From: Candidatus Desulfolinea nitratireducens
Lineage (GTDB): Bacteria > Chloroflexota > Anaerolineae > Anaerolineales > Villigracilaceae
DNA: 33,831 bases
Direction: 5' to 3'
Assembly: GCA_014382535.1 (NCBI GenBank)
Contig: JACNJN010000097.1
Span: 1-33,831 of the forward strand
Part shown: piece after piece, positions 1 to 33,831 of the stretch
Position numbering within the stretch: position 1 is the first letter of the stretch
How the letters are laid out: each line of letters opens with the position of its first letter
Made by a program: the position numbers and the translations under genes
Notes under the pieces: model-generated
What the model saw: only the letters and a program-made list of their open reading frames with translations
Database searches by the model: none
Told to the model about the DNA's origin: nothing

Positions 1-2
1 TT

Positions 3-776
3 CCAAGATACGATCCGGATGCCTTGCCTGCTCATGCAGCAAAATATCGAGATAGTCTAATTATCCCTGACAAAATATTGCTTTATGGGAAATATTGGAA
101 AACCGAACTAGAGAAAAATCAATTTTATACTGAGCAACTTGTAGTGGTTGGTAGCTCACAGATTGATAAATATAGAAAAAAGAGATTAGCTTACCTTGAA
201 CAAAGAAATGATGAAGCTTCTTGCACAATTTTATTCACTAGTCAGGGTATAGATCGAGAGCGACTTATTGAATTTTTATCTCATTTTTTTAGAATGGCAC
301 AGGGGAAACTGAATTATGAATTCTATATTAAACTACACCCTGGGTTTGAATATGATAAACAAATCTACGAAATTCCTTTGGGGAAATTTCCAAATGTACA
401 TATTTTGCTAGGTGCTGAAGATCCCTCAACTTATGAATTGCAGGCAAAAGCAGATTACCATGTTAGTATTTCATCTGCTTCACATTATGATGCATTGGGC
501 TTGGGCGTTCCAACAATTATTCTTCCATTTGCTACACATGAAGATGTATTGCACCTAGTTACAGCGGGACATGCAAAACTAGTACGTACACCAGAAGAGT
601 TTCTAGATGTTTTATTAGATGAACCTGGAAAAGTGCCTTCAGATGTCAGCACTTATTATTTTGAACCAAATGCACTTGGAAATATTAAGCGTGTTTTAGA
701 AAATTGCAATGGGACTAAAGAAAAAGCATTATTATTGAATGGACAAGCATCATTTGAACTTGATGGAGTGCAATAA
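3..776 (+). CDS. Partial glycosyltransferase-like protein of surface polysaccharide synthesis (5' end off the window)
   Basis: The reading frame is open from base 3 to a TAA at 774-776, so the true start lies upstream of the window; the TTG at 24 is only an internal codon. The visible 257 residues look like the C-terminal half of a GT-B fold enzyme. There is a linker, then a strand with IKLHPGFEYD, and then SSASHYDALGLGVPTI, the acidic-residue/Gly/Pro pattern that binds a nucleotide or poly-alcohol phosphate in CDP-glycerol transferases and capsular polysaccharide transferases. It is visibly AT-richer than the genes downstream, as is common for glycan loci that move horizontally. It is followed after 7 bases by asnB and so probably heads or continues the same operon. 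The exact substrate cannot be read from the sequence. The fold assignment is an inference from motifs. Confidence 0.6.
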   Translation, partial: PRYDPDALPAHAAKYRDSLIIPDKILLYGKYWKTELEKNQFYTEQLVVVGSSQIDKYRKKRLAYLEQRNDEASCTILFTSQGIDRERLIEFLSHFFRMAQGKLNYEFYIKLHPGFEYDKQIYEIPLGKFPNVHILLGAEDPSTYELQAKADYHVSISSASHYDALGLGVPTIILPFATHEDVLHLVTAGHAKLVRTPEEFLDVLLDEPGKVPSDVSTYYFEPNALGNIKRVLENCNGTKEKALLLNGQASFELDGVQ

Positions 777-783
777 ATATTAA

Positions 784-2685
784 ATGTGTGGAATTGCTGG
801 ATTTTGGAACCTAAATGGTATGCCTGTTTCGAGGGCCATGCTCGAAACATTTACGGATACGTTAGAGCATCGTGGCCCGGACGGAAACGGATTCTATATT
901 GACGAGGATGCAAATCTCGGATTAGGCCATCGTCGCCTAGCGATTCTCGACACAACAGATATGGGCCGCCAGCCGATGTCCTACGGCAATAGACGCTATT
1001 GGATCACGCTCAACGGTGAGATTTACAATTTTCTTGAGATACGAAGTGAATTGGCACAGCATGGCTATCAATTCGTCACAGAATCCGATACAGAGGTGGT
1101 AATGGCTGCTTATGACAAATGGGGGGAGGACTGCCAGTTACGCTTCAATGGGATGTGGGCCTTTGCCATTTGGGATCAGAAGAAAAAGCAGTTGTTCATC
1201 TCGCGTGACCGCTTTGGTGTCAAACCGCTGATGTATTTTTATGATAGAAAACGGTTTGCTTTTGCTTCAGAGATGAAAGCCTTTCTGGCTTTGGATTGGT
1301 TCCAGGCTGAATTTGACCCAGAAATGGTTGCCACCGCGCTAACCGACCATCAACTTATTGAAGGCTCAGAACGTACCTTACTGCGTGATTTGAAACGTTT
1401 GCTGGGTGGTTATTGTCTATCTCTCAAACAAAATGGTGATCTTAAAATCCGCCGCTGGTGGAACACACTCGATCATCTGGAGCCCGCACCTGCCTCATGT
1501 GGCGAGCAGGTGGAACGTTACCGTGAGTTGTTTCTGGATTCCTGTCGCATTCGGATGCGTAGTGACGTGCCGATCGGAACAGCATTGAGTGGTGGGCTGG
1601 ATTCCAGTTCAATTGTCTGTGGAATGCGCCATATCCGTGATATGGGGGATGTGGGTGACAGATTGGCTAGTGACTGGCAACGGTCTTTCGTTGCTACCTA
1701 CCCTGGCTCGGTGATTGATGAGCGCGTTTACGCAGATGAAGTGATCAAAAAAACAGGCTCTACTCCTGTTTATTGCGAAATCACACCTGATATGTACCTC
1801 AAAAATTATAAGCGAGTCCTTTTCCAATATGAAGAAATCTCGGATATTCACCTGGGTCCTTGGGCAGTGCATAAGGCACAGCGAGAGCACGGTGTAGTGG
1901 TCACGCTCGATGGTCACGGTGGCGATGAGGCCTTGGCAGGTTATCCTTGGCATGTGACAGCATCCCTTAAAGATGCACTTACAAGCTTATCTCCTCGTAA
2001 AGCAGCGATCTCTCTGGAGACGATGAAAAAACTGGAACTCTTTCCACAGGAGCAGTTCTATTGGCAGAGCATCTTGATGGTGGGGAATAAGGCGGTAAAC
2101 AGGATGCTCAAAAAAGAACAAGCCTGGCTAAACCAATCTCCGGCGGAATTCGTCTCGGCTGCTTACGAGGAAGACCGTTTTCGTATCAAAAAGCGGAATG
2201 CTTTGTTCCAAAGCCTGTACGCGGATTTTCATTTTACGCATTTACCGATGAACTTACGAGACTTTGATCGTCTCTCTATGGCGCATGGTGTGGAAGTGCG
2301 TTCTCCGTTTATGGACTGGCGATTGGTGACATTTACCTTCTCACTTCCTTCGGAAAGTAAAATTGGTGGAGGCTACACCAAGCGTATTTTGCGTGACGCG
2401 CTCAAAGATATATTGCCAGAGCCGATCCGCAAGCGAACACGCAAGCTGGGGTTTCCAAATATGGCTGAGAGTTGGTCATCACCTAGGGCGCAAGATTTCA
2501 TTCGTGATGCGGTAATGAGTGCTGATTTTCAGAATTCAGATATTTGGGACGGAAAGCGTATAAGAAGTGAATTGGAAGTAGCCATGAGAAAACAAGACTT
2601 ACCTGTTATCCAAAAAGCGTGGATATACGTTCAGGCTATGTCTTTGATGGAGATGTTTCGGGAGAAACGGAGAAATTTCCAATGA
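784..2685 (+). CDS. asnB: Asparagine synthase (glutamine-hydrolysing) family amidotransferase
   Basis: This 633-residue class II amidotransferase has the usual AsnB two-domain layout. The N-terminal glutaminase domain begins MCGIAGFW, so Cys2 is the nucleophile once Met is removed. It also carries RGPDGNGF, LGHRRLAILD and LNGEIYNF. The C-terminal ATP-pyrophosphatase domain carries the PP-loop SGGLDSS at about residues 269-275 and a later DGHGGDEALAGYPW segment. The protein hydrolyses glutamine, channels ammonia and amidates an adenylated carboxylate. In housekeeping settings the acceptor is aspartate. Here the gene sits directly before hisH2-hisF2 and a sugar amidotransferase, so an acceptor such as a uronic-acid sugar is equally plausible, as for AsnB-like proteins of O-antigen clusters. 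No clear Shine-Dalgarno precedes the start, but the MCGI start is fixed by the catalytic Cys. The last bases overlap the hisH start. Confidence 0.9.
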   Translation: MCGIAGFWNLNGMPVSRAMLETFTDTLEHRGPDGNGFYIDEDANLGLGHRRLAILDTTDMGRQPMSYGNRRYWITLNGEIYNFLEIRSELAQHGYQFVTESDTEVVMAAYDKWGEDCQLRFNGMWAFAIWDQKKKQLFISRDRFGVKPLMYFYDRKRFAFASEMKAFLALDWFQAEFDPEMVATALTDHQLIEGSERTLLRDLKRLLGGYCLSLKQNGDLKIRRWWNTLDHLEPAPASCGEQVERYRELFLDSCRIRMRSDVPIGTALSGGLDSSSIVCGMRHIRDMGDVGDRLASDWQRSFVATYPGSVIDERVYADEVIKKTGSTPVYCEITPDMYLKNYKRVLFQYEEISDIHLGPWAVHKAQREHGVVVTLDGHGGDEALAGYPWHVTASLKDALTSLSPRKAAISLETMKKLELFPQEQFYWQSILMVGNKAVNRMLKKEQAWLNQSPAEFVSAAYEEDRFRIKKRNALFQSLYADFHFTHLPMNLRDFDRLSMAHGVEVRSPFMDWRLVTFTFSLPSESKIGGGYTKRILRDALKDILPEPIRKRTRKLGFPNMAESWSSPRAQDFIRDAVMSADFQNSDIWDGKRIRSELEVAMRKQDLPVIQKAWIYVQAMSLMEMFREKRRNFQ

Positions 2686-3299
2686 TTACTATCGTTGATT
2701 ACGGTGTTGGGAACCTTGGATCAATCGCCAACATGCTAAAAAAGATTGGTACAAAGGCCGAAGCTTCATCTGACCCGGACATATTGCACAAGGCAGATAA
2801 ACTTATTTTTCCTGGAGTGGGGGCGTTTGACGCAGGGATGAGAAAACTACGTGAAAGTGGGTTGGTTCCTGTGCTTAACGAACTTGTGCTTGAGAAAAGA
2901 ATCCCGGTCTTGGGGTTATGTCTGGGGATGCAGTTAATGACGAAGCGAAGCGAAGAAGGCGCGGAAGCAGGCCTGGGGTGGATTGATGCGGAAACTGTCC
3001 GCTTTAAATTCGGACCGGAAAATGCACATCTAAAAATTCCGCATATGGGCTGGAATACACTTGATATCCGTCGTCAACATTCGCTTGTATCAGACCTGGG
3101 ATTTGAATCCCGTTTCTATTTTGTCCACTCTTATCATATCGTTTGTTCTGATGAAATGGATGTGGTTGCCTACACGGAGTATGGTTACCCGTTGGCCACA
3201 GTTATTAACAAGGGAAATATCATGGGGGCGCAGTTTCATCCGGAAAAAAGCCACAAATTCGGTATGAAGCTGCTTAAAAACTTTGTGGAATTAGTATAA
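2682..3299 (+). CDS. hisH: HisH-type glutamine amidotransferase subunit (HisH2, glycan-associated)
   Basis: This 205-residue class I glutaminase is the partner of HisF. The catalytic triad is visible: Cys80 in GLCLGMQ, and His186 and Glu188 in QFHPEKS. An oxyanion-type PGVGAF loop lies near residue 45. The frame is open further upstream, but the ATG at 2682 overlaps the asnB stop as ATGA and begins with MITIVDYGVGNL, the normal HisH start, so this start was chosen. The protein releases ammonia from glutamine for transfer through the HisF barrel. No other histidine genes lie nearby. The neighbours are asnB, hisF2 and a WbpG-like sugar amidotransferase, so the ammonia probably serves modification of a sugar and not imidazole glycerol phosphate synthesis. 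The family call is secure; the pathway is inferred from context. Confidence 0.9.
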   Translation: MITIVDYGVGNLGSIANMLKKIGTKAEASSDPDILHKADKLIFPGVGAFDAGMRKLRESGLVPVLNELVLEKRIPVLGLCLGMQLMTKRSEEGAEAGLGWIDAETVRFKFGPENAHLKIPHMGWNTLDIRRQHSLVSDLGFESRFYFVHSYHIVCSDEMDVVAYTEYGYPLATVINKGNIMGAQFHPEKSHKFGMKLLKNFVELV

Positions 3300-4060
3300 T
3301 GTTGCGTTCTCGTGTAATCCCTGTTTTGTTATTAAAACACCGCGGTTTGGTTAAAACCGTCAAATTCAAAACCCCAAAATATCTTGGCGACCCTATAAAT
3401 ATTGTAAAAATTTTTAATGATAAAGAAGTGGACGAATTAATATTTTTAGATATTACAGCAACGAATGAGAAAAAACATCCTCCTTTTGAGTTGCTGGCAG
3501 ATATCACTAGTGAATGTTTTATGCCTTTAGGTTACGGTGGCGGCATCCGTAGCATGGATGATGTTAAGACCTTGCTCAGTATGGGCATTGAGAAGATCAT
3601 CTTGAATACTTATGCGGTTGAAAATCCTGACTTCGTGAGCGAAATTGCTGCTTTTGCAGGCAGTCAGGCTGTGGTGATCTCTATTGACGCAAAGAAGAAT
3701 TGGCGAGGGAAGTATGAGGTCTTTACACATAGCGGAACTAAGGGGACAGGACTGAACCCGGTAGATTTCGCGCTTCAGATGCAAAAGAAGGGGGCAGGGG
3801 AAATTATTTTAAATTCGATAGACCGCGATGGTACAATGCAAGGTTATGATTTGGAGTTCACTAGTCGAGTAGCAGAATCTTTAGAAGTGCCGTTAGTATC
3901 ATGTGGCGGGGCAAAAACCGTGCAAGATTTGGGTGATGCCATTAAGCTGGGGAACGCGTCTGCGGCGGCGGCTGGGAGCATGTTTGTGTTTCAGGGCCCT
4001 TTACGGGCAGTGTTGATCAGTTATCCTAGCCAGGAAGAATTGCGGGCTGTTTTGCCCTAG
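3299..4060 (+). CDS. hisF: HisF-like cyclase barrel (HisF2) lacking the first catalytic Asp
   Basis: This 253-residue (beta-alpha)8 barrel matches HisF over its full length. It includes LGYGGGIRS, the VISIDAKK strand that carries the second catalytic Asp (Asp130 in Thermotoga numbering), NSIDRDGTMQGYD, and a C-terminal phosphate-binding AAAAGSMF. At the first catalytic position canonical HisF reads CLDVKDG, with Asp11. Here residues 9-15 read VLLLKHR, so Asp11 is replaced by Leu. That change is seen in HisF2 proteins linked to WbpG-type sugar amidotransferases and argues against imidazole glycerol phosphate cyclase activity. The start codon overlaps the hisH stop (TAATG). The likely role is as an ammonia conduit that delivers HisH-derived ammonia to the next gene product. 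Family certain; altered role inferred. Confidence 0.88.
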   Translation: MLRSRVIPVLLLKHRGLVKTVKFKTPKYLGDPINIVKIFNDKEVDELIFLDITATNEKKHPPFELLADITSECFMPLGYGGGIRSMDDVKTLLSMGIEKIILNTYAVENPDFVSEIAAFAGSQAVVISIDAKKNWRGKYEVFTHSGTKGTGLNPVDFALQMQKKGAGEIILNSIDRDGTMQGYDLEFTSRVAESLEVPLVSCGGAKTVQDLGDAIKLGNASAAAAGSMFVFQGPLRAVLISYPSQEELRAVLP

Positions 4061-4070
4061 ATGAGGTAAT

Positions 4071-5228
4071 ATGAGCGAGAATTATCAAATTTGCACGCGT
4101 TGTATCATGGATACATCGGACCCAAATATTGTCTTTGATGTGAATGGGGTTTGCAATCATTGCCACGATTATGATCGTCTGATGGTTCAAAAGGTGATGT
4201 CAGGTAAAGCTGGAGCGGAGTATCTTGAGAAGCTTGCTGAGAAGATCAAGCGCGATGGCAGGAATAAACCCTATGATTGTCTTATCGGTGTCAGTGGCGG
4301 AGTGGATAGTACTTACGTTGCCTATTTAGTCAAGGAAAAAATGGGACTACGCCCTCTTGCTGTACATATGGACAATGGCTGGGACTCGGAATTAGCAGTC
4401 AAAAATATTGAGGAGACTCTCAAACGCCTTGAGATAGATTTGCATACCGAGGTTCTGGATTGGGAAGAATTTCGGGGTTTGCAGGCTGCCTTTCTCAAAG
4501 CATCTACCCCCGATTCGGAGATCCCAAGTGACCATGCTATTTGGGCAGTAATTGGCGACCTTGCTGAAAAACTGAAAGTAAAATACATCCTCTCTGGCTT
4601 CAATGTGCGCACAGAAACCCATTTGCCGAGTGCCTGGTCGCAGGGGCATTTTGACTGGAAATATATCCGTAGCATCCAAAAGCGATTTGGCGACGGGAAA
4701 CTTAAAACTTTTCCACACATCCCCTTTTTGACCTATTATCGCCGCTTACAAACCCAAAAACGTGTCGATATTTTGAATTATATTGACTTCAATAAGACTG
4801 CCGCGATGACTTTTTTGGAAAATGAGCTAGGCTGGCGTTATTATGGTGGAAAGCACCACGAATCTATTTATACACGCTTTTATCAGGGATATATCCTTCC
4901 TGTAAAATTTGGTTACGATAAACGTCGTTCTCATCTATCCAGTTTGATTTGTTCAGAGGAAATCAAACGCATTGATGCCCTGGAAGAAATTAAAAAACCG
5001 ACTTATGCACCTTCTCTTCTGGAAGAAGATCGAGAATATGTTGCGAAAAAATTGGGTTTGGTCCAGGATGGGTTTGAAGAAATTATGAGTTTGCCTAAAA
5101 AATCTTTCAGCGATTACCCATCCTATGGTCGCATCCTTGAAAGTCCATTTTTCAAGCGGAGTTATGATTTAATGCGCGATCTGTACCGATTACGCCAGAA
5201 AAAACAACATCAGGTTATCCCTAAATAA
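4071..5228 (+). CDS. N-acetyl sugar amidotransferase (WbpG/PseA-like)
   Basis: This 385-residue protein has two N-terminal CxxC pairs (Cys8/Cys11 and Cys28/Cys31) that suggest a metal-binding knuckle. An ATP-pyrophosphatase PP-loop SGGVDST follows at about residues 75-81. This arrangement is that of the N-acetyl sugar amidotransferase family, whose known members (WbpG of Pseudomonas aeruginosa O-antigen, PseA/PtmG-type proteins of flagellin glycans) convert an acetamido group to an acetamidino group. They take ammonia from a HisH/HisF-like pair. That pair lies immediately upstream here, which supports the assignment strongly. A GAGG ribosome binding site lies 6 bases before the ATG. The product is expected in the cytoplasm acting on a nucleotide sugar. 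The exact sugar is not known. The final A of the stop codon is the first base of the next start. Confidence 0.88.
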   Translation: MSENYQICTRCIMDTSDPNIVFDVNGVCNHCHDYDRLMVQKVMSGKAGAEYLEKLAEKIKRDGRNKPYDCLIGVSGGVDSTYVAYLVKEKMGLRPLAVHMDNGWDSELAVKNIEETLKRLEIDLHTEVLDWEEFRGLQAAFLKASTPDSEIPSDHAIWAVIGDLAEKLKVKYILSGFNVRTETHLPSAWSQGHFDWKYIRSIQKRFGDGKLKTFPHIPFLTYYRRLQTQKRVDILNYIDFNKTAAMTFLENELGWRYYGGKHHESIYTRFYQGYILPVKFGYDKRRSHLSSLICSEEIKRIDALEEIKKPTYAPSLLEEDREYVAKKLGLVQDGFEEIMSLPKKSFSDYPSYGRILESPFFKRSYDLMRDLYRLRQKKQHQVIPK

Positions 5229-6334
5229 TGCGAATCGCCTATATAAGTCTCCATTGGCCCCGAACTCTTTCCACTGGAGTTGGAAAAAAAATACATGGTC
5301 ATATTGAAACGTGGAAATCCCTGGGGCATGATGTCTGCTTTTTTATGCACTCCGCGGACGAAGGTAATCTAGATTTGCTCCCCGGCGAAAAATTCTTTTA
5401 TCCAACCCAATCAGGAACCCTGCAACGCGAAATTGGACGTATTCACGCGGCCATAGAAATGCTTCGGGCAATAGAACGTTACCAGCCGGATATTATCTAC
5501 CTCCGCTATGGGATCTATGTTTATCCTGTTCATCGCCTTGCAACCATCGCCCCGGTAATTGAAGAAATTAACACGAACGATGTTGAACAGCATAAAGAGT
5601 TGGGCATACTCTATTCCTTATACAATCGCTTCACGCGTGGAATTTTACTCAAATCTGTTAGTGGCCTAAGTTGTGTCTCCAAAGAATTAGCCAAAATATC
5701 TAGGTTTAGAAGATTTAAGAAACCTACGAAAATAATTGCCAATGGTGTTGATTTAAGAAAAATCATCCCATTGGATGCGCCAAATAATAAAATTCCAAGA
5801 ATAATCTTTATTGGTGGCCCCGGGCATAGCTGGCATGGTGTGAATAAGATCGTTGAACTCGCTAAAAGGTTTCCTGATCTAAAAATAGATATGATTGGCT
5901 ATAATACCCTGTCAGATGGTGCGCCCTTACCAGATAATCTTATTTTGTATGGCTATCTTTCCTCAAAAGAATATTTGGCTATATTTGCCCTCGCTGATGT
6001 AGCAATTAGCTCGCTGGCCTTGCACCGTGTTAATCTTTTGGAAGCATCGCCTCTTAAAAGCCGCGAATACCTCGCCTATGGCTTGCCCACGATCCTGGCC
6101 TATAAAGACACTGACCTTGATGCCCTCGACTTTGATTTTCTACTTAAAATCCCCAACCGAGAAGACAATATCACCACCCATGGTAAACTTATCCGCGATT
6201 TTGCGTACCGTATGCGCGGTAGGCGCGTAGATCGAGAAGCAATTGCCCCTTACATTGATACTCAGCTAAAAGAACAGCAGAGATTGGCATTTTTTGAAGA
6301 AATCATCGAGCAGGCAAAAAAGAAAAATTACTAA
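5228..6334 (+). CDS. GT4-family glycosyltransferase
   Basis: This 368-residue GT-B glycosyltransferase begins MRIAYISLHWPRTLSTGVGKK, the N-terminal strand and acceptor loop typical of group 1 enzymes. The C-terminal half has a phosphate/nucleotide-contacting segment IIFIGGPGHSWHG and the EX7E motif E-ASPLKSR-E followed by YLAYGLPTI, the signature of retaining GT4 transferases. It adds a sugar from a nucleotide donor to a lipid-linked or growing glycan, most likely on the cytoplasmic face of the membrane. The start codon overlaps the previous stop (TAATG), so it is translated as part of the operon with the acetamidino-sugar genes. It is a candidate to transfer that modified sugar, though donor and acceptor cannot be read from the sequence. 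Confidence 0.87.
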   Translation: MRIAYISLHWPRTLSTGVGKKIHGHIETWKSLGHDVCFFMHSADEGNLDLLPGEKFFYPTQSGTLQREIGRIHAAIEMLRAIERYQPDIIYLRYGIYVYPVHRLATIAPVIEEINTNDVEQHKELGILYSLYNRFTRGILLKSVSGLSCVSKELAKISRFRRFKKPTKIIANGVDLRKIIPLDAPNNKIPRIIFIGGPGHSWHGVNKIVELAKRFPDLKIDMIGYNTLSDGAPLPDNLILYGYLSSKEYLAIFALADVAISSLALHRVNLLEASPLKSREYLAYGLPTILAYKDTDLDALDFDFLLKIPNREDNITTHGKLIRDFAYRMRGRRVDREAIAPYIDTQLKEQQRLAFFEEIIEQAKKKNY

Positions 6335-6352
6335 TTTTGAAAGCACCCTTCT

Positions 6353-8458
6353 ATGGATAAAAGAACATCTGTTATTTTAAGGCGTATTATTTTTATTGTT
6401 ATGGTGATATTTCTTATAGCGGTTTTTGTAGAATTTCACAATATTACTTGGGGAACAGGAAACTGGTTGGGAGAATTCTCCATCAAATGGGGTTTGGGAT
6501 TTGCCGCCTTTACTATATTCTTAATCTCTCTGCTTGGTATTTTATGGCTTTCTCTCTGGCGGCATGAAGCATTGCACTCATCCACCGAACGGATTATTTC
6601 ATTCCGCCAAAGGTTAATTTATTCTCGTTGGATAATTGCTCTTTTCCTTCTCATTCTCCCTGTTTATTTTTTCCAATACACCCTGTGGGGACTTGTCTTC
6701 ACAGGTATTTATTTCCGGCTTTTCATCTGGGCGATTCTTATCCTACTCTTGGCAATTCTCTTTACCGGAAAAGAAAAGAGCTTAATTACCTGGCAGGCTC
6801 TACAGGTGGGTGTTCTCCTTTCGGGAACCAGTTTTGTTATAGCCAGTGTTTTTTCCAACGTTACCAACTACCCCTTCAACCTCTATTGGTCTGATGGCAA
6901 CCGGCTCTGGGACTACTCGATTATGTTCGGTCGCCGCCTTTATAATTACCCACAAGATCAACCGCTTAGTGCATTCATCTCCCCCGGCAGACAATTTTTA
7001 TGGGGGCTACCATTCCTCCTGCCAAAGACGACTATTCTCTTTAATCGTTTTTGGAGTGCTTTGGTTTTATCACTCCCCTATGTGGTTTTAGGGTGGGTTG
7101 CTTTCAAAACAGAAGGAACCAGAAAAAAAGATTGGCTTCTGGTGGGTCTTTGGGCATTTCTCTTTCTTAATCAGGGACCAATTTATAGCCCCCTCGTTCT
7201 AAGCGCGATTCTAGTGGCGATTGCCTGGAGACGCCCACTATGGCTGGCGATACCTCTCGTTGCCTTGGCTGGATATTATGCAGAAATAACTCGTTTCACA
7301 TGGGAGTTTGCGCCCTCTCTGTGGGCGCTAATGCTTGAGATGAGTGGTATCCCGCTCAAAGGAGCGCGTTTCACCATTCGCAATTGGGGGCGCTCTATTG
7401 TCTTAGCTATCTCAGGAATATCAATTTGGTATCTTTGGCCTCTTGTTCAAAGAATTTGGGGAAACCGTGCGAGTGAAACTTCCAATGCACTTTCCGAGTT
7501 GACTGATACTTTGGCGGGGACTGTTGCCAGTGCACAAGGCTCGGTCTCATCGCAGCCTCTTCTTTGGTATCGTTTACTGCCCAATGAGACCTACCCGGAA
7601 GGAATCTTGGGAGGTTTGTTCATTGCCATTTTGCCACTAACGATCTTGCTAATTTATTTACTGCAAAAAACACATTGGCAAATATCACTTTGGCAAAGGT
7701 TGGCGATTCTCGGCCCACTTCTGGCCTTCCTCATCGTCGGTTTGATTATTAGCACCAAGATCGGTGGTGGAAACAATCTCCATAACCTCGATATGTTTCT
7801 TATTGCACTGTTCTTTGTCGCTGTAATCGCCTGGAAAAATGGGGGAAGTGAGTGGTTTGCTCAATCAGCGCAACACCCATTATGGATAAAGGTCACTCTT
7901 ATTCTTCTGGTAGCTTTGCCTGCACTACCTTCCTTGTCTGGAGTGCGACCAAATTTATCTCTCACCACCGCAGAAATAGAGCAAGTCAAAATCCTGGCAG
8001 ATACAGAAATCGTAGAAGGATTACCTCCCATCGACGAAATAAATGATGCGATTTGGTATATTCGTTACGCAATAGACAATGCTGAAGAAGGTGGAGAAAT
8101 TCTTTTCATTGATCAACGTCAACTTCTTACTTTTGGCTATGTGCCCAAAGTCCCCCTTGTGTCGGAATACGAGAAAAAACGCATGATGAATGAAGCGATG
8201 TCTGGCAGCCAAGCATATTTCAATCCCTACTATCAGGATCTCGCAGATCAGCGCTTTAGTCTTATTATTACTGAACCACTTAAAGTATATATCAAAGATG
8301 AGGAAAGTGTTTTTGGCGAGGAAAGCGACGCCTGGACAAAATGGGTCGCTGCACCAACCTTATGTTATTACGAACCCCTTGAAACACTACGCTCTGTCTA
8401 TATACAACTCCTTGTGCCGCGCCAAGAGCCGCTTGATTGCTTACCCAACCTCCCATGA
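6353..8458 (+). CDS. Large multi-spanning membrane protein, possibly GT-C type
   Basis: This 701-residue protein has roughly a dozen hydrophobic helices over the first 500 residues, then a soluble C-terminal domain of about 170 residues rich in acidic and aromatic residues. The family is not recognised. The helix-rich N-terminus with a soluble, presumably extracytoplasmic tail resembles GT-C fold transferases and oligosaccharide ligases. A loop after about the sixth helix with YWSDGNRLWDYS could carry acidic catalytic residues, but this is speculation. It lies 18 bases after the GT4 gene, and its stop overlaps the following methyltransferase start by ATGA, so it belongs to the same transcript. 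A role in assembling or exporting the glycan is inferred from neighbours only. Confidence 0.65.
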   Translation: MDKRTSVILRRIIFIVMVIFLIAVFVEFHNITWGTGNWLGEFSIKWGLGFAAFTIFLISLLGILWLSLWRHEALHSSTERIISFRQRLIYSRWIIALFLLILPVYFFQYTLWGLVFTGIYFRLFIWAILILLLAILFTGKEKSLITWQALQVGVLLSGTSFVIASVFSNVTNYPFNLYWSDGNRLWDYSIMFGRRLYNYPQDQPLSAFISPGRQFLWGLPFLLPKTTILFNRFWSALVLSLPYVVLGWVAFKTEGTRKKDWLLVGLWAFLFLNQGPIYSPLVLSAILVAIAWRRPLWLAIPLVALAGYYAEITRFTWEFAPSLWALMLEMSGIPLKGARFTIRNWGRSIVLAISGISIWYLWPLVQRIWGNRASETSNALSELTDTLAGTVASAQGSVSSQPLLWYRLLPNETYPEGILGGLFIAILPLTILLIYLLQKTHWQISLWQRLAILGPLLAFLIVGLIISTKIGGGNNLHNLDMFLIALFFVAVIAWKNGGSEWFAQSAQHPLWIKVTLILLVALPALPSLSGVRPNLSLTTAEIEQVKILADTEIVEGLPPIDEINDAIWYIRYAIDNAEEGGEILFIDQRQLLTFGYVPKVPLVSEYEKKRMMNEAMSGSQAYFNPYYQDLADQRFSLIITEPLKVYIKDEESVFGEESDAWTKWVAAPTLCYYEPLETLRSVYIQLLVPRQEPLDCLPNLP

Positions 8459-9279
8459 ACTTAAAATATCTCATCCCTCGCCTTGCCCGCCATTTTCTTC
8501 CCGAAAAGATCGTTCGCTTTCTTCTCTTGCGCGGCTGGATCATCCACCCAGGCATCGAGACCCAAAACCCAGAGGACGCCGCTGAACGGTATCGCCTTGA
8601 GCTGGAAGATGAAGGTGTATATCTAAAGGGGAAAACGATTTTGATCTTTGGATATGGCGGGCGCTTTGCTCTCGGTATATCCTTACTCCGATTGGGTGCA
8701 GCGCATGTGATTTTGAGCGATAAATTTGCCCCGCCCGATGACACATATAATTTGAGCTTGCTTCCATTAAATGAAAAATATCTCAAGGCCGGGCAGGGAC
8801 ATGTGACCCTGCGTCCAGAGTGGATAACACTCAACGAGAATGATATCCGCTCGGTCGCGAAGCGATCTGAAATTCCCCAGGTTGATATTGTTCTCAGTTC
8901 ATCGGTTTATGAGCATCTTGCTGAAGTGGATGAGATCACACAATCCCTTGCTGCGCTGACAAAGCCTGAGGGAATTCAGCTGCATTATGTCGACCTGCGA
9001 GATCATTTTTTCAAATATCCTTTTGAGATGCTCTGTTATTCAAAAAAAGTTTGGTATGGCTGGCTGAACCCATCCAGCAACCATAATCGTTTTCGAGTAT
9101 GGGACTATCGTAAAGTCTTCGAACGCTATTTTAATAATGTGAATCTTGTAGTGACCGAGCGCAATCAAACAGCATTTGAAGCTGCCCTCCCGCGTATTCT
9201 CCCTGAATTTCTCAGTGGGAATTTGAGCGAAGACAGTGTCACGATTATCAAAGTGATTGCTCGCCAGCCAAGGCAATGA
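8455..9279 (+). CDS. Class I SAM-dependent methyltransferase-like protein
   Basis: The 274-residue product has the Rossmann glycine loop ILIFGYGGRFALG near residue 64, an acidic strand end LSDKF that would bind the ribose of S-adenosylmethionine, and the motif VDIVLSSSVYEHL. The last matches the methyltransferase post-II pattern for methyltransferases recognised by a VxxxxVxEHL segment. The C-terminal part contains YDLR-like and CYSKKVWYG segments of unknown role. An open frame reaches a TTG at 8437, but the ATG at 8455 overlaps the preceding stop and was preferred. It sits in the middle of the glycan operon, so it probably methylates a sugar or lipid carrier intermediate. Fold assignment is moderately sure; substrate unknown. 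Confidence 0.75.
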   Translation: MNLKYLIPRLARHFLPEKIVRFLLLRGWIIHPGIETQNPEDAAERYRLELEDEGVYLKGKTILIFGYGGRFALGISLLRLGAAHVILSDKFAPPDDTYNLSLLPLNEKYLKAGQGHVTLRPEWITLNENDIRSVAKRSEIPQVDIVLSSSVYEHLAEVDEITQSLAALTKPEGIQLHYVDLRDHFFKYPFEMLCYSKKVWYGWLNPSSNHNRFRVWDYRKVFERYFNNVNLVVTERNQTAFEAALPRILPEFLSGNLSEDSVTIIKVIARQPRQ

Positions 9280-10898
9280 AAATGAAAACTTCAATCTTCT
9301 TCCAGAAATACGAAAAATGGACCCCGATTCTTTTGGCATTACTTTTTATACTGTTAACAGCCTCGGGGCTTGCAACCATGCACAATCCCGATGAATTGGT
9401 ACATCGCGTGGAACATGCGCTAGGAGGCTGGTGGGAATTTGATGAGACAAATTTCGACTATCCCTCGTTGCCAAAATATGTCATGTTCGGTGTGGGAAAA
9501 ATCGTTTACGCACTCGATTACGCAGATGATTTTAAAAACGTGGCTCGCTTTCTTTCCGTGCTTTTGGGTGCAGGGACGATTTATCTCGTTTATTTAATTG
9601 TTAGAAATATGGGGGGAGGGATTCTTGCGAGTTCTTTTGCCTCGCTTTTCCTGCTCTCAAATCATATTTTAGCGATCAATGCTCGCTTTGCCCATAACGA
9701 TCTTTACCTGACATTCTTTTTGACGTTGACGGTTTATTTTTTGGTTAAATATCAAAAAACGATGCTAAAAGGCTGGCTTTACGGAGCTTTTTTTTGCGTT
9801 GGTTTAGCGGCATCCAGCAAATATAATGGCGGTGTATTTCTTCTTGTTCCATTGCTTATTTATGTGTACAGCGAAGGGAAAAAGCTCTATCTAGAGAAGT
9901 TTCGCACACTTGAAACTTTATTTATTGCAATAACCTTATCCTTTCTAGGGTTTGCATTGGGGACCCCAAAAGCTCTTTTATGGATGTCCTATTATTTCAA
10001 GAGAGTTATCCCCGTACTTTCAAACCATGCTAGCTACGGGAAAACAGCTGAGAGTGTGACTGGTTTGTTTGGGCAATGGGGAATAATGAAAACCACGCTT
10101 GGTGCGCCAGCATACTACCTTTTCTTGTTGGCTTTTCTATATTTTGCAATCAAATTCTTTTTGAGTTTGAGACGATCTGAGGGTAAAGAAAATAAGAATC
10201 TGACACCCCTCATTCTCCTGGCCATCCTTGTTTTTGATTTACCAATCATGGTTTCCTATAATTATCAGGCTCGCTTCTTTATTCCCCTGATGCCCTTTTT
10301 CGCAGTTCTTGCCGCACTTTTTATCGATGACTTGCAAGCCCATATTCAAAAGAGCAATTATAGTAAATATCATATTCTTCTACCCCTTGCATTAGGGCTA
10401 ATGATCTTTTTCTCTTTCCTGCGTGTGCTCAGTGTGAGATTATTGATTGAAAATGACCCTAGAAATGTAGCGAGTGAGTTTATCGCTACGCTCCCCTCTG
10501 GAACAAAACTTGAATACACAATGTATCCGCCAGAAATCCCAGCGAATCATTTTGAAGATGAATACTCATACCCGATTTTTTTTACGAAATTTGAGGGCCA
10601 GGAAGTTCCCGAAGTGGGATGGGGAAAGCCCTATAAAAAGTTTAACGAGGGAGAAGAGGGATTACTTAACCGGGATACGGATTATTTTGTTGTGGATAGC
10701 TTCACGTACGCAAGATGCGAGAATGAAGCCATTTATCAGACCAATCCGGTTGAGTGTGATTTTTTTGAAAAACTTTTGGCTGGCGAGACATCTTATCAAT
10801 TGATCGGAGATTTCAGTTATACACTCCCCAAGCTCCTGCCGCAAATATCGATTAGTTTTGTCAATCCGGAAATTCAAGTTTTCCAGCGAAGCGAGTAA
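9276..10898 (+). CDS. GT39/ArnT-like membrane glycosyltransferase
   Basis: This 540-residue GT-C enzyme starts with a first transmembrane helix followed by the extracytoplasmic loop HNPDELVHRVEHAL. There the Asp-Glu pair is the catalytic acidic motif of PMT/ArnT enzymes. FDYPSLPKYV and NARFAHNDLYLTFF follow; the latter is the second conserved loop with an acidic residue after helix 3 or 4. About 11 helices and a C-terminal soluble domain follow. Such enzymes transfer a sugar from a polyprenyl-phosphate donor to a protein or lipid acceptor on the outer face of the membrane. The ATG overlaps the methyltransferase stop (ATGA). It closes the tightly packed glycan operon; radC follows after only 3 bases. 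Confidence 0.85.
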   Translation: MKMKTSIFFQKYEKWTPILLALLFILLTASGLATMHNPDELVHRVEHALGGWWEFDETNFDYPSLPKYVMFGVGKIVYALDYADDFKNVARFLSVLLGAGTIYLVYLIVRNMGGGILASSFASLFLLSNHILAINARFAHNDLYLTFFLTLTVYFLVKYQKTMLKGWLYGAFFCVGLAASSKYNGGVFLLVPLLIYVYSEGKKLYLEKFRTLETLFIAITLSFLGFALGTPKALLWMSYYFKRVIPVLSNHASYGKTAESVTGLFGQWGIMKTTLGAPAYYLFLLAFLYFAIKFFLSLRRSEGKENKNLTPLILLAILVFDLPIMVSYNYQARFFIPLMPFFAVLAALFIDDLQAHIQKSNYSKYHILLPLALGLMIFFSFLRVLSVRLLIENDPRNVASEFIATLPSGTKLEYTMYPPEIPANHFEDEYSYPIFFTKFEGQEVPEVGWGKPYKKFNEGEEGLLNRDTDYFVVDSFTYARCENEAIYQTNPVECDFFEKLLAGETSYQLIGDFSYTLPKLLPQISISFVNPEIQVFQRSE

Positions 10899-10901
10899 TT
10901 A

Positions 10902-11603
10902 ATGCCTGATAGAACTCCCCTTTCCTATCGGATTGCAGACCTCCCTGCTGATGATCGCCCACGCGAGCGGCTTGCCAAGCTGGGGCCGCAGGCTCTCAAC
11001 ACAGCGGAATTGATCGCCATCCTGTTGCGCGTTGGAGTGCGGGGAGAGAGTGCTGTGCAGGTGGGTCAGCGTTTATTGCAGGAACTGGATGGTTTGAGCG
11101 GATTGCATCGCGCGCCCTTTGACGAACTCTGTGCCCAGCACGGGATCGGTGAAGCCAAAGCTGCCCAGATCAAAGCTGCGATAGAGTTGGGGCGGCGGCT
11201 GACTTTGGAAGCCCCCGAGGAACGTCCTACAATTAATAGCCCGGCGGATGCGGCGGCATTGATTCAATATGAGATGAGCGCGCTGGAAAAAGAAGAGATG
11301 CGTGTGATCTTGCTCGATACGCGTAATCATGTTTTGGATATTGTCACTGTAGCACATGGATCGCTGAATTCTGCCCAGATGCGAGTCGGTGAGATTTTCA
11401 CCCCCGCTGTGAGGCGGAACGCCGCCGCGCTGATTGCTGCTCATAATCATCCCAGCGGGGATTCCACGCCCAGCCCTGATGATGTAGCAATCACCCGCGC
11501 CATGATCGAAGCCGGAAAATTACTTGATATCGAAGTTCTTGACCATCTTGTAATTGGGTTGGGGAATTATGTCTCCCTAAAAGAGAAGAAGATGGGCTTT
11601 TAA
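10902..11603 (+). CDS. radC: RadC family JAB/JAMM protein
   Basis: This is a full-length RadC at 233 residues. The N-terminal part carries the helix-hairpin-helix segment [20 protein letters not shown] at about residues 80-99. The C-terminal MPN domain has the JAMM metal motif [14 protein letters not shown] with His181, His183 and the following Asp, and an upstream Glu in SALEKEEMR. The name comes from an early link to DNA repair; the biochemical role remains unsettled and a metal-dependent hydrolase activity is expected. It begins 3 bases after the GT39 stop with no strong Shine-Dalgarno, so it may be co-translated with the glycan operon, an unusual partner. Its base use looks GC-richer than the upstream genes, which suggests the glycan operon was inserted next to an older housekeeping gene. 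Confidence 0.93.
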
Positions 11604-11619
11604 TGAAAAAACCGGGGGG

Positions 11620-11901
11620 CTAAAACCAGCGAACTTTGAAATTTTTAAATTCACCGTGAAATTCTCCCCACTCAACCTCACATTCTTTTACATTTGAAAC
11701 GGTTGGGCCAGCTTTTACCTTCTCCAGGAATCGTTCAAGGTTTTCTTGTGTTCCCTCAGCGTGAGTTTCAACTTGATCACGGCCCACATTTCGTACCCAA
11801 CCTGTCAGGTTGAATAAATTTGCATTTTGAGCGACAAAGGCGCGAAATCCGACGCCTTGCACTCGCCCACGCACGCGGATATGCAGGCTGGCCTTCGGCA
11901 T
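11620..11901 (-). CDS. acyP: Acylphosphatase
   Basis: The protein of about 93 residues is a complete acylphosphatase. The signature GRVQGVGFR holds the catalytic arginine and the phosphate-binding loop, and GWVRNVGRDQVE holds the catalytic asparagine. It hydrolyses the carboxyl-phosphate bond of small acyl phosphates in the cytoplasm. Two in-frame ATG codons are possible. The one at 11901 is preceded by GGAG at a 6-base distance and gives the normal family length, so it is chosen here. The upstream ATG at 11913 would add four residues (MEKK) and has only a purine-rich AGAGAG leader. It is convergent with radC, separated by 16 bases, and lies downstream of the HEAT-repeat gene on the same strand. 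Confidence 0.92.
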   Translation of the reverse strand: MPKASLHIRVRGRVQGVGFRAFVAQNANLFNLTGWVRNVGRDQVETHAEGTQENLERFLEKVKAGPTVSNVKECEVEWGEFHGEFKNFKVRWF

Positions 11902-11946
11902 CTTTTTCTCCATTAATCTCTCTCTTTCCCACCAGAGGTTCTCCTC

Positions 11947-12924
11947 TTAAATATCCAGGATATCATCATCAGCATTGAAGCTAAGAATATCAAATCCTTG
12001 CGTGTCTTCTGTGAAATCGAGGTTGGCGAGAGCCTCTTCAAGATATTCGATCTGCTCCTCTTCCTCATCTTCGTATCGATCAAAGAGACTGAGAAGGAAC
12101 TCCCGCACATCCTCACCACCGATTTGTGAGAGAGACCAGATCAAAGCCTGGAAAACATCATCATCTTCCTCTTCTGCGAGATTTTTAAGCAGCAAAGGAC
12201 GGGCGGAGGCAAGGGCTATTTCACCCGCCGCTTTTGTGGCAGCGAGGCGTATGATCTCATTGTCGTCGACCAGGCCTTCGAGGATATTCTCTTCCCAGAT
12301 CAGGTCGCAGGAACGCCCCATGGCGAAGACTGCGCTTGCTTTCCACATCGGTGCTTCGCGTTCCCAGGCATCTTTGATCAGCGCGGGGATCTCTTCATGG
12401 GATGAATATCCCAACGATTCGAGGGCACGCTGTCTGAGCTCGGTTTTCTCTCCGCTACGGGAAATCTGGAGAAGCACGTTTTCTATTTCTTTCAGGCTTT
12501 CTTTGAAAATTTCATCCAACTCGCCACGCAAGACGTAGGCTCCCAATGCGGTGATCGCCTCTGCGCGCGGAGCGGTTTCCGGGTCGTTTTTGGTGATTTC
12601 TAAAAAGATGGGAACCAGATCCTCGCTTTCGCAATCACTTAATAAGCGGATCGCGGTCGTGCGGATGATGACATCTTCGTCTTTGAGCAAAGCCATCGCC
12701 AACATGTCATAGCAAAGCAAAACATCTCTGTTTAGTTCTTTTCTTAAACTAGCCAGGAGCAATTGCTTGCGAGAGAGTGTGATTTGCGGCCAGGCATCCA
12801 GCAGGGTTTTTAATTGTCCCGGATCGATATCGGAGAATTGAAAGAGAATATCCCGTGAAAACTCCTGGTTTTCATCTGTTAGTAAATCTACTGCATCCTG
12901 AAAGGAAGGTTCTGGAGAAGTCAT
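11947..12924 (-). CDS. HEAT-repeat scaffold protein
   Basis: This 325-residue acidic protein is made almost entirely of helical pairs of the HEAT/PBS-lyase type. Repeats are visible as D-x-I-R-x-x-A units, for example DVIIRTTAIRLLSD, PRAEAITALGAYV, LRQRALESLGYSS, MWKASAVFAMGRS, IRLAATKAAGEIA and VFQALIWSLSQIG, spaced about 35-40 residues apart. The C-terminus is strongly acidic (DEEEEQIEYLEE and ADDDILDI). There is no signal peptide or membrane segment, so it should be cytoplasmic. Such repeats bind other proteins; no catalytic residues are seen and no partner can be named. It ends 45 bases before the chosen acylphosphatase start, and lies downstream of rseP on the same strand. Confidence 0.82.
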   Translation of the reverse strand: MTSPEPSFQDAVDLLTDENQEFSRDILFQFSDIDPGQLKTLLDAWPQITLSRKQLLLASLRKELNRDVLLCYDMLAMALLKDEDVIIRTTAIRLLSDCESEDLVPIFLEITKNDPETAPRAEAITALGAYVLRGELDEIFKESLKEIENVLLQISRSGEKTELRQRALESLGYSSHEEIPALIKDAWEREAPMWKASAVFAMGRSCDLIWEENILEGLVDDNEIIRLAATKAAGEIALASARPLLLKNLAEEEDDDVFQALIWSLSQIGGEDVREFLLSLFDRYEDEEEEQIEYLEEALANLDFTEDTQGFDILSFNADDDILDI

Positions 12925-12956
12925 TTTTGTACCCTAATAATTGTCTCAACCCAATT

Positions 12957-14072
12957 TTAAGGGATTGCTGTGAAATTTGCAGGATTTATAAAATCCATCA
13001 CATTGATATAGAGCATAAAGCCAAGGAGGAGCATCATCCCAACCCCGTGGATGATATTTTCAAACTCGGCAGGGACACGCTTTCTGAAGAATAGCTCGGG
13101 GATGAGGAAGAAAATCCGGCCGCCATCGAGTGCCGGAAAAGGGAGCAGATTAAAGACGCCTAACGTGATCGTCAGGGTGGCGATCAGATTCAAAGTAAAA
13201 AAAGTTGGCGGTGTTGCGGGGGAAGGTGTTGCAGCAGCAGGTTCCTCTGTGCGGCTTTCTATGTCTGCGTCGACCGTTTGCTGGAAGATATTGTAGATGC
13301 CTTTGAAGCCAATAAAACGGCCCTCTTCAGGGCTGATACTGCCACGTATGATTTTTGCAGGAAAAACCAGGATCTCTCTGGCGTAGAAAAGCGTTGTTTC
13401 AGCGCTAAAACTGAGTGTTGTAAGCAGGGATGGTGATTCGTTGTAGGCATATCCCGGTACGAATCCCAAAGCTCCCTCTTCTGCAGCACGACTGCTGGAA
13501 GGTATAGCCATCGTTTCGATGATCTCTTCACCACGTTGGATGGTGAAATTGATGGGCTGATCGAGGTTATCGAAGATCAGGGTGCGCAGCTGGGGTTCAC
13601 CGTTAATCGTTTCTCCGTCAATCTCCAGGATAACATCGTCCATGAGGAAGCCAGCCTGGTCAGCGGGCGATCCAGGGGTAACTTCAAAGATTTGAACGAC
13701 CTCAAAGTTGGGAACTCCAATTTGAGAGAAGAGGATGCTGTAGACGATGAACCCCGTCAACAAATTCATTGTTGAACCCGCGAGAAGAACGGCCAGTCGC
13801 ACCCATGGGTTGGCTGCTGCAAGACCACCTTTTATTTCAGGATTATTTTCACCTTTGAAGCGATTAAAGCCACCAAAGGGTAACCAATTGAAAGTGAATT
13901 CGGTTTCTTTCCAGCGGAAAAGGGAAATCATTTTTGGCGGAAGACCAATCCCAAATTCTTCGATTTCAACTTTAAAAAAACGGCCAACAAAGAAGTGACC
14001 AAATTCGTGCACAAGAATTACGATGCCAAAGACAACAATAAAAATCACACCGGCAAGTAGGTTTGTATTCAT
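12957..14072 (-). CDS. rseP: RseP-like site-2 zinc metalloprotease (M50)
   Basis: This 371-residue intramembrane protease has HExxH in the first transmembrane helix (VHEFGH, His22, Glu23, His26) and a central PDZ domain with VTPGSPADQAGFLMDDVILEIDG. The second metal-site motif is FPALDGGRIFF near the C-terminus, followed by a final helix with MMLLLGFMLYINVMDF. The frame runs further upstream, but the ATG at 14072 with a purine-rich AGAGAG leader gives the normal N-terminus and is preferred over 14111. It cleaves membrane-bound substrates such as anti-sigma factors. In many bacteria rseP lies beside dxr of the non-mevalonate isoprenoid pathway. Here its upstream neighbour is a mevalonate-type decarboxylase, which fits an organism that makes isoprenoids from mevalonate. 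Confidence 0.93.
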   Translation of the reverse strand: MNTNLLAGVIFIVVFGIVILVHEFGHFFVGRFFKVEIEEFGIGLPPKMISLFRWKETEFTFNWLPFGGFNRFKGENNPEIKGGLAAANPWVRLAVLLAGSTMNLLTGFIVYSILFSQIGVPNFEVVQIFEVTPGSPADQAGFLMDDVILEIDGETINGEPQLRTLIFDNLDQPINFTIQRGEEIIETMAIPSSSRAAEEGALGFVPGYAYNESPSLLTTLSFSAETTLFYAREILVFPAKIIRGSISPEEGRFIGFKGIYNIFQQTVDADIESRTEEPAAATPSPATPPTFFTLNLIATLTITLGVFNLLPFPALDGGRIFFLIPELFFRKRVPAEFENIIHGVGMMLLLGFMLYINVMDFINPANFTAIP

Positions 14073-14156
14073 TAAAAACTCTCTTTTAGATAGATATAAA
14101 ATGTGGAACAATCTCTCGATTATATCCTGTTTTGTTTTGGGAAAATGAAAGACAGA

Positions 14157-15128
14157 TTAGCTCTCAACCAGCCGCGTTGGCCCGCCAACAGTGGCTGTGA
14201 GGACATTATCAACGCCTTCAATATTTGCCAATTTATCTTTTACTTCCCTCATTTTTTTTGTCGGGGTGATGACGTGGACATTCGGCCCCGCATCAATCGT
14301 ATAGAAGACGGGAAGACCCTCTGCCCGCCAATCACGGACGGATTGCATCACCCGAAGAGTGGACGGCTGCCAATAAAATAGTGCGGGATTTGAGGTCATC
14401 ATGACCGCATGCATCATATCTGAGTCTAATTCGCAGATCGAAGCAAAGGTGTCAAAATCGCGTTCCAAAATGGCGCGGCGACAGATATCGATGCGACGGG
14501 GCACATCGGCTACGCGCCCGCCTTGTAAAGGGCTGGTAGCTGCGAGGGCATGTCCCTGTGTGGAGCCGATGGCTTTATGCCCGCTGCTGATCACGGCGAT
14601 GCAGTCGGCTAAATCCCAATGCTCGGGGGGCGCGATGGAGAAGGCATAAGAATCTTGATCACTTTCACCTGACTGCCACTCTGTGAATCCGCCAGGGATC
14701 GAACGGCAAGCCGATCCTGAACCATGCCTGGCCAAACGAGAGAGGGCTGCCTCATCAAGACTGAGCCCCGCTGCTTTGGATGATGCAAGCGCCAGGGCGG
14801 CAAATGCTGCGGCAGAAGAGGCGATCCCTGCACCGGTGGGGAAGGTGTTTTCGCTGATCACTTGAGCGTGAAGAGAAATACCAGCTACTTCACGGACTTC
14901 GTCAAGGATTTGGCTGACACGCTGCAAGCCTGCCCCCTGAAGAGTTTTTTCATTAAGGATCAGGCTGTCCTGTTCCAGATCTGCGCGAAAAGTTACCTGC
15001 GTTCTGGCGGAGAGCCCGTCCAGATTCATTGAAAATGAGCCGTTGACAGGGATGCGCAAATCCTGATCCCGGTTGCCCCAGTATTTGATAAAGGCGATGT
15101 TAGGATGTGCAATAGCGATAGCTTTCAT
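14157..15128 (-). CDS. mvaD: Diphosphomevalonate or phosphomevalonate decarboxylase (GHMP family)
   Basis: This 323-residue GHMP-superfamily enzyme starts MKAIAIAHPNIAFIKYWGNRD, the classic mevalonate diphosphate decarboxylase opening with its conserved Lys. It carries the phosphate-binding loop FPTGAGIASSAAAFAALA, then GSGSACRSIPGGFTEW with the Ser and Arg that contact substrate, and YTIDAGPNVHV whose Asp is the catalytic residue. It decarboxylates a phosphorylated mevalonate with ATP to give an isopentenyl product. A homologue from the Chloroflexota member Roseiflexus was shown to prefer mevalonate monophosphate, so the monophosphate is a serious alternative. The start at 15128 matches the family; the open frame continues to 15197, but nothing supports those codons. 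No good Shine-Dalgarno is present. It is divergent from the aldo/keto reductase. Confidence 0.88.
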   Translation of the reverse strand: MKAIAIAHPNIAFIKYWGNRDQDLRIPVNGSFSMNLDGLSARTQVTFRADLEQDSLILNEKTLQGAGLQRVSQILDEVREVAGISLHAQVISENTFPTGAGIASSAAAFAALALASSKAAGLSLDEAALSRLARHGSGSACRSIPGGFTEWQSGESDQDSYAFSIAPPEHWDLADCIAVISSGHKAIGSTQGHALAATSPLQGGRVADVPRRIDICRRAILERDFDTFASICELDSDMMHAVMMTSNPALFYWQPSTLRVMQSVRDWRAEGLPVFYTIDAGPNVHVITPTKKMREVKDKLANIEGVDNVLTATVGGPTRLVES

Positions 15129-15164
15129 GGGTGGGAGTTTACCATGAAGCTCTAGCAAATCTAA

Positions 15165-15194
15165 TTGGTTTCGAGATTTTATAAGTGATAGAAT
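15165..15194 (+). promoter_or_regulatory. Probable promoter of the aldo/keto reductase gene
   Basis: A -35-like TTGGTT at 15165-15170 and a -10-like TAGAAT at 15189-15194 are separated by 18 bases and lie 33 bases before the start codon at 15228. Both hexamers match sigma-70 consensus at four or five positions. The site lies in the divergent gap shared with the mevalonate decarboxylase gene. Confidence 0.45.
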
Positions 15195-15227
15195 CACCCT
15201 GCATATTCAATGTCAAAAGGAGATCTT

Positions 15228-16199
15228 ATGAATAATCGACGATTTGGCAAAAAGGATTGGCAAGTCAGCGAGATCGGATATGGCATGTGGGGCATGGCAG
15301 GCTGGACAGGATCAGACGATGAAGAATCCCTGGCATCCTTGCAGAAAGCTGTTGACCTGGGATGCAATTTCTTTGATACGGCCTGGGGATATGGCGAAGG
15401 GCATAGTGAGGAATTGCTGGGAAAACTGGTTCGCAGCAATCCGGACAAGAAGATATATACTGCAACAAAAATCCCGCCAAAGAATTTTGTCTGGCCCAGT
15501 CGTCGCGAATTTTCCCTGGATGATTGTTTCCCCCCGGATCATATTGAAGAATACGTCCACAAAAGTTTAAAAAATGCCGGGTTGGAGAAATTCGACCTGA
15601 TGCAATTCCATGTCTGGGAAGATCATTTTGTCGAAGACGACCGTTGGGCAAAGAAAATGGATGAATTACGCTCGCAGGGTTTGATCGATGCCGTTGGAAT
15701 CAGTATCAACCGTTGGGAGCCAGGGAATGGGGTCAAAACTGTGCGCAGCGGGTTGATCGAAGCGGTCCAGGTTATCTATAATATTTTTGACCAGAACCCC
15801 GAAGATGAACTTTTTCCAGCCTGCGCCGAGATGGATGTAGCTGTCATCGCCCGCGTTCCCTTTGATGAAGGCACGCTGACCGGCAACCTGACCTTGGATA
15901 GCAGATGGCCTGAGGAAGATTGGCGCAGCACATATTTTGTACCAGAAAATCTAAAAAGCAGCGTGGAACACGGGGAAGCATTGCGTCCGCTGTTGTCTGA
16001 AGAAATGACTATGCCAGAAATGGCCCTGCGTTTTATCTTGAATGAGGATAGCGTCAGCACAATTATCCCCGGAATGCGGAAATTGAATCACGTGGAAGCC
16101 AATATCGCCACCAGTGATACCGGGCCATTGTCTGATGAGTTGCATGCAAAGCTGCGCTCACATCGTTGGGATAGAACCCCGACTGAATGGTCCCAGTAG
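15228..16199 (+). CDS. Aldo/keto reductase
   Basis: This 323-residue (beta-alpha)8 NADPH-dependent oxidoreductase has the full AKR tetrad visible: Asp in NFFDTAWGYG, Tyr in the same segment, Lys in TATKIPPK, and His in LMQFHVWED. The C-terminal IIPGMRKLNHVEANI segment is the nucleotide-binding region. The start at 15228 was chosen because AAGGAG at 15217-15222 sits 5 bases before it; an in-frame ATG at 15210 would place that binding site inside the gene. It reduces aldehydes or ketones, substrate unknown. It seems to be a single-gene unit with its own promoter upstream and a strong hairpin terminator downstream. A different aldo/keto reductase is found at 27466-28449; the two are only distantly alike. 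Confidence 0.9.
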   Translation: MNNRRFGKKDWQVSEIGYGMWGMAGWTGSDDEESLASLQKAVDLGCNFFDTAWGYGEGHSEELLGKLVRSNPDKKIYTATKIPPKNFVWPSRREFSLDDCFPPDHIEEYVHKSLKNAGLEKFDLMQFHVWEDHFVEDDRWAKKMDELRSQGLIDAVGISINRWEPGNGVKTVRSGLIEAVQVIYNIFDQNPEDELFPACAEMDVAVIARVPFDEGTLTGNLTLDSRWPEEDWRSTYFVPENLKSSVEHGEALRPLLSEEMTMPEMALRFILNEDSVSTIIPGMRKLNHVEANIATSDTGPLSDELHAKLRSHRWDRTPTEWSQ

Positions 16200-16277
16200 T
16201 TTTAAATATCTGGATCGCTGCAATAGAGATGTGAAACCAATCCAGGGTATTGGCAAAACATCTTCACACAGGAATCG

Positions 16278-16303
16278 AAAACAGGCCAATTTTGGCCTGT
16301 TTT
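16278..16303. terminator. Rho-independent terminator, probably bidirectional
   Basis: A perfect 11-bp stem (16278-16288 with 16293-16303, arm AAAACAGGCCA) closes a 4-base loop. The A-run on one side and T-run on the other form the ends of the stem, so it can work for transcripts from either strand. It lies between the convergent aldo/keto reductase and lipoprotein genes. Confidence 0.75.
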
Positions 16304-16419
16304 GCAGTTAAGCAGTCACTCATCTTGCAGTGACGGTCAGGGGGCGTGGCCGCTATTAATTATTTAATTAATGCGCTATTTGGGGAGTGCATTGGCTATA
16401 GCTTTCATGTGAAAAATAG

Positions 16420-17043
16420 CTACCACTGGCGGTTAAGTTGATCGGTAGCCTCCACGACTAATTTGGTCAGTGTCTCTTGCAGGGCATCCAGATCATTGGA
16501 GGGCATCCCGGCTGCGACAATCATGGTCGCGTGTCCGCTGGCGGAAACCCCCTGCCCGGTAACCGTGATACTCGAAGCCGCCAAACCAAGCTGAAAGCCC
16601 TCTTCGTAAACTTGCCACGTAGCTCCCGGAACGATCCCGAAAGTTGTTTCGAAGATAGCTTGTGCATCTTCTGAGGTGGTTGGCTGCCCGCCTCCAATCA
16701 ACAGGCGGTATTTCCCACCGGCATCGTAATTGCAACTGCCCAGTTGATCCTGGGTAACAAGGGTAAATTCGGCACCAACGATGGTATTGAATTGGGCCAG
16801 GTCAAAGAGGCTGCAATCCATGATCGCAGGAGAATCTGCGGCAGGGATGGCAATATCTGCATCTGCGGGGGGAGGCGCATCTGAAACGGGAGCAGGTTCC
16901 TCATCCGGGGGCGCTTCGACAGGCAGCGGGGTAGCTGGCGGGATATCCTCCTCTCCCATCACCGAAGGTAAAGTGATAAGGCTGCAGGCCAGAGATAATG
17001 TCAAGAGAGGTGTGATTACCAGAAAGTATTTTCCTTTGTTCAT
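16420..17043 (-). CDS. Predicted lipoprotein of unknown function
   Basis: The 207-residue product has a lipoprotein signal peptide: basic MNKGK, hydrophobic YFLVITPLLTLSL, then a lipobox with LAC and Cys20 as the lipidation site. A low-complexity linker rich in Pro, Ala, Glu and Asp follows (about residues 31-72). A globular domain of about 130 residues with two Cys (CSLFD and GSCNYD) completes it. These could form a disulfide outside the cell. The domain is not recognised. An excellent ribosome binding site AAAGGAG precedes the ATG. It should be anchored to the outer face of the cytoplasmic membrane. The next features upstream on the same strand are a truncated PadR regulator and a membrane remnant; no operon link is evident. 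Confidence 0.82.
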   Translation of the reverse strand: MNKGKYFLVITPLLTLSLACSLITLPSVMGEEDIPPATPLPVEAPPDEEPAPVSDAPPPADADIAIPAADSPAIMDCSLFDLAQFNTIVGAEFTLVTQDQLGSCNYDAGGKYRLLIGGGQPTTSEDAQAIFETTFGIVPGATWQVYEEGFQLGLAASSITVTGQGVSASGHATMIVAAGMPSNDLDALQETLTKLVVEATDQLNRQW

Positions 17044-17074
17044 AGCTGGCTCCTTTAGTTTGATATAACTCAGA

Positions 17075-17230
17075 CTAGTTTTTAATAGACAGAGTAATCG
17101 GTTTATTCGTGCGAAGCATACTGAGAATAGCTTTCACGATTTCAACTGCGTTAACAATAATCGCAATCAGCAGCGCAAAGGGAATTATCGAGTCTACCAG
17201 ATTTGTGAGAGAAAATCCTGTATTGACGTC
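17075..17230 (-). pseudogene. C-terminal remnant of a small membrane protein downstream of the PadR fragment
   Basis: On the minus strand about 51 codons are open to a TAG at 17075-17077, in a frame shifted relative to the PadR-like gene that ends at 17229. The translation has a clear hydrophobic helix (VDSIIPFALLIAIIVNAVEI) followed by a basic tail ending SIKN. No convincing start codon or ribosome binding site belongs to it. It may be the tail of a gene that once followed or was fused to the PadR gene, with the middle lost by deletion. It could also be chance; the amino-acid pattern is the only support. Confidence 0.35.
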
Positions 17231-17420
17231 AATTTGGTTTTAGCAAGCCCTGCGATTCCAACCGGCGAAGCAGGGGGTAGAGCGTACCCTGATCGACTTC
17301 CAGCCCCTGATCTGAAAGCCTTTTTAGGAGCGAATAACCGTATTGTTCTTCATCCAGTTGGCTGAGAACTGCCAGGACGATTATACCGCGTCGTAATTTA
17401 TTGAGTATATTTTTATGCAT
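17229..17420 (-). pseudogene. Truncated PadR-family transcriptional regulator
   Basis: The 63 codons encode the winged-helix of a PadR regulator: RRGIIVLAVLSQLDEEQYGYSLLKRL, then LEVDQGTLYPLLRRLESQGLL, the recognition helix and start of the wing. Typical members continue with a wing strand (usually with a GRPRKYY-like motif) and a dimer helix to at least 100 residues. Here a stop comes right after LLKPN, so the wing and dimerisation helix are missing. The start ATG at 17418-17420 has GGAG about 10 bases upstream. A short inverted repeat overlaps its leader. It may be a decayed gene or a rare minimal form; the former is favoured because a membrane-helix remnant follows directly. Confidence 0.6.
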
Positions 17421-17421
17421 A

Positions 17422-17442
17422 ATATTGATCTCCGTACAATAT
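17422..17442. promoter_or_regulatory. Candidate operator in the PadR leader
   Basis: A perfect 6-base inverted repeat ATATTG (17422-17427) and CAATAT (17437-17442) spaced by 9 bases lies just before the PadR-like start and covers its GGAG binding site. PadR proteins commonly repress their own promoter through dyads of this size. Supported by symmetry alone. Confidence 0.3.
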
Positions 17443-17544
17443 AATTTTCAACACTCTACTTATTGCGCATAGTATGCAAGAGGATATCGACTCCTTAATG
17501 TTGTAGAATATTGGTTTGAAATATATTTGGAGTAAGAAGGGTGC

Positions 17545-17580
17545 ATTTATGATATAATTTTTATCAAAAAAATCATAAAT
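17545..17580. promoter_or_regulatory. Inverted repeat overlapping a TATAAT box
   Basis: ATTTATGAT (17545-17553) is repeated inverted as ATCATAAAT (17572-17580), a perfect 9-base dyad with an 18-base centre. A perfect -10 hexamer TATAAT sits at 17553-17558. No good -35 is seen at the right distance, so an activator or repressor site for the small gene at 17622 is possible. The region is very AT-rich, which raises the chance of accidental symmetry. Confidence 0.35.
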
Positions 17581-17621
17581 ATCTACTAGTGCCTGCTTTC
17601 CTTTCAACTCCAGGAGAAAAA

Positions 17622-17792
17622 TTGAATAACGCCGAATTATTGTCTCTCTATAATACCGATTCACGAGAACGATTGGCTCCTTTTCATCTGGAGCGCCTGG
17701 ATTATCGTAATCAGGACCGGGAGGCCTTTTACAGTGATTTGGAACGCAACGGACCGAAGTCTGTCACCGAATTCCGTCAGGCATTTGGTTAG
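17622..17792 (+). CDS. Small hypothetical protein
   Basis: A 56-codon frame starts at TTG 17622, with AGGAGA at 17612-17617 as a close ribosome binding site, and ends at TAG 17790-17792. The product (beginning LNNAELLSLYNTDSRERL) is hydrophilic, with many Arg, Asp and Glu, and has no signal peptide or membrane segment. It is not recognised. The frame is open upstream to 17589, but the binding site favours the TTG. The -35 box of the osmC promoter overlaps its last codons. It may be a fragment of a longer lost gene. Confidence 0.4.
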   Translation: MNNAELLSLYNTDSRERLAPFHLERLDYRNQDREAFYSDLERNGPKSVTEFRQAFG

Positions 17793-17813
17793 GAATAAGG
17801 ATTTTTATATAAT
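17785..17813 (+). promoter_or_regulatory. Sigma-70-like promoter of osmC
   Basis: TTGGTT at 17785-17790 and a perfect TATAAT at 17808-17813 are spaced by exactly 17 bases. The -10 lies 26 bases before the osmC start codon at 17840, leaving a short leader that contains the AAGGAG binding site. Confidence 0.7.
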
Positions 17814-17839
17814 GGATTCGAATAAAAAGGAGAAATAAA

Positions 17840-18262
17840 ATGAAAAGAAAAGCATCAGCAGTTTGGCAGGGCGGTTTACGTGGCGGCAAAGGAACCATGT
17901 CATCTGATAGTGGAGTTCTCTCCAAAACTCAATATTCCTTTAGCACACGTTTTGAAGATGGAATTGGCACCAATCCCGAAGAATTGATCGCTGCTGCCCA
18001 CGCAGGTTGCTACTCGATGGCGCTCTCTGCTGAATTGGAAAAAGCAGATTTGACCCCCGAATCGGTCAGTACGAATGCTACGCTGACATTCGAAAAAACG
18101 GATGCGGGTTTCACCATCACAGTCAGTCATCTGGATGTGGTTGCCAAAGTTCTCGGCGTGGACGCTGCTAAATTTGCCGAGATCGCTAATGCGGCCAAAC
18201 TAGGTTGTCCAATCTCGCGCGCACTGAATGCAGAGATCACGTTGGATGCGAAATTGGCATGA
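17840..18262 (+). CDS. osmC: OsmC/Ohr-family peroxiredoxin
   Basis: This 140-residue protein is a complete OsmC. The two peroxidatic and resolving cysteines are Cys57 in AAAHAGCYSM and Cys123 in KLGCPISRAL. The N-terminus with AVWQGGLRGGKGTMSSDSG matches the OsmC subgroup rather than Ohr. It reduces organic hydroperoxides in the cytoplasm, using a dithiol reductant. The ATG follows AAGGAG at a normal distance and a strong promoter ends 26 bases upstream. A decayed copy of the last residues of an OsmC-like gene lies 600 bases downstream at 18848-18913, suggesting that a second osmC once existed here. Confidence 0.93.
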   Translation: MKRKASAVWQGGLRGGKGTMSSDSGVLSKTQYSFSTRFEDGIGTNPEELIAAAHAGCYSMALSAELEKADLTPESVSTNATLTFEKTDAGFTITVSHLDVVAKVLGVDAAKFAEIANAAKLGCPISRALNAEITLDAKLA

Positions 18263-18333
18263 TAAGAGAAAGATAATTTATAGACTGGGTCAATGACGTT
18301 AGCTCTCTTTGTATAGCGTAAAGGAGAAGAATT

Positions 18334-18846
18334 ATGATTCGAGTATTAGTCAGTTCCTGCCTGCTTGGCCAGCCAGTTCGCTACAACGGTTCAGATGCTC
18401 CCAGCGATAAAAAAATTCTTTCCCAATGGCAACGCGAAGGTCGCCTGGTAAATTTTTGCCCTGAGATAGCGGCAGGGTTTCCAACACCACGCCCACCAGC
18501 AGAAACTGTGGGTGGAGACGGGAAAATGGTACTTCTTGGACAAGCAAAAGTATTCGAGGATACCGGCGCGGATGTGACCGAGATGTTTGTAGATGGAGCT
18601 AAGAAGGCATATTCTTTTTCCAAAAATAAAAACGTAAGATTAGCTATATTGACAGACGGCAGCCCATCTTGTGGCAGTACCTATGTATATGACGGAAATT
18701 TTACCGGTGGTCAGGTACCAGGAAAAGGTGTAACGGCTGAGCTCTTAGAACAAAAAGGCATTCGTGTTTTCAGTGAAGATCATATTGAAGATGCACTTAT
18801 ATATTTGAAGAGCCTGGAAGAATCTGATGCTCAAAATGAAAAATAA
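18334..18846 (+). CDS. DUF523 family protein, TudS-like thiouracil desulfidase
   Basis: The 170-residue product is a single DUF523 domain. Three conserved cysteines stand at positions expected for [4Fe-4S] binding: Cys9 in VSSCLLGQPVRYNG, Cys42 in FCPEIAAGFPTPRPP, and Cys113 in DGSPSCGS. DUF523 members studied biochemically (TudS) use a cluster held by three cysteines to remove sulfur from thiouracil, so the same or a related desulfuration is the best guess. The C-terminal part reads GVTAELLEQKGIRVFSE, typical of the family. AAAGGAG lies upstream of the ATG. It has no membrane segment and follows osmC by 71 bases with no obvious terminator, so the two could share a transcript. Confidence 0.85.
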   Translation: MIRVLVSSCLLGQPVRYNGSDAPSDKKILSQWQREGRLVNFCPEIAAGFPTPRPPAETVGGDGKMVLLGQAKVFEDTGADVTEMFVDGAKKAYSFSKNKNVRLAILTDGSPSCGSTYVYDGNFTGGQVPGKGVTAELLEQKGIRVFSEDHIEDALIYLKSLEESDAQNEK

Positions 18847-18847
18847 C

Positions 18848-18913
18848 AAGGCCGCCTTCCCGATTGCATGTGAAATAACCGCAGAAATTACGTTGAATTT
18901 AAAATTTGAATAA
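18848..18913 (+). pseudogene. 3'-end remnant of a second OsmC gene
   Basis: Directly after the DUF523 stop, one frame reads KAAFPIACEITAEITLNLKF and one more residue, then TAA at 18911-18913. Its last 17 residues line up without gaps with the last 17 of the intact OsmC (PISRALNAEITLDAKLA), sharing Pro, Ile, the block AEITL and Lys. The stretch has no start codon. It is best explained as the tail of a lost osmC paralogue. The next gene starts 20 bases later. Confidence 0.55.
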
Positions 18914-18932
18914 GCAAGAAAGGATTAATAGC

Positions 18933-19385
18933 ATGAAAATTGAATCAAATATTTGTATAGATGATACAAAAGAGCAAATCTGGAAAGTCATCACCGACAT
19001 TGAGAATTCAGTCAATACGATTGAGGCAATTGAAAAAATCGAAATATTGGAGAGACCCGCCTCTGGGTTATTAGGATTGAAATGGCGTGAAACACGAATC
19101 ATGTTTGGTAAGTCTGCGACTGAGGTGATGTGGATTACTGATTCAGCAGAAAACGAATATTATCAGACCAGGGCAGAGAGTCATGGAGCGGTTTATATAT
19201 CAAGATTGCAGATCGAAACGCAGGGTGGCGAAACCTGTTTAAGAATGCTATTTGAAGGTGAACCACAGGGGACCTTTGCAAAAATAATGGCTGCTGCAAC
19301 CAGCTTTATTTTTAAAGGTGCGACCCAAAAAGCGCTGGATGAAGATCTAAGAAACATTAAAGCTTCTGTAGAAAATTCTGATTGA
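18933..19385 (+). CDS. SRPBCC/START-like ligand-binding protein
   Basis: This 150-residue protein has the helix-grip pattern of polyketide cyclase/dehydrase-like SRPBCC proteins: an N-terminal strand MKIESNICIDDTKEQIWKVITDIENS, curved strands (LKWRETRIMF, ATEVMWITDS, YYQTRAESHGAVYISRLQI), and a long C-terminal helix (GATQKALDEDLRNIKAS). Such proteins bind a hydrophobic ligand in a cavity; function cannot be set further. The ATG at 18933 has AAAGGA about ten bases before it. An open frame extends to a TTG at 18906, but that stretch belongs to the OsmC remnant region. No membrane segment is predicted. Confidence 0.75.
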   Translation: MKIESNICIDDTKEQIWKVITDIENSVNTIEAIEKIEILERPASGLLGLKWRETRIMFGKSATEVMWITDSAENEYYQTRAESHGAVYISRLQIETQGGETCLRMLFEGEPQGTFAKIMAAATSFIFKGATQKALDEDLRNIKASVENSD

Positions 19386-19437
19386 TAAATTATCATTGGA
19401 TGAGGTCGAAAAGATCTCCCTCAACAGCATCAATTAA
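19384..19437 (+). pseudogene. Possible short 3' gene remnant
   Basis: In the gap after the SRPBCC gene one frame encodes DKLSLDEVEKISLNSIN and then TAA at 19435-19437. The amphipathic pattern LSLDEVEKISLNSI resembles the C-terminal helix of an amidohydrolase or deaminase, but 17 residues are too few to name a family. It is listed because two neighbouring gaps hold clearer gene tails in the same strand. Confidence 0.22.
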
Positions 19438-19463
19438 TAAAGAGTAAGCAGGAAGAAGTAACC

Positions 19464-19787
19464 ATGAAGATACGAATGAGTCCAAATATTGCCATAAGAC
19501 ATAAAGATTTCACCGGAGCAGTTGAATTCTATTCTAACGTGATTGGATTTGAGAATCGGTCCTCTGATCCAGAATTGGCGGACTTTGATGCGAATCCGAT
19601 CAATTTATTTGTCCTGGAAGATGATGAGTTTAGTGGCCCTGTCATGGAATTATTCGTAAGCAACCTGGAAGAAGCTCGAGACCATTTGGTAGAAAATGGT
19701 TGTGAGGTTCTTCGGTGGAGAGGGAAGGGGCAGGATTGTTATATCCGAGACCCATTTGGTGTGATCTTCAATCTTTGGGAAGGGTAA
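19464..19787 (+). CDS. VOC-family (glyoxalase/bleomycin-resistance-like) protein
   Basis: The 107-residue protein is a single vicinal-oxygen-chelate domain. It opens MSPNIAIRHKDFTGAVEFYSNVIGFE, the usual strand-helix with AxxFYxxxxGF, and ends with DCYIRDPFGVIFNLWEG, the usual DPFGxxxxL closing strand. A metal-binding Glu is seen in VMELFVSN. It probably acts as a dimer on a small molecule through a divalent metal; substrate unknown. GGAAGAAG precedes the ATG. A strong hairpin terminator follows 39 bases after the stop, closing the plus-strand run that begins at osmC. Confidence 0.85.
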   Translation: MKIRMSPNIAIRHKDFTGAVEFYSNVIGFENRSSDPELADFDANPINLFVLEDDEFSGPVMELFVSNLEEARDHLVENGCEVLRWRGKGQDCYIRDPFGVIFNLWEG

Positions 19788-19826
19788 ATTACGCTGATCG
19801 GGAAACCAAATATAGAAATAAAGGAA

Positions 19827-19856
19827 TAGAAAACGGCTATAAGCCGTTTTCTATTT
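19827..19856. terminator. Rho-independent terminator, bidirectional
   Basis: A perfect 12-bp stem (arm TAGAAAACGGCT at 19827-19838, complement at 19842-19853) with a 3-base loop is followed by TTT on the plus strand. It ends the VOC gene transcript. The TAG stop of a minus-strand gene tail (19851-19853) lies within the hairpin, which suggests it once served, or still serves, both directions. Confidence 0.8.
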
Positions 19857-19991
19857 AATGAGCCTAAGAACAACTTTGGAAGCAGCAAATATTTTTAGAG
19901 TTGAATAAGCCAGTATAATGGATATGGGCCCTGTAGATTGAACTGCACCCGGATTTATTTCAAGATGTTTTGTCGTCAGCTTTTCTGAAAT
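19851..19991 (-). pseudogene. Possible C-terminal tail of a lost minus-strand gene
   Basis: On the minus strand about 46 codons read as a plausible protein end, with NPGAVQSTGPISIILAYSTL followed by KIFAASKVVLRLIK and a TAG placed inside the terminator hairpin. The NPGAVQSTGP segment recalls the HPGxV region of short-chain dehydrogenases, but this is weak. The frame continues into the start of the MDR gene on the other strand, where it is no longer meaningful, so the 5' part seems to be lost. Confidence 0.3.
19914..19919 (+). promoter_or_regulatory. Possible -10 box upstream of the MDR gene
   Basis: A perfect TATAAT lies 103 bases before the MDR start and after the terminator. No convincing -35 hexamer is seen at 16-18 bases, so this is only a candidate. 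Confidence 0.25.
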
Positions 19992-20021
19992 GATCAGAAT
20001 AATGCTGTGTTGGAGGAAGAT

Positions 20022-21020
20022 ATGAAAGCAATTGTGTGGACGAAATACGGACCACCGGATGTCCTTCAACTACAGGATGTTGAAAAACCAATCCCAAAAA
20101 ACAATGAAATATTGATAAAAATACATGCGACAACAGTAACAGCAGGAGACAGCGAGCTGCGAAGGCTCAAGCTCCCGCTTATGTTATCGTTCCCCATGAG
20201 GCTATATGTGGGACTCACGAAACCAACAAGAATAACCATCCTTGGACAAGAATTAGCTGGAGAAGTTGAGGAAGTTGGCAAAGATGTAGAACTATTCAAA
20301 AAAGGTGATCAGGTTTTTGGAACTACTGGTTTTGGTTTTGGCGCATATGCTGAGTACATTTCTCTGCCTGGAGACCCAAATGATGTACAGGGAACCCTGG
20401 CAATAAAACCATCCAATATGACCTATCAGGAAGCCGCTGCAGTTCCTACTGCGGGGTTTGAAGCATTGCATTATCTCAGGCTAGCAAATATTCAGCGCGG
20501 ACAAAAAGTTTTGGTTTTTGGTGCAGGTGGAAGTATCGGTACTTTTTCCGTACAGCTTGCCAAGTATTATGGTGCTGAGGTGACTGGTGTTGACAGCACA
20601 GGGAAAATGGAGATGCTACGCTCAATTGGTGCAGACTATGTTATTGATTACACTCAAGAAGATTTCACAAAAAACGGCCAGACCTATGATGTGATTATCG
20701 ATGTCGTAGGAAAGAGATTGTTTTCACGCAGGTTAAAATCGCTAAAAGAAAATGGTTATTATTTTTTAGCGAATGCTGGGCTGTCGCACCTTATTCTCAA
20801 AATATGGATTTCATTGACGAGCAGCAAAAAAGTAATTATTGCAGCAGCGAGCCAAAAGAGGGAAGATCTAATTTATCTAAAAGAGCTGATCGAATCCGGG
20901 AAGCTAAAAACGGTTATTGATAGAAGCTATCCATTGGAAGAAATTCCTGAGGCGCATCGCTATGTCGAAACAGGACAAAAAAAGGGAAATGTTGTCATAC
21001 TAATAGAGCATAACAACTAA
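20022..21020 (+). CDS. MDR-superfamily NAD(P)-dependent oxidoreductase (quinone-oxidoreductase type)
   Basis: This 332-residue medium-chain dehydrogenase/reductase starts MKAIVWTKYGPPDVLQLQDV and has a GroES-like N-terminal domain with GQELAGEVEEVGKDV and GDQVFGTTGFGFGAYAEY. A Rossmann domain follows with VLVFGAGGSIGTFSVQLAKYYGAEVTGVD. The structural and catalytic zinc cysteines of alcohol dehydrogenases are absent, so it belongs to the zinc-free quinone-oxidoreductase group that uses NADPH on quinones or enones. The ATG at 20022 follows GGAGG at a good distance; the upstream TTG at 20007 would overlap that site. The C-terminus HRYVETGQKKGNVVILIE is echoed by a broken copy at 21266-21343, showing that a second MDR gene once followed. 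Confidence 0.9.
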   Translation: MKAIVWTKYGPPDVLQLQDVEKPIPKNNEILIKIHATTVTAGDSELRRLKLPLMLSFPMRLYVGLTKPTRITILGQELAGEVEEVGKDVELFKKGDQVFGTTGFGFGAYAEYISLPGDPNDVQGTLAIKPSNMTYQEAAAVPTAGFEALHYLRLANIQRGQKVLVFGAGGSIGTFSVQLAKYYGAEVTGVDSTGKMEMLRSIGADYVIDYTQEDFTKNGQTYDVIIDVVGKRLFSRRLKSLKENGYYFLANAGLSHLILKIWISLTSSKKVIIAAASQKREDLIYLKELIESGKLKTVIDRSYPLEEIPEAHRYVETGQKKGNVVILIEHNN

Positions 21021-21078
21021 GCCTGATATTATACGACCAGCATTTTCTGTAAATCAATAAGTTGAAAGAAGGGACACT

Positions 21079-21183
21079 ATGAAAAAGGCAGAACTTTTGC
21101 AAAATACCTTTTATCGCTGCGTTGTAGCTTGTCTACAAAACCCCAACGCAGAGCATTGGGACCAGGACTATAAAAATTCGTAA
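21079..21183 (+). CDS. Very short ORF, possibly the start of a lost gene
   Basis: A 34-codon frame starts at ATG 21079 after GAAAGAAGGGA and ends TAA 21181-21183. The product (MKKAELLQNTFYRCVVACLQ and 14 more residues) is not recognised. It lies between the intact MDR gene and the MDR remnant. It may be a genuine N-terminus whose gene was cut by the same deletion that left the MDR tail, or a chance frame. Confidence 0.25.
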   Translation: MKKAELLQNTFYRCVVACLQNPNAEHWDQDYKNS

Positions 21184-21265
21184 GTCCTAAAAGGATAACT
21201 TCCTAACCATACGTTGGAATAATTTGCTTTCGTTGGGGCTGGGACATCCAGCTCTGATTGAAAAG

Positions 21266-21343
21266 ACAGCCAAGGTTCACAGGTATGTCGAAAAAGGAGG
21301 CAAATAGAAAAACATTGTCATTGTTATTGATAATCCTAAATAA
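21266..21343 (+). pseudogene. 3'-end remnant of a second MDR oxidoreductase gene
   Basis: One frame reads TAKVHRYVEKGGK, an in-frame TAG (21305-21307), then KNIVIVIDNPK and TAA. This matches the C-terminus of the intact neighbour (EAHRYVETGQKKGNVVILIE) across the break, with HRYVE identical. The upstream 1 kb of the gene is missing. It is thus a decayed tail of a tandem MDR paralogue, carrying both a 5' deletion and a nonsense codon. The DUF4389 gene begins 12 bases later. Confidence 0.75.
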
Positions 21344-21355
21344 AAGGAGAAAATA

Positions 21356-22024
21356 ATGGAAACAAACGAAAATATCGCCAAATACGCTGCCCGCCTGGAG
21401 ATCGACTATCCGGAGAAACTGGATCGGATGACAACTTTCTTCCGATTGATCATGGTCATTCCCATCGGTATCATCCTCGGTCTCATCTCGGAGGCAGGTC
21501 AGACTGTCACTAATACTGTTTTCCTCAATGAAGCCGGTGATGTGATGAAGTCAACTCAGGAGACGGTTGGAGGTCTGGCAAGTGGTCTCTTCGCAGCCAC
21601 AGCCTTGATGATCGTTTTTGGGAGGCGTTATCCACGCTGGTGGTTCGATTTTTCTCGCGAGCTGGCTCGATTTGGGGCCAGAGTCGCCGCCTACCTTTTC
21701 CTGCTCACGGATCAATACCCATCCACTGTCGAGGAACAGTCTGTCCACCTGGAAATCGACTATCCGGATGTAGAAAGGGACCTCAATCAGTGGCTGCCTC
21801 TGGCCAAATGGTTACTGGCGATCCCGCATTACATTGTCCTGGCATTTCTCGGGATTGGGTCCTTCTTTGCCGTGATCATAGCCTGGTTCGCCATTCTGAT
21901 AAAAGGAACATATCCGAAAAGTCTCTTCGACTTCAATGTCGGGGTAGGTCGTTGGGCTCTGCGGGTGGAGGCTTACGCAATTCTGCTGGTGACTGACGAA
22001 TATCCGCCATTCAGTTTGAAATAG
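21356..22024 (+). CDS. DUF4389-family membrane protein
   Basis: The 222-residue protein contains two related units. Each begins with LEIDYPE or LEIDYPD, continues with a hydrophobic helix (FFRLIMVIPIGIILGLI and LAKWLLAIPHYIVLAFLGIG), and then shows the DUF4389 signature: RYPRWWFDFSRELARFGARVAAYLFLLTDQYPS in the first, and TYPKSLFDFNVGVGRW followed by RVEAYAILLVTDEYPP in the second. About four membrane helices are expected. The function of DUF4389 proteins is unknown. AAGGAG precedes the ATG. It follows an MDR remnant and is the last plus-strand gene before a 440-base gap. Confidence 0.85.
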   Translation: METNENIAKYAARLEIDYPEKLDRMTTFFRLIMVIPIGIILGLISEAGQTVTNTVFLNEAGDVMKSTQETVGGLASGLFAATALMIVFGRRYPRWWFDFSRELARFGARVAAYLFLLTDQYPSTVEEQSVHLEIDYPDVERDLNQWLPLAKWLLAIPHYIVLAFLGIGSFFAVIIAWFAILIKGTYPKSLFDFNVGVGRWALRVEAYAILLVTDEYPPFSLK

Positions 22025-22464
22025 CAAAGACACCCAACCAACCCTTTTATGGATTGCCCGTGCTTGTGCAATTGCCAGGCACTGACTGTACTTAAAATAA
22101 AGCCAAAGGATCAACCGGGTAGACATCTAGCATACTCCTTTTCCTATCCGGTTAAATTACATTTGATCTGTCTGCGCCTCAGGATAGCGTGCGCGCTGAT
22201 TATATTAAACTCAAGGATTGTTGACACAAAATCCCCGCTTTAGCCCAATCTTCGGTTGCAGAATACAATTGTATTGACAGAAGCAAGACAATATCGTGTT
22301 AAAAAAAGCACCCCGCATGAAAATGGCGGGGTTTGCTTCTTTAATGTTGGCTGCAATGTCGCGCCTATAATAAAGCTGTGAATGACTATTGTCAACCTAC
22401 AATATTGTTAGCTGCCATCAGGACAAAATATTGCCTTATGGCCTTCTTTTCTTTTATGAATATC
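22025..22464. other. Intergenic gap with hairpins
   Basis: No gene was found in these 440 bases between convergent genes. It holds an imperfect inverted repeat at 22113-22153 (AACCGGGTAG against CTATCCGGTT, 9 of 10 paired, 21-base loop) and a terminator-like hairpin at 22306-22343. A TTGACA at 22219 and another at about 22274 lack a good -10 partner. Confidence 0.5.
22306..22343. terminator. Terminator-like hairpin
   Basis: An AAGCA-CCCCGC arm pairs with GCGGGG-TT-TGCTT, leaving a two-base bulge, and is flanked by an A-run and CTTT. It sits between the DUF4389 gene and the convergent epimerase gene and could stop transcripts of both. Confidence 0.55.
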
Positions 22465-23484
22465 CTAAAACATCTCCCGATTTTTCATCACCCAATCGAA
22501 TAACTTCTGGATTCCCTTCTCGACACCGATCTGCGGCCACCAGCCAAGCGCAGATTCTGCCGCGCGGATATCGGCGTAAAAGACGTGCTGATCGCCGGGG
22601 CGCCAATCGTCTCGGGCAACGGGGATTTTACGCCCCAGCAGCTTTTCAAGCATCGGGAAGAACTCGGCATAGACCGAGATCACATTTTCCGGCCCCCCAC
22701 CCAGGTTGTAAACCTTCCCCGCGACAACATCAATCCGTTTAATAGCCGCATCGTAGGCATCCAGCAGATCGTCCACGTGGAGCACATCGCGGACCTGTTT
22801 GCCGTCGCCATAGATCGTGATCGGTCGTCCTGTCACCGCCGCAATGATAAACCACGCCAGCCAGCCCTGATCCTCAACCCCAAATTGACGCGGGCCATAA
22901 ATGCAACTCTGACGAAGGACGACAGATCGCAGCCCATAAATACGGGCATAATCGCGGGCATATTGATCCCCCGTTCCCTTTGAACAGCCGTAGGGAGAAT
23001 GAAAATCCAGGGGCTGCGACTCGGGGCATCCGTGTTTCAGGTTTGCGTAGCGCCAACGAGTGGCATCCTCGGCGAGAGCGACATCTTCCATCCCCCCGTA
23101 AACCTTATTTGTGGAGGCGTAGATCACGATCGGGTCACGTCCCGAAAGGCGGGCGGCCTCGATGACGTTGAAGGTGCCGAGGGCGTTGATCTCAAAATCC
23201 TCGCGGGGATCCGTGACCGATGTTGTCACTGCCACCTGGCCGGCCAGATGGACGATGACTTCTACGTCCCTGGCGGCGGATGCCAGGGATGCAGCATCGC
23301 GTATATCAGCCTGGGCAAGTTGAAAGGAGTCCGCGCCGTGAGTCTGGCGCAGCCAATCCACATTGCGAGGTGCCCCCGCGCGGGAGAGATTATCATAGAC
23401 GATCACATCCTCGCCGCGTTCCAACAGACGGTGGACGTAATTCGAGCCGATAAATCCGGCCCCACCGGTGATGAGGTATTTCAT
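22465..23484 (-). CDS. NAD-dependent epimerase/dehydratase, CDP-paratose 2-epimerase-like
   Basis: This 339-residue extended SDR has the N-terminal GGAGFIGSN loop, DIRD after the second strand, HLAGQVAVTTSV, and the catalytic YGCSK (Tyr and Lys). Signature segments NKVYGG, SCIYGPRQFG and EDQGWLAWFI match CDP-paratose 2-epimerases (tyvelose synthesis) better than UDP-glucose 4-epimerases. The enzyme uses bound NAD to invert C2 of a CDP-dideoxyhexose or a related nucleotide sugar. It follows the flippase-like gene by 24 bases on the same strand, so the pair may make and handle a cell-surface sugar. Substrate identity is inferred from these segments and is not certain. Confidence 0.8.
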   Translation of the reverse strand: MKYLITGGAGFIGSNYVHRLLERGEDVIVYDNLSRAGAPRNVDWLRQTHGADSFQLAQADIRDAASLASAARDVEVIVHLAGQVAVTTSVTDPREDFEINALGTFNVIEAARLSGRDPIVIYASTNKVYGGMEDVALAEDATRWRYANLKHGCPESQPLDFHSPYGCSKGTGDQYARDYARIYGLRSVVLRQSCIYGPRQFGVEDQGWLAWFIIAAVTGRPITIYGDGKQVRDVLHVDDLLDAYDAAIKRIDVVAGKVYNLGGGPENVISVYAEFFPMLEKLLGRKIPVARDDWRPGDQHVFYADIRAAESALGWWPQIGVEKGIQKLFDWVMKNREMF

Positions 23485-23500
23485 AATATTTTCCCTGTGG

Positions 23501-23521
23501 GGGCGGGTCTAAGACCCGCCC
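23501..23521. repeat. GGGCGGGTCT palindromic repeat
   Basis: A perfect 10-bp palindrome (GGGCGGGTCT, centre A, AGACCCGCCC) lies over the last codons and the TAG stop (23509-23511) of the flippase-like gene and the gap before the epimerase. A related inverted repeat with the same GGGGC-GGTCT core occurs before pcrA at 33381-33419. It is probably a REP-like element of the genome and can also act as a hairpin in the mRNA. Confidence 0.6.
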
Positions 23522-24510
23522 TTACGAAAATCCTTCAACTGCTGATAAATTCCCGAAAGCGTTTCGCCCTCAGTCGTGAAACCGTAAACCCCGACAATGC
23601 CAGTGAAAGCGTAGTTATAAAGGCGCACGACGAGGGCGACCGCGAGGGCTGTGGACATATCGTTAGAAAGGAGATTGAGCGCACCACCAATGGCCGCTTC
23701 GAGGGTGCCGATTGCACCCGGCAGCGAGGGGATGGCATTCCCAAATGCTGCTGCACCAAGCCCAAAGAGACCCCAAATAAGGGTGGCCTGTGGGAAGAAG
23801 GCGGCAATGATGAGGGTATATTGGAAAATGGCGATCGCCCAGTTGATCAGAATCCAAAAGAGGAAACGGAGGAAGAGCCAGCCTTCGGTAAAGACTGAAA
23901 GACCCGCCAGAAGCGATTCGACCAGGCCGCTGCCGAGTCCCTGTAGTTTAGGGATGCGGGCGGTTAATTTGTTGAAGAGGTTGAGCGCCCATTTTTGATT
24001 TCGAGCGATAATATATAGGGCGACAATTGCAATCAGAACAACCCCACCGATCAGATAACCGATCTGTTCCGTCCCCTCGGCTTCAGCCACGTAGGGTACG
24101 GCCGTGATCAGAATCGCCGCCGAGATGATCAGATCGAAGATCCGCTCGACGACGATGGTCGGCAGGATCTCGGTAAAGCTGAGTTCTGTTTTTCGACTGA
24201 GTAAAAAAGCGCGCCCGATCTCCCCCAGACGGAAGGGCAGAAAGTTATTCATCAGATAGCCTTCGCCGACCGTAATGAAAGTATCGCGATAAGAGGGTCG
24301 GTTTTTTAGCAAAGTCCGCCAGACAATGCCGCGCACCATCAACCAGATGACGCTCAGAATGGCGGCTGCCAGGAGCAGAGTGTAATTTGCGGCACGGATC
24401 GCCCTCCATGTTGAAGGGAGGTCAACGGCATTTAATATAACGGCAACGAGAGCAAGACTGATGATCGCACCCGGGAGCCAGCGTTTTGCGTTTTGGAGGA
24501 AGGTTTTCAT
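23509..24510 (-). CDS. Lysylphosphatidylglycerol synthase/AglD-type flippase-like membrane protein
   Basis: This 333-residue integral membrane protein has about eight helices. It carries signature blocks of the LPG-synthase transmembrane/AglD family: GEGYLMNNFLPFRLGEIGRAFLL, VVERIFDLIISA, and GNAIPSLPGAIGTLEAAIGGAL. Members take part in lipid or polyprenyl-linked sugar handling and are often placed beside glycan genes. Here the next gene downstream is a nucleotide-sugar epimerase. The last codons and the stop are formed by a palindromic repeat, so the C-terminal KGGS may be repeat-derived. Upstream lies a CCACAGAGACACAG repeat that separates it from lepA. The exact substrate cannot be read from the sequence. 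Confidence 0.82.
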   Translation of the reverse strand: MKTFLQNAKRWLPGAIISLALVAVILNAVDLPSTWRAIRAANYTLLLAAAILSVIWLMVRGIVWRTLLKNRPSYRDTFITVGEGYLMNNFLPFRLGEIGRAFLLSRKTELSFTEILPTIVVERIFDLIISAAILITAVPYVAEAEGTEQIGYLIGGVVLIAIVALYIIARNQKWALNLFNKLTARIPKLQGLGSGLVESLLAGLSVFTEGWLFLRFLFWILINWAIAIFQYTLIIAAFFPQATLIWGLFGLGAAAFGNAIPSLPGAIGTLEAAIGGALNLLSNDMSTALAVALVVRLYNYAFTGIVGVYGFTTEGETLSGIYQQLKDFRKGGS

Positions 24511-24520
24511 TTCGGGAATT

Positions 24521-24601
24521 TACCACAAAGACACAGAGAGCACAAAGAAGAATCTTTGTATCCACAGAGAAAAACTCTGTGAATTTTGTGTCTCTGTGGT
24601 A
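24521..24601. repeat. CCACAGAGACACAG-type inverted repeat, copy A
   Basis: The block starts TACCACAAAGACACAGAGAG and ends TTTTGTGTCTCTGTGGTA, so its ends are inverted copies with a few mismatches. Inside is a perfect hairpin CACAGAG-AAAAA-CTCTGTG at 24563-24581. It fills the gap between the lepA stop (24607) and the flippase start. A second copy of the same TACCACAGAGACACAGAGAGCACA end occurs at 26424-26447, on the other side of lepA. Confidence 0.7.
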
Positions 24602-24606
24602 AAGCT

Positions 24607-26406
24607 TTAATCGTCGTCCAGTTTTAAGACCGCCATGAAGGCAGCCTGCGGGATCTCCACATTGCCAACCATCTTCATGCGTTTCTTACCCTTTTTCTGT
24701 TTTTCGAGTAATTTCTTTTTACGGGATATATCGCCGCCGTAGCATTTTGCGGTCACGTCCTTGCGCAGGGCTTTGATGTTGGCGCGGCTGATCACACGTC
24801 CCGCTGCGGCGGCCTGGATGGCGACATCGAACATCTGGCGCGGGATGGTTTTGCGTAGCTTTGTAATGAGTCGCTGACCTTTATGATAGGCTGCCTCACG
24901 GTGGACAATTGCGGCCAGGGCATCCACGGGTTCCTGGTTGACCAGGATCTCCAGCTTAACCAGATCATCCTTGCGATATTCGGCGAGATGATAATCTAAA
25001 GAAGCATAACCGCGGGTACGTGATTTCAAGTCATCGAAGAAATCGATGATCAGCTCAGAAAGAGGAATTTCATAATTTAACTGCACACGGCTGGGAGCGG
25101 GGTACTGCTGCTCTATGAAAGAACCGCGTCTCTTGGTGACCAACTCCATGATCGGGCCATAATATTCAGTGGGCGTGAAAATTTCGATATTCATCCACGG
25201 CTCGCGGATCTCCTCGATATCGCCCTCTTCGGGCAGTTCGGCGGGCGAGTCGACCATAAGGGTCTTGCCATCCTTCATCAGCACCTCGTACTCAACCGAT
25301 GGCGCGGTAAAAAGCACGTTCAGGTCGTATTCTCGCTCAATCCGCTCCTGAATGATCTCCATATGAAAGAGACCCAAAAATCCGGCGCGGAAGCCAAATC
25401 CCAGGGCCTGGGATGTTTCCGGTTCGTAGACCAGGGAGGCATCATTGAGTTGCAATTTTTCAAGCCCGTCACGGAGTTCGGAGTATTCCTCTGCGACGAC
25501 GGGATAGATCCCGGCGAATACCATCGGTTTGGGCGTCCGGTAGCCCGGCAGCGGACCGCTCGCTGGGCCTCTGGCTTGCGTGATGGTATCCCCGACGCGG
25601 CATTCCTGGATAGTTTTCAATCCTGTGGCGATATAACCAACCTCGCCTGCGCTGAGTGTTTTTGTGGTTTTCATTACTGGTGCAAAGATGCCGATCTCGA
25701 CGGGTTTGAGATCCGTTTTTGTGGCCATCAGCCTGAGTGTGTCAGTGGGTGTGAGTGAACCGTCCACAACACGGACATAGGCTATTACGCCTTTATAAGA
25801 ATCATAATGGGTGTCAAAGATCAGTGCGCGGAGCGGGGCATCCGGATCGCCTTTTGGCGGCGGAACACGTTTAACCACCGTTTCGAGAACAACAGGGATG
25901 TTGATATTATTCTTGGCCGAGATGCGCAGGATCGAATCCGGGTCGCCGCCGAGCAGGCTGACGATATCGTTCGCCACCTTATCGGGGTCGGCAAATGTCA
26001 TGTCAATTTTATTGATAACGGGAATAATTTCCAAATCCGCTTCGAGGGCGGAATAAAGATTTGCCAGCGTTTGGGCCTCGATCCCCTGGGTCGCATCCAC
26101 AACGAGGAGGGCGCCCTCACAGGCGTTCATCGCACGGCTGACCTCGTAGCCAAAATCGACGTGACCGGGGGTGTCGATCAGATTGAGATCGTAGATAATT
26201 CCGTCTTCACCGGTGTACTTCATATAGACGGCAGAGGCCTTAATGGTGACACCCTTTTCACGCTCGAGATCCATATCGTCGAGGACCTGCGCGGTCATAT
26301 CGCGGTCTGCGATGGTGTCGGTCAGTTGCAGCAGGCGGTCAGCGAGGGTCGATTTGCCGTGGTCGATATGGGCGATGATGGAGAAATTACGAATATTCTT
26401 GCTCAT
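24607..26406 (-). CDS. lepA: Elongation factor 4 (LepA)
   Basis: The 599-residue GTPase is full length. G1 is AHIDHGKST, G3 is DTPGHVDFG, G4 is NKID. Domain 2 and an EF-G-like domain follow, and the LepA-specific C-terminal region ends with AKCYGGDISRKKKLLEKQKKGKKRMK and a short tail. LepA acts on ribosomes during stalled or late translation steps. The frame continues upstream to 26475 with a Cys-rich stretch (MCLHCAQAHVC), but that part is encoded by the palindromic repeat copy B; the start at 26406 matches MSKNIRNFSIIAHIDHGKS of the family. The ribosome binding site is weak (AAGAAAGAA). An extended -10 promoter lies upstream of the repeat, so the repeat is in the 5' leader. Confidence 0.96.
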   Translation of the reverse strand: MSKNIRNFSIIAHIDHGKSTLADRLLQLTDTIADRDMTAQVLDDMDLEREKGVTIKASAVYMKYTGEDGIIYDLNLIDTPGHVDFGYEVSRAMNACEGALLVVDATQGIEAQTLANLYSALEADLEIIPVINKIDMTFADPDKVANDIVSLLGGDPDSILRISAKNNINIPVVLETVVKRVPPPKGDPDAPLRALIFDTHYDSYKGVIAYVRVVDGSLTPTDTLRLMATKTDLKPVEIGIFAPVMKTTKTLSAGEVGYIATGLKTIQECRVGDTITQARGPASGPLPGYRTPKPMVFAGIYPVVAEEYSELRDGLEKLQLNDASLVYEPETSQALGFGFRAGFLGLFHMEIIQERIEREYDLNVLFTAPSVEYEVLMKDGKTLMVDSPAELPEEGDIEEIREPWMNIEIFTPTEYYGPIMELVTKRRGSFIEQQYPAPSRVQLNYEIPLSELIIDFFDDLKSRTRGYASLDYHLAEYRKDDLVKLEILVNQEPVDALAAIVHREAAYHKGQRLITKLRKTIPRQMFDVAIQAAAAGRVISRANIKALRKDVTAKCYGGDISRKKKLLEKQKKGKKRMKMVGNVEIPQAAFMAVLKLDDD

Positions 26407-26423
26407 GGTTCTTTCTTTTTTTT

Positions 26424-26490
26424 TACCACAGAGACACAGAGAGCACACGTGTGCCTGCGCACAGTGCAGGCACATGTGTGCCTTCGTGGT
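26424..26490. repeat. CCACAGAGACACAG-type inverted repeat, copy B
   Basis: It begins TACCACAGAGACACAGAGAG and ends CGTGGT. In the middle, a 16-bp arm GCACACGTGTGCCTGC (26443-26458) pairs with 26466-26481 with one mismatch around a 7-base loop. It ends 18 bases before the lepA start, inside its leader. Together with copy A it brackets lepA. Confidence 0.7.
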
Positions 26491-26522
26491 GAGAATTAAA
26501 TATCAGATTTTATAGCGGGGGA

Positions 26523-26531
26523 AGTATACCA
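26523..26531 (-). promoter_or_regulatory. Candidate extended -10 promoter of lepA
   Basis: On the minus strand TGG-TATACT forms an extended -10 element, about 117 bases before the lepA start. The -35 at the normal spacing is poor (AATAAC), which extended -10 promoters tolerate. A transcript from here would carry repeat copy B in its leader. Confidence 0.4.
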
Positions 26532-26807
26532 TTTTGTGGGTGATCGTTATTTGAGATTTGATATTCGGAATTTGGGAATCAGGCAGCCTCTGAGTGGAAC
26601 GCAGCGCAGTCGCCTGTACCCGAAGGGTGAAGAGCGGTGTTTGCACCCCCCCATCCTTCGACTACACCGTTCGGGCCGGGAGCCCGCTGGGGCGATACGG
26701 CCTTCGGGAGGAACTGGATAACTTTTCCAACACTTCCTGGGCGTCAAATTGCCATAGGAATGATATTCTCAACGATGGCCGGAGGTTGAAATGAAGACAG
26801 AGTAATT
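26532..26807. other. Intergenic stretch, nothing recognised
   Basis: Between the lepA promoter region and the stop of the UPF0303 gene there is no frame with protein-like composition and no RNA gene that I recognise. The GC-rich middle (26590-26720) contains several short self-complementary bits such as CCGAAGGG and GGGCCGGGAGCCCG, but no coherent structure. Confidence 0.4.
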
Positions 26808-27272
26808 TTAATCTACTTTCAAATACGACTTTAATGCCTGAACAACAACTTTATGGTCGTCTTCCTGGGGCAGGCCTGAAACCGTGATCGTGCCAACAAC
26901 CCCGGTTTCCTTGATGATGATGGGAAAGCAACCGCCATGCGGGGCATACTCGCTCTCAGCTAATAAAAACAGCTCTTCTAAACTTTTTCCTTCACTCTTC
27001 AAGAGTTGACCGATGTAAAAAGAGCTGTGCCCAAAACGATTGACCAGCCTAACTTTCCGTTTGATCCACTGATCATTATCCGCACTGGTCCCAGGTCGAC
27101 TGGCGTGAAAAAGCTGTTGTTCGCCGCGTTGGATATCGATCGTGATCGGGAGTTTATTTTGGGCGGCATATTCCACCAGCCAGGAGCCAATTTCCCAGGC
27201 GGTATCCTCATTGAATTTGGCAAATTGCAGTTGCTGCTCTTCTAAAAGTAATTCTTCCAGTAGTTTATTCAT
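26808..27272 (-). CDS. UPF0303/HbpS-like heme-degrading domain protein
   Basis: This 154-residue protein matches the UPF0303 group of the HbpS-like superfamily. It has an N-terminal helix with LLEEQQLQFAKFNEDTAWEIG, the strand pair KLPITIDIQRGEQQLFHASRPGT, the conserved NDQWIKRKVRLVNRFGHSS and YAPHGGCFPIII, and ends GTITVSGLPQEDDHKVVVQALKSYL. It is cytoplasmic; members of the superfamily bind small molecules or heme, but the function of UPF0303 proteins in bacteria is not settled. AAGGAAG precedes the ATG. It stands upstream on the same strand as lepA but 400 bases away, so it is likely a separate transcript. Confidence 0.85.
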   Translation of the reverse strand: MNKLLEELLLEEQQLQFAKFNEDTAWEIGSWLVEYAAQNKLPITIDIQRGEQQLFHASRPGTSADNDQWIKRKVRLVNRFGHSSFYIGQLLKSEGKSLEELFLLAESEYAPHGGCFPIIIKETGVVGTITVSGLPQEDDHKVVVQALKSYLKVD

Positions 27273-27304
27273 AGGTCTTCCTTTTATTCTGTTGTAGTTT
27301 CGCG

Positions 27305-27468
27305 CTATTCCTTAAACTTTGCTTCCATCTCCTGGATGACCTCTTCCATCAGATCCACGGCATCTTTTAAGGTCTCGGCATCGAAAGCGAATTTTGCCCC
27401 GGCCGTCTCGAAGAGTTCCGGGAGGGAAACGGTCGAACCCAGGGCCAGCGCCTTGCGATAATCTGTTA
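27305..27468 (-). pseudogene. 3'-end remnant of an M3-family oligoendopeptidase gene
   Basis: On the minus strand one frame reads YITDYRKALALGSTVSLPEL, then FETAGAKFAFDAETLKDAV, then DLMEEVIQEMEAKFKE and a TAG at 27305-27307. This is the characteristic end of M3 oligoendopeptidases, where ALALGG-xxxLPELFExAGxxFxF precedes a long final helix. The rest of the gene (over 1.5 kb) is missing. The remnant begins exactly at the stop region of the aldo/keto reductase gene, as if a deletion or insertion joined them. It is out of frame with the reductase, so it is not a fusion. Confidence 0.7.
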
Positions 27469-28449
27469 TGTATGCCCCAGGATCGGATGTGGTTGGTAGG
27501 CTTCCTCCAATGAAGAAACCTCATCTTCTGAGAGAACGATATCCATTGCTGTGATGGCCTGATTGAGATGTTCCATTTTGCTGGCCCCGATGATGGGAGC
27601 GGTGATATGGCTTTTGCTAAGCATCCAGGCTAGCGCGATCTGGGCGGTGCTCACCCCATGTTTTTTGGCAAGTTCCCCGGCTCGTTCAACAATAGTGAAA
27701 TCTTCATCACGATAGTACATCATATCTGCAAAATCATCACTCTTGGCGCGGACAGTGTCTCCGCCCCCCTCGCGTTTGCGGTTGCCCGCCAGAAATCCGC
27801 GTGCCAGCGGGCTCCACGGAATCAGGCCAACGCCCTGATCGATACACAGCGGAATCATCTCGCGCTCTTCTTCGCGGTAGACCAGATTGTAGTGATTCTG
27901 CATGGAGACAAAACGTGTCCAGCCGTTTGTATCGGCGGCGTGCTGCGCCTTAGCGAACTGCCAGGCGTACATCGAGGAGGCACCGATATAACGCGCTTTG
28001 CCGGCTTTGACGACATCGTGCAGGGCCTCCATCGTTTCCTCGATGGGGGTTTCATTATCCCAGCGATGGATCTGATATAGGTCCACATAATCCATCCCCA
28101 GACGAGTCAACGAAGCATCAATCGCATCCATGATGTGTTTACGGGAAAGCCCGCCAGCGTTGATTTCATCTGTCAGGTTGGAAAATAATTTAGTGGCAAC
28201 GACCACGTTCTCTCGCTTGACACCAAATTCTTTTAGCAGTTTTCCTGTCAGTTCTTCACTGACGCCGTTTGAATATATATCGGCGGTATCAAAGAAGTTG
28301 ATCCCCGCATCCAATGCATTTTTTATAAAGGGGCGCGAGGGTTCCTCATCCAATATGTAGGGGCGCCATTTGGACGTGCCATAGGTCATCATGCCCAGAC
28401 TCAGCCGTGAGACTTTCAGTCCGCTTTTTCCAAGGTTGACGTATTTCAT
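27466..28449 (-). CDS. Aldo/keto reductase
   Basis: This 327-residue NADPH-dependent AKR starts MKYVNLGKSGLKVSRLSLGMMTYG, the usual beginning of YajO/YdhF-like enzymes. It has the tetrad Asp and Tyr in NFFDTADIYSNG, Lys in VATKLF, and His in YQIHRWD. The C-terminal IIGASKMEHLNQAI segment binds the cofactor phosphate, and it ends YQPHPILGHT, so it appears complete although its stop codon abuts a peptidase remnant. AAAGGAGA precedes the ATG. It reduces a carbonyl substrate that cannot be read from sequence. A MITE-like element lies 43 bases upstream of its start, in its promoter region. Confidence 0.9.
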   Translation of the reverse strand: MKYVNLGKSGLKVSRLSLGMMTYGTSKWRPYILDEEPSRPFIKNALDAGINFFDTADIYSNGVSEELTGKLLKEFGVKRENVVVATKLFSNLTDEINAGGLSRKHIMDAIDASLTRLGMDYVDLYQIHRWDNETPIEETMEALHDVVKAGKARYIGASSMYAWQFAKAQHAADTNGWTRFVSMQNHYNLVYREEEREMIPLCIDQGVGLIPWSPLARGFLAGNRKREGGGDTVRAKSDDFADMMYYRDEDFTIVERAGELAKKHGVSTAQIALAWMLSKSHITAPIIGASKMEHLNQAITAMDIVLSEDEVSSLEEAYQPHPILGHT

Positions 28450-28491
28450 ATTTTCTCCTTTATCCTAAAACCAAATACAAAAAAATAGTAA

Positions 28492-28737
28492 CTCAAGTTA
28501 CGCACTTTGCACAATGAAGATTCGATTTTATAGTTAGCCTTGAGCATTGCCCCCACCCAGCCTCCCCCAAATTCCAAGTGCGTGGAATTTATGGGAGGGG
28601 CATGGCTTTAAAAGTAGTGTTTTTCTCTGAAAAATACTACTTTTACTGGTTCTCCCTATTTTTGCTTTTAGAAATGGGGAGATGTCCGAGAGGACAGAGG
28701 GGCAATACAGCTCAACAAAGAAAGTGCGTAACGTGCG
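28492..28737. mobile_element. MITE-like element with 17-bp terminal inverted repeats and 7-bp target duplication
   Basis: A 246-bp non-coding block is bounded by inverted repeats CTCAAGTTACGCACTTT (28492-28508) and, on the other strand, CGCACGTTACGCACTTT (28721-28737), matching at 15 of 17 positions. Immediately outside, ATAGTAA is directly repeated (28485-28491 and 28738-28744), as a target duplication. Inside, TTGAGC-ATTGCCCC and its inverted partner GGGGCAAT-ACA-GCTCAA form a second nested pair. Three hairpins follow: AAATTCCA/TGGAATTT within CCTCCC/GGGAGG, AAAAGTAGT/ACTACTTTT, and CTCCC/GGGAG. No transposase frame is present, so it would move only in trans. Confidence 0.75.
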
Positions 28738-28753
28738 ATAGTAATAATAAATA

Positions 28754-29215
28754 TTACCACTTTCCAAATTGTGAATATTCTTTGCCTGCGCGGTATTCTT
28801 CTATACGCCGCCTGATCCCGGGAGCAGTATTTTTGGGGAGAGCACCCATTGATAAAAGCTCAACGATCTCGATCTCGCTGTCGTGTTCACCAGTATAAGT
28901 GAAGTCTTCGCAGAGGAAGACAACGATATGATCGCTGCGACCAAAGATATAGTTGGTGTATATGCCAAATAGTTTCATCTCTCCCAAGGTGGCACCAGCC
29001 TCTTCCATCGCCTCGCGACGAGCGGCTTCCTCCAGGGTTTCGTTGCGCTCCATCCCGCCGCCGACGAGGAACCACAGGTCTTGATAGCTATGTTTTACCA
29101 GTAAAACCTTTTCGTCGCGGATGAGTAGAACGCGTACGCCCAGGGTGACGGGTTTTGTGATCGCGGATAAGCGAACGTAGATTTGGTAGAGGAGTTTAAG
29201 GAAAGAGCAGTTCAT
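28754..29215 (-). CDS. Nudix hydrolase
   Basis: This 153-residue protein has a full Nudix box: G-GMERN-E-TLEEAAR-REAMEEAG, fitting GX5EX7REUXEEXGU with the glutamates that bind magnesium. It sits after strands LGVRVLLIRDEKVLLVKHSY and LWFLVGGG. Such enzymes hydrolyse nucleoside diphosphates linked to another group; the target here is unknown. It starts 8 bases after the preceding stop with no strong binding site, so it is likely translationally coupled to the 280-residue protein. Its stop is 16 bases from the MITE-like element. The gene appears to be the last of a pcrA-led unit. Confidence 0.9.
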   Translation of the reverse strand: MNCSFLKLLYQIYVRLSAITKPVTLGVRVLLIRDEKVLLVKHSYQDLWFLVGGGMERNETLEEAARREAMEEAGATLGEMKLFGIYTNYIFGRSDHIVVFLCEDFTYTGEHDSEIEIVELLSMGALPKNTAPGIRRRIEEYRAGKEYSQFGKW

Positions 29216-29223
29216 ATTTGGCG

Positions 29224-30066
29224 TTAATCTTCGCGTTTAATCCAGCGATAGAAGGCGCTGCGCATCCCCGATTCGAGTAGCCATATCTCATCTTCATTTT
29301 GGACAACGCGAATTAATGCCTCTGCAAAGAAGTTTAAAAAGAGCCAACGAACTAGCTTCGAGCGTTTTTGAGTATCGAGGGATACGGTAGCTGGCTCAAG
29401 AATATTGCCGTGCGCAAACTTCCCGGCATCAGTTTCAACCGGCAATATAAAGCGAACAATGGCTGTCGTTTCATCGACGATATAAGGACCATAGGCGAAG
29501 GGACGATTAACGACTTCGGCGCGAGATGCAAGTTGATCGGCTCGATAACGCCCGTTGACCAGATAGATCGAGTAGCCCCCAATTGTGCTTTCCATAAAAT
29601 CGAAGACAAGTTGTCTGATTTTCTCATCAGAATAATCTGCTGATAAATTCAGGCCAGCACGAATTTGAGCCAACCCAATTTCCTGAACTCTTTGTTCAAT
29701 GGTATCGCGGTAGAAAAGGTTATCGAGTGCTTCGCGTAATCTGTCTTCACGCGAAAGCGGCATGAAGAATTCGTAGATCAAGATGCTTGGAGAGACTTCC
29801 AAAATATAATCGGTGAATAATCTTTTTTTCTGGTGCAAGAGTTCTTTAAAATCACTCAGGCGGACGCGCAGAATCTCTGGTTTGGCGAGATATTGCTTCC
29901 CCTTTGCTTCAATTAGATCACTCAACTGATAGATGATATTTTCTTCGGTTTCAGCGAGATTCCATTCCGCTTTTTCAGCAAGTGATTGGGCTGAAAAAAA
30001 CGTCTTTTCCAGTGCGTGTTGCACAAGAAAGTCGAAGGTTTCTTTAATTGTCTGGGGCTTTGTCAT
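29224..30066 (-). CDS. Protein of unknown function
   Basis: The 280-residue product is not recognised. It is soluble, mostly helical in the first 100 residues (TIKETFDFLVQHALEKTFFS, then WNLAETEENIIYQLSDLIEAKGKQYL). A helix-turn-helix-like start (FSAQSLAEKAEWNLAETEENI) is conceivable but not convincing. The middle and end are mixed, with YGPYIVDETTAIVRFILPVE. There is no signal peptide or membrane segment. It begins 14 bases after the pcrA stop and ends 8 bases before the Nudix start, so it is probably co-transcribed with both. A DNA-related role is suggested only by the company of the helicase. Confidence 0.6.
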   Translation of the reverse strand: MTKPQTIKETFDFLVQHALEKTFFSAQSLAEKAEWNLAETEENIIYQLSDLIEAKGKQYLAKPEILRVRLSDFKELLHQKKRLFTDYILEVSPSILIYEFFMPLSREDRLREALDNLFYRDTIEQRVQEIGLAQIRAGLNLSADYSDEKIRQLVFDFMESTIGGYSIYLVNGRYRADQLASRAEVVNRPFAYGPYIVDETTAIVRFILPVETDAGKFAHGNILEPATVSLDTQKRSKLVRWLFLNFFAEALIRVVQNEDEIWLLESGMRSAFYRWIKRED

Positions 30067-30080
30067 TTTGAAAAATTCCC

Positions 30081-33000
30081 TTAGGAAAGAATTTCCAGCT
30101 TCGCCAGACTCGCTGCGAGGCGCTTGATCCCCACGCTCTCGAAAACGATGGTTACGGTTTCGTCGCCGTCTTCGAGCTTGCTGCTGAGGACGATGCCCTC
30201 ATCCCAGGTGGGATGGCGGACTCGCGATCCCATTTTGTATTTTGCCTCCATAACGGGAGCAGGCTGCTCTGTCGAGCGTCCAGAAAAGCTCGACAAAGAA
30301 GGGGTAGACCACCTCGCCTGAGAGCGGGATGCGGATCGAGAGACACGTCCCGCGCGGGATTTTCCGAGCATCAGATCTTCGGGGATATCATCCAGAAAGC
30401 GGGAGGGGTAGGTCGCCTCGGCATAGCCCCGTCCACCACGCTGCACCGAGCGTACGAGATAAAGATGGTCTTTTGCACGAGTGATGCCTACATAAAAAAG
30501 GCGGCGTTCCTCGGCCATCTCTTCGGGTTCATCGAAAGAGCGGTTATGCGGCAGCAAGCCATCATCCAGCCCGACGATGAAAACCACGCCAAATTCGAGT
30601 CCTTTTGCGGCGTGCAGGGTCAGCATCGTGGCCGCATTTTGCCCTTCGGTAAGCGTGTCCTGGTCGGAGATCAGGGCCACATTTTCAAGAAATTCCGTCA
30701 TTGTGCGCTGGTCATATTCCTCAGCCAGGCGACGCAGCTCCAGCACATTTTCCCAGCGGTCAATGCCCTCATCCGTGCCGTCATCGAGATGGTCCTGATA
30801 GCGAATATCGGCGATGACCTTATCGAAAAGTTCGCTGATCGTCAGGATATCAGATGATGCGCGCCACTCTGCAAAGAGATTGCCAAAATTGGAGAGAGGG
30901 GATGCTGCGCGCGCGGAGAAGGAATCCCAATAAGGGGATTTTTTGCCACGAGAGAGATCGAGCAACACAGCGCCGGGAGAGCTGCCAGCAGCCCGAGCAA
31001 CCTGATGCAGGTCTGTGAGCGTTTTTTTGCCAATCCCCCGTGGCGGTGTGCTGATCACGCGCGCCAGGCTGACCTGATCGCTGGGATTATGGATCAGCCG
31101 CAGATAAGCGATGACATCTCTGACTTCACGACGGCCATAAAATCGCTGAGCCCCAACGAGTCTGTAGGGCATCTGTGCACGTAGGAAGGCCTCTTCCAGG
31201 AGGCGGGATTGGGCATTGGTGCGGTACATGATCGCACAGTCGCTGGGTTGGACGGCCCCATTGTTGGTGATCTGAAGGATGGTGTCAACGATGAAGGTCG
31301 CTTCGGCATAGTCATCGGCAGCTTCAAAATAGGAGAGCTTATGCCCCTCGCCACGCTCGGTGAAAAGTTGTTTGCGTGTCCGTTGGGGATTGCGATCAAT
31401 GACCGCCATCGCTGCATCGAGGATATTCTGTTTGGAGCGATAATTCTGCTCGAGGAGAATGGTTTTCGTATTGGGGTTATCCTGCTCAAAACGGTGAACA
31501 TTTCGGTAATCTGCCCCGCGCCATCGATAGATCGAATTGTGAACGACAATACCGCTAGCAAGATAATTATGTAAATTATCAACTTCTATATCATAAACGT
31601 CCCCAATATAGGGTTCGCGAGATATTTCTACGATAATATCTTCGACAATTTTCCCATCCTTTTCAACAGCTACTATCATGGAGGGATGAAGTTGACTAGT
31701 TGGCATCAAGTTGAAACGGGGTGATAAAGGGGCATCGCCCTTATCAACCAGAAATGCGCCAACAAGAATTTCTGTGTTGCCCACATTTTTACTAAGTTCT
31801 TCTGCTACTGCATGAATATCATTATATTTCAGCCGATTAAATCCAATACGCCAATTGTTTCGGCTACGAATGCGTGGATTATAGCCTTGCTCTTGTAACT
31901 TCTTTGCTAACCCTTCTTCACTACTCCACAGATCAACGCGATGAGCATGCCACGGTGATTGTTTCGTTTTACGCCCATCACCAAAATAACGGATATTGAT
32001 CAAATTGCGATAAGTTCCTTGCGGAAGATAGTGGGGATATTTTTCATCGATCTCCAAATCACCCATGAGCCGTTGAGCGTTTGATCTTGTATCTATTTCT
32101 TCAAAGAGATGATTAACCTTTTCTTGTGTGAAGCGCATTTTACGTCCGCTTGTATGGAAAACGGTTGTGGGGATACCGTAGCTGAATGCATAAAATGCTT
32201 CCCAATAATGGGCTTCTGCTCTATCTTCACAAACTTTTAAAACCCAGATTTTGTCAGCTTTCTCTTGATTGCTGCGAACTTGCAAACCAATTTTTATAGA
32301 TAACCCATCACTGCGCGAATGAGAAGCAACCCCTACTCTATAGCCCTTATCCTTGCGATACATGAGATAAACATAATTTAAATTAGCACTAAGCCCGAGC
32401 CGTGCAAAAATAATGTGGTTTGGTGTTGCACGGAAAGAATAGCCCTTTTGAGTTTTAACAGACACCAATTCGCCTTCAAAATATCTTTTGCCAATATGAC
32501 CAATCCGAGATGGAAGTGTCGATCCGCGCCCGCTTGCGGCGATGACCTGATCCCCGATTTTTAGGTCGGCGATAGATTTATTTCCCTTGCTTGTAAGGAT
32601 GCTTGTTTCTGGTGGAAAACATTGATCCGGATCTCCGACGACAAAGATATTATGATGGAAGGATGCCAGATGTTTAAGCAGCGTGTACTGGGCGATATTG
32701 GTATCCTGAAATTCGTCTACAAGGATATGCTGAAAACGCTCCGAATATTTCTCACGGATAGCCGGCTCTTCTTCCAGCAGGCGCGCTGTCATCATTAATA
32801 GATCGTCGAAGTCGAGGGCGTTGTTCTCGAGCAGGAGCTCCTGATAACGGGCATAGACCTGCTTGACGACCTCATCACGGTAGGTGGTGGAGGGATATTG
32901 GTCTGCGCGGATAAGCTCGTTTTTTGCATTGGATATCGATCCATGCACTGAGCGGGGTCGATAGCGTTTCTCATCAATGTTCAATTCACGCAAGGCGCTC

Positions 33001-33365
33001 TTGACCACATTGATCTGATCATCAGCGTTGAAGATGACGAAATTATTATCAAAGGGAAGATGCTCTACTTCACGACGAAGGATGCGGGCACAGACGGAAT
33101 GGAAGGTTCCCAGCATCAGCCCTTGAGAAAATTGAGGGCCGATCAGATTTTCAACACGTTCTTTCATCTCACGGGCGGCTTTGTTGGTAAAGGTCACGGC
33201 CAAAATTTGATAGGCGCGTACACCCTGCTGACCAATCAGATAAGCGATGCGTTGTGTCAGTACGCGCGTCTTGCCAGAGCCGGGGCCGGCGAGAACCAGA
33301 ATAGGGCCAGTACCGGCGGTAACAGCCTCTTGTTGTTGGGGGTTGAGAGAGTCGATAGAATTCAC
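30081..33365 (-). CDS. pcrA: PcrA/UvrD-type DNA helicase interrupted by an intein
   Basis: The 1094-residue precursor contains a superfamily 1A 3'-5' helicase of about 732 residues once the intein is removed. The start GTG (33363-33365) gives MNSIDSLNPQQQEAVTAGTG, the Q-motif region. Walker A is GPGSGKT at residues 27-33 and Walker B is VDEFQD at 216-221. Motif III begins GDPDQ at 244-248, is split by the intein, and resumes SIYRWRGAD. Later motifs include LLEQNYRS, LTLHAAKGLEF and VGITRAKDHLYL. The tail is a Tudor-like domain with GSRVRHPTWDEGIV. It unwinds DNA in repair and replication restart. A strong promoter (33465-33493) drives it; no clear ribosome binding site is seen, and an inverted repeat lies in its leader. 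Confidence 0.95.
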   Translation of the reverse strand: MNSIDSLNPQQQEAVTAGTGPILVLAGPGSGKTRVLTQRIAYLIGQQGVRAYQILAVTFTNKAAREMKERVENLIGPQFSQGLMLGTFHSVCARILRREVEHLPFDNNFVIFNADDQINVVKSALRELNIDEKRYRPRSVHGSISNAKNELIRADQYPSTTYRDEVVKQVYARYQELLLENNALDFDDLLMMTARLLEEEPAIREKYSERFQHILVDEFQDTNIAQYTLLKHLASFHHNIFVVGDPDQCFPPETSILTSKGNKSIADLKIGDQVIAASGRGSTLPSRIGHIGKRYFEGELVSVKTQKGYSFRATPNHIIFARLGLSANLNYVYLMYRKDKGYRVGVASHSRSDGLSIKIGLQVRSNQEKADKIWVLKVCEDRAEAHYWEAFYAFSYGIPTTVFHTSGRKMRFTQEKVNHLFEEIDTRSNAQRLMGDLEIDEKYPHYLPQGTYRNLINIRYFGDGRKTKQSPWHAHRVDLWSSEEGLAKKLQEQGYNPRIRSRNNWRIGFNRLKYNDIHAVAEELSKNVGNTEILVGAFLVDKGDAPLSPRFNLMPTSQLHPSMIVAVEKDGKIVEDIIVEISREPYIGDVYDIEVDNLHNYLASGIVVHNSIYRWRGADYRNVHRFEQDNPNTKTILLEQNYRSKQNILDAAMAVIDRNPQRTRKQLFTERGEGHKLSYFEAADDYAEATFIVDTILQITNNGAVQPSDCAIMYRTNAQSRLLEEAFLRAQMPYRLVGAQRFYGRREVRDVIAYLRLIHNPSDQVSLARVISTPPRGIGKKTLTDLHQVARAAGSSPGAVLLDLSRGKKSPYWDSFSARAASPLSNFGNLFAEWRASSDILTISELFDKVIADIRYQDHLDDGTDEGIDRWENVLELRRLAEEYDQRTMTEFLENVALISDQDTLTEGQNAATMLTLHAAKGLEFGVVFIVGLDDGLLPHNRSFDEPEEMAEERRLFYVGITRAKDHLYLVRSVQRGGRGYAEATYPSRFLDDIPEDLMLGKSRAGRVSRSASRSQARWSTPSLSSFSGRSTEQPAPVMEAKYKMGSRVRHPTWDEGIVLSSKLEDGDETVTIVFESVGIKRLAASLAKLEILS
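31536..32621 (-). other. Intein in the PcrA helicase (362 residues) at motif III
   Basis: Residues 249-610 of the precursor are an in-frame protein intron. The N-terminal splicing block starts CFPPETSILTSKG with Cys1. Block B is RATPNHIIF (Thr66, His69). The C-terminal blocks are GDVYDIEVDNLHNYLASG and VVHN, with penultimate His361 and terminal Asn362, and the first C-extein residue is Ser. Removing it joins GDPDQ to SIYRWRGA, exactly the conserved helicase motif III. Between the splicing parts, an insert of about 220 residues (80-300) is large enough for an endonuclease. No LAGLIDADG block is visible. The DNA is AT-richer than the flanking helicase sequence. Confidence 0.93.
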
Positions 33366-33380
33366 GGGTTAATTAAATGA

Positions 33381-33419
33381 TAGGGGCTGGTCTTACGTGT
33401 ACAGTCAGACCCGCCCCTA
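33381..33419. repeat. TAGGGGC-GGTCT inverted repeat in the pcrA leader
   Basis: TAGGGGCTGGTCT (33381-33393) and AGACCCGCCCCTA (33407-33419) form a 13-bp stem with one mismatch and a 13-base loop. It lies between the pcrA promoter and its start. The arms share the GGGGC-GGTCT core of the palindrome at 23501-23521. Confidence 0.6.
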
Positions 33420-33464
33420 TGGGAGGTTATTTCCTTTGAAAGGATGAATAGAGGAATATCCTGT

Positions 33465-33493
33465 ATTCTATTTTATGAAAGGAGGGCTGTCAA
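33465..33493 (-). promoter_or_regulatory. Sigma-70-type promoter of pcrA
   Basis: On the minus strand a perfect TTGACA (33488-33493) and TAGAAT (33465-33470) are separated by exactly 17 bases. Transcription would start near 33458 and give a leader of about 90 bases that contains the inverted repeat at 33381-33419. Confidence 0.75.
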
Positions 33494-33627
33494 CAAAGTA
33501 ATCCATTTTGCTTATATTCAGTCTGATAAAGTAAAAAAAAAGACATTAAAGGCATACCCAACATCATACTGGAGTACTATTTAAATTTCTACAGACCTGA
33601 TCTGCGAATATCGTATAATCGCGGCAG

Positions 33628-33655
33628 TTGACGGTTACACAGAATTGGGTATAAT
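33628..33655 (+). promoter_or_regulatory. Sigma-70-type promoter of the gene leaving the window
   Basis: TTGACG (33628-33633) and a perfect TATAAT (33650-33655) are 16 bases apart. The next gene starts about 160 bases later. Another TATAAT is at 33614-33619, without a good -35. The leader (33660-33803) has no frame of note. Confidence 0.6.
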
Positions 33656-33813
33656 CGTAAACCTGTGTTTCTTTATCTCTTTGCCTTTTTCCTCGTCAAT
33701 TTTTCAGGAAAAGTTTCCAGATTTTTTCTAGATGAGGAAGAGATCTAAGCTTCCCCCTGTTGGAAAAATAAAACTTATCACGATATGATTGCAATTTTAG
33801 TTTGGAGGCAACA

Positions 33814-33831
33814 TTGGCAGTAAACGGGAAA
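33814..33831 (+). CDS. Start of a gene that continues beyond the window
   Basis: GGAGG at 33804-33808 is followed 5 bases later by TTG GCA GTA AAC GGG AAA, that is M-A-V-N-G-K to the edge of the window. The excellent binding site and the promoter upstream support a real gene with a TTG start. Nothing can be said about the product from six codons. Confidence 0.45.

Follow-up and report, generated by a model that had tools for sequence, protein, structure and literature searches.

In the window, by which we mean the whole 33,831-nucleotide stretch of DNA analyzed here, a gene for a NUDIX protein (28754 to 29215, minus strand; PF00293, 65.9 bits) is followed by a co-directional gene for an aldo/keto reductase (AKR; 27466 to 28449, minus strand; PF00248, 273.6 bits), and the two are separated by 304 bp. 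This spacer contains a noncoding element of 248 bp (28491 to 28738), the register of which was set by comparison with relatives. The element is bounded by terminal inverted repeats of 18 bp that match at 15 of 18 positions and start with ACT, i.e., ACTCAAGTTACGCACTTT on the left (28491 to 28508, plus strand) and TCGCACGTTACGCACTTT on the right (28721 to 28738, minus strand). The corresponding ends in relatives are ACTGATGTTACGCA or close variants thereof, and the left and right repeats differ from the family end motifs by 1 to 2 and 3 to 4 mismatches, respectively, in 14 bases. Sequence reading identifies the 5-mer TAGTA as the target-site duplication on the left (28486 to 28490) and on the right (28739 to 28743), and for the left copy the length of an empty site matches. 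The sole open reading frame of at least 90 aa that reaches into the element (106 aa; 28578 to 28898, plus strand) runs antisense to the Nudix gene.

An earlier, sequence-only reading of this region had described a 246-bp element with 17-bp ends (15 matching) and a 7-bp direct repeat, ATAGTAA. The terminal inverted repeats, the direct repeat, and the symmetrical inner pairs that it listed are all found in the sequence; however, the inverted repeats extend over 18 bp, and the proposed extent and left boundary do not hold because that element started 2 bp too far in. Similarly, the direct repeat exists, but the duplication itself is TAGTA with one additional A on each side, and on each side the extra A's comprise one flanking base and one element base. 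The relatives further show ends that start with ACT rather than with C, and duplications of 5 to 6 bp rather than of 7 to 8 bp. The 248 bp contain no transposase gene. A perfect 12-bp inverted pair (28497 to 28508 and 28721 to 28732) is the single one in the 33.8-kb window with arms 150 to 330 bp apart; because three mononucleotide shuffles of the window together gave one such pair, this pair alone is not far above chance. The reality of the element is shown by the dispersed family and the empty site described below and not by the inverted pair alone.

For the empty-site comparison, we used the three closest relatives of the AKR within the genus (L309, L310, and L311). The gene order is kept in one of the three: in L310 (G004:C195), the Nudix gene (64% identity) is located directly upstream of the AKR gene (83% identity) with 51 bp between them, and L309 and L311 have no visible Nudix neighbor and are uninformative. 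The difference in spacing between the window and L310 (304 − 51 = 253 bp) corresponds to the element plus one duplication (248 + 5 bp), and G004 therefore has an empty site at this position, which rests on one genome because one of the three closest AKR relatives keeps the gene order. The window flanks, when joined over the insertion site, align through to G004, where the sequence immediately around the site has diverged. Because the two genes are co-directional and just 51 bp apart in this relative, a shared Nudix-AKR transcript would probably contain a large hairpin as a result of the insertion. For both neighboring genes, the element is probably just a passive insertion; a regulatory effect on them is conceivable.

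We next consider the distribution of the element. Using blastn, we found the element itself and six partial interior matches in its own genome, and no second full-length copy was detected in this assembly (97.88% complete, 223 contigs); three other end-like motifs in the same genome are all unpaired, and two of these lie at contig ends. Matches to the element are present in 25 of 60 relative genomes (best 12 or fewer candidates scored per genome) and are mostly short hairpin matches, while interior matches of more than 100 bases occur in three genomes of the same genus (G004, G007, and G008). With at most 1 mismatch, the end motif was found in 8 of the 9 genus genomes, reaching 41 matches (20 + 21) in G007 vs 0 to 1 for the reversed control. 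The exact motif is present in 70 of 150 genomes of the family, covering 15 of 26 genera, and a degenerate form of the motif gave 134 + 127 matches in G138. Blastn against plasmids and phages gave no match to the element, and the strict pattern for the terminal inverted repeat pair had 0 matches in the genome contig database, from which near records may be left out.

To define candidate elements, we used paired ends located 50 to 350 bp apart, at loci that had been fetched because of either an end motif or an interior match. At least one end of each pair was allowed no more than 1 mismatch, and neither end more than 3; pairs with fewer than 6 flanking bases were excluded, and nested pairs of tandem dimers (e.g., L160 and L192) were scored separately. 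Exact duplications of 5 bp or more directly flank 28 of 49 candidates in the genus, the window element being one of the 28, vs 0.9% in a mixed-flank control, and 46 of 77 candidates in other genera vs 2.9%. Pooling the 74 duplicated elements, some of which are not independent because they belong to tandem dimers, yields a palindromic target, T-TANTA-A, in which position −6 is T in 64, position −4 is A in 60, position −2 is T in 69, and position +6 is A in 68 elements. We note that L160, L192, and L183 in genome G025 are tandem MITEs of this family in which neighbors share one duplication, such that the same 5-mer appears three times around two elements. Thus, the MITE proposed in the sequence-only reading is borne out by dispersed relatives whose flanking duplications differ and by the empty site in one relative. 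That reading had regarded a lack of other copies together with the lack of an empty site as speaking against a MITE; a second full copy is indeed not found in the own genome, but an empty site does exist in G004.

Several insertion sequences (ISs) in other genera have the same ends. One of them, L229 (also L261; genome G083), was found among the 18 PF01609 matches obtained from 6 of 7 high-copy genomes outside the genus and is a 699-bp, internally deleted parent copy with the same ends, the duplication TAATA, and a truncated gene. Searching with its transposase fragment gave matches in 32 of 152 family genomes, and 7 of the 30 loci fetched from this search have a long transposase frame between matching ends. 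These seven full-length parents of 1104 to 1116 bp, from seven family genomes of other genera, encode an IS701-type transposase, and all three of the transposases tested passed the NCBIfam model transpos_IS701_2 (351.8, 339.4, and 353.6 bits; cut-off 250). Four parents (L265, L266, L267, and L268) have ACTGATG-type ends (A) on both sides, with 1 mismatch at one end of L266, and three (L262, L263, and L264) have ACTCACC-type ends (B) on both sides, with 2 mismatches in each end of L264; none of the seven has one end of each type. Duplications of 5 to 6 bp flank five of the seven parents, and none was detected for the other two. The transposase frame of L267 holds one in-frame stop (TAG), and in L262 the stop codon of the transposase lies inside the terminal repeat. 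The search with the L229 fragment gave no match in the window's own genome. In the genome contig database, the transposase group is present in MAGs titled Chloroflexi, Anaerolineae, and Anaerolineales as well as in other phyla (best 80 of 178 relatives, 79 loci).

The PF01609 transposases of the genus itself (24 matches) were also considered as parents and rejected: none of the 24 loci is surrounded by a close pair of A-type ends, and they have just single motifs or pairs with 3 to 4 mismatches in 14 bases (L129 and L140), which is chance level. Separately, L144 (also L281; G008:C25) is a more distant IS with the inverted ends TAGGACTTACGCAAA (L144, 2 to 1092) and a PF01609 transposase that is 28% identical to the L229 fragment used as the query.

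The suggestion in the sequence-only reading of an IS4-superfamily transposase is supported in a more precise form, because the parents with the same ends encode IS701-type transposases, and IS701 is separated from IS4 in the available text of PMC2266710. The same text gives a duplication of exactly four bp for almost all IS701 members. The parents resemble this family in passing transpos_IS701_2 (3 of 3 tested) and in having a single ORF, but they and the MITEs described here duplicate AT-rich targets of 5 to 6 bp; because the parents make duplications of this length and not of 4 bp, we refer to them as IS701-type and not as plain IS701 members.

Parents and MITEs have approximately 13 to 20 end bases in common and nothing more: when the 74 duplicated elements were compared with 8 parents by blastn, just 5 of the 1052 alignments were 26 bases or longer, and the longest spanned no more than 34. 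Because just the ends are shared, mobilization in trans rests on ends and duplications, both of which suggest that the element was mobilized by an IS701-type transposase and that such a transposase would have been present in the lineage at some time. With its degenerate ends, the window copy is now probably immobile. The combination of end types also differs between parents (A/A in four and B/B in three) and MITEs. Hybrid A/B ends were found in 34 of the 46 duplicated MITEs of other genera (e.g., in G025, G068, and G122), and the 28 duplicated genus MITEs comprise 14 A/A, 11 A/C, and 2 A/B elements plus the window copy, which is BC/C.

The element thus combines terminal inverted repeats, a target-site duplication, short length, and the absence of a transposase gene with dispersed copies at different sites in relatives (its own genome having the six partial interior matches) and with autonomous ISs that have the same ends, namely, the seven full-length parents in other genera. 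By all features that could be tested, it is a MITE. Altogether, we assign a probability of about 0.9 to the reading that the element is a nonautonomous 248-bp IS701-type MITE inserted between the co-directional Nudix and AKR genes.

The inner layer of the element, which the sequence-only reading had described as symmetrical pairs, consists of two REP-like hairpins, which are found singly elsewhere as well, a point that reading had overlooked. The two REP-like hairpins are in inverted orientation around an A/T-rich middle hairpin. Unit 1 (28546 to 28602, minus strand) consists of a hairpin at 28561 to 28598 and the foot GCTGGGTGGGGGCAAT on the minus strand; unit 2 (28651 to 28706, plus strand) consists of a hairpin at 28651 to 28682, a small hairpin at 28683 to 28696, and the foot AGAGGGGCAAT; and the middle hairpin (28609 to 28645, plus strand) has 17-base arms that are 94% complementary. 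In the own genome, relatives of unit 1 (L002, L003, and L004) and of unit 2 (L006 and L007) stand alone. A search for the main hairpin pattern gave 5 matches in the own genome and 28, 27, and 23 in G004, G007, and G008, respectively, vs 0 for the reversed control. When 19 distinct hairpin copies were checked for MITE ends with up to 3 mismatches, 16 had no such end within 230 bp, 2 had one, and 1 had both; one copy (L294) is close to a contig end. Among the 28 duplicated elements of the genus, 13 contain one or more of four REP-like motifs, and the remaining ones have different cores, many of which are palindromic. In an alignment of 11 end-to-end elements with a window-type core, in which both ends of L039 and one end of L054 each depart from the motifs at 3 positions, the middle hairpin differs in length and sequence. 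The REP-doublet core probably entered the MITE lineage before the latter spread in the genus. We also observed that a hairpin arm in L040 and L045 is split by a 23-bp insert of the type TCGCG[T/A]AGCATACTC[G/A]AAGAGTG and that the hairpin in L052 is split by a similar insert of 21 alignment columns. These inserts are putative very small mobile repeats that resemble the small dispersed repeats of cyanobacteria.

Such a core raises the question of whether the element is instead a REPIN, i.e., an inverted REP doublet moved by a Y1 RAYT transposase, with the terminal inverted repeats and the direct repeat being incidental. The core indeed has the two inverted REP-like palindromes and the spacer of a REPIN, its hairpins are dispersed elsewhere mostly without MITE ends (the 16 of 19 copies above), one doublet (L051) has no recognizable MITE ends, and Y1_Tnp matches are present in all nine genus genomes (37 matches). 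However, the outer ends and a duplication of 5 bp or more are found together in 28 of the 49 genus candidates, and it is the outer boundaries that the empty site matches. Moreover, none of the 30 Y1_Tnp loci examined among the 37 carries the hairpins, as searched with four strict patterns in flanks of up to 1.5 kb per side, and reading of the hairpin ends revealed no GTAG tag. We therefore consider this explanation very improbable. Even less probable is that the element is the internally deleted remnant of an IS that was formerly at this very site and not a MITE that moved as such. Deletion derivatives of parents do occur elsewhere, as exemplified by the 699-bp copy L229/L261, but the interior contains no transposase remnant, as judged from the lack of alignments longer than 34 bases between the 74 elements and the 8 parents. 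The interior is also found in 10 other elements at other places, and the unit itself was therefore copied.

The third explanation, a cis-acting RNA structure such as an attenuator or processing hairpin that is under selection between the Nudix and AKR genes, whatever its origin, is slightly less improbable than these two and still quite unlikely. It is favored by the position between co-directional genes and by a very stable fold on both strands: relative to dinucleotide shuffles, RNA of the plus strand (246 nt) folds with −104.8 kcal/mol (z −8.8) and RNA of the minus strand with −93.5 kcal/mol (z −6.9). This confirms the idea in the sequence-only reading that the inner symmetry can fold, with an RNA fold far stronger than those of shuffles; DNA of the minus strand gave −55.2 kcal/mol (z −8.5, also vs dinucleotide shuffles). 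Nevertheless, the element is missing at the same place in G004, and the consensus fold of the 11 relatives had no gain from covariation (covariation term +1.79; two-sided changes in 5 of 49 pairs, with the middle hairpin aligning poorly and hence hardly tested). What maintains this fold is mostly plain sequence conservation, which gives no support to an RNA function. Rfam models over 28300 to 28900 gave nothing above the gathering score, the best match being LOOT RNA with 18.8 of the 46.4 bits needed. Finally, no terminator-like site was found (0.5 expected), and the single promoter-like site (0.7 expected) is on the strand opposite to the genes.

An IS701-type MITE with a REPIN-like core is known in kind and unusual in combination, and its two unusual points are the REP-doublet core and the 5- to 6-bp duplication of the IS701-type parent. 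That MITEs are tied to IS families and have strong folds is already known, as described in the available text of PMC11578231. MITEPye1, as presented there, is likewise short, noncoding, and intergenic with IS-matching terminal inverted repeats, direct repeats, and predicted long stem-loops; it differs in being tied to IS1182 and present in low numbers, whereas for the window element the associated IS is of the IS701 type, the core consists of two REP-like hairpins, and the family ends are far more numerous in individual genomes, as in G138. As for REPINs and BIMEs, the accessible portions of PMC3116915 and PMC3733652 describe an inverted pair of REP-like hairpins with a spacer and single hairpins elsewhere, as observed here. 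By contrast, no GTAG tag was recognized in the window core, none of the 30 Y1_Tnp loci examined among the 37 bears the hairpins, and the doublet is enclosed by DDE-type terminal repeats. In the parts available to us of the literature on MITEs, IS701, REPs, small dispersed repeats, and Chloroflexi/Anaerolineales, this MITE family is not described.

These results link a very abundant MITE superfamily of one uncultured bacterial family, which is probably of the Anaerolineales, to its parent IS group, provide a target rule for that superfamily (T-TANTA-A with a 5- to 6-bp duplication), and show that IS701-type transposases can be associated with duplications longer than the published 4 bp. For genome annotation, the element family accounts for many of the structured repeats between genes in these bacteria. 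The REP core is relevant to the way in which REP-like repeats lacking a RAYT partner become dispersed. A more speculative scenario, which we consider doubtful, is that an IS701-type MITE lineage took up a REP doublet and subsequently became the vehicle spreading REPs through the genus, such that some of the lone hairpins would derive from MITE insertions, as their seeds or remnants, rather than being RAYT products. If true, MITE-borne REP spread and hybrid-ended MITEs would represent cross-mobilization between two transposition systems.

Elsewhere in the window, a gene on the minus strand (30081 to 33365) encodes a UvrD/PcrA-type helicase split by an intein. The protein comprises a UvrD-helicase domain (residues 7 to 249), a Hint module (248 to 322), an intein splicing domain (288 to 610; PF14890, 42.9 bits, cut-off 35.8), and a UvrD_C domain (636 to 971).
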